A DNA stretch of 64,000 nt, taken from assembly GCA_001599975.1 (NCBI GenBank), contig BCIO01000002.1, forward strand, positions 992,001-1,056,000. The letters are read 5' to 3'. The notes below the pieces were generated by a model. That model was not told the DNA's origin. It worked only from the letters and a program-made list of their open reading frames with translations, and ran no database searches. The position numbers were made by a program, and so were the translations under genes. Source of the stretch: Cystobasidiopsis lactophilus (Eukaryota > Basidiomycota > Agaricostilbomycetes > Agaricostilbales > Chionosphaeraceae). Below, in pieces: positions 1 through 64,000 of this stretch. Numbering within the stretch: position 1 is the first letter of the stretch; every line of letters starts with the position of its first letter.

Positions 1-1562
1 GGGGACGGCACCCTTTGCGTTCAAGTCGACCCATGATGACAGGTACTTTGGACACCAATAAAATCAGTTTGTGGTCTATGGAGCCAAACGTGCAACTCAC
101 GTTAGGTGCCGTGTCGCTCAGATTCGCGTAGGTCATGGCCTTGTAGCTCCACTGAAGCAGGACTTGTCAGAACGACAAACGCAATGGCCGACGTGGAGCA
201 CTCACAAACATGCCACCAGCCGAAGTGGCCCAGGAGGCGGCTTGAGTCGAGTAAAAAGTTTTCTCCCACGCCGTGTTGTCAGTGATGTTGGTGATCAAGG
301 ACCACTCGGTGACCGCGATCGGCACACCGTAGCTGTCGTAGGCCTTGGCATCGTTGCACACTGTTTAGATCGTCAGCGGGAGATCAGGCTTTGGAATAAA
401 TGCACGACGAACCCTCTTGGATCAATGAGCTCTGGACAGTGTTGCCCTCGTTGCGGCCCGGGTAAGGGTGAATCTCCAAAATCAAAAGCGACGGGTCTTT
501 TCCATTAATGAATGATTGCCAGAGCGATAGGGGGTTGGTTTGAGGATGACCCTGTTGGCACCGCGCACGCCCTCAGCACAAGAATCTGCAGAAAGAGGCA
601 ACGACGAACGGGATGGAACATCATGGGCATTCCAGCGGGCTCAAGCTTGGCATAAGCGCGTTGATAGAAGGCGTACAGAGTCTCGAACTGAGCTTCGGTG
701 TAGAAGATGGGCTCGTTGCAGACGGCAACTATGATATCACGTCAACAAAGTCAGTCAATTCACAGACTAAGGAGACTGAAGGAGCGCGACCGACCTGCAG
801 AGATGATGGAGCTGTACTGGGAGGCTTGGATCCAAGCGATCAAGGCATCGACTGTCTGGTCGGCGGCGGTCTGCATGTCCGCGTTGTAGAAATTGTTGTT
901 GCCAATGTGCCCGCTTTCTTGCTCTCCATTTTGAGAACCAGGCATGGCATGGAGATCCATCACGACGTAGAGACCGTGAGCGTAGGCCGCCGCCATGATC
1001 TTGGTGACCTGGTCCATCTCGCCGGCATTGACATATGGAGTGCCAGGGACAGAAACGTTCAGGGACCAGTAGCCAATTGGAATGCGGATTCTTTTGTGAG
1101 AGCTCAGCAAAGAGTCCCCGGAGTGGCTTAATAGGGGACTGCGCACTGGTTAAACCCTGAAGCCGCAATGGTGGCGATGTCGGCTTCGGTGATCTGTCCC
1201 GAAAGCCTTGAGTCTCTGCTTTCCATTCATTAAATAGTGGGAAATAGGCACACCCAAGAGTTGTAGTGCTGCTGCAGGGCAGACACCGCAGCATCCGATG
1301 AAGAAAAGCTCTCGATCCAGGTCCATTGGTCCTCGGCGTTGTCGTTGCCGCAGCTCGATGTGAACCACACTTCATCCATCCACCTTTCTAGCACCAACCA
1401 ATTGCCCAACGCAATGCCGTTCATCTTGGTCGAAGTGGACGTCCAGTCCCATTTCGGGAAGGCAGTGACGGAAGAGCCGGCCGCTGTCGAAGTGGCGGAT
1501 TGGGCGGCGGCGCCGGGAAGCAGGAAAGCCAACGGCAAAGCCAAACACAAAGCCTTTAACAT
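1..1562 (-). CDS. Exo-beta-1,3-glucanase, GH5 family (partial, C-terminus off window)
   Basis: Secreted glucan 1,3-beta-glucosidase of the fungal EXG1 type, which trims beta-1,3-glucan in the cell wall. The start at 1562 opens a hydrophobic signal peptide (MLKALCLALPLAFLLPG) followed by a short Ser/Thr linker. Visible family blocks are GIALGNWLVLERWM near residue 50, RIPIGYWSLN, VVMDLHAMPGSQNG, and PIAVTEWSL, whose Glu is the expected nucleophile. The gene is split by several short introns. Two late exons are legible: one ending in GGMF near 210, and WSYKAMTYANLSDTAPN near 115-165. The last exon (YLSSWVDLNAKG) reaches base 1, so the C-terminus lies outside. Seen: motifs and signal peptide. 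Known: GH5 chemistry. Inferred: wall remodelling role. Confidence 0.88.
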
Positions 1563-2693
1563 CTTAGTACGAAACAGAAACTCGCTGTTGCCCGCCAGGC
1601 AGTGAAAAGTGCGAAGTCAGGGGCCAGCGAAATCTTTGTCTCATGTGATCGATGACCTCACAGCTTCTCGGTGGCAAAAGGGCTCAGCCCTCATTTTTGA
1701 GGGTCCAGCTTGGTCTTTTTGCATTGGGAAGTGCGCAAGAATCAAGATGGATCGGATGGGCTCAAGTTTTGCATGGTTTATGGGAACTGTTGCTTCCCTG
1801 TGGGTGGCGCTGGCCATCGCACAGCATGAGCATGGAGGTGCCTCTGTCCCGAATGTGTGGCGAAGGACTCTTAGGGAATTGATAGCAGCTAGAAGGCCGG
1901 AGGTCAGACTTGCGAAGTCGCCAGATCTGTTCGACTCTTGTCAAGCGGTGGCAAATCGGCGACACTTGCTTAAATCTGCAAAGCTTAGCGTCGGGCTCTG
2001 TATCAAGCACAAGCACAACCTTGAGTCTTGATTTTCTGGACAGTGATGTTGATCCGGGTCGACGTCGACCACACAGAGTGGGAGGCATGTTGACGCCGAA
2101 GTTCTGGGCTGTCCCTCATTGGTTGCCATACTTTGCGATGATGGACCGTCTATCTTGCTATTAAGATTGTGATTCAGAGCACTTGAGACGCTGGTCAGCT
2201 AGGTGGGCTACATCAAAGCGTCTCATCAGGAGAATTACTTACCGGCGATAATACCGCTGAGAGGCTTCGCTCCTTGCCTGGCTAGTCCACAGATTTAAGA
2301 GAATCAAGACGAGTGAACAACTGGACCAACGATGCAAGACGGCACCCAAGGCAGACACATTCGCAAAGCAGACGCTTTTTGGGCTACGCGAGAAGCCTCG
2401 GACTCCAGCAGACAAGAAGCAGCAGCAGTGGGGCCAATTGCTCTGAAGCAAGTCAATCTCTGCAGCGGCACGGAGAGGTAGAGATGGATCGTCCGGTCAA
2501 GCAATGCAGTCAGACTCGAACCGAGTGTGAAGCTCGGAGGAAGCGCAGAAGCAGCGGCAGTAAGAGAGTCTGTGGTCTCATGCGCAATCGACTGTGCTCT
2601 ATGCGTCGCAGAGAGAACCTCAAGCTAAGAACAGACGCAAGCCCAAGGCCCGGCTGGCAAAGCGACGGTCTGACAACGACGTCCAACTCCAAG
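1563..2693. other. Intergenic region between glucanase and COP9 subunit gene
   Basis: About 1.1 kb shared upstream of two divergent genes. Open stretches occur on the plus strand (for example 2261-2443, reading TLFGLREKPRTPADKK), but none has a supported start, splice set or recognised family. It presumably carries both promoters. No clear motif was seen. Confidence 0.4.
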
Positions 2694-4054
2694 ATGCAGA
2701 AGCCGATTGCCGTCGAGGTGCGCTCGTGATCTCTGCCATATAGCATACGCTATAGGCCTGAAGATTGCCCGGCACAGGACGACATTGCCTCGAACATCCG
2801 CATCTCGGACCTCGCTGGGCCCTCGAGCTCGACGCCAGCCGCTCCCAAGGCGCCGCCACCCGCCGCCGGCCCCTCGTTCCAGCCGCACCCTAAGCTAGAG
2901 CCTTTCCTGCTGCTGGCCAAGTCGGCGAGGGGCGCGGGCGCGGCCAAGCTCGTGGAGGAGGCCGTCAATGCGCCCGGCGTCTTTGTGTTCGGCGAGCTGC
3001 TCGACATGCCCTCCATCAAGGAGCTCGAGGGCCACGACCAGTTCAAAAGCCACTTCCAGCTCTTGCGCTTGTTCGCTTATGGCACCTACCAGGACTACAA
3101 AGGTGCGCTGCGGGCCTCGGTTTGATCTTGACAGTCAGGCTCGATGGTTCGGTTGCCACAGAACGCGCGGGCTCATTGCCGGCCATCAAGGACGCCGCCA
3201 TCTTCAAGCTCAAGCAGCTCACCCTCGTTACTCTGGCCGCCAAGACCCGCGTGCTGCCATACTGTGGGTCTGACCTTCCGTCCTGCCCGCTTTGGGCTCC
3301 TCTGACTGTGATGAGCAACCCACAGCCGACCTCTTGACTCAACTCGAGATTGGATCCGTCAGAGAACTGTCAGTGCCTGCCTTGCACTTTGAGATCATCT
3401 TGATCTTATTTTTGGTGATGGCTGACAGGGAGGACCTCATCATCGAAGCCATGTACGCCGACCTGCTCTCCGGCCGCCTCGACCAGCGCAACTCGCGCAT
3501 CAACGTCGACTCGGTCACTGGCAGAGACTTGGTGGACCCTGTGCCGCTCTTGAAGGCGCTCGTCTACTGGACCAGCGAGATTGAGAGCGTCGCAAGCTGG
3601 ATGGACGACAAGGTCAACTCTATTAGGGCGGAAGAGTGCGTTGCTCTTTCATATCGTGTCTGGTACATAGTACTGACGCCGACGAGCTCAAACAGAAATC
3701 AAAAGGCTCAGCTGCAAGCCAACAAGTCGGAGTACATCTACCGCATACTCAGCGACATCCAATCCAAAGACAGCGGTTACTCCACCAGAAGTGGCGGCGG
3801 CGCCAGTGGCAGTGGCGCTCCGCCTGGCGACTTGCACAAGTCACCCCGCAAAGGCCGCGGCAAGGGCGAAGAGGTCAGTCGCCCCGTCTTTCCACCTTGA
3901 AACGATCCACCCGGGCCTGACTCAAATTTCGCGCCCGCTCATCGAACAGAAGCGCGGAGGAGGAGACGACATGGATGTGGACCCCATCATCGAAGCCTCG
4001 CCGGGCAAGCCGAGCCGCAACAGCAACAACAACCGCAAGCGAACCCGCCCATAA
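2694..4054 (+). CDS. COP9 signalosome subunit 7 (PCI-domain protein)
   Basis: Subunit of the COP9 signalosome, the complex that removes Nedd8 from cullins. Exon 1 is short (MQKPIAVE, 2694-2717) and is followed by a 59-nt intron to 2776. Exon 2 then gives [14 protein letters not shown], a Pro/Ala linker and the conserved [30 protein letters not shown] and [16 protein letters not shown] blocks typical of CSN7. Later exons carry the PCI winged-helix part ([54 protein letters not shown]). The tail is Gly/Ser and Lys/Arg rich and ends KRTRP. Phases agree across the proposed introns at about 3102, 3264, 3370 and 3640. The start is chosen because it alone joins in frame to exon 2. The eIF3 and proteasome lid also use PCI subunits, but the N-terminal blocks fit CSN7 best. 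Confidence 0.85.
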
Positions 4055-4542
4055 CCTCCCTTTTTCCCTCCTGCAGCTCCCTTTCTTACGATCTTCGTCT
4101 TTCGCGCATTGCCCTTGCGCTTTCGACCGAAAAGGCCGTCGCCCAGATGGCCGACCCTTGTACAATTACGACCGGTTCAGGAGATGAAACCCTGTGATCG
4201 TCTCTGCCAATTTGATGACTCGTTTGACTTCCTTTTGGGACCCTGTCGCCTGTCTGACAATGGTGGCAATGTTTTGTCGGTTTCCTCGGCTGCGTGGCGG
4301 CATCACCGAATGCACGTCTTGTAAGCTTGTCCACAAATTGACGAAGCTTGGGACCGCCAAATAAGAGCCCAGCGAGCTAGCTTGCATACGAGAATTGCAG
4401 CATCTGGGCGCAAGCGACGGGCAACTCAGGCAAACAGACCAGTTCCAGTGTAAGGGGCAACGTCGCTGCCGCACCTCTGCATATCATGTGGTCACGCATG
4501 ATGCAATAACATTACTATGCACAGTGCTCTCGAAGACTAGAT
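4055..4542. other. Intergenic, convergent gene ends
   Basis: About 490 bp between two convergent genes. It should hold both 3' ends. No gene, repeat or clear terminator signal was seen. Confidence 0.4.
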
Positions 4543-7500
4543 TCATGCTAAGGGATCAGGGACAGAAGAATTAGAGGATGCGGTTGATGGCGGGCGCGAG
4601 CTGTTGCTGCCGCCACTGTAGGAATGCTGAGACAGGCGTGGTGACGTGCGAGGGGACGTGACCTTCGGACTGGTGCGAAGGTTGGGGGACGTGCTGAGCG
4701 TAAATTCCTTTAGGACTGGGGGCTTGGCGGCCTCGGGGTTGCCGCTGATGCGGCGAAAGAAGGATGGGTAAGAGCTCGTGGCGGGGGCCGTGCCGTTCGT
4801 TGCAGTGGATGTCGTGGAAGCGGGAGTGTCTGGCGTAGCAGTGGGAGTGCGGAAGAAGGAAGAAAATGCCGAGGGAGCGGCCGGCGTGGTCTGGTCGTTC
4901 TTCTCTGGGGTTGGCGCCGTCGACCATTCCTCGCTGGACAGCGGCGGTGTCTTCAGCTCGGTCGCGGGTGACTCCAAGGCTGTTTTAGCCGGTGGAGCGA
5001 ACAGAGCACTGCGCTTGGATGACAAAAAGGATCCAACGGAGGTCGCCAGAGATGCTGCTCGTACTTGAGCCTCGCTCACGCCGGAGAGGACTGTGTGAAC
5101 GGCGATGAGTTGAGTTTCTAAGATAATAAGACATGGAATAGCGCACCCGCAGCCGATAGGGGAGCAGCAGATGCGGCAGCCAGAGGCTCGGTGGGTGGGG
5201 CGTCGCCCTCCTTCTCCTTGGCCTCCTTGGCTTCCTTCTCCTTCTTCTCCTTGTACTCTGCCTGCCGCTTGGCCAGGTCTGTCCGCAAGTTGGAGTACAG
5301 CGTCCAGACGGATTGGGTGCCGGTCTGGATGCCCTTGCCGATCGCTTCGCGGGCTGGTGCCAAGTTCTCGTTCAAGTGCAAGTCGTGCACGCCTTGCACC
5401 ATCCGGATGCCAACGTCAGTCACCACGTTGGCCTGGCCTTCGCAAGGATGGCGAGGCTCGACCAGGTCGAAGATCGTCTCGTCTGTGCACTCGTTCCAAA
5501 GCCGGAAGGCCGAGGTCAACTTGAAGCTGAGCAACCAGGCCTCGTTGTAGCTTGCCAGCCCCGCGGACAGCTCAGACGAGCTCAGCAACGGGATCGGATG
5601 GCCAGAGGTGTTCTTGCTCTTGGCCATGAAGTCGACAAACTTGAGGGCCGACAGCGCCGAGCAGATGTACTCCTCAAACTTGGCGCGCAGGTAGTCGTCA
5701 CTGCCGACAAATCTGTGTGTGCAAGCCGTGAATCAATGTTCAAGGTCGACAGAAAAGAGAACTCACTTCATGCCGATTGGCCGCGCTGGGTCAGCGGCAT
5801 TCCAGGTCTCTGAGACCGTTGAGACGATCTAGGAGACCAACAGCCAACTCAGTCGATGAGTGACAAAGGCGCCAACAAATCTCACCTCGTCCATCCATTT
5901 GCGATCCGGGGCCGTCAAATTGACCAACGCGGCCAAATTAGGATCCAAAAACTCGATGGACGCTGTGTCGATCTGTGCGCCACCATGTTGGAAAAAATAC
6001 TACAAAGGTATGGAGTAGAAAGCAGGACGCACATTGACGAGCACATCGATGGTACACTCCCGCTGCTGCTGGAAAATGCTGTTGGTAGTGCCGACCAAGA
6101 ACGAGTCAGCCTGTAGCAGGTCGATTTGCTGGAGCGGCAGGTAAGGTTGGAAGAAGGCGCCAGGGCCAAAGACGTGGATGGGCAAGCCGAGGTACTTGAG
6201 CAGCGACTTCTTGTCGGAGGTGCGCAGCTCGGCCACTTTGCCTGCCGCTTTCGCCCGCGCGTCCAGCTCGGGCGAGCCAGAGTCCTCGAGATTAAGAAGA
6301 AGCACTATGTATGGCTTTTCAATCAAAGAATCGGTGGCAGCGAGGCCAAATGCCGACTTACGTGGGATGAGGGAGACGAGGGAGTACTGGAAGGTGCAAA
6401 GGCGCTCGACGTGCTGGCCATAAAACATGATCTGCAAGATCTGATCATGAAGCCGCAGTCACAAGGACTAGAGGAGTGTCAGCTTGCCTTGCGCTGGAGC
6501 AGGAGCAGCTTGAGCAGCATGAGCGTTTTGAACCGAAACTTGTAGATGAGCTCTCGTATTGACGTGCCTGTACTTCTTTATTCAATAGTTGTTTCGGGGA
6601 GATGGAGGAGACGGGAACGCACCCATGTACATGGCCGCATCTTCCTCGGCCCCAATGGCGCTCGCCAGGCCGCTCTCGAGGCTGTGGTAGAAATCGACCA
6701 GGATGTCCGTCTCGTCAAAGTCCTTCTGGGCAAAGAAGGCCCGGGTGATGACCCCTAGCTTGTCGCGGATGGGCCCGAAGACCGGTTTGGAGGCGAGCAC
6801 CACCAAGGCCTTTTGGACGGTGCTTCGAGTGACGACCTTTGAGCGCCGCTTGAGCTCGTCCGAGGCCAGCTGGCGGTTGCACGAGATGCCAAAGATGGTC
6901 GAGTCGGAGATGGAGTGGCAGACCAAAGAGAAGTAGGTGTAGTCCTCCTCGCGTAAGTGGGCGCCGTCCGGCAGTGCCAAGAACGGCAGGTCCGCGCTGA
7001 GGGTGGCGTCCTGGGCCAGGTGCGGCGGGTAGCTGAACTCGACTCTTGGGCCCAGAGCGTGGTCAAAGTCGACGAGGACGATGCCGTGGACGATTGTACT
7101 GTGCATGACACCAGGCCCAAGTCAGCGCCTGACAGCAAAGCCTTGACCAGAACAACAAACACACGCTTCAGTCAGCGACATTGAGCTGCGTGAGGACGCG
7201 ATCTGCACTGGCGCATCCAGCCTGGAGGTTGAGGCCACTGGTTCAGGCTGCTGGGCGCGCTCTGGCTCGACTTGTTGTTCAGTCGGTGCTGGAGCTGTCG
7301 GCGCTTCAACGGGGGCCACGACCGCTTCCTCTGCTTGCTCAGGCTCCTTGACTGGCTCTGGCATGTCCTTGCGCACAGCTGGCGCCTTGGCAGGAGTTGC
7401 AGGCTTGGGCTTTGAGGGTGAGCCCACTCCTTTGGCATCGGCCGCCTGCTTCTGCTGCTCGAACATGGCTAACCTGGCGGCCATCGACGCCGACGTCTTG

Positions 7501-7580
7501 CTCTTATGCTTCGTAGGCGGTGAATCGGGCAAGGGAACCGACTCGGCTCGCGGCGAGGAGCCATCACTGGCAACTGACAT
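4543..7580 (-). CDS. AVL9: AVL9-like late secretory pathway protein (DENN-like)
   Basis: AVL9 family protein acting in exocytic transport from the Golgi, with a DENN-like fold. The N-terminus (start 7580) is a low-complexity Pro/Ala/Glu/Gln-rich leader. The family signature follows: IVHGIVLVDFDHALGPRVEF, then REEDYTYFSLVC and SKVVTRSTVQKALVVLASK. Exons between 6437 and 6000 hold the second signature: YSLVSLIPRKSAFGL, LGLPIHVFGPGAFFQPYL, PLQQIDLLQADSFLVGTTNS and IFQQQRECTIDVLVN. A helical part follows (5627-5170, ending in a Lys/Glu-rich coiled segment), then a Ser/Pro/Thr-rich tail to 4543. Length and order match fungal AVL9. The two disordered tails are longer than the core needs and probably vary by lineage. 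Function is inferred from the yeast family. Confidence 0.9.
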
Positions 7581-8802
7581 GGCTCGTCGTCGTTGTTTGG
7601 GTGCTGACCTTGCTGGAGGCCTCGACCTTCTGTTGCTTTGGTTGACCGCGCTGCCACTAGCTCAAGATGCACCTGCTCCTCACTGCCATTGGCCTCAAAG
7701 CCCTCGCAAGAAAGAGGCGTGCCCCCTGCCAGCCCCACCGAACTGAAATTGCGCCAGCCTGTTCATGCGCGTCTCCCTGATGCGTCTTCAGCAAGACGTG
7801 CAATCTTCTACATGGGTGCTTGTAGATTCTGGAACTGCCTGGAATCGCGCTAGCAGAGCCTTTTATGGGCGTACGGACACGACTTTTTGCCCTTGGCGTT
7901 CATTCCAGCCGACTTCGACTAGCTGCTTGCCCCAATTCTGTGCGGCTGCTGCGCGAGGAGATAGACTCCCAAACCTCCGTGCCCGGCGATGTGCATGCGA
8001 AGAAGACGCCCAAAGTGTACACCTCCCTCTGCGGAGCAGCCCCATGCGCGGCACGACAAAGTCTGGCAAGCAAATTGGCCAGGCACCCTCAATATCTCGA
8101 ACCCTCCCACTGGTCTGCTTATGGGCGTGATTGCTTATGTATGTGCCGTTGCTGCTCCACGGCTCTGCGGTCGGAAACCATGGGAGGAGCAGGCGGAGCT
8201 GATAGAGCGCCGTCCAAGATCATTGACGCGCTCGCGTTCTGACCTCTGTCTTGCTGATATAGCTGGCGGGGCAGCATTCGACGTAAGGAATCTGATATGT
8301 GGCCCGACACCACCCAATCGGCGGCTGCCGTTTCGATGAGAGCCAAAATTGACATTACATTGTTTGCGCAAAAAAAAGTCAATCGCTAACTGCTCTCTAC
8401 GGATTGATTCGGAGAGACCACTGTTCTGCCTTGACTCGCCTTTCCGCATTTTGTAGAGGGCGTAACGGGAACCGCATCGCCGCAACCTTGTTCCAGCAAC
8501 GGCCTCCAAAAAGGATCGGCACCCACTGATCGATTTTAAGGTTTGGCGCTGCCCCATGCCCAATTCCAGCGCGTGCAGATTTAAGTTCAGCTTTTGTGGG
8601 CACTGGGCGTACTGGGCAGCGGTTTTTTGTGATCGCGCCTTCGAAAGAGATCCCTGCTTTTTAATACAGTAATGCGTCTGATTTTCATCACTTGCTCCTG
8701 TTCAGCCTCCCCTCCGTCGTCATTTGGCCTTAATTTCCATTGACCAGCGGCCTTCGTTGGCGTCCCTTCCTTTGTTTTCGAACCACCGCGTCAGACCGCT
8801 CC
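7581..8802. other. Intergenic region, divergent promoters
   Basis: About 1.2 kb between the AVL9 gene and the next plus-strand gene. Open frames here are short and not protein-like. Pyrimidine-rich runs appear shortly before 8803. No RNA gene or repeat was recognised. Confidence 0.4.
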
Positions 8803-9887
8803 ATGGGGCTGCTCGACAAGCCCAGCTTCATCGCCGTCTGCGACAACCTCGGCTTCTTGCGCCAGCCCAAGCTCCTTATCGTCGCTGACCCCGGCTACTA
8901 CAACATCGCTAGCGAAGTGGGCATGGGCGGTGCAGCCGTCAGGCCGATCCAGCTTGGCATGCAGCACTTTTTTCGGAATAACAACCGCGCTGGCGACCGG
9001 CTAGTCTCCACTTTGCGAGCTTTGGCAGCCGGGCAGCTTGCATCCACATCCTCCTCTTGCTCCGGCCTCGAAGGGCGCCCGCCGCCGTCGTTTTCTCGCG
9101 CCAAAATCGAGGCATGGGCAGCCCTGCGCTTTCCGGATTGGGTCTTCGACAACGGCTCCCAGAACAGATTCCGAGAAAGTCGGATACAGCTGCCACGCGC
9201 CCTTTTAGACGCAGTCGCTCATACTGTGGGTCCCAAATTTCGGCTCGCCCTCGGCCATTTTTTAATGATGAGGTGCGCGGACAGCGGAGTGGGGTCCATA
9301 AGACCAAAGGGTCGGACCAGGACTACCACATCTCCCACGAAGCCTGGCTCTTTGTTCTGGCTTGCGTCGCATTCAGGGCGTGCATTCGACACGCCTTCGA
9401 GCACCTTTTTTTCCCCGCCGGCACAAAGCCGTCGTCTTTCGTCAATTCAGCAGAGTTTCAAGGGGCGGTCATGGAGGCCGAAGAGAGAGTGTTGGGGTTT
9501 CGGATGCTCGTGGAGTCGGCGCACAGGGATACGATGGACGATTGCTCTAGCGTTCTGCGTGTCATCTTGCGCATCAAAGGCACGGACTACGACCTCTGTA
9601 AGTTTTTTTTTCTCTCGCTCGCATCTATCCTTATCTAACTATTCACAGACCACCACTCTCAGTTGCTCGCCCGTTTTGTCGAATCATTCCGTGAAGCCAG
9701 ACTCTTCAAATTCAACATTGCCAATCTACCGCTGGCCGGCAGTCCGCCGCCGCTCACTGTCCGCCACCGCTTTATTGAAGATACTGCAAAGCCCGTCACG
9801 CCCGTCGTCTTGGCCCGTGCCAAATACGACTCACCCGAATCATCGCCTTCCGCTTCCAGCAGCCGGACCCTCCCTCAAACAGTCTGA
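8803..9887 (+). CDS. Uncharacterised protein, multi-exon
   Basis: Not recognised. The first exon starts MGLLDKPSFIAVCDNLGFL and keeps strongly coding-like codons to about 9272 (AKIEAWAALRFPDWVFDNG, RALLDAVAHTVGPKFRLALG). An intron of about 100 nt (roughly 9273-9376) would join it in frame to ACIRHAFEHLFFPAG, EFQGAVMEAEERVLGFRML and DDCSSVLRVILRIKGTDYD. A canonical GTAAGT donor at 9598 and an acceptor at 9648 lead to LARFVESFREARLFKFN and a Ser/Pro-rich tail ending at 9887. The protein would be about 320 residues and looks mainly helical, with no signal peptide. The middle intron is less certain than the last one. No catalytic motif was seen. Confidence 0.5.
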
Positions 9888-10254
9888 TCTACCTCGCCGC
9901 GCCTGTTACTCTCTTCTCTAACCTTCCTCGTGCTGTCTCACTGGACACCAAGCTCTTTCAGGCCTTTACGAACCCTCTGACGACCCAAAGCTTCTTCGCA
10001 ACGACACAGCATCAGTCATCTCGTCCAAGCTGTCCAAGCTGTACCACTGTACAACAACATGTAGCATAGAGTGAGAGCAAAGCTGGATGTAGGCTTCCAA
10101 CCCAAACCAAAAAGAGTCCTTCGGGGCTTGCGGCGGAGGCTTTCGCCACTGGGACTGGTTCCCCAAAAAGCATCTTGTAATTCGTTAGCTTTCTGGAAAG
10201 GCCTTGCGAAGTTGCATGCGAATTATTATCACCAATTTACGTGACGTCCCTCGA
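9888..10254. other. Intergenic, convergent gene ends
   Basis: About 370 bp between convergent genes. Nothing recognisable beyond the expected 3' ends. Confidence 0.4.
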
Positions 10255-12647
10255 TCAGACCTCAGCAGACACGACGGGCGAATAGGAAGTTGGGCTGGCT
10301 ACGCTAGGCGGGACCACCTTTGAGAGGCTTTGCTTTCTCTTTGGTGTGGTCGCGATCAGCTTTTCGCTGTGCGTAGAAGCGCGGGACCGGGTGCTGCGGA
10401 GTGAAGGGGCGCGAATGGTGTGTGCTGGCGAGGAGCCATCTTGCGAGGATGTGACGGACGACGCGTCAGTATTGCCATAGCTGCTGTCTTCCGAAGACGA
10501 CGTGGAAGAGTAAAGGTCAGAGGCGTGCCCGTTGAGGTGGACTGCCTGGCTAGACAGAGCCTCCTCCAAGTCAGTGGACCGGGAGAGATCTTCCGCTTTA
10601 ATCGCTTTCGACTGTACATTGGTCGTCGGTCTGCACAGTGGACAGACTGATGAGTTGACTTTAAGTTCCCATCAAAGGCCGTCCTCACCGACTGCTGACA
10701 GTCAGAATCAAATTCTTCAGGTTGGGCAGGGTGTGGCGGAGGTCCATGACGACGATACGCTGGGCTTGCAGCAGTTGCTCGATGTTCTTGTTTAGCAAGA
10801 AGACGGCATATTCGAAACGATATTGCTCCACGCCACTGGAGTAGAGCGGGAACCTGTGCGTTCATGAGACGGAGGACATAATAAGCTCGAAGTCGTGTTG
10901 AGGTCAAGCCGGGGACCTACGTTCTCGGACCTTTCATAGTCGATATATAGTCTGCAATAAGGCTTCGCGAACCAGTTGGCGTAATCGGGTAGTACAGCGC
11001 GACGCCAAGGTAAGCAGCCAGGATATTCGTGGTTTGCGCGGCCAAGCCCAGAGCGGACGAGTACTGGTCGTCCAAGACAGAGCTGACGGAAGCCGGAAAA
11101 TCGGAGTTGGGGAGGTCCAGATCGCAAATGCCAAAGTTGAGCGGCGAGGCAGACGGCGAGGAAGAGGGCTGGATGGGGAAGATGCAGTCGAGCAAGGAGG
11201 TGAGCTGGGCGCGGATGGCCTTGAGATTGGACTGGAGCGTGGAGAACGACTCTTGCTCTTTTGTGATTAGAATAGAGTGGGCAGGTGAGGCGGCCAAGGC
11301 CTCCCGCTGCTCTTGTGCCTCCTTTAGTCGGCCCCGCCGCCTGGCCAACTCGCTTTGGCGGCCAGAAATGACCCCTTGTTCTGCGCGAAGAGAACTAAGC
11401 AGTCAGAACAACAACTATCCTGAGCTAGGTAGGTGTGCTGACGATCTGAGTTGAGCGCTTTCAGCCTCGCCACCTGGTCCTTGAGGCCGGCCAGCTGTGA
11501 CCCGACGAGGTTCATTTCCCGCTGGAGAACAACTGAGTCCGCTTCGAGCTTTTGGTCTAGCGAATCCTTCAGGTCTTGGAGCTGCTTCTCGTGGTCGAGC
11601 ACGGTGTTGCGCACGGCGATCATTGCCGCCATGTCGTCGAGCCTTTCGGACGCGAGCATGCGCGTCTCGCGGATGGACCGCTCCAAGGCGGTCGAGCGCT
11701 GCACCCAGCTGACTTTGCGGTCCCGGAGGTGCTGCCTTTGTAGGGCGACTTGCTTGCGGGTGAGCTGCAACGGGTCGGCGGGCACCGTTTCATCTTCTTC
11801 CGCCTCCGCTTGCGCTCGAATGGCGGCGGATTCTTGCTCTTCTAGAGGTATGTCGGCATTGGGTTGGGGCGGAAGGAACTGCTGGGGCGTTGTGAAGTAT
11901 TCTTCGTTGGCGAACTGGACGATGACGGTGTTGGAGGGGAAGCTGGGAAAGGCTGATTTCTGTGCCAAAGGCCCCAGTCAATGCATTTCCAAACAACTGA
12001 GGGAGAAGGGCAGAGCGCACTTTGCGGCCTAGGGGCACAAGCTTGGAGAGGTCGAGCTCCCATGACAACGCGAGGCTCCACTGCTCGTCCGGTGCCTTGG
12101 TCTTGCCCTTGTCCGCCGAGCCGCAGACCAAGTCCCTGTAGTTGGACAGCACCCAAACGTGCACGGCGACCTGCGTCTGCGTCTCGTGCGGCATGGCGTC
12201 CAGCTCCCATTCGAAGTCCAACCCGGGCCCTTTGACCGGCGAGGCCCAAATGGGGCGGCCCTCGAGGGTGGCGAGCACGCATTGAGCTGGCAGCAGCGCC
12301 GACCTCAAGCCCTCCTCCCTGGCCCAGCGCTCCTTGTTGGCCTGGTGCTCGTTGCTGTGGTGGATGGCACTGGGCAGCGGGCGCCTGGACGGCAAGCTGG
12401 GCCGACCGCCATCTGAGCCCGCGTTGGACTGGACGGACGCAACAGAGACAGCGCGCTGGCGCTGCTGGGAGGACGCCGAGGCGGTCGAAGCGAGGACGGT
12501 GGCCCTAGCCTTTGGGTCGCCCTCGAGGTCGATGCTCCGGCTACTGCTGCGCGCCGGGCTGCCAGTGCTGCTGATTGAGACCCGCCGTTGCTTGGATTTG
12601 GCCGCCGCAGACGTAGATGAGCTGCCGCCAGAGTCGCCGAGCGTCAA
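10255..12647 (-). CDS. Vps38/UVRAG-like subunit of PI3-kinase complex II
   Basis: Homologue of UVRAG/Vps38, the subunit that directs the Vps34-Vps15-Beclin1 (Atg6) kinase complex to endosomes. The N-terminus is Ser-rich. It is followed by a C2-like beta region (LEGRPIWASPVKGPGLDFEW, VAVHVWVLSNYRDLVCG, WSLALSWELDLSKLVPLG, NTVIVQFANEEYFTTPQ). A long coiled coil follows from about 11840 to 11210 (LERSIRETRMLASERLDDM, LDHEKQLQDLKDSLDQKLEA, AQEQREALAASPAHSILI). The BARA-like C-terminal region shows DQYSSALGLAAQTTNILAAY, LGVALYYPITPTGSRSLI and VEQYRFEYAVFLLNKNIEQL, the block shared by UVRAG and Atg14. The Ser/Thr-rich tail ends at 10255. Atg14 is the main alternative, but its N-terminal Cys-rich motif is absent, which favours UVRAG/Vps38. 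Confidence 0.85.
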
Positions 12648-13302
12648 GTTGCGAACGACAACCCTCGACAGTTGCCTTGCATGATGCTGAGGCTCGCCTT
12701 CAGACTTGGGCTTCTCCGGGGATTCGCGCTTGTAGACAGCTCACATGCTCTGACATTACATCTCCCGCGCGCACAGAAGATCAGCGCATAGCAGGGACGC
12801 TCGTTGTTTGTGGGTGTGGAGCTTCAGCCGAAGCCGCGACCGGGAGGTTTCCGCAGAGGGGCTCAAAAGTGGTTGAGAGGAAGCAGGCGTTCTATGCAAT
12901 GGAATGGCAGGCCATATAATGTACAAGTAGGCAGACAGCAGAAGAGCACGAGCGGGCGAAGAACCCTTTGACCAGTCCCGACCAATTGCCACCTCGAGCC
13001 CTAGGCAGCTGAAGACTTGGCGAGAAAGGACAAAGCGTAGGAGACAAAGTTGAAGAGCACGAGTCTGCAGTTCGGATGTAAGAGCGGAACAAGAGCTTCG
13101 AAGGGAGGCTCAAAGACGCGCTCACATCAGACGAGGGTGAGCGGACTAGTCGAGACTGCACAGAAGAGGGTGCGTAGTATGTTCATGGTGAATCTAAGAG
13201 GCAGAAGGTCAAGCCTGAACAATGGTCGGAGATGATTAACAAAGGTGAGCTTACTTCGAGAGAGACGCGAAGGAAGGCCTGGTGACTTGGTCTGGTGCTT
13301 GC
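12648..13302. other. Intergenic region
   Basis: About 650 bp upstream of the Vps38/UVRAG gene and downstream of a minus-strand microgene. Open stretches are short and not convincing. No RNA or repeat was found. Confidence 0.4.
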
Positions 13303-13567
13303 CTAGAACATAGCGGGCCAACCTGAATGATGCATTCTCATCATGAGCATGGGGCAAACGAGCGAGTTTACGGAGACAATCACCTCCAGCTGCAAAGACA
13401 ACGTAGTACTTCTTGCCGTCCTTGATGATGAAGTAGCCGTACTCGTCCTTGTAAAGTCTGTAGGAGATGGGACTTCCGTACAGCTTAACGTAGTACGGGT
13501 CGCTTGCACGGCTTCGGGAGCAGAGGATGGCAAAGTCGGGGTCATTGGGCGAGCCTTTGGAGGGCAT
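13303..13567 (-). CDS. Microprotein A, paralogue of the gene at 14825-15049
   Basis: Small uncharacterised protein of about 67 residues starting MPSKGSPNDPDF. A 61-nt GT-AG intron (13323-13383) splits a Gly codon near the end, and the spliced product ends AAGGWPAMF. The core SDPYYVKLYGSPISYRL, DEYGYFIIKDGK and YYVVFAAGG is rich in Tyr and looks like a short beta-strand module. The same pattern recurs in the paralogue as TDPDYVTL, GYFIEKDG and HYVFFAEGG. If the intron were retained, the frame would run on to 13127. A TATA-like TATAAAA lies about 65 bp upstream of the start. No function is assigned. Confidence 0.6.
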
Positions 13568-14824
13568 GTTCGAATGGCGCTAGCTTGGAGTAGAGGGGAG
13601 CTTTGGGATGAAAAAGAAGGAGAGAGCGAATCCCGTCATTTTATAGTCGCTCTTGGGTCCGTGAGAGTGCATTGTAGATCCGCAAGGAGAACCGACGTCG
13701 ATGAGGACATCTCGCAGAGTCCATTGAATCCGCGAGGAACTTGGGCTATGAAACGTCCGGTGGAGCTTGGCATTGAGTTATCAGTCGGTTGTAAGGGCAA
13801 GAACAAGGCTCCGGGAGGTCCGGCGTAGGCAGAGAAGGGCAGCCACAACGACACCCCATCTTCGCTTTCGAGTGGCGATTGAACGGAGGCTTCGCCGAGC
13901 TCTTCCGGAATGGGAAGCTCTAAGGCACAGCGCTCGAACTCCTCCTTGGATGTCGAAAGACTCGTCATCCGGCGAAGAACGAAAGGCTGGGCCGATTGCG
14001 TCGAGTCGAGATGCCACGCTCAAAGTGGCGAGGTCGGACATTGACGATGCCGAAGTTGCATACTGAGGTCGGCTGGCCGCTCTGTCTTTCGTTCATTCGT
14101 CTAGACAAGAGGTGCAATCGTTACCAAGGGATCTAGGCAGATGGCAGACAGGGGCCAGCGCGAGCATCGATCTCCTCAGCCCTTCGGCGAAATCATTGGT
14201 TGCAGGGTCCGGAAGAGCCTGGTGCCGGGCCAAGACTTTGAACAAACGAGGCTTAGTTGTGGGATATGGCAAAGCAGTTGCATATACTTGGGGCGGAAGA
14301 TGAACAAGGGGCAAAAAGAAGTCGAGCAGCCCGCATGCAATTTCCCGCAATGTCCGCAATAGTGGTCAAGACAGTCAAGATGTTATTCCAATGGACAGTA
14401 AGCTAAGCTGTGTGCAAGCAAGTTGACGGGGCCCGAGGAATGGGGCGAGAAGAGCCCTTGACGACCTATCCCCAGCTGTTGCCGCCAAGAACTTCCTCAA
14501 GGTAAAATCCAGGCGAGAAGGTAAAGAATGTTAAGAAGAGGAGAGACACGGTCTGCGGTCTCGGAACTATCAGGAGCGGAACAAGCGACTCGACAAAGGG
14601 ACGCCTAGGGTGACTTACAGAAACATGCAAGCCGGACAGGCAATGGGGCGAAAGAAAAACTCCATGAAGTTACCTTTAAGAAACTGAAGATGAGGAAGGC
14701 GCCCTCGGAGGACAGAAGGAATTGCCATTGGCGAGCTCACATCGATGGTTGAAGAAGGTGGTGGTGACGTCGACCCTTAGGAGTCCTCGGGGCCCTCTGT
14801 CTTCTTGATAAGTAACGAAGCAAT
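13568..14824. other. Spacer between paralogous microgenes; contains duplicated promoter segment
   Basis: The part next to microgene A (13568-13960) resembles the part upstream of microgene B (15050-15420). Shared patches include a CGACGTCG-TTCT-C-GCGGATCTA-like block and an ERCAL-coding block on the minus strand. A minus-strand open stretch at 13636-13968 (EEFERCALELPIPEEL) may be coding or may only reflect conserved promoter sequence. The remainder (13970-14824) shows nothing recognisable. Confidence 0.45.
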
Positions 14825-15049
14825 TCAAGAGAGATGTGGATGGAGCTTGCCTCCTTCCGCGAAAAAAACGTAGTGCTTGCTGCGAGGGCCGTCTTTCTCG
14901 ATAAAGTAGCCAAGAAAGTCACGTTCAAGCTTGTAGGCTCTGATGTTGCCGTCAACAAGCGTGACATAGTCGGGATCAGTGGCACGCTGTTTGCGGCAGA
15001 GCCTTGCCTGAGAGGGGTTGAGGTAGTGGCCTTTGAGCGTGATGGACAT
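14825..15049 (-). CDS. Microprotein B, paralogue of the gene at 13303-13567
   Basis: Uncharacterised 74-residue protein, MSITLKGHYLNPSQARLC, then RATDPDYVTLVDGNIRAYKL and FLGYFIEKDGPRSKHYVF, ending GGKLHPHLS. It aligns with microprotein A from the Cys-containing segment through the FFAEGG block, at roughly 40 percent identity by eye. Gene A has a GT donor right after that block. Here the matching place reads GCAAGC, and an AG follows about 53 nt on, so a GC-AG intron with a different short tail (ending EDS) is possible. Both genes are on the minus strand about 1.3 kb apart, with similar upstream DNA, which points to tandem duplication. Confidence 0.55.
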   Translation of the reverse strand: MSITLKGHYLNPSQARLCRKQRATDPDYVTLVDGNIRAYKLERDFLGYFIEKDGPRSKHYVFFAEGGKLHPHLS

Positions 15050-15420
15050 TGTTGGAGTGCTTGGGCGGATGAATGGAGGACCAAGAAGTTGGAAGTCACT
15101 TTTGAGAGGTCAGGTTCTCCAGCTTGCTCGGCGTGTGACGAGCCATAGATCCGGAGGCAGAATCGACGTCGAGCTGGACTTAGGCCCATTGAATGAGCCC
15201 GCATGGCTCTCACTTCGTCCCATCTCTCTGTTGACATCATAAGCCTGTTATAGGAGTAAATAGGCCGGAACGACCGGCGCGAAGGAGAGGAAGGGGAAGG
15301 GAGATCGCACGATTCGCTTGTGCTCGTGGATGAAGGCGCTGCGGAGCCTGCCGCACGAATGCGTCGGGGAGTCGTCCAGGGCACAGCGCTCGGGCTCTTC
15401 CGTAATTTGAACGTGACCAG

Positions 15421-15981
15421 TGACCTCCGCCCCTCAGATTTCACGTAGACTTGTGTTCGGTCCCACCGCAGCTTCAACTTCGGGACGCAGCAGCTTGGCA
15501 TCGGGGTCAGCAGGCAAGCCTCTCTACCTTCTGGCGACACAAAGGCAAGTGTGCTCTTTGTGAGGGTATCTTCAATAGATGGCAGCTGTCTCCATCGATC
15601 CGAAGCAATCAGGCTCCTTCGCGAATTGCTCCGCCTAGGGGAGTGTGTGCAGAGCCGCGCCGGACACAGACCAAAGCAGGCGGTCGGGCCAGCGTCGACT
15701 GGTGGTAATCATGATAGCCAGAATGATGGACAGACAACGAGGCGGCACCAAAGCAAGAGAAGTTAGGAGAGCAGCAGGGTTTCTGGACACGGATGCCCGA
15801 GGTCCTCGAATCGATCTCGTTAAGTCACGCCGACAAAGAGACCCACTTCGCCCTCTCTTTCAATCACCACAGAGTTGTGAAAAAGCGGCAATGGGCATCT
15901 TGGTCCCTTGGCCGTGTCGAGAAAAGCCTCGACGAGCCTTTCTGACCAGGACGGCGAAGTCATCACCGAGAGCTGGTAGCT
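15421..15981. other. Intergenic region upstream of PEX39-like gene
   Basis: About 560 bp with only weak open stretches. It should carry the promoter of the plus-strand gene at 15982. Nothing else was recognised. Confidence 0.35.
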
Positions 15982-16362
15982 ATGGACGATCCTGCATTTC
16001 AAGTGAGCTCCAAAGTCTAGGCTGAAAGTCGTAGAAGCTGATTTCGCGAGCAGAGTGGCCTGCAGGAGATCCTGGGACCACTGAAAGCGGCGAACGCCTC
16101 GCAGGACGAGCTGGACGCGGTGACGGCCAAGGCGTGGGCGTTTTACAGCTCGCAACTGTCTTCTGGCGGGTCAACTGGGGAGGCTCAAGGCGGCACGGAA
16201 GTTGAGGGAAAGCTTTCATTCGACGAGCTCGCTCGCCGCATTTCCAACAACGAACCCATCCCCGGCATCAAGACCATCCCCGACGAGATCAACCCTGCTC
16301 CGCCCTCTGAGCCGTCGCTGGCCAAGTCCGAGGGCGCTGGCAAGAAACCCTGGCAGACCTAA
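15982..16362 (+). CDS. PEX39-like / KPWE-domain small protein
   Basis: Protein of 110 residues. Exon 1 is seven codons (MDDPAFQ, 15982-16002). A 48-nt intron (16003-16050) follows, and exon 2 opens QSGLQEILGPLKAANASQDE. The middle is a helix ending TAKAWAFYSSQL. The diagnostic part is LSFDELARRISNNEPIPGIK, then TIPDEIN and, near the C-terminus, KKPWQT. An [F-x-E/D-L]...[P-I-P-G-I]...[K/R-P-W-E] layout defines the fungal KPWE domain (annotated PEX14-like) and the peroxin PEX39 (human C6orf226), a cytosolic helper of Pex7-dependent PTS2 import. Here the final Glu is Gln. Both exons are phase 0, which supports the model. The stop overlaps the stop of the convergent esterase gene. Role in PTS2 import is inferred. 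Confidence 0.75.
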
Positions 16363-17709
16363 GCCCCATCGATCCACGCGTTGATCCGCTTCCAAGCCGC
16401 GTCTTCGGCAGGCCCTTCGTCCGAGAACGGGTCGTGGACACCCTCCTTCTCGCAGATCAGCGTCACGTCGACACCAGCGAGCTTCATTCTCCTCTCTAGT
16501 TCGATGCTGTCGCCGGCCAACTCTTCCAGCTCGCCCTGCTCTCACACATCAGCTACGTGCTGAACCTCAGTCTGACGAGCTGGAAACTTGCATAGTCAAT
16601 CAAGGTCCTTGGAAAGCCCTTGAAGAGCTCGGGGGTGGATGGACACGTAGCGGAGCAAGGGCTGATCATGGCGCTGTGGACCGAGATGGACGTGCAAAAG
16701 GCGTCCGCCAAGAAGTCAACGACGTTGAGATCCAGGACGTCCAATCCCGACACGTCTTTCTTCGGGATGTCCACAAAATCGGCAACGGGTGAAAGGACGA
16801 TGAGCTGGCCGGGGACGGGGAGCACTTGGGTGTCGCGCAAATATCGAACGAGACACAGCGACAAATGGGCGCCTGCGGAATCGCCAGCGACACAAATGTT
16901 GGCGGGATCAATGTGCAAAGTATCGACTAGGAAAGCATAGCCGGCAAGAGCATCGAGAAGGGCGGCCGGAAAGGGGCCCGAATCGAGGCTACGATACTCA
17001 ACAGCTGTGCTCGTTTCAAACCAAGCTGTTGGTGAGCAACGATCCCGAAGAGGCCAAAGAGGAAAGACCACCTACCGAGTCCCTGAGTGATTGTTTTGGA
17101 CTGCTTCAACATCCGGCGCAGAACGTTGGCCGGCGGGGCGCTCTCGTGAGCACTCAGGCAGAAATATGCTCCTCCTTCGCTAGGATGAGCCGGTTACATT
17201 GAAGAACCGAAGTGGAAGAGCTTGCCGTGAAAGTAGAGAACCACTTTCCCGGATCCGTCGTAAGCCGTCTTGCCCTTCGGCCACCAGTAAGCAGCACAGC
17301 GATCCAAAGGCTTGATTTCGGGATGCAATGCCACACCAGTGACGAGGTCCGCTCGGGGCGCTGGCGACGAGGACGTCAAGTCACGGCGTTAGGAGCGAAT
17401 GGACCGAGACGCACCTGGCACCCAGGCGAACGAGCTGTATTTCAACTTGGCCTCTGATACCTCCTTGGTCGATGAGCGCAGAAAGATCTGGATACGTCCC
17501 CACCAGAGGATGGCAGACACTCGGCGGAAGAACCGGCGAAAGAGGAGCTTCGAAAAGGACCACGTAGCCGGCTTCGCCTTGAAGCGCAGTCCAAAGAGCA
17601 ATGTGTCCAAGCCAACTCCGAGCAACGCGCGCCCGAAAATGATGGTGAGAGCCACAGCCTTCAAAGGCTGCCTTTCGGCGAAAGGCTGCACGGCCTTGGC
17701 GAGGGTCAT
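16359..17709 (-). CDS. Alpha/beta-hydrolase, HSL-type esterase/lipase
   Basis: Abhydrolase_3 (hormone-sensitive-lipase-like) esterase with an N-terminal hydrophobic, probably membrane-anchoring segment (LKAVALTIIFGRALLGVGLD). Exons in order: an N-terminal region to about 17389, then GKVVLYFHG (the start of the oxyanion HG motif) near 17240, then the nucleophile elbow VAGDSAGAHLSLCL near 16860. The C-terminal exon has VTLICEKEGVHDPFSDEG, whose His-Asp region supplies the catalytic His, and ends INAWIDGA. The start at 17709 (MTLAKAVQPF) is the first Met before the hydrophobic segment. The stop overlaps the convergent PEX39-like stop by four bases. It is divergent from the oxidoreductase gene, with about 260 bp between starts. 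Substrate unknown. Confidence 0.85.
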
Positions 17710-17969
17710 ATTGGGGGTGCTCTCTGCAATGCGAGCCGTGTTCAGACTGAGTACAGCTTCCAAAAACGACTTCGCCGTTGACGACGTGGCTGACCCGCAC
17801 CAAGAAGCACCTTCAAGTTCAACTGCTCTTGGAGCCGCTCGGCCAACTGATTTCGTGGCGTGCCGGTTGATCGAATCCACAGCTCTCCTCTCGAGATTCT
17901 TGTTGAACAACACTTTCGGTAACAAATCGCGCGACCAAGAAGCACTTGAAAAGGGGAACTTCCCAAGAA

Positions 17970-19458
17970 ATGCTCGACATCGTAGTTTTTGGCGCCACAG
18001 GCTACACTGGCCGTCTCGTGGCGAGGTACCTTGCCAAGCAGACACATGTGTCGTTTGCTATTGCAGGGAGGTCGAAGGAGAAGCTAGACAAGGTCCTTGC
18101 GGAGGAGAAGCTGCCCAGTGGCACTCGCGTCATCGTCGCCGACTCGCAGGGTCAGAGCTTTTGCTATGGCACGCTCTTATCTTGCGTAGGTGCTTAAGCT
18201 AGTACCCAGACGCCAGTGCCCTCGCCGACATGGTGGACCAATGCCGCTGCGTTATTTCGACGGCTGGGCCTTTCCACCAGCTCGGTTCCGTCCTTTACGG
18301 CGTTTGCGCCAAAAAGGGGCGCCATCTGCTTGATCTGACTGGCGAGGCCATTTGGGTGGCAGACATGCTCGCAAAGCATACCGAGGACGTTAAGAAGTCG
18401 GGGGCTGGTACGAGATTCTCTTCCTGTTGCCCTTCCTTCTAGTGACCTGACGCGAGGAGAACCCAGTCATCATTAGTTCCGCTGGGTTTGATTCTGTGCC
18501 TAGCGATCTCACCGCTGTATTGGCTGTCGATGCACTCCAAGCGAAGCTCAACGACAAGTCAACAGTCGGCGCAGTCGAGGGTGCATTCCAAGTGGCGGGC
18601 AAGCCCAGCGGCGGAACGTTTCAGACGGCAATCGGCATCATGTCGCTGCCAAAAGAAACCTTGAAGAAGCTATCGACCAACCTTTACATTCTGTCGCCTG
18701 TGCGCGGCAAAGCTCGCCCCGCGTTTCAGTTTGTGGAAAAGCTCGAGAACAACAAACACGGCGGCATCTGGATCATGGGCCCTCACAACGAAAGGATTGT
18801 GTACCGCACATGGGGCTTGCGGCAAGAACTGGCCGGGTTTGAAGGGGTGCCTGCTTGGGGCGAAAAGTTCCAGTGGGTTGGCCTTGCTGCGCCTGCATTT
18901 GGCCGCGCTGAAGCAGTTCTTGGTAGATATAAAGAGTCGTTGGCGTACTCGTCCTATTGGACGGCCCTGACTACGTCTGTCTTCATGGCCTGCGTCGGCT
19001 TGCTCATGTCGATGTCGTGGAGCCGCGGTCTTCTCAAGCGTTTCGGACCGCAAGCAGGCTCAGGTCCAACGGAGGAAGAGCTTGTCAGCCCCAAAAGGTT
19101 CTTCAAGACCACCACTACAGCACGGGACGCCTTTGGCTCAATTTCAGCGCAAGCCACGTTCAAAGGACAAGGAGATCCCGTGGGTGTGATGATCTTTACT
19201 TCTCAGCTACACCTGATCACTATCAAACTACAGGGCTACGGCTTGACAGCGGTCATGATTGCCGAATGCGCTTTCTCTGTTCTGGACGACGAGGAGCACC
19301 TGAAGTCGTTGGCCAAGCGTGTTGGCCCCTTGACTCCCGGCTTCTTGGCCAAGGATCTGGTGCCTCGTTTGGAGCGCACAGGGTTGTTCTCCTTTGCCTT
19401 GACCGATACGTCAGCTTCTGGGGGCTCTTCAGGAAAGGCGCTTCAGTCAAAGCTGTAG
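17970..19458 (+). CDS. Saccharopine dehydrogenase-like oxidoreductase (SCCPDH type)
   Basis: NAD(P)-binding oxidoreductase of the SCCPDH family, which is found on lipid droplets and membranes in other eukaryotes and has no settled substrate. Three exons are legible. Exon 1 is MLDIVVFGATGYTGRLVARY, with the Rossmann GATGYTG motif at residues 8-14. Exon 2 (from about 18202) has CRCVISTAGPFHQLG and HLLDLTGEAIWV. The long exon 3 has IISSAGFDSVPSDL, a family hallmark, through to 19458. A hydrophobic stretch near 18960-19020 (SVFMACVGLLMSMSW) fits the membrane-associated segment of SCCPDH proteins. Total about 430 residues, as usual for the family. True lysine-pathway saccharopine dehydrogenases are less likely because of the hydrophobic insert. 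Confidence 0.87.
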
Positions 19459-19802
19459 TACATAGTGCTTTTGGCCACTGGTGCACTTGTCACGGGCTTG
19501 TTATAAACACATTCAAACAGAGAACAAGTGGGCACTGTACCATAGGCCACCTCGTCACCAGACTCCTCAGCGCGGCTTCGGCAATGATTGATTGTCTCCG
19601 GACCGTATCGACATCTACTCAAATTCGACACTTTCTAGGGTATTTGTCAGTCCAGAAAAGAGCTCTGCGTGCACCCAAAGAGAGCAGCAAAAGCGGTGGC
19701 CCCTCGGCAAGACTCGCGACTCCAGAGCAGAGGGAATCTGACAGCTGTCATCGGCCGCTTGACGGCTGCCCCAAGACTGCCACGATTGCTCTCCTGCACC
19801 AA
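19459..19802. other. Intergenic, promoter of Sec14-like gene
   Basis: About 340 bp between two plus-strand genes. No feature beyond the presumed 3' end and promoter was seen. Confidence 0.4.
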
Positions 19803-20875
19803 TGGACGCTGCAGGAGCATTGACCGAGGACCAAATTGCTGCTGTTGCCGCCTTCCAAAGCTCTTCGCCGGCCTTGTTTTCCAAAACTGGCTATGAAGCC
19901 CCAGCGGACGCAGCTTACCTCATATCCGACGAAACTGCGCGTGTGAGTTGTCCTTTTACCCTGAAAGACCTAGTCGTTGAGGCTGGGAAGCAGAGATTCT
20001 TGCGCTCGAGGGAGTTTGACGTACAAGAAGCTCTGGAGCTCTTTGAAGGACATTTGGAGTGGCGCCTTCAGACCAACCTGGACGAGGTTTACAAGACGTT
20101 CATCTTGAGCCAGGAGGAGAAAGCGGCGATCGAGTGCTACTGCCCGCGCTATTGGTTTGGGCACGATAGGAACCATCGACCAATTTTTGTAAGTCGTCTA
20201 CTTTCGCCGTCCCCACTTGGATACTAACGCAAGAGCAGTTTCAAAGCTATCAAGACCTGCACATCAACTTGTTCTCCAGCTTTTCAATGGAGCGCGCTCT
20301 GCTCTACTTTCCTGTCTGCGACGAGATCCTTCTGCGCACCATCTTCCCGCCCCTCTCCCTCAAAGCTGGGTCCGAAGTGTCGAGCGTGTGTTTCGTACTG
20401 GACATGAAGGACGTGTCATTGTGGCAGCTGGCGAACATGGCGCGTGTCGGATTCTCCAAGAGGCTGCTCGGCCAGGCGCAGGCGCATTACCCGGAGCTCT
20501 TGGGACGATGCATCATTGTGCGCTCATCTTCTCCTCTAAGAAGGCCCGCCTTCTCAGTTGTAGTATGCGTCGCAGATCAATGCGCCTCTATTGTTCACCT
20601 CTGCCTGGGCCCTTGTTTCCTCCATGCTCTCCGACCGGGTGTGTGCGTTTCCTACTTCATTTCATGGTGCAAGAAGCTGATGTGACATCGAGGACCTGAA
20701 GACCAAAAGCAAGATTCAAATACTGGGCTCGTCCTACGCCTCTGCGGTTTCGGAGTGGATCGCGCCGGAAGAGTGGTCCTCCGAGCTGGACGGCGGGAAG
20801 CGAGAGGTGCCTAAAAGCGACGAGACGTTCTGGTTTCCGACGCTGGCTGGGGTGGGCCTTGAGCCTTCTGCTTGA
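19803..20875 (+). CDS. Sec14-like CRAL-TRIO phosphatidylinositol-transfer protein
   Basis: Cytosolic lipid-transfer protein of the Sec14 family. Exon 1 (19803-20188) has the CRAL-TRIO N-terminal helices: RFLRSREFDVQEALELFEGH, LEWRLQTNLDEVY and CPRYWFGHDRNHRPIF. The intron 20189-20238 has a perfect TACTAAC branch site. Exon 2 has VCFVLDMKDVSLWQL, NMARVGFSKRLLGQAQAHYP and ELLGRCII. The last exons give INAPLLFTSAWALVSSMLSD (the lipid-pocket gate region of Sec14), KSKIQILGSSYASAVSEWI and a C-terminus ending LEPSA. Order and length fit the family. Ligand choice cannot be read from the sequence. Confidence 0.85.
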
Positions 20876-20924
20876 GGCTCTCCGCCCGAGTCCTGAGCTG
20901 TCTTTGACACCGTGCACCGGGCTT

Positions 20925-23340
20925 CCCACTTCGCCGGCTGCTATTTTGGGGCCAAGGGTTCGTCCCGCTACCCTCTGAGCTCTGCAATTGTGAAGCTTAA
21001 TGTGGACGACGTTTTGAACAGATCCTCGTCCGCCTTTCCGCCAGCTTGATTTCGTCACGTCTTTGGGCCACTTTCAAGGTGGCGAATGTTGGAGTGGCGA
21101 ACTGCCTTTTGGTCCTCTCCCAAATGACCATCGTGCGTTGGATACCGTCTAGATCATCCTGGTTCTCTTCTGAATTGCTTCCACGCACAGATCGGGCAAT
21201 GCTCGTGCGTGGGCTTCAGTGGTGCTCCCTCGACCCTCGACCTGCATTGTGGAGCGCTGCGAAAGGAGCAAGGTGTGTTTATCTACCCTACCAGAAGTCT
21301 GGCCTCCTTCTGACTCTTGCAAGAATATCGCACAGGTCCGGATCTTCACGTCCGAGTCGATTTCGCAGTCAATTCGCGACCCTCGCTCCGCCCCTTGGCG
21401 AGCCCTCACTTTCTGACTGGACCAGCAAATCACGGTGCGTTCCCCTCTTCGACACTCAACATCAGAAGGTATACCCTTCTGAAAAGTTTGTCGTCTTTGC
21501 ACAGTTCCAAGATCGAACTCAGGCTCGCCACCCACCCTTCAAGGCCAATTTCAACCCGAGGAGATAAAAGCTGCCTCGCCGTGCGTTTTGTCCCTGATAT
21601 TTAGAAAGCTTCTTTTCTCCCATTTCATTGGTCGAAGCGCACAGATCCAATGCTGCGCCTGCTCCCCTCACTTTGGCTGGCTGATACTGTTGGGCCAAAG
21701 GTTCGTCCAGCTACCCTTTGAGCTCTGCACTCTCTTGTGAAGCTTGTTGCGGATCTGGTTCTGAACAGAGCCTCTTCCGCTTTCCCGCCAGCTTGATTTC
21801 GTCACGTCTTTGGGCGACTTTCAGGTGGCGAATGTTGGAGTGGCGAACTGCCTTTTGGTCCTCTACCAATTGACAATCGTGCGTTCACTACCCTCTAGAG
21901 CATCTTGGTTCTCTTCAGAGTCAAAACATCGCACAGATCAGGCAATGCTCGTGCGTGGGCTTCAGTGGTGCTTCCCCGACCTTTGACCCTCGACTTGCAT
22001 TGTGGAGCGCTGCGAAAGGAGTCAGGTGCGATACTCTACACTACCAGAAGCTTAGCATCCTTCTCAGGCGTTTGATGCCATCGCACAGGTCCGGATCTTT
22101 GACACCTTGTTCAAGCTGGCCACCCTCCTTCGAGCCCTCACTTTCTGACTGGTCCAGCAAATCACGGTGCGTTCCCATCTTTGACACTCTTATTAGAAGG
22201 CATACCCTTCTCAGAAGTTCATCAACATCGCACAGTTCCAAGGATCGGACTCAGGCTCGCTCGCCCACCCTTCAAGGCCAATTTCACCCCAAGGACGGAG
22301 CAGATGCCTCATAGTGCGTTTGGTCTTTCACCATTAGAAGTCTTGCCTTTCTAAGGAACGCTGGTCCCGCACAGCTCCCACATTGCGCCTGCTCCCTTCG
22401 CCTTCGCCGGCTGCCACGTTTAGTCAAGGGTTCGTCCGCTTCCCTCCCACTTTAAGCTCTCTCTCTTGTCGAGCTTATTGCCATAGCGACGCATGCGAAC
22501 AGACCCTCGTTCCGTCTTTCCGCCAGCTTGATTTCGTCTCGTGTTTGGGCGACTCTGACGGTGGCAAATTTCGGAGTGGCCAACTGCCTTTTGGTCCTCA
22601 ACCGAATGGAATACGTGCGTTCACTGCCCTCTAGAGCATCTTGGTGCTCTTCGAAGTTAAAACATTGCACAGATCGGGCATTGCTCGTGCCTAGGCTTGG
22701 TGGTGCTCCCTCAACCTTCGACATTCGCTGGGTTTCCTAGGCTGTCAGATAGCAAGGTGCGTTGCCCTACACTATCAGAAGTCTAGCATCCTTCTCATCC
22801 CTTTTTTCCTGGACGCACAGGTCCGGATCTTTGACACCTTGTTCAAGCTGGCCACCCTCCTTCGAGCCCTCACTTTCTGACTGGTCCAGCAAATCACGGT
22901 GCGTCACATTTGTACACTGGCAGAAGGCATCTGATTCTTACACGTCGAACAATGCACAGTTTCAAGATCGGACCGAGCCTCGCCACCCACCTTTAATCCC
23001 AGCCTGGGCCCATGGGGATAGCAGCTGCCTCGTCGTGCGTATTGTCCTCGACCTTTAGAAATCGTGCTTTTCTAACCCCATTGAGTTAACCGCACAGCTC
23101 CCATGCTTGCGTTCGCTCCCTTCGCCTTCGCCGGCTGTCACTCTTGGGGCAAGAGGGTTCGTCCGCTTCCCTCCCTCCTAAAGCTCTCTCTGGTCGAGCT
23201 TACAAAGGAAGTATGCGAACAGACCCTCGTTCCGTCTTCCCGCCCGCTTAATTTCATCACCTCCTTGGGTGGCGACTTTTTCAGGTTGGCGAACTGCCCT
23301 TGCCCTTGCGCTTTGCTTTTCCCTTAGATAGCCTTCTCTA
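20925..23340 (+). repeat. Tandem array of ~735-bp units, each with five intron-like segments
   Basis: Units begin near 20934, 21677, 22411 and 23131 (periods about 743, 734 and 720 bp); the fourth is partial. Each full unit has the same five GT-AG segments. The first has a GTTCGT donor; the others mostly GTGCGT, with all acceptors ending ACAG. Unit 1: 20958-21021, 21133-21190, 21273-21335, 21435-21504, 21581-21644. Unit 2: 21701-21768, 21879-21936, 22026-22088, 22167-22235, 22314-22374. Unit 3: 22430-22502, 22615-22672, 22757-22820, 22899-22959, 23035-23097. Unit 4: 23157-23222. Lengths are 58-73 nt; the second is 58 nt in all three full units. Intervening exon-like blocks are 55-112 nt. Unit 1 is open through all five blocks in one frame, but units 2 and 3 hit stops, so coding is not supported. 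Most likely a spliced non-coding transcript or a decayed repeat gene. Confidence 0.7.
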
Positions 23341-23493
23341 GATTAACATTGTACTCCCTCATACACACTAGATGCCACACTATAAACCACATTCCCAACC
23401 CAACTTTTCTTCAGCACCATCATCCTTTGCCTCCTGGCAATTTCACGCTCCTCCTCCCCTAAAAACCTCTCTCTCCCCTCAACAACCCAAAAC

Positions 23494-24711
23494 ATGGCTC
23501 CCCGCGCTCCCGTGAACGACTCTGACCTATTCACGATCGACTCTGTCGGCTCCCAATCCACCCGGGATCGGCTCCAACGCTCTTTGGGGTCGTCCAAAAA
23601 ACTTTTAAAGTCGGAGCAAATCCTGCTCAACACTTCCTCTTCCCCCGCATTGAGGAGCAACAAGGGTCGAGTGTTGAGGGCTCAGGTTCGAACGAGGGAG
23701 AGAAGTGGGAGGGGATTGTTGGATTTAGGCAAAGGGGATCAGAGGGGGAAGGAGTTGGGGAAGGCGGTTAAAGAGGCGGGAGGGTTTGATTTGTGGTCAG
23801 CGCCGAGACAAGGGCCTGTGTTACCCAAGGTTAGTCTCTCCTTATTGCCCAGTTACAAAAGGCTTAAGGGGTTGAATAGACACTGAAGAAGCACCATCTT
23901 TTGTCCTCCGAGTTGTTGCCACCTTCGATCCCTAACCCACACCCGGGCTCATCCTACAACCCAACCCACTCAGCCCACCAAGCCCTCTTACACCAAGCCA
24001 CTTTGGAAGCCATCGCCGTCGAGGATGAAGCTGACCAATTGGCCCGCGCCAAAGAGGAGCACGAGCGAGCTAGGAAGGCGAGGGGAGCTAAGCCGGCTTG
24101 GGAAGGTGCTGAAGAAGATGTAGGCTCTGGTTCCGAAGAGGAGCAAGTGGAACCAGAGGAGGTGAGGAGGAAGAAGACGGGGAGGAAGACGGAGAAGCAA
24201 AAGCAAAGGAGGCTAGCTAACATTCGCTCAGAGGTTCGTCCCTTTCCCTTTCTTGACACTCTCACAACTTGTCTGAAGTATGGAAGACGAACAGAAAGAA
24301 GGTCAGAAACAAAGAGCCTTGGTCAAAGCTCAACGACAAGCGACGGCCGACCTACCCCTCTTGCTGCGTTCTTTCACCCACTCAAAAACCACCTCGCTCC
24401 TCGCTAAACAACGCCGGTCCAGCGCCTTCTCGCACAAACTGGCCACTGAAGGACTGACCAACTTGCGCTCGGGGAAATACAAGGTGCCCACTTTGCCCAC
24501 CTCGGTCCAATTGGAGGAGGACTTGTCGGAGGGCTTGAGGGCTTTGAAGCCGGAGGGCAGTCTGTGGAGCGCGTGGAAGAACTCGGTCATGCGCCGAGGC
24601 AAGTTGGAGGTCAGCCATGCGGGTGTTACGAAGATGAAGAGGCGCAAGGGAGAGGTCAGCGGGCGGAAGAGGAAGATGGTGGAGAGGCACGACTTTAAGA
24701 GGTTTCATTAA
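23494..24711 (+). CDS. NOP53: Ribosome biogenesis protein NOP53 (GLTSCR2/PICT1 family)
   Basis: Nucleolar factor that recruits the Mtr4/exosome machinery to pre-60S particles for 27S and 7S rRNA processing. Exon 1 opens MAPRAPVNDSDLFTIDSVG (start 23494) and ends GGFDLWSAPRQGPVLPK. Exon 2 (about 23885-24232) has PHPGSSYNPTHSAHQALLHQ, the NPGxSYNP block of the family, then a long Glu/Lys-rich coil. Exon 3 has KYKVPTLPTSVQLEEDLSEG, LRALKPEGSLW and a basic tail ending ERHDFKRFH, matching the conserved Nop53 C-terminus. Codons in exon 1 are AT-richer than in neighbours. It lies immediately downstream of the spliced-looking tandem array in the same orientation, so a long 5' leader cannot be excluded. 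Confidence 0.9.
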
Positions 24712-24829
24712 AAGGTCTTCTGGGAGTGGTGTGGTGTTTGCATTTTTACATACGACAGTCGTTTTTTCCTTGTTTACAAGAGTCCTCCCCCGTTCACCGC
24801 CGGAAGCAAAGCATCGGGTTCAAGGGACC

Positions 24830-25569
24830 TTAGTCCACCTCAAGGCTTTCGACTTCTTCAGCCCTACCATTGCTTACCGCCTTCTTGAGGGCGCTTTGGA
24901 CCTTAGCCTCCGCCTCCTTTTGCCTCTCAGCCAACTTGATCGCCCGCTCGAACTTGGCGCGCTGCTCCCGCCTCCTCCTCCGCTCCACCTTCAGCGCTCG
25001 CCGGCTCGGCCTCTCCTCTGCCCCGTCTGGGTCCATCCACCAAGCCACCAAGACGACGCAGTGGTCGACTAGGTCCGTGGCCAACTCCCACATCGCATCC
25101 GGGGCGGAGATAGGGAGGGGAGCGAGGGAGATCAGGCGGTATTGGGCTGGAGGAAGTCGGGTGCGGATGAGGACGGGGCGGAGCAAGGGGTGTTGGCCTG
25201 GGACAAAAGGTCGGAAGTCGCTCGCGCTGTAGTGTCTGTCGCGAACCCGACCCCATGAGGCCATTGTTGAAAAGCATTTGGGGGAGAAGAAAGAAGGACT
25301 CCTCACTTGACAGTTCGTCGGACGGCAGCAGCCACCATCAACCCTTCGGCGGCGTCGATGGCATGATGGTCCAACTCTCCCAAATGGAGGCGCACCAACT
25401 TCCTCCCCGCGAGCTCCCTCTCCTTAGCCGCGGCGGAGCTCGAAGGAGGTCGGGAAGGCCAAGCAGACGCTGAGCGCTGCGGGCCAGTAGTAGTGGGTCG
25501 GAGCAAGGCCGAGAGTCGGGCAGATTGCAAAGCATAGCAGTCTTTTCGGTCCAGCCGCTGGTAGAACAT
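24830..25569 (-). CDS. Uncharacterised basic protein, two exons
   Basis: Not recognised. Exon 1 starts MFYQRLDRKDCYALQSARL at 25569 (an in-frame Met at 25620 is also possible) and runs to HAIDAAEGLMVAAAVRRTV. A 71-nt intron (25236-25306) joins in frame to KHYSASDFRPFVPGQHPLLR, VLIRTRLPPAQYRLISLAPL and ELATDLVDHCVVLVAWWMDP. The C-terminal 60 residues are a charged helix (KVERRRRREQRAKFERAIKL). The protein is about 220 residues, without a signal peptide, and convergent with NOP53. The basic tail would suit RNA or ribosome binding, which is only a guess. Confidence 0.55.
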
Positions 25570-26055
25570 CGTGTGCTTCAGAGAGAGAGAGGATATGAAA
25601 CCAGATGAAGCACAAGGCACCCCGTCCCCCGATCAGCGAGGCAAGAAAGCACACAAAAGGCGAACAAGTCTTTTTGTTCAGCTCTTTTTGGGGGGAAGCG
25701 GGCTCTTTTGTGGCAGCGATAAGACACGGCGCGAAGCCTCAGAACTCGCGTCTGAGCGGGAAATGGGATAAGGGATGCTGGTTATTGGGACGAAAGAGCC
25801 AAGCCCAGCATCAAATCGGGACGAATTCGACGCCACCAGCGCCAGTTTGGGCTGATGGCGCCGAATCGGCCTGTCTCAGCGTTCGACAAGAATTTCATGC
25901 TCTTCTAAAGCTCATCAAGCTTCCATGATGGTGCGGAAAACGGTCAAAGGGGAAAGAGCGTTCGACCTTGATGGCGGTCTCTCGCCAACCTTCGCTCCGC
26001 CCGTGGTCGGTGGCGTCGCTGAACAAGTCCGGCTTCCAGCTTTGCTCACGGTGAC
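25570..26055. other. Intergenic region
   Basis: About 490 bp between two minus-strand genes. Nothing recognisable apart from the presumed promoter of the 24.8-kb gene. Confidence 0.35.
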
Positions 26056-28649
26056 CTAGGTAGTGTAGCTTTCATGCCCAGTGCCTCTGAGCAATTGCAG
26101 CGGCGATATAGTTACAGGTCGTAACACCCTTCTATGAATTTTGACCCCTCTAATCAAAATGGAATGAGACACGTTGCCATGATTAGTGGCCACCTGGTCA
26201 AGAGGAGCTTGAGCATTGAAGCGCTCTGCATGACGGAAGCAGGAAGGGAACGCACTGAAGATCGAGTCTTTGGTGTAGCGCCAGTACGTGTCCTTCGAAC
26301 TGGCTCGAATCCGCTTGCCAAAGTACATGATCGGCACGAACGAGAGGATGACAGCTGTACAGGCATGCAAGGGTCAGCGAGAGGAGGGAAGATAGGCAGC
26401 CATCGGTGAACGCACCCAACGAAGCGAAAGCCAGGGTGATGAAGCAGTTGGAGAACCCTAGATTGGTATAGAATGGCACAATCGCGTAACCCCTAAGAGG
26501 TTTATTATCAGGATGGGATGCTTGGGGGAAAGGCAAGCGGGAAACAACGAACATGCCAAAGCTCAAGGTGTTGCGGACGAGGATGGCGCCGATCATGACC
26601 TCTCCGGACAGCTCTCTGTAGACGTCCAGGATGTAACCCAGGCTGAGGGCGGCGGCAATGACGGCGTAACAGCCAATGAGGAAGGTGGCGAACTGAGAAG
26701 CGATCAGCGCGCTCGAGTGCCACAGTCAGAGGGGCGACCTACGACGAGGCCAAACCAATGCACTTCGTGGTCGGCACCCACGCCCCAAAGAATGAAGCCG
26801 AAGGGCACGATGACGGCGCAGATGCTGAAGAGGATCAGGCGATGCTCCGGTTCGCGCACGCCGCGGTTCTTGCGTGCTGCGTAGATGGCGTACTTGTCGC
26901 CGAGCCAGCCAATGCTGAAGCCACACAAGATTGAACCCACTGCGGCAGACACGTAAGTTAAGGAGGTCTCAGAGATGTGCGAAGGCACTCACGAAGTGGA
27001 CCGATGTAGACCAAGCCGAGGGAGCCGGGCGAGAAGTTGTAAGGTGGAGTTGCCATGATAGGGCCGAGGGTGTCAACCAGGACGGTGTATGCCACGAGGG
27101 CAGTCCCATATTGAAATCCGGCGAAGAAGACCAATGGGAACCTGAAGATCATGTATGTCGGGCGCCAGATGGCGGTCAACAGCTGTTGATTGGTTGCGTA
27201 GCGTTTGGGGAGCTTGAAAGCAGTCGTGAGACGATGCACAATGGTGAAGACGGAGGCATGCGCACCTGGAATACCATAGCCATTAGGCTGCGAGGCCGGC
27301 CGACGAGGTGTGTGGCGCCCTCCGCCGAGACTATGACCTGACCAATGGCTTCTCCTTTCTCGGACGACGCCTCGCTGGCTGGCTCTGAGGTCACAGCAGC
27401 GACGGCAGCGCGGTTGAAGTTGGTCTAAGATGAAAACACATTTAGCATGCGGTTTGGCGCCGCAAGATGTGAAGACACTGACCTCCTCGAGGCAGAAGAA
27501 GCAGATCACAAAGGCTGCCAATGCCACAGCAGCTGTCCAATACATGGTATTGTTCTCGCCCACGCCTTCGAAAACACTGGGGATTTGGCGTCAGCGCTGT
27601 CTCTTCCTCTCCAACTCATCAAACACTTACTATCCCGACATCAAAGGTCCACTAAAAGCGCAAGCGTAGAGGGTGAAGGCATATATCGAAATATAAAAAC
27701 CTCTTTCGTGGGAGAAATACATTTGGGCGATCGAGATCTCGACCATGCTCTCGACGGGTGGGTCGAAAAGGCCGTGGAGGACCCGTGAGGCCAGCCAAGC
27801 ACTAGGTGTCTCGATGACTGGAGGTGTGAGGGTAAGAGATGAGGTTGGTGATAATGTAAGGGAAGCGCACATGCTGAGTGGCAACACATCGACTCAGCAT
27901 GCGATTCCAGTAAAGCAAAGGAAAGCAGGCTTACGGGTCCAGAACGACACGCCAGCAATGACCAAAAGACCGACTGTAGACAGTGATGAGCGGACCAGTC
28001 GCCTGGAAGATATCAAAAGAAAGACCGCATACACAGGTAAACCCATCGCTGGCCAAATGCCATGGCGAACGGGATCAAGAGGATTCCAGCCCACCCCAAC
28101 ACGCCATACAAGCTGCAGGAGAGCACTTGAGATTTGACGCGAAGTTGCTGGCGCCTACGGTGATCGACTTACTACCCGACGCCTTGACTCAGGGTGGCAC
28201 TGCAGGCGTACTCTTCAGACGACCTCCCATAGCAGATTAAAGATGCCAAGCTTACGCAGAGAGGCCTTGGCGTTCTTCAATAGCCCCAAAGATGCTAAAA
28301 ACGGTCGACCCGCAAAAGCCAGATGCCCAGGTGTCTTCGGTTGCGCTGATTAGCCACTGCAATGAACACGTCCTCGAGAACGGCTTACAGGCCATCAGAC
28401 CAATGAGGGTTCGGAGCTTGCGCCATGGCACCCAGTTCAACCTGTATTGTCGAAGGCTCCAATCAGATCCAGCGCGCCGGCGACCAAATCCGAAGCAAAC
28501 ACGCACGGATCATTGACATCGCGAGACGGTGTGGGGTGTAGAATGACATCCTTGTTCTTGTTGGAGTGAAGCACTCCAGATTCATGGTGGTCGATGTTGT
28601 CCACCAAGTACAGCTGGCCTGGGATCCCATCGATGTACGCCTCGCTCAT
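26056..28649 (-). CDS. MFS transporter (fungal DHA1-like general transporter)
   Basis: Major facilitator with many short introns. The cytosolic N-terminus starts MSEAYIDGIPGQLYLVDNID at 28649. An intron after VNDP restores the fungal hallmark DPLNWVPWRKLRTLIG. Further exons carry helix-rich segments: ASRVLHGLFDPPVESMVEI, QMYFSHERGFYISIYAFTLY (the conserved HERG loop), NTMYWTAAVALAAFVICFF, a cytosolic loop, YMIFRFPLVFFAGFQYGTAL, GSILCGFSIGWLGDKYA, FSICAVIVPFGFILWGVG and FSNCFITLAFASLGAF. The C-terminal exon begins AVILSFVPIMYFGKRIR. The exact stop (26056 or earlier) is uncertain. The layout matches plasma-membrane drug or metabolite transporters, but the substrate is unknown. It sits at one flank of the metabolic gene group. 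Confidence 0.82.
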
Positions 28650-28699
28650 GTTGGACGCGCAGCCTCTATTTCTGGAAGGACAAGAGAGGAAAGGTGGTA

Positions 28700-29880
28700 G
28701 AGAAAAACGTGGAAGTGTGAGGTGAAAAGAAGAGGGGCCACTTAGTGGGCGAAAGGAGGACTAGCGGCAAGCGATTGGCGGCATAAAATCCTAATCTCCT
28801 GCTTCGGCTGGCACACACCGAGGCGCTTCTCACAAACTTGGCATCGATAGGATTCCAGCAAGATAGCAGAGGAAGCGTCGTCGTATGATAGCAATCCTGG
28901 AAAGCGGAATCGGGTCCTTCCGGGCCAATATTGGGCCGAAACCATCCGCACATCATCTGGTGGCTCGAGACGCAGCCCCCAGAGTGCGCTGTAAATTGTC
29001 GCCAGTACATGGGTTCCAAGTCGTGCCAATGGCAGGGGAGCTGCAGCGGTTGAGGCCGACCAAATTCCGTTAGAATGCAGTGAGTCGAAACACATCGTAG
29101 CCGAGTGAAGCCAATAATGTCGTTGAGACTGCGAGGAAATGTCGCTGACTGCATGAGTACCAGAAAAGTGTGTCAGATTGGAAGACACGGCTGCTTGGCA
29201 GGTAATCAAGCAACACTTGTAATCCTGCTGAACGCAAAATGTGGACATGTGGCAAACGCGCAAGTGCCATAGCCTTCGGGGCAGACAGCATTTTGCTCTC
29301 GAAATCGTAACTGGACGACACTTGACGAGGCAGGCTAAGGAAGATGGGCCTTGTCCCAGAGTGGCGAAGGCCCCCCCTATTTGCATACTAATTGTGACCA
29401 CTCGTCCGGTCTAAAGTAGACGCGTAGCTGCGCAGCCAGACAGCCAGCATAGGGTCTCATCAGGTGACAGGATCAGGGCCAAGCAGCGCCGCAGGAAGCC
29501 AATGGCAATTCGTGAGCCAAAGACGAAAACGAAACGCGCATGAGTGGCCCGGATTGCGAAGCGACATTCCTCTGAGATTGAGTGCGGCAGTATCGTAGAG
29601 TAAAGAAAGCACTGTGAAGAAGCCAAGAATCACTGCAGCTACCCATGAGCCGTGCTCAAATTGGCGCATGAAGTTGAGCGGGAGCAAGCTTGGAGCCGGC
29701 CGACGACGCGTTCTTCACCGAGACTGCCTGTTCCGGGACTGGCTTGGTAGTGAACGTATTGTGCACTGATTGGGGCCAGCAGTGGACGCGGATCAACGCA
29801 ATGGAGGACAATCCAAGCAAGGCGACATCTGCCCGCAAATTGAAGTCACTCAAGGCCTTGAGAAGGTCGGGCGAGGGCAA
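28700..29880 (-). CDS. Possible membrane protein, exon structure unresolved
   Basis: Hydrophobic coding-like pieces lie on the minus strand but I could not join them with confidence. They include MPSPDLLKALSDFNLRADVA (start 29880), HGSWVAAVILGFFTVLSLLY near 29620, LRSAGLQVLLDYLPSSRVF near 29220 and LATIYSALWGLRLEPPDDVR near 28990. The order of a D-L-L-K-A-L start, several membrane helices and an L-x-P-P-D-D-V block recalls fungal wax-synthase/MBOAT-like proteins, but the catalytic W-x-x-x-W-H-Q block expected after it is not visible. It may be a degraded gene or one with unusual splicing. Confidence 0.28.
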
Positions 29881-30309
29881 TGTGTCAGCGACCGGTGCGC
29901 ATGCTGGGACTCTTCGTTTCTGTATTGGAGTGCCATGCTCTACGAGTCTGCGTCGTCGGCGTTCTGAACTGATCCGATGAACGCGCGCAACTAGCCCAGC
30001 TCAGATCGGCAATGCTTGCTCTCCTCCTCTTTCCTCCTGCTTGTCCGACTGGTTCCCGTTTCACAATTCTCGTTGCCGACATTTGTAGCCAGCTCAGAGT
30101 TGATCGCTTTTATTCGTGCACGGCCAGGCCAGCCCTCTAAATCTTACTACCCTTTGGCGCTTTCAAATCAACACTAGCGGCAGACTCCCATAGCCTGGGG
30201 CATTCATCTTACAAGTCAATAACCCGATTCGCGAGGCCCGATGGTGAAGACCGGCTCTTCGAGGGGAACCAGCATGCCACTGGCGGCTTCGACACCTGGT
30301 CAACTTCTT

Positions 30310-32221
30310 TTAGCGAGGCAGTCCTGGGCAATAGAAACACTTAGACACACCAAAGTTGGCAATTTTAGGCATTCGAACATTCAACACTGATCCGTCTAAG
30401 TCGACGATCTGGGTGGCGACGCCGGCTGAGGGGCCGAGCTCCGGCCCAACATTGAGGTCTGAAGCGCTGTCGGGCAGCTTCTGGTGCAGCTTGAGTGTCC
30501 CACTGAACTCGAAATTTCGGATAAAGTGGGCCACGATGAGCTGGATCTCTGTGGTGGCGACGTATCGACCAGGACAGACTGAAACTGAGACCTTAGCTAT
30601 CTAGGCCGCGCACACGATCAACAACAAGACTGACTGGTAGCACCTCCACCAAAAGCCACTGAAGATCGACCACTCAGCGCGACACGCTATTTCCTAGCGA
30701 AATGTGGCGTACACTGGTTGGCGTACAAGCCCTGCCCCTCGCCAACAAAGCGATGGCCTTTCCAAGCGGCAGAATCGTTGCCCCAAACATGAGGATCATG
30801 TGTGGCAGCAAGCGACATGATTTTGAGGGTGTCGCCGGGTCTGAAAGACTGCTTGACATCGGGCAGCTTGAAGGAAGAATCTGGCCCTAATCGCGTAAGC
30901 TGGTGCACACAAGTACTAGAATTTCAAGAAGCTAACCTTTAACTGTACGACCAGCGAAGACGGCTCCACGAAGGCGCATGGTCTCTTGGATCACGGACGA
31001 CATGTAAGGCGCGGCCGCCTTTAGATCAAGACCGACCAGCGGACCATCTGGCAGAGCGTCGCACTCTGCTTTGACGGCGGCGTAGAGCTTGGGACTTTGA
31101 AAAAGGTAGGTAAAGAGCCATCCTGGGACCTCGCCAGTGTTGATGCCCAGGCCCGACAGCTGGGGTTTTAAGTGCCTTTAGTTAGCATGCAGATGGCAAA
31201 ACTAGGCAAAACGCTCACAAACATGCCCACCCAGCTTGATGCAGCGTGCATGCTGCACTCTCCTCTTCCCTTTTCGAAGAGATCAACGACACCTCTGATT
31301 GTCGAGCCAGATTTTTCGACAGCAGCCTGGTCTTCCATGAAGCTCTGCATTGCGACTCGGAGCTTTTCACGCCCGCTCGTGAACCGACGTCCCATGGGCA
31401 AGAGTTTGAGCCAAAGCCATCTCGGCAGGAGGGGCAGCAGTTCGATTTGGTTGAGAACATGGGCGTTGTGCATCAAGTCCCGAGTAGGCTGGCGGACCGC
31501 GTTGGGGTCCATCGATTCGCCGTAGAATGACCATACAGAGGCATCCCATGTCACAGACCAGAGCTTGTGCGCGAGCGGAATTTGTTTGCCGGTGCCCACA
31601 TGCGCTTTGAGTTGGCGCATCGAAAGTAGAGTCTGTTTCCAAGCCCGCGTGAGGTTGAACTAGATGCTCAAGGCGGTATACACGTACATGTTCTTCAAAT
31701 GCCACCAAAGTAGGAGCGATATTGCTTTTGGTGAGAGAACGAGTCGAGAACTTTTCCACAGAGCGGATAACATTGTAGCCTTGCACCATTGGGACTTGCC
31801 ACACAGCCTCGTGCATGACTTCGATAGCATCACGATGATCCAAAGAGGGTGTGTTTGCAAACCTATGCCTTCCAGGCTTTGGTGAATGGTCCGAGAGAGA
31901 AAAGGAGAACCGCTCACATTGCCTTAGCCAGGTTGTGATCGAGCAGGTAGAATTGCTTTCCAAGAGAACCTGATACTCCATGATCGACCCTGGCGCCGTT
32001 GAGTCTTGCAGAAGCTCCTCACCAGGCCACGGAGCCTTGAAGGACACCATCTTGCTCTTGCTAGCGCGGTCATAGAATTTTTGATGGTCCATCAGGAAAC
32101 GAATGTAGCCAACACAGTCGGACACCACTGATGGCAAGAAGACCACAGCGAGAACGAGAAAACCAATAGCCGCGCATAATGTTAGAGAAGGATCGAGGAC
32201 GAAAGCCACAGTCGGCGCCAT
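30310..32221 (-). CDS. Cytochrome P450 monooxygenase
   Basis: Haem-thiolate monooxygenase anchored in the ER. The start at 32221 opens a membrane anchor (FVLDPSLTLCAAIGFLVLAVVF). Middle exons give MRQLKAHVGTGKQIPLAHKL, WSVTWDASVWSFYGESM and the I-helix region LSGLGINTGEVPGWLFTYLF. The K-helix E-x-x-R is in SSVIQETMRLRG. PGDTLKIMSLAATHDPHVWG comes before the meander. The Cys loop is split by an intron near 30600: FGGGAT joins CPGRYVATTEIQLIVAHFIR, giving F-x-x-G-x-x-x-C-P-G-R. The I-helix G-I-N-T-G sequence departs from the usual A-G-x-D-T. That departure resembles CYP7/CYP8-like fungal P450s, some of which do not perform standard hydroxylation. It lies among oxidoreductase and transporter genes, suggesting pathway tailoring. 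Confidence 0.86.
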
Positions 32222-32539
32222 TGGACAGCAGCAACGGAGCTGGGCAGCAAGGTAGACTCTTGACACGAATTTGATAGCATCCTGGTTAGCGGCAAAAGCC
32301 TGGCGCCAATAGTTCACTCGCTGTCGAGGGAACACCCTTGCTGCGGCTGATAGAGCGATTAGATCGATCAAGATCAGATCGATTCGGCTCGGCTAAATCT
32401 TGGCGCCAGCCGCTTGACCCTCCCTCGCTCGCCTTTGTGAGGCTCTCCCGGCCACAACCAGGACAGGGTCCACTGCTACTGCTTCTTTGCCTTGTTCTCC
32501 TTGCCTCCCTTTTGCCATCTCCACGTAATACCGCCAATC

Positions 32540-33770
32540 ATGCCGAAGCGCGTTCTCTGCGGCTATGGGATTGATTTGGACGCTGTGGCCAATGTGAGAA
32601 TGCAGGAAGGGCCATATGTGATTCGAAGACTGATCATTGGAGAGAGAATAGCATCTCAACACCCGCAATGGCAGCAAGGCCAGCATCACCAACATTTCTC
32701 GCGGCGTGTTTGGAGCCACTGTCGGAACCGACCGCCTTCTCAAGATGTTCGACAAGTACAACATCAAGACGTCGTGGTACATTCCTGGCCACACTATCGA
32801 GACCTATCCCGAGCAAACCGCCAAGATCCACGCCGCCGGGCACGAGGTGCGAACCTCTCGTCGCATCATCATACAGCGAGAGTCCCGCTCATAGTCCCCA
32901 ATCTTCTTTTGATTTTTTTCATAGATTGGACTGCACAACTATACTCATGAATATCCAGCCGATCTGAGCGAAGGTATGCGCTGCCAAAAAGCTTTCTAAC
33001 AGAAGACCTGGCTCAGGGCTTGACCTCAGAGCAATTCCGGGCCATCCTGGTGAAGACCATCGACATTATCGAGAAGCACACCGGCAAGAAGCCGCGTGGA
33101 TTTACCGCTCCTGCTTGGGACAACAGCCCAGACCAGATCAAACTACTGGCTGAGCTGGGAATCGAGTATGACCATTCTTTCATGCACGATGGTTGGCCTC
33201 TCTTCTCTGATACGCGTCGGCACTGGCTAATAGCTCTGAGTGACAGACTTCCAACCTTACTTCGTCTCAGAAGGCACGGAGAAGGTGTTCGTCACAGACT
33301 TGAAGGATCACCCTTCTAGCTGGATGAAGCCTATGGAGGCTGCCCCTACCTCTGGTGTGGTGGAGATACCCGCCAACTGGACCTTGGATGACTGGCCCCC
33401 ATTCCAGTTCTGCAAGTCCTCGGCGCTTGACTTGACCCCCTTCGCGTTGCTGACTCGGCGCTCATCAGTCATCGGCCGTCCCTCTCAGGGCTACGTTGCT
33501 CCTCAAGTCATTGAGCAAACCTGGAAGGACATGTTCGAGTACATGTACAGGGAGCACGACTCCTTCATCTTTCCTATCTCGATTCACCCCCAAGTCAGCG
33601 GACGCCCGCACATCATCATGATGCACGAAAGGTCAGAGCGCGCTGCCTGTCCTTTTACGGAAGAGCTGACTGGCTCCCTCAGACTAATTGAATGGATCAA
33701 TACGCACGAGGGAGTGGAATGGGTGCCGTTCGAGACGATGGCCTCCGAGTTCAAAGCTGGCCGGATCTAA
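32540..33770 (+). CDS. Polysaccharide deacetylase, PgdA (HP0310)-like
   Basis: NodB-fold carbohydrate esterase of the cytosolic PgdA/PuuE-like branch. Exon 1 is MPKRVLCGYGIDLDAVAN, containing the D-x-D at the metal site. The next exon is RGVFGATVGTDRLLKMFDKY, then TSWYIPGHTIETYPEQTAKI. A short exon (about 32924-32971) reads IGLHNYTHEYPADLSE, carrying the H-x-x-x-H metal ligands. Later exons are TGKKPRGFTAPAWDNSPDQI, YDHSFMHDDFQPYFVS, GVVEIPANWTLDDWPPFQFC and FPISIHPQVSGRPHIIMMHE, where the I-H-P supplies another conserved His. The C-terminus is RLIEWINTHEGVEWVPFETM. No signal peptide is present, unlike fungal chitin deacetylases, so a small soluble amide or imide substrate is more likely than chitin (inference). 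Confidence 0.88.
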
Positions 33771-33789
33771 ACGAGCCTTTGCAATTCAA

Positions 33790-33871
33790 AAGTAAGGTGA
33801 CAGTGTAATTGCACATGGAGCACACAATCGAAGTAAGGTGACAGTGTAATTGCACATGGCGCACTCAATCG
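33790..33871. repeat. Direct repeat, two 41-bp copies
   Basis: Two head-to-tail copies (33790-33830 and 33831-33871) differing at two positions. They fill most of the 102-bp gap between the convergent deacetylase and C45 enzyme genes. Confidence 0.9.
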
Positions 33872-33872
33872 G

Positions 33873-35308
33873 CTACGGAAAGGATAAGCGATAGACCTCC
33901 CCTTGCTCATCTGGCCTACCAGCCTTCACCGTGGCTTCTACTTTTGCACAATCCACAATGATAGTGAAGAGGGTGTCGCTCTGTCGACGGCTGCTTAGCT
34001 TCACGACTTGTCAGGTTCCCTCGTAATCACTTACGCCTTCTTTGATGGTTGGGTCTTGTGACGCGTAGCGGTTGATTCCTGTGAAGCAGAGCATATTAGT
34101 TCCGTTGCTATCAAGGTGCAAAACCAAATGGCACACCAGTGGAGCCAAGCGAGCGATCGCTAAGAATGGAGGCGATGGCACTCTCACTAGCTGTCGGATT
34201 TGCTGCGGCTGCCTGATGCCCCAAATCTCTGACTCGCTTTAGACGAGGCTCGGAGTCAGCCAGTAGCATGACTGCTCCCGATTTCGTGCCAAGCTCGGTA
34301 GAGACGAAACTGGTGGCAGCAAGGAGTAAGTAAAGATCATTTGAAAATCAAAGCGAATAAGCTCGCTGATTGGTATGAAAAAGCTTCAATGAGAGTGAGC
34401 AGAAGTCAAAGGGCGCTCGAGCACAAAAGACTTACCATCTCGTCTTCCAAAAATACAAACCCTTGAGGCGCGCATTCCACACTTAAAGCACCCCCTTTGT
34501 CACCGAGGAGGACGTGACACGCAGCAGCAGTCCCTCCTATGCGGTCCAGAACAGCTCGGCAGTCTGCTATGCTCTTTTGCTCAAGAAGCAGTCTCAGAAG
34601 CAAATGAATGGGAATTTTAGTCGGGTCCATGCTGGTCGGATTGGGCTTTAGCTGTACAGATGCTATATCAAAGGGGATGAAACCTACGACGTGCTCTTCA
34701 TGGCGTTTAATAGCACACCAACGCCGTGCTCGTTGAACTGCGGCCAGCTTGAGTTTTATAGCTCCCTGGATGCCATCAAAGCGCACTCACGCCGATCTTC
34801 CCAATGATGCCGGCTTCTGTCACCTGCTTGATGGCAGGACGGTCGCCGTGGGCGGCGATCTCGAGTATGATTAGGCCGCTCGCCACTATCGGCTTCCAAT
34901 CCCAGCATTGGGCGACCTGGCTGCCCCAGGCCATGGAGGTGCAGCCATCACGAACAACGAGAGTGATTTCTGATCGAATGTTGAGTGCCAGAATGGTGAG
35001 AAAGTCGATGCCGCTGGCCTCCGCCAAACCCTCCATTTCTTCTGCGAAGGCTGGATAGTCCGTCTTGAGGCTGGGCACGAACAAAGCGGCCCGTCCGAGA
35101 GCTGTTTCCCAGTCGAGATTGGCCATACTCTTGAAGAGATATTTGTCTTGGATTGTTTTCAGGTCCAGCCTCTAAAGAAGCAGTGGCGGCAAACTCACAA
35201 GCTTCGACAGTGTGCTCGATCTCTTTCTTGGCTTTGCTGCCATAGGACTTTCCGATCTCTCGAGGAGTTCCACCACAGATTTTATAGATGGGAAACGAGG
35301 CCGCCATG
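33873..35308 (-). CDS. C45 acyl-CoA:6-aminopenicillanate acyltransferase-like enzyme
   Basis: Ntn-hydrolase of the isopenicillin N acyltransferase family (peptidase C45). The start at 35308 gives MAASFPIYKICGGTPREIGK, the typical G-x-x-x-E-x-G opening. Next comes VPSLKTDYPAFAEEMEGLAE, then ASGIDFLTILALNIRSEITL and DGCTSMAWG; the Cys is the expected autoproteolysis site and nucleophile. It is followed by AQCWDWKPIVASGLIILEI and, in later exons, KPNPTSMDPTKIPIHLLLR, LLLEQKSIADCRAVLDRIG and GGALSVECAPQGFVFLED. The last exon is TLFTIIVDCAKVEATVKAG, ending RLSFP at 33873. Several short introns split the gene. Only a few members make penicillin; most act on unknown amides, so no product is inferred. 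Its convergent partner is the PgdA-like deacetylase. Confidence 0.85.
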
Positions 35309-35478
35309 TTGGTTGGGTTGAAGCAAGAAGTCCGCCGCCGCCGCGAGCCGCTTCGAGCCAAGCGCCTGGCGGCAAGACGCCACCATGGTCCAGCAATACC
35401 AAAGCCGACCAAACGACGACGACTTTAACTGTATCCTAGCCTCCTACTACTACTCTTACTATCAAGCACAGTATAACA

Positions 35479-36693
35479 ATGCCTGAAGTCCTCGTCCCAG
35501 CCCTTGCGGCCGCCATGGCGCCCAGCATGATCTATGCCGAACCCGATGTTATCCCTTCGTTGACCAATCGAGCGTTCGCCGTCACAGGTCTGTACACTGT
35601 ATCAAGCTCAGTCATGTCGTGGTGTTGACTCCCGAACAGGTGCTAGTTCTGGAATGGGTCGCGCCGTCGCGACGTTGCTTGCTCGATGTGGATGTGATTT
35701 GGCCCTCTCCGACATCAAGGTTGACGACGACCTTCCCAAAGAACTATCCGCCTTGAACAGCAAAATAAAGATCACAAATACCTCTCTCGATGTTTCAGAC
35801 GAAAACGGTGTGGTCGCGTTTATGGCGCAAGCAGCAGCCGCCTTCCCCAATTTAGCTGGTATTGCCCACTGCGCCGGCGTTGGAGGTAGCCACATGTTGG
35901 GTGGAGAGCTAGAAACAGCTGTTTGGGTAAGAGTTTCTTCATGACCAGGTTGCAATTTGGAGTTGAACTTTCGTCCAGGACCGCGTGTTGAACATCAACC
36001 TTCGGGGCACCTTTTTCGTCAACAGAGAGGCCATCAAGGCTTTCCAGGCAGCAAATCAGCCCGCTCCTCGAGGTGGATTTGCCATTGTCAACGTAGGCTC
36101 TGTTTTTGGGTTTCAGACATTGGTCGGTTCCGCACCCTACGGCACTTCCAAAGCGGCTGTCCACTAGTAAGACTGCCCATCCACCTACTAACATACTCAT
36201 GGCATGATTGAGCTGTCTCCAGTCTCACTCAATCGCTGGGGGTTGAATACGCCGACAAAGGGATCCGGGTCAACGCTGTGGCGCCAGTGAGTCGTTAAAT
36301 CGACACTTGGCATTCCCAGGTCTCATTTGTTATGACTTAGGGCCGTATTGGTACTCGTGAGTCCGGGTTTGGATGCTAGGATGGTCTTTGAAACCTTTTG
36401 CCGCCAAGCTATGCTCAATCGATGTGGGTGCACTCGCTGCCGCGTTACTTCTTTACTAAGGCTTTATCACCAGTCACCGCTGAAAGTTTGTCAAACAACG
36501 CCATGATCCCCATGGCTCGCATTGCGCACCCCTCAGAGGTCGCCAGTGTCATCGCCCATCTGTTGAGCCCAAGTGCTTCGTATATCACGGTGAGCTCGGA
36601 GCTCATGCACCTTCAGGACACGACTGATTACTACTTCAGGGTACTACTCAAGTCGTGGATGGGGCTTGGCTAGCTAAAATTCAGCAGACCTGA
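35479..36693 (+). CDS. Short-chain dehydrogenase/reductase (SDR)
   Basis: Classical SDR oxidoreductase. Exon 1 (MPEVLVPALAAAMAPSMIYA) ends in AFAVT, and an intron separates it from GASSGMGRAVATLLARCGCD, the cofactor Rossmann motif. Further blocks are AHCAGVGGSHMLGG (from N-A-G), LNINLRGTFFVNREAIKAF, AIVNVGSVFGFQTLVGSAP (catalytic Ser) and YGTSKAAVH (Y-x-x-x-K), then LGVEYADKGIRVNAVAPGR. The C-terminal exons give ARIAHPSEVASVIAHLLSPS and GTTQVVDGAWLAKIQQT, the latter close to the usual V-D-G-G. Short introns fall near 35590, 35925, 36165, 36285 and 36590. It neighbours the DFR-like reductase and C45 enzyme, consistent with a shared pathway. Confidence 0.86.
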
Positions 36694-36822
36694 GGTTCAT
36701 CATGCCGTGGCGCACTTCGGACGTTATGGGGAGCCAGCACAATGCAAGCTTCTGCGCCGTAGATTCGAAATGATGGCGAACATTTCATTTGCATCTGAAA
36801 GAAATTCCAGAAGACATCTAGA

Positions 36823-38249
36823 CTAGTTGTGCGACCACTGTTCCCGCTCATAAACTTCGAAGCACGTCAGCATGTCCTCCACACTCTGCTCGACGCTTAT
36901 CCACTTGATGCCAAACGTCTTTTCTGCGTGAGCGCCCGTGATGGTGACTTGTGTCTTTGGGTCGTTGAGGATTTTGCCATAACCAGGTTTGCCAGGCGGA
37001 ATGGTAGAGAACGGGTAGCGCTCTCGGACAAGGTCGACTGCGCGAGCATTTAGTTTTTGTAGATCATCATTGGCGCTGATGCATACCGATGTCTTGCGTG
37101 CAGAAGAGCTTTTGCGAAACCCGCGTTAACCGGCGCATCCATTCGTCCATATGAGTGAAAGCTCACCTTGCTCGACGATGCGATAAATCTCTGGCCTCCA
37201 GCTTTCGCATTGAGCAAAGCCTCGATGCTATCGATCACAAAGATCAGGCCAAGAGGGCGCGATATTGAGAATTGAGAACGTACTGCAGGAAAGCCACGTC
37301 CCGGACGTCGACGAAATTGCCCATTGACTCCTTGAAGCCAAGGGGCGCCTCACCTACATCATAAGAAGATCTTAGGATCACCAGAAAGGCGTGTTTAGTG
37401 GACATACCTTTGATAAGGCGGCGCATCATCTCCATGGTCGTGTTGAGCTTGGTGGGATCGGGCACATATTGGACGAATGGCCCGATCACCATTACTGGTA
37501 GAATGGTGACCAAGTCAAAAGACAAGGACGGTTGGCTGGAGACAAACGACCAGGCCGCTCGCTCGGCCAGCTGTAGCTGCATGTTTGAGATATCGAGCGC
37601 GGGAAGTGAGGGGAAGCTTACGGTCTTGGCTGCACGGTAAACCACCCAGTCCGATGCTTTTGGCCCCAGTCTCTCCACTTCCAGGGGGCATTCTTCGTTC
37701 CAGTCCGCTTCCGTGCAAGTGTATGGAGGAGCGATGCTGGGGCTCCGAACGGCGGCGGTGGAAGAGGTGAGCACGAAACGCTTGAGAGATGGAGCGAACG
37801 AAGTAACACTCTCGAGCAAAGATTGTGTGCCCAAAACGGCGGGCTGCGGGCGTCTGCTTTTAGCTGACCGCAGAGCTCAGACTGGACAAATGACTTACTC
37901 CAATGATTTCTTCGGGACTTTTGATACCAAAGTAGAACGGCGAAGCGATGTGGACGACCGCATCAAAGTTGTCAGACTTCACGGGCGCGTCCCAGCAGCC
38001 TGGCACCGTGATGTCTTCGACGACGACAATGCGCAGTGGCTTTCCAACGTGCAAGTCGATCATGTGTTGACCAGACTCGCGATTCTGAACCGCGGCTGTC
38101 ACTCGCATGCCCCGACTGAGAGCTTCGGCGACGACATGTCCTCCAATGAAACCATTGGCACCTGGTCGAGCTGTCAATTTTGGGACCCGGCCTGGCAACT
38201 GATACCTACCAGTGACGAGGACTGTTGCAGATGTGGAAAGGATGGGCAT
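36823..38249 (-). CDS. NAD(P)-dependent epimerase/reductase, DFR/GRE2-like
   Basis: Extended SDR related to dihydroflavonol reductases and yeast Gre2 methylglyoxal/ketone reductase. The start at 38249 gives MPILSTSATVLVTG. An intron near 38200 then joins ANGFIGGHVVAEALSRGMRV, the G-x-x-G-x-x-G cofactor motif. Later blocks are NFDAVVHIASPFYFGIKSPE, GTQSLLESVTSFAPSLKRFV, LTSSTAAVRSP (catalytic Ser/Thr) and DWVVYRAAKT (Y-x-x-x-K). Further on are VTILPVMVIGPFVQYVPDPT, MGNFVDVRDVAFLQYVLNSQ, AGGQRFIASSSKVSF and the C-terminus EQSVEDMLTCFEVYEREQW, ending at 36823. At least six short introns are implied. Length is close to the usual 340 residues. Substrate unknown. Confidence 0.85.
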
Positions 38250-38409
38250 GCTGCAGCGTAGGCGAAGTAAGAAAAGTAAAGGCGTAAAAGTTGGTTGAAC
38301 GCAAGGATGGCGGCAAGCGCCTTGCTTATCGGCTCCACGTTTGACCCTTTAAACGCTCGGCATCAGTAAGGGATTGTTTGCTTGATCAACAAGGGCACGT
38401 ACATCTGAA

Positions 38410-40409
38410 TCAACTCAATGTTGTCCAATCGCAAAGCTGGCCACTTTCATCAGAAATCTCCCACACTCGCGTCAGCAGCCCTTTCTTTTCTGCCCAAACC
38501 GATTCCCAGCCAACTCTGTCCATGAAGCGCAAGTACGTGGAGCGATCTTGAAGATCAAAGGTGTTCGCAGCAAGGATGAAAACCGGGCACAGGCTGTGAG
38601 CGAGCGACGTCAGGTGCAAAAAAAGCAAAAGGACTGCAGAGGGACCCGCGTACTAGGTGGGGCTGCGCCGCTCCAGAGTACTGATGGCAGCATGCTTCCA
38701 GCGGGCCTCCGACATGGTCAACAACGCGTCAACCAAAGCGGCCGCTCGTGCCAAAGTCTCCCTCATGTCGCGGCTGAAGACCGACGTCTGCAAGCAGACT
38801 CGGCTCACCAGCACCTTGGTGGCCACACGCCACAGCTCGTGCCCAAGAACGTGCTCGGCTTGGAGGTCGGCAGGGTATAAGCTGAGGCAAGCGGCCATCT
38901 CTCGCGGTGACCAATTTTCAAGTTCCGCCAAAAGGGCGCGAGCTTGGGCCGGAGTCTCTGTATCTTGCGGCGCGGCACAAAGGTTGCAGGCGGCTGAAAT
39001 TGAAACCGCAAGTGGAAAGGGTAGACCAAACCACTATCGAGTTCCGAAAGCCTTTGAGCACACCTGGATCCTGCGTGCAGCAGAGTGAACGTACGTCGTT
39101 GAACTGCGTCATGTGTATTGACTGCTCTGCTTCGTTTCGGGAGGAGTATATGAGCGTGAACATGGTCCGCTTCCCTTGGATCAGACACGTTGTAAGGTCT
39201 TTTAAAGCGAAATGGCGGAGACAGCTACGAGGAGGCGTGAGCGTTTTCCCGACCTGAAAAGAAAGGTGCGGTCACTCGCATAGTAGTATTGGTCTGGAGA
39301 AGCCCCAGATCCAGCGTAGGTGATGGGCCATAGGTGTTGGTTAATTGCGCGCGGATCTCGTTGACCACTTGTTGGCTAACTTGGCCGCCAAAGCAGCCAG
39401 TGGCAGCGCCATGCAGTTCGATGAGGGCCCAGACTTTGCTTTCGAGGGTGGTACAGCCATCAGAGCCTGACTTTGCCAAATCAAAGGCATCGTCAAAGGC
39501 ACGGCGGGCGTCGACTCCGGTATCCGCCCATTTGTCGGCCAGCTCGATTGGCAACGGGCCCCAAGCGACTTTCTTGCCATTTCCAGATTCTTTGTGCCGT
39601 TTGAGAGCCAGCACATATGCGGAGCCCAGCGCGAGCCTGGCTTTCTGCGTCAGGAGCGACTGGTCTGTGATCCATTGGCAATGGTGTATCATGGACCTGC
39701 CCCCGAAACTGAAATCAGAACGCGTTAAAAGATTAATAGAGGGGAACCTACGGTCGAGCAGCAGCGGGCAAAGAAGCTGCCCAGGATCGCACCACTTCGG
39801 TCCAATAGAAATTTAAAGAGTCGGTCTCTGCGCGGGTTGCTTCTGCAAATGACTGCGAAGCCACGTTCCAGATATCTGGGGCAAAGTCGAACGCCGACAG
39901 ATCCAAGTCTTGGGGAAGCGCGAAGGCGCGGAAGTCAAGCTCTGGAATCGGGCCAGCAGGTGACTGTTCAGGTGGTGAGGATACGTTGAGGGTTGGATCT
40001 AAGAATTGAGGTGGACTGTTGATGACCACGTCGGCTGGACTTGGCGGCAGCAGTCTCGGGCTACTCTCGCCCGTGAACACTGGAAGAGGGATTGTTCCGA
40101 TCTCGAGCTGGGCGGCCGGAGGGGCCCTGCTGCGTGTCTTTCCGACACATGGCACACAAGGAAAGCCAGCTTCTCGACACTGCGCGTCCGGCTCAGCCAC
40201 CGAGCTGAGAACTCAGCTTGTTGATCGCTTACTCGAGCGCAGGCTTCGACTCCAGGTTGCAAATGCTCTTCGCCACACTTCTTCTTGCGCTGCCGACACG
40301 TTAAGCAGCCTGCTCTGCTCCTTTTCGTCGGAAGCTTTAACCCCAACTCTTCCAATGGCCCCTTTCGGGCCGGCTGGGCCAGTGAGATTGGTTCGGGTGT
40401 TTGTGACAT
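38410..40409 (-). CDS. Zn2Cys6 fungal transcription factor
   Basis: Fungal-specific regulator. The start is at 40409 (MSQTPEPISLAQPARKG). The zinc cluster is split by a 49-nt intron near 40190-40240: RSRAGCLTCRQRKKKCGEE joins EACARCREAGFPCVPCVGK, giving C-x2-C-x6-C...C-x2-C-x6-C. A Pro/Ser-rich linker follows, then a helical fungal transcription-factor domain (WNVASQSFAEATRAETDSLN, RSMIHHCQWITDQSLLTQKA, CTTLESKVWALIELHGAATG, WSPREMAACLSLYPADLQAE, DMRETLARAAALVDALLTMS). The C-terminus LRFMDRVGWESVWAEKKGLL ends at 38410. Its place between reductases and an MFS gene suggests a pathway-specific regulator, which is inference. Confidence 0.85.
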
Positions 40410-41060
40410 GGTATGGACTGCTTGACGTCGCGTGCTGAAGGCGAGTCGCTTGCGAGAGTATTGTTCTTGATCTTAATCCAGCTGAGTCACTTTAGAGCAG
40501 TCTCGAGGCAAGCAGGGCTGCTTCCGAAAGGTTTGAACTTTTTGGGCGGCAAGATTGTGGCCGGGCAAAGAGGAAGTGAAGGGCACCGCTGATCCCTCTC
40601 CGGCAGTTCACTGGGACCTTTAAGAGTCTAGAGGTGGTGAAAAGCACAAGAAAACCATTGAGGAAGGCAAGCGCCGCCGCGAGGTCGCTTGGACGGCTTT
40701 GGGCAAGGTTGCTTTCGCTCTGCCAGATCCTCCCAAATCATGAGATGCGAATCTGCTTCTATGTTCTAAATCAACTGCTGCGCGGGCCCCAGCGCTGCCG
40801 TCAAGCGCAAAAGAATGTTGACTCCGACCTTGCCGGTTCGGGCCAGGCAGCCCGCTTGCTTGATCGCCTTCACTGCTTCTCTTTCTCTCATTATCGCTGT
40901 GAACGGAATCAGGGTCTCCACAAACCTTGCTCGGCAGCTTGATCAGGTCTAAATTTCCCGTTTCATCGCATGCGCTCTGCTCTGCTCTGTTGCCTTCACG
41001 TACAGTCCTGCTTGGCTCCAGCGCGAAAACTCTTTTGAGAAAGTACAGCGACCAGATACG
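40410..41060. other. Divergent promoter between regulator and MFS transporter
   Basis: About 650 bp separating the starts of the Zn2Cys6 gene and the MFS gene. No clear CGG-spaced palindrome could be picked out by eye. It holds no convincing gene. Confidence 0.45.
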
Positions 41061-42693
41061 ATGACCAGCATGGAAAAGACGCTTGAAGCCGACGCCAAAG
41101 CCTTGGCGACAGAGACTCCGCTGCCATCCCCTTCTTCGTCCCAGAGCATTGCCATCGCGAGAACGAAAGACTTCGGTTTCTTGCCCATCTTGCCTCACTT
41201 ACAGAAGAGACCCGGGCGCCCATTAAAGTTCACCTATGGCCACTGCGTGCTTCTCGCGATCGTCTCGTTGTGAGTGGCGCTCCCGGAAGCTCGCTCCACT
41301 ACCTGGCTGATGAAACCGCTCCAGGTGTGGCAGCAACTTGTATCTCACGGTGCCTATTCTGACCAGCCTCTCGAGCTCTTTTGGAGTCAGCCATTTGCAA
41401 GCTTCGACCTTGCCTACTTTGGCCATGAGCGGTGTGTACTTCGCTCTACACCTGATTTCCTTTTCGCTGAAGAAGACCGCACCTAGGCATGGCTTGCGGC
41501 ATCTTTTTCATTTGCCCTCTTGCCGATATCCATCGCCGTCGACCGCTGTTCCTGTTCAACGCGTTCTTCGGCAGTTTCATGGCGCTTGGCCTGGCCCTCA
41601 CCCATTCGTTCCGGGTCTTTCAAGTGCTGACTTTCTTCTTGGGCTGGTCCTCCGTCAACTTTCAAATGGCTTTGCCCATGGCGAACGACTACGCACCTCA
41701 AGGCCATCGCACAACGTGGATGTCTGTTCCTACCACGGGTCTCCAGTTGGGTTGGGTGTGCGGAAAGGTGTTTTCTGGGTTGATTGATCAGCATTCCAAC
41801 TGGCGCTTCATCTTTGTCCTGTCTGCATCGGTCCAACTGGCGACCTTCATGCTCATCTGGCTCTTTCTCCCGGACTATCCGAGCAAAATGGAGCGCGACC
41901 ACCCTTCTTACCTCAACATCCTCAAATCGGTCCTCAAATTTGCAGTGACGGAGCCACTGCTCGCCCAGCTGTCCTGGGTCAACTTTTTCCAGCCGACTGC
42001 GATTGGCGCCTTTTGGACCTCCTCCACGTTCCTCTTGACTGGCCATTTCGGGCTGTCGACGGGAAAGGTCGGCTTGATCTCATTGGTTACTCTCACATGT
42101 GAGTTTGTCCGTGGGCAATTCCCCTCCGGTCTTACATGTGCCCCTTAGCCGGGTTGACGGCTATTCTCGGTGGCAAGCTGAGCGACCGCCTTTCACACTG
42201 GCTGATCAGCTTCGTCTTTCTGGTTCTGATGGGAGTGTGTTTCTTGATCTACGAGGTCGCCGCTGCGCAAAGCATCGCCGTGGTCATCGTCCTCGGCCTG
42301 GTGCTCGACCTCTGCAACCAGACTTACACGACCAGCAATGAGGCCAGCATACAATCAGTCGCCTTCGAACATTCTGGACGCTTCAATACAGTTTATGGAG
42401 TCGTTGGTTGGAGTGGTCAGTTGGTTGGAGCCTACACTGGGTCGGCCGTCTATCTGCATGCTGGTGGCTTCCGAGCCCTCGGTGGCTATGGCTTGGGCCT
42501 GATCGGGATGTCTTTGACTCTTATGCTGCTCAGAGGTACGAGACCTTCGCTTCACCTTGCATAGAGGACTGAAGAGATGTGCGCAGGCCCAAACGAAGAT
42601 CGCTACACTTGGGCGGGGTGGTCCGAAGGAGCTTCAATGCGCAAGCGACAACAAGAATTTGGTCAATGGGACGACCGATTGCAGCATGCTTGA
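41061..42693 (+). CDS. MFS transporter 1 (paralogue of the two at 54-57.6 kb)
   Basis: Twelve-helix-type major facilitator. The N-terminus starts MTSMEKTLEADAKALATETP with the family block KDFGFLPILPHLQKRPGRPL. Intron-split exons follow: LYLTVPILTSLSSSFGVSHL, CGIFFICPLADIHRRRPLFL (the loop 2-3 signature D-x-x-x-R-R-R-P), AFFGSFMALGLALTHSFRVF, FQMALPMANDYAPQGHRTTW, YPSKMERDHPSYLNILKSVL, LTAILGGKLSDRLSHWLISF and VVIVLGLVLDLCNQTYTTSN. The last exon carries the subfamily C-terminus PNEDRYTWAGWSEGASMRKR and stops at 42693. The same N-terminal and C-terminal tags occur in MFS 2 and MFS 3, which defines a local three-member family. Substrate unknown; plasma membrane presumed. Confidence 0.86.
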
Positions 42694-42866
42694 GTGCCCT
42701 CAGGACTCGGAAGCAAGTCGGCAGTCAGAATTAGTCAAGCGCGTCTGGCCACGCCGAGATGCCCGAAACCCAACACGCGCAAGCCCTCCCTTTTCTCTAT
42801 CCATCAATTTGCTGCTTGTTCTTATACAATTCTTCTGGCAACAGTTTGTGACTGACCAACAGTGCG

Positions 42867-44039
42867 ATGGGTAAAGGGGTCGTGCTGATCACCGGCTGTT
42901 CGGAGCCTGACTCAGTTGGGTACGCGGACCTGCTTTCGAATTCGCCTTTGGGCACCTTTGCACAATGACTTACCGTCCTATGGCAGAGCCGCATTGGCCC
43001 TCAAGTTTTTGAAGGAGGGATACGAGGTGTTTGCCGCTGCTCGCAAGTTGGAGACGATGATAGCTCTCGAACAAGCTGGCTGCCATGTAAGTAGTGGAGG
43101 AAACTATATAAAGTATGAAAGGAGCCTAACTCTTCGACCTTTGGGCGTGCAATGCAGATCCTCGAGCTCGATGTGCTCAAGGTCGAGACGATCGAGGCAG
43201 CAGTGCGTAATGTCACCTCGACCACAGGCTCGCTGAACATCCTGATCAACAATGTGAGAAGCTGGATTCCTGCTTAGCATACGTGCAGTGCTAAGCATAT
43301 GTTGGTGAGGCAGGCCGGAATTGCGGGCTCGGCGCCTTTGCTCGAATGCGACTTGGATGCCGCCCTCAACATGTTCAATGTCAACTGTATTGGCACTCTG
43401 GCAGTCACCCAAGCGTTCGCGCCTGTACTGATTAAGACCGCGAAGGGAGGTCAACAGGCCACCATACTCAATGTTGGCTCGGTGTCGTCCGTCGGCCTAC
43501 CCTGGGACGGCGTCTACGGAGCATCCAGTACGCTATTACTTTGCAGAAATGTTGCTTCCAGTACTAACTTTGTACCAACTATCAGAGGCCGCAGTGCACA
43601 CCATTTCAGACGTTTTGCGCCGAGAGCTCCAGCCCTTCCGCGTCAAGGTCGTCACCTTGCATTTGGGTGCGTCAAGTCCCCCTCCGTGTCACAATTGCCG
43701 TCGTTAACGAAGAGTGGGTCAACAGGCGGGGTTTCGACGCCCATGTCGAATGGCATGAAAAGCGTGGCTTTGCGTAAATCGGACATTGGCGACTCGATCT
43801 ATTCCCCGTTCTACGAAGAGTCACAAGAATTATGGCGTGAAAATTCGGCGAAGCGCTCCACCATGAAGTCGCCGCAATTGGCAGACATCGTCTTCGGCCG
43901 GCTCAGCTCCACCCCGCCACCCGAGCTCTACGCCGGCACAGGTGCTTGGATCTTCAAGTGGATCACGCCATTTCTGCCTGCCGGTCTGGTGGATAAGATG
44001 CTGCACAAGTTGCGGCACGTCGACGTGGTCAAAGTTTAG
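42867..44039 (+). CDS. Short-chain dehydrogenase (acyl-DHAP reductase-like)
   Basis: SDR resembling fungal 1-acyldihydroxyacetone-phosphate reductase/AYR1-type proteins. Exon 1 is MGKGVVLITGCSEPDSVG. Next are AALALKFLKEGYEVFAAARK, ILELDVLKVETIEAAVRNVT, LNILINNAGIAGSAPLLECD (N-N-A-G) and MFNVNCIGTLAVTQAF. The catalytic set is ILNVGSVSSVGLPWDGVYGA, where an intron near 43528-43586 supplies the Lys (Y-G-A-S-K-A-A-V-H). Then come LRRELQPFRVKVVTLHLG and GGVSTPMSNGMKSVALRKSD. The tail is long and contains a hydrophobic segment (AWIFKWITPFLPAGLVDKML), suggesting membrane or lipid-droplet attachment. Ends at 44039 with VDVVKV. Confidence 0.83.
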
Positions 44040-44674
44040 CGTCGGGCGAAGAGCACCACTTCCCCTTCCAAGGCTTGGGGTAATGATCGGGCCTACCTCT
44101 TGTTTGGGGAATGCAAGTGGGTGCTGTATACGTGCAATGAAAGGCTTTGGAGGCTTATCGAGCTCCAGGATCTGGCGCGATCTCGGTTGGGCCGACCTGG
44201 GCCCACCATTCGCCACCCGCTGGAGCACCTTCTTTCGGACTGCTTAATGAGTGCGCATGAGTACTCTTGACGTGTGGTAAGGTGCATTTGTACCCTCGAC
44301 CGTCAGAAATTGACGCGGCCTTGGTCTGCAGATTTCTTTCCCTCTCGAATTTGCCACCCCCTCAAATGTGCTCTCCGCGAAACGAAGATCAGCAAAGGAA
44401 CACGAACTGACTACGTATAGTAAGGTGCGTTTGGGGTCACGGGAGTCGGAAATTGAAGCGACTCCGCCCGAGCGACGACCGTCCATTTTGTGCATATCAC
44501 TCGCCACCCGCGTTTCCGTTCTCCAAGTGTCCTGCTCAGGCTTTCTTCCTCAGCGAAGGCAAGAGTTACTAGCTGGATGATGTCCTCCAGCTCTTGGTGG
44601 TAGAGCCCGCAGTAAGACACGAGGAGCTTGGCCTCCATCGCCTCCGGCTCTTTGGCGACCGGTGCAAAAAGATA
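44040..44674. other. Intergenic region with a weak repeated motif
   Basis: About 630 bp. Two degenerate blocks near 44277-44320 and 44421-44460 share a GTAAGGTGC-TTTG start and a TC-GAAATTGA core. No gene was recognised. Confidence 0.35.
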
Positions 44675-44780
44675 CGCTCGACCAGAGGCTCGAACTCTGG
44701 ACCCTCAGATGGACTACCGTTGGGAGAGACGACGAATCGCCTCTAACCCTCAGATAAAAGTCTGATGCTCTACCGACTTT
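44675..44780 (-). pseudogene. tRNA-Lys (UUU)-like, intron-bearing, lacking its 5' end
   Basis: On the minus strand, GTCGGTAGAGCATCAGAC is the tRNA-Lys D-loop, D-stem and anticodon-stem sequence, and TTTTA carries anticodon UUU. A stretch of about 44 nt lies directly after position 37, where nuclear tRNA introns always sit. It is followed by ATCTGAGGGTCC, a good T-arm (CAGAG-TTCGAGC-CTCTG) and the 3' acceptor strand GTCGAGC. The matching 5' acceptor strand and GCTC half of the D-stem are absent; upstream DNA is a different sequence shared with 45.0 kb. So it looks like a 5'-truncated gene. An unusual processing scheme is the less likely option. Confidence 0.5.
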
Positions 44781-45050
44781 CGACAGAAAATCGATCAGCA
44801 ATGACCCCAAACAACATGGGAGACTATGTACCTGAGCTAGCCAAGCATTTTGGACTTTCGGGAACTCGGAACGACCGCCGGGCGCTATATGAACGGTTTT
44901 TCATGCGCTGAGCGCTCCAATTGGCGATTTTTTTTTCGATCATTCTCTGTCCCCCTTGCTCCTCATCGCCTCAACCCTCAGATAAAAGGCTGATGCTCTT
45001 CCGACTTTCGACAGAAAATCGATCAGCAATGACCCCAAACAACATGGGAG
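44737..45050. repeat. Duplicated ~86-bp block containing the 5' half of the tRNA-like sequence
   Basis: Copy 1 is 44737-44822 and copy 2 is 44966-45050, same orientation, about 96 percent identical by eye. Each contains the anticodon-stem half of the tRNA-Lys-like sequence followed by the same foreign flank. Copy 2 has no T-arm, so it is only a tRNA-half. Confidence 0.75.
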
Positions 45051-45057
45051 GTCAAAA

Positions 45058-45082
45058 AGCGCCACGCCTGCGGCGTGGCGCT
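45058..45082. other. Perfect GC-rich hairpin (11-bp arms, 3-nt loop)
   Basis: AGCGCCACGCC and GGCGTGGCGCT flank a TGC loop. It lies a few bases beyond the second repeat copy. It could act as a terminator-like or structural element; no gene depends on it visibly. Confidence 0.8.
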
Positions 45083-45359
45083 GTACTCAGCGACTGATGA
45101 TAGAGAAGGGTCACGAGACAGTGCCAAGTTGTATGATGAGCTGGCGTTGGAGGCCTTACAGTAGATGTACTGGAGACCGGCATAAGGCATGGACATGGAC
45201 ATGTCTATTTCGCATTTCAGTATTGCCACCTATATCTCTACGTCCTTAACGCTTACATATCACCCTCGAAAGGCAGTACTCCCAAAGGGAGCAGAAACTG
45301 GCGAGAGGAGCGACCGGCAGGTAATGGATCATCCCCAAGCTGGCCCGCCGTCACCGCTC

Positions 45360-46823
45360 TCAGAGTCGCCCTTGGCCAGCAGAAAACGACGACCCACCGA
45401 ATTCTACCAGCTTGTGCATGGCCTGTCGTCGCTTTAAACCTTTGGCTTCGATCGCGTTGCGCCAGGTTTTGTCGGTGGCAAATTGAGGGACGGCCGCAAT
45501 TACTTGTGCCGTTGCCTGCTTTCACCGTCGATTTCAAATCACCGGCGAGGGCGAGTCAGTGCTCACCTCGTCTAGTTCTTGAGGAATTTCTTGGTAGTGC
45601 AGCAGAAGCGGCGCTCCGATCGCCTCTTGCAGAAATCTAAATAGATCCGAGTCTGGTCGCGGCAAAGGTCAATCTCGAGTGGCGCACACGAGGGACTACC
45701 TTACCAGGCTTACACACAGCAACTTTACATAGATAAGCTTCCACCATCTCCTTTTGGTGCAGCAGCTCGACGAAGGCGCCAACGAGCACTTGGAGGTTTG
45801 CCGAGCCCGCAACCACCAACGCTTCTAGCATCTTGCCTTGTTGGACAAATCTTCCCAGCGCAACTGCTCCCAAAGTCAGTCACAGGAACGATTGGGGTGA
45901 GATGAGGCTTCACCATTGAAATAACTGAGAACAATTAGCACATGGACCTCAACATCCCTGTGGAGGCCACGATAAGCCCAAGGACACCAATCAGGAACAC
46001 GAGCAGGCTTAATGTTGCTGATAAGTCATCTTGGAGCTGTTTAGAGTCCAAAAATCGCCGTATTCGACCACTTTGGCGCCGACCACTTCTTTCGCTTCGG
46101 CAGCGGCGACGAGCGCTTCTCTTAACCCAGGCAGGTACCTGCACAGCTTGAGACACCGAATTCTATCTGTTAAGAAGTCAAGCTCACTCCCGCAGGCCCT
46201 CTGCTGTCTGCACGTTTCGCAAGCTGCCGGAGGCGACCGTCGAATTAGAATAGCTGCCGCTCATCTGCATGTAGAACTCGGGCTGCTTGGCTGGGCTCAG
46301 CGATAGCCGCTTGAGCTTCTTCATGTATTGTGCCATCAAGTCAAAAGTAAAGCGTAGGAGGCTCTGGTCGATGCGAACGAACCAGCATCTCCGCAGCCTC
46401 GGTCGCGCGATCGAGCCAGGACCTCTATTCAGACAGCTGGGAGGCGTTGCCACCAGGTTCTCAGGGGCGTTTCTGAAGCTACAGGTGATATTCGAGCGCG
46501 TGCCAACTCGGGGGACTGCAAACGATTATGCCAAGCCTTCGGCTGCTTTGCGACCGCGCCACCGACAAATGAACATTGAAGTAACCAAACTGTCCCTTTG
46601 TGGCATAGAGAACTTCCAGGAAGATCTTGACGCGGCAGGGTGAACAGAAGAGTTCGAGGCGCGATGGAATTGCATGATTCGAGACCGACAGGAAAGGGCG
46701 GCCCTTGAAAGACGTCGAAACCAGCCACAAAATTACTTAGTACAGACGATATGAGTCACATTCAATCGACGTGCGAAAAGGGCAAGCTCACCCATTCCTT
46801 TTGACGCCACCACGACTGATCAT
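45360..46823 (-). CDS. Uncharacterised multi-exon protein, mostly helical
   Basis: Not recognised. Coding-like exons lie in order on the minus strand. A possible start is MISRGGVKRNG at 46823. Around 46600 two frames compete, one reading RVKIFLEVLYATKGQFGYFN. Then come LRFTFDLMAQYMKKLKRLSL and SPAKQPEFYMQMSGSYSNST near 46300, EALVAAAEAKEVVGAKVVEY near 46100, ALGRFVQQGKMLEALVVAGS and VGAFVELLHQKEMVEAYL near 45780, FLQEAIGAPLLLHYQEIPQE near 45600, and the last exon ATDKTWRNAIEAKGLKRRQA, ending at 45360. The 3' exons are more certain than the 5' ones. The repeated amphipathic helices give no family signature. Confidence 0.42.
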
Positions 46824-47819
46824 GCAAGTCCGAACCCACCCAAGATGCACAGCCTCCAGTGGTTTTCTGCGCTAATCGAAGAGGTTGCAGTCAGCCGCAA
46901 GATCGCAATAAGGTATCGAAAGGTGCAAAACGGGGAAGAAACCAATCAGAAGCCTAACACATCTCTAACATTTCGAACGGCTCGCATGAAGAGACTACAC
47001 AATTTGTCTCGCGAATCCGCTCTTTCCGTCCGCCCGTCAGGCAGATTTCATCTTGTTGGGGAGGGCAAGAGGAAGACCGAGGAAAGAGAGCTAGCTTACA
47101 AAAAAAGAAGGGCGGGAGCACAAAATCCCCAGGAACCTGCATGGAGTGTTTGAATCACAATCAGCATGCGTGCCTCTTTTCAAATGATGCGGATTGGAGA
47201 GAGTTCTCAGACCTGCGCCGTCGTGTGAGCTCATGCTCCGTGCGAGGCAAATGAGAGGAAAGTTGCTCACAAGGCTGAAACTTATAATACGATTGGTTCA
47301 ACACAGATTGAAAATCTCTGAACATTGTATGATTTGGAAATGGTAGCATCATTGAAGGGCGAGGCTCGAAAGCAGGCGGCGGTCGGCGAAGGAAGATTGG
47401 AACAGCGAGACTTGCCTTGAGATCACGAGGCGCGGGTAGCAATGGCCTTCGGAACCAACGGGGCGCCTGGCAAAATATTGAAGCAGTCAGATTGACGTCC
47501 CGCGAAACCGCAACATGTATTGGGGAAGAGGGGTGGGATCAGGTCAAGTGTATTCGCTCCGCATGCAAAACCAGTTCGAGAACGGTTTCGCGTTAGGTGT
47601 TGGATTGTTCGTTCTCTATGAGGTTTTGTCATCGCTTCGGGTAGTCGCGCGAGGTGATCGAGAGGCTATCATCGGGAGACTCACGCTGTCAGTTGTTGGC
47701 GAGCGGACAACAAAATTTTGCCGGCGCAAAAGGGTCCCAGCGTGGAGCGCGTTGCAAATATGGTACAAGGGCAAAATTAGGCATCCTGATTACGGTAGTT
47801 TGGAGCTGAAGATCAAACG
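46824..47819. other. Intergenic region
   Basis: About 1 kb between two minus-strand genes. Open frames exist (for example 47515-47832 plus strand) but overlap the end of the polymerase gene and lack protein character. Nothing else was recognised. Confidence 0.4.
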
Positions 47820-49741
47820 TCAGACGCGTTGAGAACGCAGAGTGAACGACGAACGGATGTAATCGAGGTCGAGGAGTTCGAAGAGGTGTTTCTCACTGGT
47901 GACCAGAGTGTCTTCCGATGTGACGGTGTGAGCTACAATCACTGCTCAGATTACTAAGTGTGCGAGACGAGCGAGAGACCGACTGAGTCCGCCGGAATCG
48001 AATTTGTAACCTTTCCGGTGAGCTTGTCTCCTGATGTCCTTCTCGAATTGGGTGGAGCCAGTCCATCCAACAATGGCAGTGTAATAGTACCTAATTGGGG
48101 TGACAATCAGGTCGACTCGGCGGTGAATCTGCTCCAGGTGGCCGCGGCGTGGTGGGCGGAAAACAGACAGACACTTGTCGAGGGTGTCCATGCGGCTGGC
48201 GCCAAAGTTTTGGGCTCCTTGGGGCTTTTTGGACCAGGCATATGCCGAGAAAATCTGACGGACGATAATCCCTGGAGGACGCGAACTGAGATCGCGCGGC
48301 AAGGGCTCAGAATTGCAGCACACACCGTCTTTCTCCAAACGATCCACCAATTTGTCCAGCAGATTCTTCTCGAGACCAGCCTTGGGATGGGTGATGACGA
48401 TGTCCACATCGTTGGAAGCCGGCTTTCCCCTCCGGTACCTGCGGTCTGCATCAGTCAACGGCAAGCAGAACCTAGTCTCGGCACATTTACCCTCCTGTGA
48501 TGGTATAAACGCAGCCCGGAACAATCTCTTCCAAGTACTCTGCCACGAGTAGGCCAAGCTCCTCCACTTGGATTCGCGGGATGGGTTGGTTAAAGTCGGC
48601 GATCCAATCTGTGTCGAATCGCTCCACCGTGTCAAGCGTGATACCCTGATCATGTAGCTGGCGAGCCGTTTTGGCACCAACGCCATGGATGTCTTGCAGC
48701 TCGGTGAGCTTCCGGAAGTCCTCGCTTTCTCGATATCGGTTGCCCTTGGTCGTGCTGCCTGTTTCCAAAAACTGTTTGATCTATACGAACGACCTCTGGT
48801 CAGCACTTCGACTGACTTAATCTAGAATGACATGCTTACTGTGGGAACAATACTGGTGCCGACCCCGTCAAAGTCAACAAGCTTTGTTTTCTTGTCGATC
48901 CGCCAAGGGTAGGCTTTGATTGATGAGATGGCCCTTTGGTATGCGTCAGCGCGCTGCTCATCTCCATCCAAAGTCTTGCTTCCTCGCTTGATAACAGCAA
49001 GCTCTCGTACTAGGTCGTCGTTGATGCAGACCAGCGGCGACCACCGTTTGCAAGCCAGGTCTTCGCGGCGATAACGCGCTTGTAACTCGGACTGGCTCAG
49101 CTGAACCAGCGGCTCCTGGTCTGTTGCTTTTGCCCTAGGGATCCAGCTGGGAAAGTCGGCGGGCTTAGGCTGGGTTGCCACCTCGGGAGTGCTCATGCCA
49201 AGCTTGTACTCCTCGATCGGACACTGAGAGCCGGCCTTGATAGAATTCTCCACCCATTCGACCTGCAAAGGGCACTCAAGAATGGTCTTTTTGGGCCCAG
49301 AAAAGCGCCTCACTCGCACAAACTTCTTCCCTGCCCATTCCCTCTCGTCCAGGTATCGTGCCATCCTCGTACGGCCCCGCAGCCGAGTCACTAGCACGGT
49401 GGCCGCTTTAGAGTCCAGTGTAATGCTTCCGCCGTGCCCGCGGACCTGGGCAAGTGTCAGCTCGATGGGCAAAAGTGGAGCTGCAACGTCACCCACAGCG
49501 CTCTGCAGGAACTCGAGCTCTCCATCTTCGAGCTTTTCTGTTGATTACAATAACATAAGTAGAGCACAGCACTAGCATGAAGCCATCGCATACGGTCAAC
49601 AATATGCACAGACAGGCGGGAGTCGAAGATCGGTTGCTTCAAGGCCTTAGACGGGCGCGCACTCAGGCCGAAGGAGCTCGAGGAGGATGAAGACGATGAG
49701 ATTGGAGCGGGTGCAGGTCGCTTCATGGCAGCCTTTGCCAA
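47820..49741 (-). CDS. Family-X DNA polymerase (Pol4 / Pol lambda type)
   Basis: Gap-filling polymerase for non-homologous end joining and base-excision repair, nuclear. The N-terminus starts MAKAAMKRPAP (49741) with a poly-Ser stretch, followed by a BRCT domain (VGDVAAPLLPIELTLAQVRG, AATVLVTRLRGRTRMARYLD, LQVEWVENSIKAGSQCPIEE). The 8-kDa domain follows (EQRADAYQRAISSIKAYPWR), then the helix-hairpin-helix LQDIHGVGAKTARQLHDQGI. The catalytic palm has YRRGKPASNDVDIVITHPKA, whose D-x-D binds metals, and RRVDLIVTPIRYYYTAIVGW with the third Asp. The thumb shows KGYKFDSGGLSRSLA, and after an intron HLFELLDLDYIRSS, ending at 47820. All three catalytic Asp are present, so it should be active. Confidence 0.92.
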
Positions 49742-50070
49742 AGCCTCGCGGGCCTCATGCGGGCAGCGTCGTGGCTCGCGGAAAACAACGCCATTTTGTG
49801 GAAATTGGTGGCGTTCGGCCGATTTGTGGTGTCGTGGTCCTCAGCGGGTTCACCCTCCGCCGTGGCCTGAGTTTCATGGGAAAGGCCCGGAAGCTCGAAA
49901 GAAGGCCATCGTAGCTACAAAGCCCGGAAAAGCCTTGGTGAGATGGGGCGATGGTGGGCGAACGTGTAACATTACGGGGTACACTTGCATAAAGACGCAT
50001 TACAAGGCAACAAGCAAAGAAGCCCATGCACGCTGCTCTTTGGCATACGACTTGAGCGGGACGTCCTGAT
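49742..50070. other. Intergenic region
   Basis: About 330 bp upstream of the polymerase gene and downstream of a minus-strand membrane-protein gene. Nothing recognisable. Confidence 0.4.
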
Positions 50071-50826
50071 CTATTTGGCCAGGCCCTCCTTTTCCTGGAC
50101 AAGACATTAATCAGATGGGAGTCCTTCCTCATCAGTAAAGAAGACGTACTCAGTCTCGAATACCGTACTGACGTGCAAATCAGAGTCACGAGTGTGCAGA
50201 CCCCAGCAGCGCCACCAAATGCCCAAGAGGTCCACCACGCCGTTCGAATTGCTTCGGCATTGGGTGAGGCTGAAATCACGCTGCCATAATCATGTCGTAC
50301 GATAGATCCCGTGTCAGAGGGTGTGAGGAGGAAAAACACCCAAAGAGGCGCGTTGAGGCAGAAGATGCATATGGAGAGGATAAGTTTGGCGGTGGGTCGA
50401 CCCTGATGCATCCGGTAATGGGAGAAGCTGCATACTGTGCCACAAATGCACCATATAGACAGCAAGAGGAGAGCCATGGCCGTTGGAACATATATTTGAG
50501 CTTCAGTGGGGTGCAAGTCGTGCCGGTCGCAAGGGACGGTCGGATCCTCGCATCGATTGTGGCTGTTCACCGCTTGAGCTATTACCTCTCATGGAGTCAC
50601 GGGTTGCGTAGACTGACACATAGTCGTAATTCTGGCCCAGATCCACCAGGATGGCGACGAAGCACCCCAGGGCCAAGGCGGCTAAAAGGCCATAGGCCAC
50701 CCAAAGTGCACGTTGGAGGTGGCAGTTCATTGTGTAGGCAACTGTTATTTGATGAAAGGCAAGAGCAGCAGACACTGTGAGGAGGCCAAGGCTGTCGGGG
50801 CGGTGTTCTCGACGTGACCTTGCCAA
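50071..50826 (-). CDS. Small multi-pass membrane protein, unknown
   Basis: Not recognised. Exon 1 starts MARSRREHRPDSLGLLTVSA (50826) and holds two hydrophobic helices (ALAFHQITVAY and RALWVAYGLLAALALGCFVA), ending near DSMR. A further exon gives AQIYVPTAMALLLLSIWCIC, KLILSICIFCLNAPLWVFFL and WWTSWAFGGAAGVCTLVTLI, three more membrane spans. A last short exon reached by a GTACGT donor gives a C-terminus of about EKEGLAK with a stop at 50071; read-through of that intron would give a longer basic tail. Five spans and a short tail resemble fungal proteins of unknown function. It is divergent from the GNAT gene with 231 bp between starts. Confidence 0.55.
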
Positions 50827-51057
50827 CGTGAGAATGCGTTAGCCTCCACCTGATGGCTTGGCAATCTTTTAGGGGTTCCCCCTCAGCATCAAAGCACTTC
50901 ATCCTGGCACAATGTCGGCTGTCCTTGGTCAAAACACCTTTCACGCCGGAGTGGCGGCGGCAAAACTGAGGAGCCGAAAACACCTTCCTTTTGTTCTGCT
51001 TCTCGAGCACGGAACCGCCATGGCTTGCTCCAAGCCTGTCAAAAGTGTTCAAGGTGT

Positions 51058-53074
51058 ATGTCGCTATCACCCGGCGACGCCGCCTTCACCAAATGCCTTG
51101 ATGGAAATCTCAAATTGCGCTGGTCCTCCTCGAGCGATCAGGCCGGCCTAGCATTGGTTGGCGCTTTGGCGTATGGAGATCAAGAAGGCGCAGAAGACGA
51201 CTATGCTGTTCGATCGTGCGAAAGAATGGCCATTGTGAGTGATCTGCAAGGGTTGAAGCGGCAAGTCATGCACGGAGCTGAAGCGGCATGACCAGGACGC
51301 CTATCCCACGGGAAGCTCGTATGCCCATTTCTTTCTCACATTCGTCATCAACTATTAAGTCTGAATACAAAACAGTACGGCTTGGGCGATCTGTGTCGAA
51401 ATGGGCGAGCCTGGCTCCTTTGCTCCCTCCCCCAATACGAAGGACTCGCCGTATGTCGCCCAAATCCGAGCCGCCGCCCAAGCTGCACCGGAACGAGTGG
51501 TGGCTGTCATCCTGCTGAACCAACACCAATGGATCTTCGAGTCTGACGCTTCAGCTGTCACCGCCGGCAGGATAGAGCTTTCAGCATGCCAGAAGCGATT
51601 TCGTGGAAGAGCAGGTCTAATGAGTGGTCTGTTTGAGATGGTGCATGCGTGAGTCATTTGATTTATATGCAGCCCCATTCGGCTCTGAAAACCGACCCTT
51701 TCTAGGCGGAGCGCTCAGCGTGGAGACGTCCTCATAGGTGTAAACGGCATCCCGGCCTACTGTGAGTTGGTCCATTGTCACAAACTGTACCTCTATGGTG
51801 CTGATAGTAGAGCTCGCTAGACAAGAAAAAGGGGTACGAGTACGGCGTGGAATTTGGGAAGGGCATGATCACTCAATTTGGCGATCTGCCCTTGGCGTCC
51901 GAAGACCTGCCGAAGCTCTTCAGCCCACACTCGCCGAGCCGCAGCTCGCCTTCAGCAAGCACCAAAGACGTGCCTTCCGAATACTCATTACGGCCGGCAG
52001 AGCCTCGAGATGCAGAGCGACTGCTACACTTGCACGAGCTGCCTCGGTCTTCCTCGAGCCAGTGGGTGGCATATTTGCCAGACGAACTGGACAGCTACGC
52101 CAAGTGGCTGGCTGGTGCTCGGTGGCCACCGTTCAGCGATCCAGCTACGTCTCACCACCTCGACCTCCCGATGCGAGAGCCAGTGACGGTGTTGGAGGAG
52201 ACAAGAGGGCAAGAGAAGAAGATTGTAGCCGCCATGGTCATCCACCCTTCACGCAACCAGCGGCAAATTGTCGCCTCCAGGATTCTGTTCGACACCGAAG
52301 CCGATCTGGCCGTCACTACGCGAGAGCTCGTCTTGCGAACAGTCCAAGCAGTATTAATCTTCTGGCGTACTGTTGCCTCTCAAAACAAGTCGGAACCATC
52401 GCCAATCACTGGGACGCTGAGCTCGGAGCCCAGCTCAATGCTCTGGTTCTTGCCCAGAAATCACCCTGTGGCATTGCATTTGGTTGGGCAAGGGCTAGCG
52501 ACACCGATAGTTCAAGAAAGCTTGGTGTTCCGTGAGGACTGGTGCGTGCTGTCGAGTCTTCGCGACTGCAGTCGTCGGTGCTCACCAGGAACAAATCAGG
52601 TCCATCCGAATTCCCAGCATGGCCATCTTTCTTCAAGGCATCCAAGACGCTCTTGATGCCCGTCTACGGCTCTCAAAGCCTGTGTTGGGCTCCTCGTTCA
52701 AAATCAACGTCCGCCTCGGCTGCTATGACCTGGCATATGAAGGCGTCGACATCAGCATTCGGAACTGCCAAATCGAGACCATCGCCAGAAAACGCTGGGA
52801 AGGCGAGCATTTGGACAGGGGCTTTCACGGTTTCGGGACAGCGGAGGGCATCAACATCCTTGGAACCTACGCGAGCCTGGTGGCGCTCCTCATGGGCTAC
52901 AAGTCCCGCCTCGAGGTGTGTGCTGCTTCATTGGTATGCGACAAGCTTCTCATTCTGGGCCATTTCTGCAAGATCTCTGCTGCCTACCCGGACTTCCAGC
53001 TGGCCCGAGAGGTGGTGGTCGTCACCGATGTGCTCTTCCCCAAGAACCACCCGTGCTTCCCTGCCTACCTCTAG
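51058..53074 (+). CDS. GNAT N-acetyltransferase with Eis-like C-terminal domain
   Basis: Acetyl-CoA-dependent acetyltransferase with a tandem-domain layout. Exon 1 is MSLSPGDAAFTKCLDGNLKL, then ALVGALAYGDQEGAEDDYAV. The next exon carries a GNAT fold with the acetyl-CoA loop RFRGRAGLMSGLFEMVHARS and AQRGDVLIGVNGIPAY. An intron then leads to GYEYGVEFGKGMITQFGDLP. A second GNAT-like segment begins EYSLRPAEPRDAERLLHLHE. A 58-nt intron near 52540-52597 restores EDWSIRIPSMAIFLQGIQDA. The C-terminal part (GTAEGINILGTYASLVALLM, then ISAAYPDFQLAREVVVVTDV and LFPKNHPCFPAYL) matches the end of bacterial Eis-type proteins, where a sterol-carrier-like domain follows two GNAT domains. Phases agree at each proposed intron. 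Substrate unknown; the bacterial-like architecture may reflect transfer or shared ancestry. Confidence 0.75.
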
Positions 53075-53196
53075 AGCTTGTTCTTGTACTGTACATTCAT
53101 GGTAGCACTTTGTCAAGTCACGCCACCCGGCCCAAAATTGCATGTCGAGCCGCTCGAGTTTTCTTGCACCCGCACCACCCTTGTTTTTTGAGCGCA

Positions 53197-54074
53197 ATGG
53201 TGGACCCGCGCGACAACAACTCGTCCTACACCCGCCCGTCAACGTCCAGCACGTACAGAAGGCGGTCGAGGTCCAGATCGCCGCCTGCCCGCCGGGATAG
53301 GGACCGTCGGGACAGGTCGAGGTCGCCACGGAGGGAGAGGGAGGAGCGAGGGTCGGGCAGCGTGGCGGGCGCGAGCGGGGCACAGCGCAGCCGGGCAGGG
53401 AGGAACGAGTTTGGAGAGCGCTACTCTGACCTGGACCGGGACAGAGACCAGAGGGACCGGAGAGGCGGCGACAAGGACAGGGAGCGAGAGCGAGACCGGC
53501 CATCCTCGTCGAGGGCGCCGCCACCGCCGCAGCCGTCTGGTGGCTCCGTCAAACCGGCAGCGTCCGTCGATGCAGCACCAGCAGCGCCAGCACCTATGGC
53601 CTCGTCCCTGGCCATGATTGAAGTCATCGCCAACGACCGTTTGGGCGGCAAAGGTGAGGCCTGGCTTTCTCCACTTCACTTACGTCGTCAATTGCTCACT
53701 GCTCTCTGTTTCATCAGTGCGAGTTAAATGCAGCCCGGACGACACAGTGGGTGACCTGAAGAAGCTCATCGCTGCCCAGAAGGGTACTAAGGCCGAGAAG
53801 GTGGGTTCGCTCGCGTCTTCCTGCTGGACAACATTTCATCTCCCGTGTTCTCGCAGATTGTGCTTAAGAAATGGTACACAATGTGAGCCTTCCCATCCTT
53901 AGACAGCGCGAAGGGACAATGAGGGCTGACACTCTTGGTATCTACTCACAGCTTCAAAGACCACATCAAGCTGTCGGACTATGAGATCCGTGCGCTGCCG
54001 CTCGCTCTTTTGTTGCCAACCCATGCTAATCCTTTGCTATGACAGATAACGGGATGAGCTTGGAGATGAACTAA
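53197..54074 (+). CDS. HUB1: Hub1/UBL5 ubiquitin-like splicing modifier with RS-rich extension
   Basis: The C-terminal 70 residues are Hub1: [13 protein letters not shown], then [40 protein letters not shown] and HNGMSLEMN, split over five exons (introns after 53654, 53800, 53884 and 53987). Hub1 binds HIND peptides in Snu66 and tunes splice-site choice. Upstream and in frame is about 135 residues from [20 protein letters not shown], containing [20 protein letters not shown], more RS/RD repeats and a Pro/Ala linker. Normal Hub1 is only 73 residues, so an internal Met ([10 protein letters not shown], near 53596) could give the short form. The usual C-terminal double Tyr is missing. The stop lies 38 bp from the convergent MFS 2 stop. 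Confidence 0.87.
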
Positions 54075-54111
54075 AGGAAGGCCTGGCAACAGCAATATGG
54101 AATGGCGAAAA

Positions 54112-55737
54112 CTAGGAAGGCTGTACTGCATTGTGAGGCTTGTCGCTGATCCCCGCCTCTTTGAGGTAGTCCTGCTTGTCCCAGTCGCCTTGCTCCTCCC
54201 TTCTTTTCTGCATTGAAGCTCCTTGAGACCAGCCCAACCAAGTGTAGCGCTCTTCGTTTGGGCCTGCTCTTTCCCGTCAAGCTTGAAACTTGGCCAGCTG
54301 CCTCGGAAAGACTCGCCTCGCAAGAGCAGGAAGAAGATGGAGCCGCAGGCCAGCAAGATGCAATAGATGCCAAACCACCGCCAGCTGGCGTGCAAGAAGA
54401 CGGCAGCCCCGCTGTACGTTCCGACCAACGCCCCAGTCCAGCCTGCTCGCCAAGTGCTCAGCCTGCACCTTGATGAGCAAGTGAGTGAGAGTCAAACCTG
54501 AGACGCCGAAGAGGCAATTGGCCCGGGCCGAGTTCTCAAGCGCGATCGACTGAACGCCGGCTTCATTGGACGTCACGTAGGTCTGGTTGGAGAGGTCAAT
54601 CATGACTCCGACAACAATCACGACGGCCAAGCTTTGGGTGGCGGCTCCGGTGTAGATCGCGTAGGCGACGGCCATCAGCGACATGCAGACGACAGAGAGG
54701 AGCCAGCTGGAGCATCGATCGCCAAGTTTACCACCGAGAGGAGCAGTGAGACCAGCTTGACGAAAGGTGAAGGCAGTCAGCCAAGTTGCCCAGGTGGGCA
54801 ATGATCGTCCGAGAGCACTCACATGACAATGACACCAAGGAGATCAAGCCGATCGTTTGGGTGGACAGGCCATAGTGCGAAGAAAAGAGAAACGTCGCGA
54901 TGGACCAATAAGAGCCGGTGACCATTGCTTCCAGAAAGTTGGAGGAGACGGCTTGCGCCACCTTCGGCTCCGTTCCGAGCAAGCGAAAAAGCGACCAAAG
55001 AACCTCGAAGTAGCCTGGGCGATTCACCTCTTGGTTCTTGCTAGGGTAATCGGGAAGGAAAAGGTAGGCCAGGACGAAGGCGGTGAGTTGCGTGGAGGCG
55101 GAGAGGACGAAGACCATTCTCCAGCTCGCGTGATGAGCAATGAGACCGCTGAAAACCTTGGCACCAACCCAACCTAGTTGTTGGCCCGTCACTGGAATGC
55201 TTAAGTAAAAAGCGCGCCGGCCTCTCGGCGCCAGGTCGTTTGCGAGCACAATAGCCATTTGGAAGTTGGTGGACACGAGTCCAAGGAGAAAGGTGAGAGC
55301 TTGGAAGGCAGAAAATGAGTTGACTAAGCTGAGTCCAAGGGCGAACAAGGCGCCTAACAATGCGTTGAACAGAAACAAAGGTCGTCTCCGCCGCGTGTCG
55401 CCTAGGGAGCAGAAGAAGAGAATGCTGGCGGCCACTCCACCAGAAGCCAAGCTTGGCAATGACGCTGATTGGAGATGCGATACGTGGAAGTCGTTCGCTA
55501 GGAGGGTCAAAATCGGTACACAGAGCATCGCACTGGCGCTCGAGAAACTGCACAATCAGTTAGTGGCGCCGGATGATTCAATCTTGCTTGTTCTACGCAC
55601 GCAGCTAGCATAGCAAGAAGGGCGCATTGTAGATAACCAAAAGGCAGAGGTGTGCCTGGTTGGTACCGAACCCAAGGTGGAATCGGCAGAACGCCGAAAT
55701 CGCGAATGGCGGCTTGATGCGAAGCCTTTTGCTCCAT
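54112..55737 (-). CDS. MFS transporter 2
   Basis: Major facilitator of the same subfamily as MFS 1 and MFS 3. Starts MEQKASHQAAIRDFGVLPIP (55737), with YQPGTPLPFGYLQCALLAML. After an intron near 55550 come SSASAMLCVPILTLLANDFH, FFCSLGDTRRRRPLFLFNAL, FQMAIVLANDLAPRGRRAFY, VTGQQLGWVGAKVFSGLIAH and FVLAYLFLPDYPSKNQEVNR. Later exons hold LTAPLGGKLGDRCSSWLLSV, VVIVVGVMIDLSNQTYVTSN, GTYSGAAVFLHASWRWFGIY and the last exon PNEERYTWLGWSQGASMQKR, ending at 54112. The last exon is nearly identical in DNA to that of MFS 3, while other exons are only about half identical in protein. Plasma-membrane efflux or uptake is presumed. Confidence 0.86.
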
Positions 55738-55947
55738 TCGTGGTAGCGAAAGGAAAAGATTGGATCAGACCATCCGAGAAGCGGCGCCCAGTGCTGTGTG
55801 TCGATGGCACCGTTCAGAAGACGTTGGACGTAAGAAGCATAAGAAGACGTGAGACCCCTGAGTCCAAGTGGAAACAGCTTGGTTTAAGTTTTCGCCATTC
55901 CATGCTCAAAGGAGTTCAAGGAACATACCGATAGCAGGACAAGTCGC

Positions 55948-57600
55948 TCACGGGATGCCGTCTATGCAAGCCTCACTTGGCGTTTGCGGCTTGCTCCCAC
56001 TGGGCTTCAGGTAGTGTTGACGCTCCCAGTCGCCTTGCTCCTCTCTTCTTTTTTGCATTGAAGCTCCTTGAGACCAGCCCAACCAAGTGTAGCGCTCTTC
56101 GTTCGGTCCTGAAGGAGAAAGCCATCAGAAGGTGGCCCAGTAATTGATCGAGCGTCCTTACCTCTCGGGCAAAGAATCAACAGCGAAGAGGTTGACAGCA
56201 GTGCAGCATATATCCCGTACCAGCGCCAACCGCCATGCAGAAAAACAGCCGGCCCAGAATAGGCTCCAGCAACCGCACCAGACCACCCTACAGCCGGTCT
56301 CAGGCCCCGTTTGACATAGAGTATGTTGCCTCACCTGAGAAGCCAAATATGCAATTGAATCTTCCAGAATGCTCGAACGCAATGGCTTGAACGGCTCCTT
56401 CGTTTTGAATTACGAAAATTTGATTCGCACAATCGGTCAAAACCCCTAGAATGATGACCACAGCCAGGCCTCGATTCGCGGCAGCGGCGTAAATCACGAA
56501 AGCCAGAGCCATGACGACCATACTCAAAGCGGCTATGAGCCAATAAGAAAACCGATCGCCAAGCTTGCCCGCCACCGGAGCGGAGACCGCAGCTTATAAA
56601 GGAGGATGAGTGTGACTCTAATGAATAGAAGCAAAAGCTCACAAGAAAGCGAGACTAAGGATACCAATCCGATAGTATCGGTCGACAGGCCATAGTGCGA
56701 CGATAACAAAAAGGTCGTGGTACTCCAAAAAGAACTTGAAACCGCCGCTTCAAGAAAATTGGCACCGGTTGCTTGTATTAACTGAGGTTCTGTTGCCCAA
56801 AACCGAAAGCACGATGAAATGACTTGAAAGTAAGGGGGCGGATCGTCTTCATCTTTGCTCGGGTAATCGGGGAGCAGGCTATAAGCCAGGCCAAAGCAGG
56901 CCAGCTGGGACGATGCTGACAAAACGAAGCTCATTCGAAAGCTCGCATGTCTAGCAATCAAGCCTGAGAAGACCCGCGCTCCGACCCAGCCTAGCTGGAG
57001 ACCCGTAAGAGGGATGGATAGATAGAAGGCTCGATGGCCCATGGGAGCCAAATCGTTGGCAAGGCTGATTGAGAGCTGGAAGTTGGTGGAGAAGAAGCCA
57101 AAGAAGAAAATGCAAAGTCGAAAGACTTGGTATGAGCCAGTCAAGGCAAGTCCAAGTGCAAAGAGAGCGCCAGCGAGACCATTGAAGAGAAACAGCGGCC
57201 GACGGCGGCGGGAGTCAGCCAAAGGGCATAGTAAGATGATGCTGGCCGCGATGCCACCGTTGGTCAATGTGGGCAGAGAAGACGCTTGGAGGTCCGAAAC
57301 GGTGAAACTCTGTGCAATCCGAGGCAAGATGGGGACGCAGATCATCGCACTGGCGCTGGAGAAGCTGGAAGCGATGGCAGCCTTAGCCGCGCCCCAAGCC
57401 CAACGCAAGAAAGCTCACATTGACAAAATCATGAGCAAAAGGCACTGTCGATAGCCAAACGGCAGTGCTTTCCCTTCTTCGTATCGAAGATAGGGCGGAA
57501 TGGGCAAGAAGCCAAAGTCGCAGCGCCCTCTCGGTTGCTTTGCAGACAGAGGGCTTTCGTCTGGCCGTGGCATCGACGGCGATGTCAACTCCCTTTCCAT
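55948..57600 (-). CDS. MFS transporter 3
   Basis: Tandem paralogue of MFS 2, same strand, 211 bp upstream. Starts MERELTSPSMPRPDESPLSA (57600) with the tag CDFGFLPIPPYLRYEEGKAL. After an intron come SSASAMICVPILPRIAQSFT, LLCPLADSRRRRPLFLFNGL, NFQLSISLANDLAPMGHRAF, LTGLQLGWVGARVFSGLIAR and YSLLPDYPSKDEDDPPPYFQ. Next are SAPVAGKLGDRFSYWLIAAL, VVIILGVLTDCANQIFVIQN and GAYSGPAVFLHGGWRWYGIY. The last exon (PNEERYTWLGWSQGASMQKR) has its own tail, ending SEACIDGIP at 55948. It also shares the D-x-x-x-R-R-R-P loop. Substrate unknown. Confidence 0.86.
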
Positions 57601-57935
57601 CGCCTCGTCGTCGTCGCTGCATACGGAGAGCAGAGCTTCTCAGGGAACAGAAGACGAATGCTGTGCTTCAACGACACCGCTCAGATGGGCATGTCAATCT
57701 TGCCGAACAGAAGACGCCCGGAATTGACCAGAAGCATCAGAACGTAGCCAGCTCCTCGATGTAAGAGCTGCTGAGAGTTACGCGTCAACTGGAAGACGAA
57801 AGCAAGAGACGCAATTGCATGAAGCGCTCAAAGGCATGGCGGACAGGGGGTCAGCGAAACGGGCATCCGCATAATTCGAGGTGGCGTTGCGGCAAATCGC
57901 GCAGTCTATGGTTTCATTGTAACCCAAGTCCATCT
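57601..57935. other. Intergenic region
   Basis: About 335 bp: the promoter of MFS 3 and the 3' end of the pirin gene. Nothing else recognised. Confidence 0.4.
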
Positions 57936-59139
57936 CTATACCATTGCACTTGATTGGAGCATTTTACAAGCGGGAAGACCTCTGGGGGCGTAAAGTTCAA
58001 GCTTCAGACGACATTTCGAACTGCCAAGTGCAGCTTCAGCATGCGATCCAGAGGTTTCTGACGTCTGATCACTCACGAGAAGGAATTCGGCAGGGATTCC
58101 GCCTTCGCTGGAGAACTCGAGGGCCGTGCCAGCCTGAACGCGGTCCACATAGAGCCCGTCGCCTTCTTCCAGCTCCATCTGTTGATCGCCGCTCTTGATG
58201 ATCAGCTTGGAGGCGGTGGAAGCAGGCGACTTTCCGGGAGCTCGGTATCCACTCTTCATAATGTTGTGCACGTAGGCCTTGACAGTGTCATCGGCCAAGG
58301 TCTTCGAAACAGACTTGGCGGGCGTGAGAATGGAGGCGTGGACGGTCAGGTCCGAATGGATCTTGAAGCATCTCTGATTTTAGCCTGACATCAAGTGGCA
58401 GAAGATGGAAGGCTCACAGGAGTAGGACCTTTGGCCTCGCGCTCGTCGATGACCTCGGGATCAGTGAGAGGAGCCACAATCTTGACCAGCTTGTCGGTCT
58501 TCTCCTCTTCCGTGAAGACGCGGTTGTAGTAGGCTGGAGGCAGGCGCGCCCTGTTTGGCACAGCCCACATCTGCAGGAAGCTGACAGGCTGCTCGGTGTT
58601 TCTGTTGTACTCGGAGTGTTTGACGCCGGTGCCCGTGGCTTCAAAGAAAATCATCCAGTAAGCACTTGATACTTGAGTGGCTGCGGCAGTAGGGCTTACA
58701 GGTCACTGTTGGGTTGGAAAGACAAATCGAACTCAGAAAACTCGCAAAGTCAAACAGACGGGAGACGCCTACTTTGAACTTCACCGCGCTTCATGATCTC
58801 CAAGTTATTGAGCGAGTCTTTGTGCTCGAGCTCGCCTGAGACGATGTAGCTGAAGATCTCGAATTCGCGATGGCCGTGCGTTCCGAAGCCAGTCGAGGGA
58901 AGCACCTTGTCTTCGTTGATGACTCGGAGGGGGCCCCATTGAGAGTGGTCGTCGTCTTGGTAGAAGGCGAACGAAAAGGAGTGGTAGGTCTGCAGCCAGT
59001 TGTGATCCGCATTGCCGCGGTCGGCAGACTTGCGCAGGGCGAAAGCAGGCATGGTGGCGGAAGCTTGGGTGGATGAGGAACGGATGAAAGCGGGCAGAGG
59101 GAGCAAAGACTTCTTGCGGAAAGCAAGCAAGGCAGCCAC
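57936..59139 (-). CDS. Pirin family protein with presequence-like N-terminus
   Basis: Bicupin iron protein; family members act as quercetin dioxygenases or transcription cofactors. The start at 59139 gives MAALLAFRKKSLLPLPAFIR, then SSSTQASATMPAFALRKSAD, an Arg/Ser-rich amphipathic stretch before the cupin. The first cupin has NWLQTYHSFSFAFYQDDDHS, VLPSTGFGTHGHREFEIFSY and VSGELEHKDSLNN; the His residues of HSF, HGHRE and EHKD match the pirin metal set. After an intron, FFEATGTGVKHSEYNRNTEQ, LQMWAVPNRARLPPAYYNR, and the second cupin with DGLYVDRVQAGTALEFSSEG. The reading frame continues through a final segment to 57936, although an intron there is possible. A second Met (MPAFALRKS, residue 30) would give the cytosolic form. 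Confidence 0.87.
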
Positions 59140-59646
59140 AGTGGCAAGAGCAAAGGCGAGGGTGATCGACGAATTGGACTTCAGGACGAATCAGGACGAG
59201 TAGGTTAACGCTGCTTCGCTCCAAATTTCTCTGTTGGAATGAGAATGAGAGTTCTTCGTTGCTTTTATAGGCAGATTTGGCTGACTGTGGTGGAAGGAGA
59301 ACGACCAACAGAGAACGCAAGGAGCCCAACGAGAGCCGAACTATTTCCGGTCGATCACTCAAGTCCTCTTATCTCCGGCTGCCTTCTTTGAGCCGCCTAG
59401 AGCCTACCCATGAGCAGCCCTGAACATTCGAGCATGTCCTGGAAGGTGTGAAGTAGTAGGTCGATGTCTGGAAGCGCAAATGGGGTGGTTAGAAATGGTC
59501 ACAGCAAAGTGCAAACCAGGTGGCAACTTGAGCCACGGAATGATTGCACCTCAGTATCCGTCGTATACAAGGAAGTACAAAAGCACAGATAAAGGAGCCA
59601 AAGGTGACAGAAGAGCGACAAGGAGGGCAACGAAGGAGAGAGAGAG
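59140..59646. other. Intergenic region
   Basis: About 500 bp between two minus-strand genes. Nothing recognisable beyond the presumed pirin promoter and the 3' end of the Fic-like gene. Confidence 0.4.
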
Positions 59647-60717
59647 TTACACGCAACGCCGCCGCCGCCAATAGTGCCTGTGCACGCCCAGCTGCAAGAA
59701 GTGCGCGTCCTTCACGGCTTGAGGACCAAGTTCTGTGATAGAGAATGACAGCACTGTTGAAGAACCTCGCCGGACCTCTTCCAAGGCATATGCTGCTTGC
59801 ACTCTGACCGGGAGGGCCTGGATGCGGCTGGACATGGCCGCCAGGTACGTCAGGGTGATTGATGCCGGTGAGAATGTCATATGCCTTCGAAAGCAACGAG
59901 CCAACTGGCGCTTGGCGACCTCGATGGCAGTAAGGTGGGCGAAAGTCGGCGCTGCCACACCCAAGTCGCCGTCGACCAAGTGACTCGCAGACAGGATGAC
60001 GAAGGCTTTAAAATGGTTGAACGTATCTTTAAGAAGGTAGCCGCGCGCTGAGAGAGAGTGAATGGCGACCAGGAGAGCGGTGCGATGGTTGCCATCGCAG
60101 AAGTCCTGCGCCCATCGTATTTCGACAGCAAGTGAAGCGGCTTCTGAAGAAGCCTGACCGTACCCCTACGTTTTGCAATGTCAGTTCAGCAATTTCAGTT
60201 CCGAACGAGAGCTTGTAAAGGGTTGACGCACGACGGGTTGTTGTTGAGCAAAGGGTAAACCGCGCTGTTCTTGATGGCGTTGGCTGGCTTCCAGCGAGTT
60301 CTTACTCCGATATTCGAGTCTATAACCCCCACGCTGTCCGCTAGTCGCATAATGGTTGATTCGCCACCTGAAGAGGCTCTCGGGTTGCTCGGTTTCGGGC
60401 GCGTAAGCGACAGTCTCGGCGTAGTCGGCAGGGATGACGGTAACTTGTTCCCCGTATCGTCCGACTAAGATGTTGTAAAGAGGTGAAGAGGCTTGAGCAA
60501 GCGGCGCAGAAGGTTTGGAAGACGCGAGGTCGTGAAGCCTGGGTGAGGATGGAATGGAAAGAGACTTGGCTGCGGATGGCTGGAGAAGAGGTGTACGCTT
60601 GGATCCTGGTGGCCGAATTGAACGGTGGACTGTGTTTGAGTATCCCAAAACGTAGAAGGCGAAGAAGGCTAGAGACGCCGCCACCACATTCCCGACCAAG
60701 GCGAGCGCGGCGAGCAT
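59647..60717 (-). CDS. Fic/DOC-fold membrane protein, catalytic His replaced by Gln
   Basis: N-terminal membrane anchor from 60717 (MLAALALVGNVVAASLAFFA, then FYVLGYSNTVHRS) and a disordered Ser/Pro linker. Next is a Fic-type region: ASSPLYNILVGRYGEQVTVI, PESLFRWRINHYATSGQRGG, and, after an intron at about 60172-60230, GYGQASSEAASLAVEIRW. The active-site loop then reads AQDFCDGNHRTALLVAIHSL. Fic proteins carry H-P-F-x-[D/E]-G-N-[G/K]-R at this point; here H-P is Q-D while F, D-G-N and R-T are kept. The body continues to GSSTVLSFSITELGPQAVKD and ends at 59647. Anchor plus Fic domain resembles the ER protein FICD/HYPE in layout. AMP transfer is doubtful without the His. Confidence 0.7.
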
Positions 60718-61164
60718 GCCTGCTTGTGCACAACAGTCAGCGACTGCACCTGCTAATCTAGAAATGTAACAACCTACCCCGCAGGGTCTCCCGAAAAATC
60801 CGCAGACAGCGGCTTGGCCAGAGAAAGAGTGTCATCTGGAGTTCGCATAAATTGGATGAGCCTTGGCTTAATGCGGCATATACAGAGCCCTTCTCACAGA
60901 TCAGTACTTGTAGGAGAGCAAGAAGCAAAGCAGTTTGGTAGGTCCCAGCGGCTTAGAGCAAATGCGCATTGGAAGCAGTTCAAGTAGGTGCAAGCGGTCA
61001 CGAATCGACGGAGGGATAAATCCGTGTGGCAGAGAATGCGTGAGAGCTCTATATTGCGGCAAGACACAAACGAAGAGGTCGTTTGAGAGCAAGAAGACCG
61101 TCGCCACCTGCAGAGCCTGACTCGACCGGGTTGGCCTGCGTGTGGTTCCTCCCACACCGCCAAG
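60718..61164. other. Divergent intergenic region
   Basis: About 450 bp between the Fic-like gene and the plus-strand gene at 61165. Nothing recognisable. Confidence 0.4.
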
Positions 61165-62197
61165 ATGGATCCAGCAGACGTCAAGATGCTCACGACTCTT
61201 ATGAGCTCGTCTGACGTGTCTGCTCTCGCCAATTTATTGGGAGATGACGAGTGTGTTGTCCTCTGCCTCGCCCGACGAGCGCGCGCGCTGAATGTGGATC
61301 CCCAAGGTTCGCCGACTCTGCTGGCTGGTTGTCTGACAAGGTGGCCGTGTCAATCGATGGCTGGATGAGATGAGTAAATGGGAAAGGGCTATCAACATCG
61401 GAGAGAGCCTTCTCGACAAGTCAGAAGGGTGGCCACGCTCTTCAACCTCGGTGCGACACGTCGAAGCGTTGCTGCGCTACCTGACCGCTCTGTCCTACTG
61501 ATGTGTCTTGTTGCATGTTCTTTCTCACTTGAAGACGCGACTGATCAGAACAATGGACTCTAGCCCAGGCGTTGACCTCGTCTGCTGCCGGACCCGCTCC
61601 CAGGGCCAGTGCTAAGCATCAAATACGAGCGAACCCCTACCAGCAGCAGAGATCAGGTGTCAAAAGCTCTGCTACTCATTACGAAAGGGTGCGCACTCGC
61701 ACTCTTTCTTTTCGGTGCCACTCTTGACCGGAGCTACACAGGCCGTGAAGACGGTTTCCTCCAAGCTGCACGAAGACTCGGACGGGTTGAACCTAGATCT
61801 CGCTCGACTCATTCAATGCGCAGTCGCGCTCTCGCCCAAGCTGAACCTCAAACTCCAGCAAGCTGCTCACATGAGCGTTCTCGCTTTATTCGCTGTGCAA
61901 ACCGCCTCTAAAAGCACTTGGGTCTGCGGCTGCGTCAAATTGGCCAACATCCACCCCGTAAAGCAGGTTGATATCTTCTTGGACGGCCAAGCAGCTGGCA
62001 AAGGCGTTTGGGTTTTCACTGACCAGACCGACTTCTTGGGCGCCTCGTCCTCCGACCTGTTTTCGTTCGCCGCTTTGGCCCCGCTCTTCTGTTCAGAGGT
62101 CAAAGTCAACGTTGCTTCCGCCCAAGGCGACCCACAAAGCTACCCAGAGTGGGCTTGGTCCGATGCTGGCTACGTGCTTCAAGTCGCCGAGGAATAA
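61165..62197 (+). CDS. Uncharacterised protein, three exons
   Basis: Not recognised. Exon 1 is MDPADVKMLTTLMSSSDVSA then LANLLGDDE. A donor at about 61250 and an acceptor before 61371 give KWERAINIGESLLDKSEGW, PRSSTSVRHVEALLRYL. Exon 3 (from about 61564) begins AQALTSSAAGPAPRASAKHQ, then FFSVPLLTGATQAVKTVSSK, LNLDLARLIQCAVALSPKLN and VLALFAVQTASKSTWVCGCV. The C-terminal part is beta-like (QVDIFLDGQAAGKGVWVFTD, LAPLFCSEVKVNVASAQGD) and ends GYVLQVAEE at 62197. The layout of an N-terminal helical part and a C-terminal beta part gives no family call. No signal peptide was seen. Confidence 0.5.
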
Positions 62198-62782
62198 AGT
62201 AAGGGCGTCGTCAAGGTTTGAAGCGCCAGAGACGAATCTAGCCGTGTTGATGCGGAATCCCCGAGGGAGGCATCGTGTGGACTTGTGTCAATGGTGGCGT
62301 TCAGACTCAGAGTATTTCGTCGCGCTTTGGGAGCAAAGGGTCCCGAACGTTTTGTGCTTGTGTCATCCGTATTCTTCTGCTTGAAATTGCACCTGGTGCT
62401 AGACTCATCGTGCAGAGAGCGCCGTGGACGAAGTTGCCACAAGTCCCCTCTCGACAAGTTGGTGGCGCCCCCAGCCAAAAAGCTCGAAGCTCGAGAGCGA
62501 AGCTGGCCTCTAGCCCATCACTCACCACTTAGATCTCCATTTGTGGCTGAGCTTCTGTCATGGCTGGATTCGAGGCTCTGAACGACGCCACCCGCCCAGC
62601 TCGGCGCGGCTATCAGGTCGCCTTGCAGGCGCTTCCGATATCACGATGATACAGAACCAGGTTTTCTATCAGCGTCCACCTGCTATCCGTGTGCTTGCTC
62701 TTGCATCTCGCTGTGCCTCTAAAGTGTTGCCGCTTGCCTTGCGCTCCCTCTTACATCCGACTTTTCGAGGAAATTGCCAAAA
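62198..62782. other. Intergenic region
   Basis: About 585 bp between two plus-strand genes; nothing recognisable beyond the presumed promoter of the aldo-keto reductase. Confidence 0.4.
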
Positions 62783-64000
62783 ATGGTCAAAACCGCTGTG
62801 AAGCTCAACTCTGGCTATTCCATGCCTTTGGGTTCGTTTCCTGATAGATTGAGCTGGGAATGCCACAAATTCAATGCAATCGCGATCGACAGTGGGCCTT
62901 GGAACTTGGCAGACGCCCAACGCCGATTGCGCCGAGGTCGTCTACAATGCCATCAAGACTGGCTATCGCTTGATCGATTGTGCTGCCCTGTACGCCAATG
63001 AGAAGGAGTGCGGTAAGTAACGAATATACCTCGATTGGCTGACGCTTAGCTCAACTCATTTGCCACAGGCGAGGGTGTCGCTCGCGCCATTAAGGAAGGC
63101 ATCGTCAAGCGAGAAGAGCTCTTCATCACTTCTAAGCTGTGGTGCTTCTATCACGAACCCAAGCGCGCCGCTGAGGCCATTCGCCGCTCTCTCGCCGATT
63201 GGGGCCTGGAATACTTCGACCTTTACTTGATTCACATGTTCGTTCCCATTAGCCGCCTTCGTCTTTGTTGACACGTGCTGAGTCCTTTCTAGGCCTGTTT
63301 CGGTGCGGATGTTGAAGAGTTGATTGGACCGTCCACCGGCTGACCGATTCTGCCCTGACAGGCCGAGTACACTGATGTCTACCCGCCACCCGACTTCCAC
63401 AAGGGCGACTTTTCCAACAAGATGTCTCGTGTGCCTATGTCCACAGTATGGGGCGCTATGGAGAAGATGGCCGACGAAGGCCTCGCTCGCTCCATCGGCA
63501 TTTCCAACTTCAATGGCCAACTATGTGAGCTGCGCCCTGTCTGCTTTGGTCATACAGCACTTGAGGCTGAAAGAAATTCGACAGTCCTTGACCTTTTGAG
63601 GACGTGCCGGATCAGGCCCGCAGTCATTCAAAACGAACACCACCCTTTCCTCACCCAAGAGTCGGTGATTTTCGCCTGTTCTTTGACATCCCACCTTCTT
63701 ACGCATGGTATCCCAACAGACCTCTGGTGGCTATGATGAAGGCATACAATGTGGCCTGGACCGCGTTCTCTTCGTTCGGCGGTAGCTCGTACCAGGGCTC
63801 AACTAGCTTGTTCGACGCCTCACCCGTTAAGGCAGCCGCTGAGCGATTGGGGAAGAGTGAGCCATCGGTCCCTCGGGCGAACGGGAACCCTTTGCTGAAC
63901 ACGCTTCGATGGTGACAAACAGCTCCAGCCCAGGTTCTCCTCCGATGGGCCACCCAGCGCGACATTGCTGTCATCCCCAAGTCGAGCAAGGTGCGCCTCC
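62783..64000 (+). CDS. Aldo-keto reductase (xylose reductase-like), 3' end off window
   Basis: NADPH-dependent aldehyde/ketone reductase of the GCY1/xylose-reductase group. Exon 1 is [16 protein letters not shown]; an intron near 62832-62890 joins [20 protein letters not shown]. The catalytic tetrad is visible: Asp in [17 protein letters not shown] (with the Tyr), Lys in [13 protein letters not shown], and His in LIHM at the end of an exon. Next are [34 protein letters not shown] (G-I-S-N-F), [19 protein letters not shown] (N-E at the cofactor site) and, near the edge, [20 protein letters not shown], the family R-x-x-x-x-P-K-S motif. The gene is intron-rich and runs past base 64000. Confidence 0.88.

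What the first reader, a model, noticed from the sequence alone, without database searches (positions are those of the whole stretch)
20925..23340. Tandem array whose ~735-bp unit keeps five introns per copy but no reading frame
Three full units and one partial unit show the same order of five GT-AG segments (16 in total, 58-73 nt), with near-constant donors GTGCGT or GTTCGT and acceptors ending ACAG. Exon-like blocks of 55-112 nt separate them. Frame is lost in units 2 and 3, although unit 1 reads open across its five blocks. Splice signals therefore seem better kept than coding. This suggests a spliced non-coding RNA with internally repeated exons, or a repeat-protein gene in decay. I know of no described element of this form.
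Basis: partly seen in the sequence, partly recalled or inferred. Interest (0 to 1): 0.8.

Follow-up and report, generated by a model that had tools for sequence, protein, structure and literature searches.

The report
Non-coding repeat with self-pairing introns
A fungal DNA repeat that encodes no protein we can find has kept sixteen introns, and these belong to a class seen across the genome whose two ends are complementary to each other, which could bear on how some introns arise or are recognised.

Summary
Confirmed: 16 GT-AG introns of 58-73 nt in constant order in three full units and partial ends. No reading frame: the best free-splice ORF is no longer than in shuffles, exon differences show no codon periodicity, and no Pfam family or protein homologue was found. 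Yet exons are better conserved than intron interiors.

The constant splice motifs have an explanation. All 16 introns have complementary ends (80 of 80 pair cells), and so do many elsewhere in this basidiomycete genome: GTGCGT..CGCACAG 781 matches and GTTCGT..CGAACAG 655, against 96 and 45 with ends swapped. Such introns also tend to pair the branch-site region with an upstream arm, cluster in certain genes and share almost no interior sequence.

Best reading: spliced non-coding RNA, possibly a 3' extension of the upstream CRAL-TRIO mRNA, made by tandem duplication of a segment filled with this intron class. No RNA data were at hand, so transcription is inferred. Decay of an unrecognised gene remains possible. 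Ten literature searches found no description of such a class in a basidiomycete.

The parts
20925..23300 (+). Array: partial unit, three full units of about 735 bp, partial unit
   Evidence: repeat families; block and intron alignments
20958..21021 (+). Intron 1 of unit 1 (GTTCG paired with TGAAC)
21133..21190 (+). Intron 2 of unit 1
21273..21335 (+). Intron 3 of unit 1 (donor GTGTGT)
21435..21504 (+). Intron 4 of unit 1
21581..21644 (+). Intron 5 of unit 1
21701..21768 (+). Intron 1 of unit 2
21879..21936 (+). Intron 2 of unit 2
22026..22088 (+). Intron 3 of unit 2 (donor GTGCGA)
22167..22235 (+). Intron 4 of unit 2
22314..22374 (+). Intron 5 of unit 2
22430..22502 (+). Intron 1 of unit 3 (GTTCG paired with CGAAC)
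22615..22672 (+). Intron 2 of unit 3
22757..22820 (+). Intron 3 of unit 3
22899..22959 (+). Intron 4 of unit 3
23035..23097 (+). Intron 5 of unit 3
23157..23222 (+). Intron 1 of partial unit 4
22089..22166 (+). Block 3 of unit 2, identical (78 nt) to block 3 of unit 3 (22821-22898); adjoining introns only 76% and 62% identical
19802..20875 (+). Upstream CRAL-TRIO (Sec14-like) gene; its stop codon lies 82 nt before the first array donor
   Evidence: start codon uncertain
23494..24711 (+). Downstream Nop53 gene, with one paired-end intron of its own (24234-24294)

Best explanation
The array is a spliced, non-coding stretch made by tandem duplication of a segment with five introns. Shown from sequence: 16 introns in constant order, each able to form a 5-bp helix between its own ends; no restorable reading frame; exons better conserved than intron interiors; all splice dinucleotides intact. 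Shown by genome-wide counts: these introns belong to a class whose ends are complementary and co-vary. Inferred: the segment is transcribed and spliced. The simplest source is read-through from the CRAL-TRIO gene, because only 82 nt lie between its stop codon and the first donor. Inferred: selection acts on splicing and on some exon sequence, not on a protein. Weakest step: junctions so far behind a stop codon would be expected to expose that mRNA to nonsense-mediated decay, so the array may work as a splicing-dependent switch on the gene.
For: Intact GT-AG in 16 of 16 although intron interiors are 67, 57 and 69% identical between units; a crude neutral estimate for 15 introns gives 1e-4 to 1e-7. 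Exons 84, 76, 79% identical, higher than interiors (P 1e-6, 5e-7, 0.004). No codon periodicity, no restorable frame, no gene called there on either strand by a simple gene finder, no Pfam family and no protein hit. Terminal helix in 16 of 16 and genome-wide co-variation of ends. 82 nt from stop to donor. The exon-junction protein Mago is encoded.
Against: No RNA evidence. Indels and high divergence also fit decay. The neutral estimate is crude and ignores gene conversion. The block that is identical in units 2 and 3 could be a conversion tract rather than constraint. Exons show no RNA structure beyond shuffles (mean z +0.27). A separate promoter, or no transcription at all, cannot be excluded. 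The terminal helix of the array rests largely on inheritance: one pair changed on both sides, in the four type-1 introns, which may be one event.
Confidence: 0.5

Rival explanations
1. A tandem pseudogene: copies of an old protein-coding gene, perhaps a Sec14-like one, that are decaying; the splice signals survive for want of time.
For: The array abuts the CRAL-TRIO gene. Under one permissive scoring scheme unit 2 and unit 3 align along that gene better than 60 shuffles (106 against a maximum of 87; 94 against 76) and rank second of 487 places each. One intron of that gene resembles array introns (score 31 against at most 24 for 298 other introns).
Against: Unit 1 shows nothing (63 against a shuffled mean of 60), and stricter schemes remove the signal for units 1 and 3 and mostly for unit 2. 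No frame matches CRAL-TRIO or any Pfam family at E 10. Protein alignments with the CRAL-TRIO protein stay within shuffles. Substitutions lack codon periodicity.
Confidence: 0.3
2. The paired-end introns are worn introner-like insertions whose terminal inverted repeats are merely left over; pairing has no role, and the array is a passive duplicate of such a segment. (This concerns the introns and can hold together with either reading of the array.)
For: Paired-end introns cluster: 9 of 22 in the gene of a seed intron, against 7 of 146 in unselected stretches (P 1.4e-5). Their ends look like short terminal inverted repeats. Fold energy of their interiors is not below that of ordinary introns (z -0.28 and -0.04 against -0.15).
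Against: Interiors of 72 such introns are barely more alike than shuffles (mean score 14.4 against 13.9) while the ends still pair. No direct repeat at the flanks (2 of 30 against 2.4 expected). The branch-site stem is not explained by terminal repeats.
Confidence: 0.35
3. A non-coding host gene for snoRNAs (gas5/UHG-like) that carries them in introns or exons.
For: Fungi have multi-intron non-coding snoRNA hosts (PMC2780460, passages).
Against: No Rfam match over cut-off in the window; the only weak match nearby is a human lncRNA model at E 2.4 on the other strand. No C box with at most one mismatch on the + strand of 20876-23493.
Confidence: 0.03
4. A protein is made from the array after all, by unusual splicing or on the other strand.
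For: Two overlapping frames of unit 1 are open for most of its length.
Against: Open length and coding score are within shuffles (32 and 14 of 60 shuffles reach them) while four real genes score 58-80 against 13.1; the antisense scores 7.6.
Confidence: 0.05

Closest known systems
Fungal introner-like elements (Capnodiales; recalled, and passages of PMC9860276 and PMC8469720)
   Same: many introns of one kind in one genome, clustered, with self-complementary structure in some
   Different: near-identical copies define introners; here interiors share almost no sequence. PMC9860276 says fungal introners lack terminal inverted repeats
Symmetrical sister stwintrons and cropped introns of Hypoxylaceae (PMC8469720, passages)
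   Same: fungal U2 introns with terminal inverted repeats
   Different: those repeats are 45-55 nt in a small sequence-similar family; here 5 bp at the very ends in more than a thousand dissimilar introns
Euglenid conventional/intermediate introns (PMC4770533, passages)
   Same: GT-AG introns whose folding brings the ends together
   Different: reported for single introns and not conserved between strains; here a genome-wide co-variation
Structured long introns of diplomonads and parabasalids (PMC6679479, passages)
   Same: base pairing draws splice sites together
   Different: there internal stems shorten longer introns, with splice motifs kept single-stranded in the predictions; here the splice motifs themselves pair in short introns
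Zipper stems of Saccharomyces introns (PMC12350175, passages)
   Same: intron stems that place splicing signals
   Different: canonical splice sites there are depleted of stems
gas5/UHG-like non-coding snoRNA host genes (PMC2780460, passages)
   Same: multi-intron transcript without a long frame
   Different: no snoRNA found here; internally duplicated

Membership tests
Introner-like elements | many copies with clear sequence similarity over the intron | tested here: not met
   72 unselected paired-end introns: mean pair score 14.4 against 13.9 shuffled, 99th percentile 25 against 23
Introner-like elements | terminal inverted repeats (in some families) | tested here: met
   5-bp complementary ends with co-variation
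Introner-like elements | target-site duplication (in some families) | tested here: not met
   direct repeat of 2 or more at 2 of 30 flanks against 2.4 expected
Introner-like elements | recent insertion at species-specific positions | not testable with these tools
   no related fungal genome is held
Spliced non-coding RNA gene | transcribed and spliced | not testable with these tools
   no RNA data
Spliced non-coding RNA gene | no conserved reading frame | tested here: met
Pseudogene of the CRAL-TRIO gene | sequence homology to the parent gene | tested here: inconclusive
   units 2 and 3 stand out under one of four scoring schemes, unit 1 under none; proteins within shuffles
Box C/D snoRNA host gene | C and D boxes at suitable spacing | tested here: not met
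   no C box with at most one mismatch on the + strand; Rfam nothing over cut-off
H/ACA snoRNA host gene | two hairpins with H and ACA boxes | not tested
   only the Rfam families were searched
Stwintron | an intron nested inside a splice motif of another | not tested
   not searched for; introns of 58-73 nt leave little room (inference)

The most novel reading that the evidence does not exclude
This basidiomycete carries a large class of spliceosomal introns (about 1,800 pattern matches with perfect ends of four types) in which donor pairs with acceptor and the branch site tends to pair with an upstream arm, and selection keeps the pairing rather than the sequence; intron recognition would then work on a folded intron. 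The array would be a locus where only that splicing is kept: a non-coding RNA whose function is to be spliced.
Probability: 0.3. Interest if true: 0.88.

Novelty: new variant of a known kind. Interest (0 to 1): 0.62.

Why it matters
How introns multiply, and whether RNA folding can help to define an intron, are open questions. A compact genome with more than a thousand intron-like matches whose ends co-vary makes both testable, by compensatory mutation and by comparing related species. The array is a natural control: sixteen such introns free of coding duty, whose interiors have diverged by about a third to two fifths while every terminal pair is kept.

Tried and rejected
Coding in another frame, on the other strand or by another splice choice: not supported. 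Repeat protein: no Pfam family, no homologue (HMMER's filters drop most matches above E 0.1). Origin from the CRAL-TRIO gene: suggestive for units 2 and 3 under one scheme of four, absent for unit 1; left open. snoRNA host: no support. Exon RNA structure: none. Changed splicing RNAs: U6 has the usual ACAGAGA in two of three copies looked at and U2 the usual GTAGTA in both; U1 was not found by its Rfam model at E 1, so a changed U1 is not excluded. Alignment A2 mixed strands and was dropped; no covariance model was built. A bacterial promoter/terminator scan has no bearing on a fungus and is not used.

Results against the reading: the branch-site stem is not significant for GTGAGT introns alone (10 of 19 against 7.4) nor at 6 bp or more overall (4 against 1.5, reached by 51 of 1,000); nor clearly for the array alone (6 of 14 at 5 bp or more against 3.0, maximum of 200 swaps 6). 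In fold energy, interiors of paired-end introns look like ordinary ones. In one search the measures that count pairs or pair types changed on both sides are not above shuffles (369 of 500). In unselected stretches paired ends are only twofold above shuffles (7 of 146 against 3.5; 47 of 1,000 reach it).

My first inner-stem test used 94 introns copied partly by eye from the lists; it overstated the effect (30 of 91 at 5 bp or more against 9.5) and was replaced by complete leading parts of three lists (16 of 87 against 6.8). Intron sets other than pattern matches come from my own simple gene finder on 205,278 bases, without RNA support; 11 of 39 loci were left out, L001 (the array) and ten others because of overlap. 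Pattern counts include a few places that match on both strands. Ten literature searches listed no paper, by title and start of abstract, on co-varying intron ends in a basidiomycete; papers were seen only as listings or passages, and subscription journals are mostly not held.

Full report
WHAT IS THERE. The window lies in a 22.1-Mb genome of eight contigs. Its proteins look basidiomycete: a leucyl-tRNA synthetase model is 57-62% identical to the 120 best hits listed of 5,791, nearly all named ones basidiomycetes, with none closer; the Nop53 protein is 29-31% identical to its best, mushroom, homologues. Between an intact CRAL-TRIO gene (19802-20875) and a Nop53 gene (23494-24711), both on the + strand, lie a partial unit, three full units of about 735 bp and a partial unit.

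NO PROTEIN FOUND. Spliced exons have 9, 6 and 8 stops in the three frames; the longest open stretch, 170 codons, is reached by 58% of 1,000 dinucleotide shuffles, the sense strand being only 16.5% A. Over all splice choices the best open length is 228 codons (shuffled mean 241; 32 of 60 shuffles reach it) and the best coding score 13.1 (mean 11.7; 14 of 60); four real genes score 58-80 and three intergenic stretches 5-15. Differences between units fall evenly on the three codon positions: 23/19/22, 34/28/31, 31/26/25. Nine frames of three units match no Pfam family at E 10, and unit 1's open frame no protein at E 0.1.

SPLICING IS KEPT. Intron interiors (7 columns cut at each end) are 67, 57 and 69% identical between units, exons 84, 76 and 79%. 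A crude neutral estimate for survival of GT and AG in all 15 unit introns is 1e-4 to 1e-7. Block 3 of units 2 and 3 is identical over 78 nt, and the identity stops at the splice motifs (91 nt in all), while the adjoining introns are 76 and 62% identical. Constraint or a conversion tract could do this; I cannot tell which.

THE INTRON CLASS. Each array intron starts with a stretch complementary to that just before its final AG: GTGCG with CGCAC in types 2-5, GTTCG with CGAAC in type 1. All 80 cells (16 introns, 5 pairs) form standard pairs, six of them as G-U; no shuffle of 500 reaches this, though two other measures, counts of changed pairs and pair types, are not above shuffles. RNAalifold predicts this helix alone. 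The same pairing runs through the genome: GTGCGT..CGCACAG 781 matches (reversed-pattern control 14), GTTCGT..CGAACAG 655 (51), GTGAGT..CTCACAG 289 (7), GTTTGT..CAAACAG 86 (14), while swapped ends give 96 (35) and 45 (32). The odds ratio is 118, P about 1e-271. Gene models place such introns inside conserved domains: three of five in a Ysc84 gene, two in a leucyl-tRNA synthetase, one in an iron-sulphur protein and one in a mitochondrial carrier; in an AAA ATPase gene both lie outside the domains.

A SECOND STEM. The branch-site region of these introns tends to be complementary to an arm upstream. In complete leading parts of three lists (45 + 27 + 20 introns, 87 of 92 usable), 49 have 4 bp or more against 28.0 when upstream segments are swapped between introns, and 16 have 5 or more against 6.8; none of 1,000 swaps reaches either. 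The GTGAGT set alone is not significant. Ordinary introns show nothing (8 of 142 against 8.2). In the array, inner stems such as AGAAG/CTTCT recur across units, but the swap test on the array alone is weak, and fold energies of interiors do not separate the class from ordinary introns. I hold the terminal pairing to be firm and the second stem to be a real but modest tendency.

ORIGIN OF THE CLASS. Paired-end introns cluster: 9 of 22 others in the gene of a seed intron, 9 of 32 elsewhere in seed loci, 7 of 146 in unselected stretches, the last only twofold above shuffles (3.5). Clustering suggests insertion in bursts, as with introners. Against a simple introner, interiors of 72 are barely more alike than shuffles and flanks show no direct repeat (2 of 30 against 2.4). 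Either old insertions have kept their pairing under selection, or another process makes introns with paired ends.

MECHANISM. I take the array to be spliced non-coding RNA. Only 82 nt separate the CRAL-TRIO stop from the first donor, so the simplest transcript is an extension of that mRNA. Junctions that far behind a stop can trigger decay where exon-junction complexes act (recalled); the junction protein Mago is encoded. Splicing of the array could thus lower that mRNA. Transcription, splicing and decay are inferred. A pseudogene origin from the CRAL-TRIO gene is the main rival: units 2 and 3 align to it unusually well under one of four scoring schemes, unit 1 under none.

KNOWN KINDS. From passages only: fungal introners are said to lack terminal inverted repeats, and of eight introner-containing groups in one survey the fungal one was Pezizomycotina (PMC9860276). 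Hypoxylaceae have a small family with long imperfect repeats (PMC8469720). Euglenid intermediate introns and diplomonad introns draw ends together (PMC4770533; PMC6679479). Yeast introns are depleted of stems at canonical splice sites (PMC12350175). The ten searches named under Tried and rejected listed no account of the present class.

Noticed in passing
whole genome G000: About 1,800 pattern matches of intron length with perfectly complementary ends of four types, mostly in or near genes where looked at; the class deserves a study of its own.
   Followed up: partly
window 20518-20575: An intron of the CRAL-TRIO gene has the inner stem AGAAGG/CCTTCT seen in array introns of types 3 and 4 (score 31 with 22167-22235, against at most 24 with 298 other introns).
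   Followed up: partly
window 22082-22172 and 22814-22904: 91 identical bases in units 2 and 3 that coincide with block 3 and its splice motifs.
   Followed up: partly
window 33790-33871: Two head-to-tail copies of a 41-bp unit, 95% alike.
   Followed up: no
G000 C5:1917364 and C5:1924492; C3:809611 and C3:810827: U6 occurs as two equally scoring copies in opposite orientation 7 kb apart, and U2 as two copies in opposite orientation about 1 kb apart; U1 was not found by its Rfam model.
   Followed up: no
G000 C1:543147-545318: Eight matches to the paired-end patterns within 2.2 kb in two adjacent stretches of opposite strand, a dense cluster outside the array.
   Followed up: no
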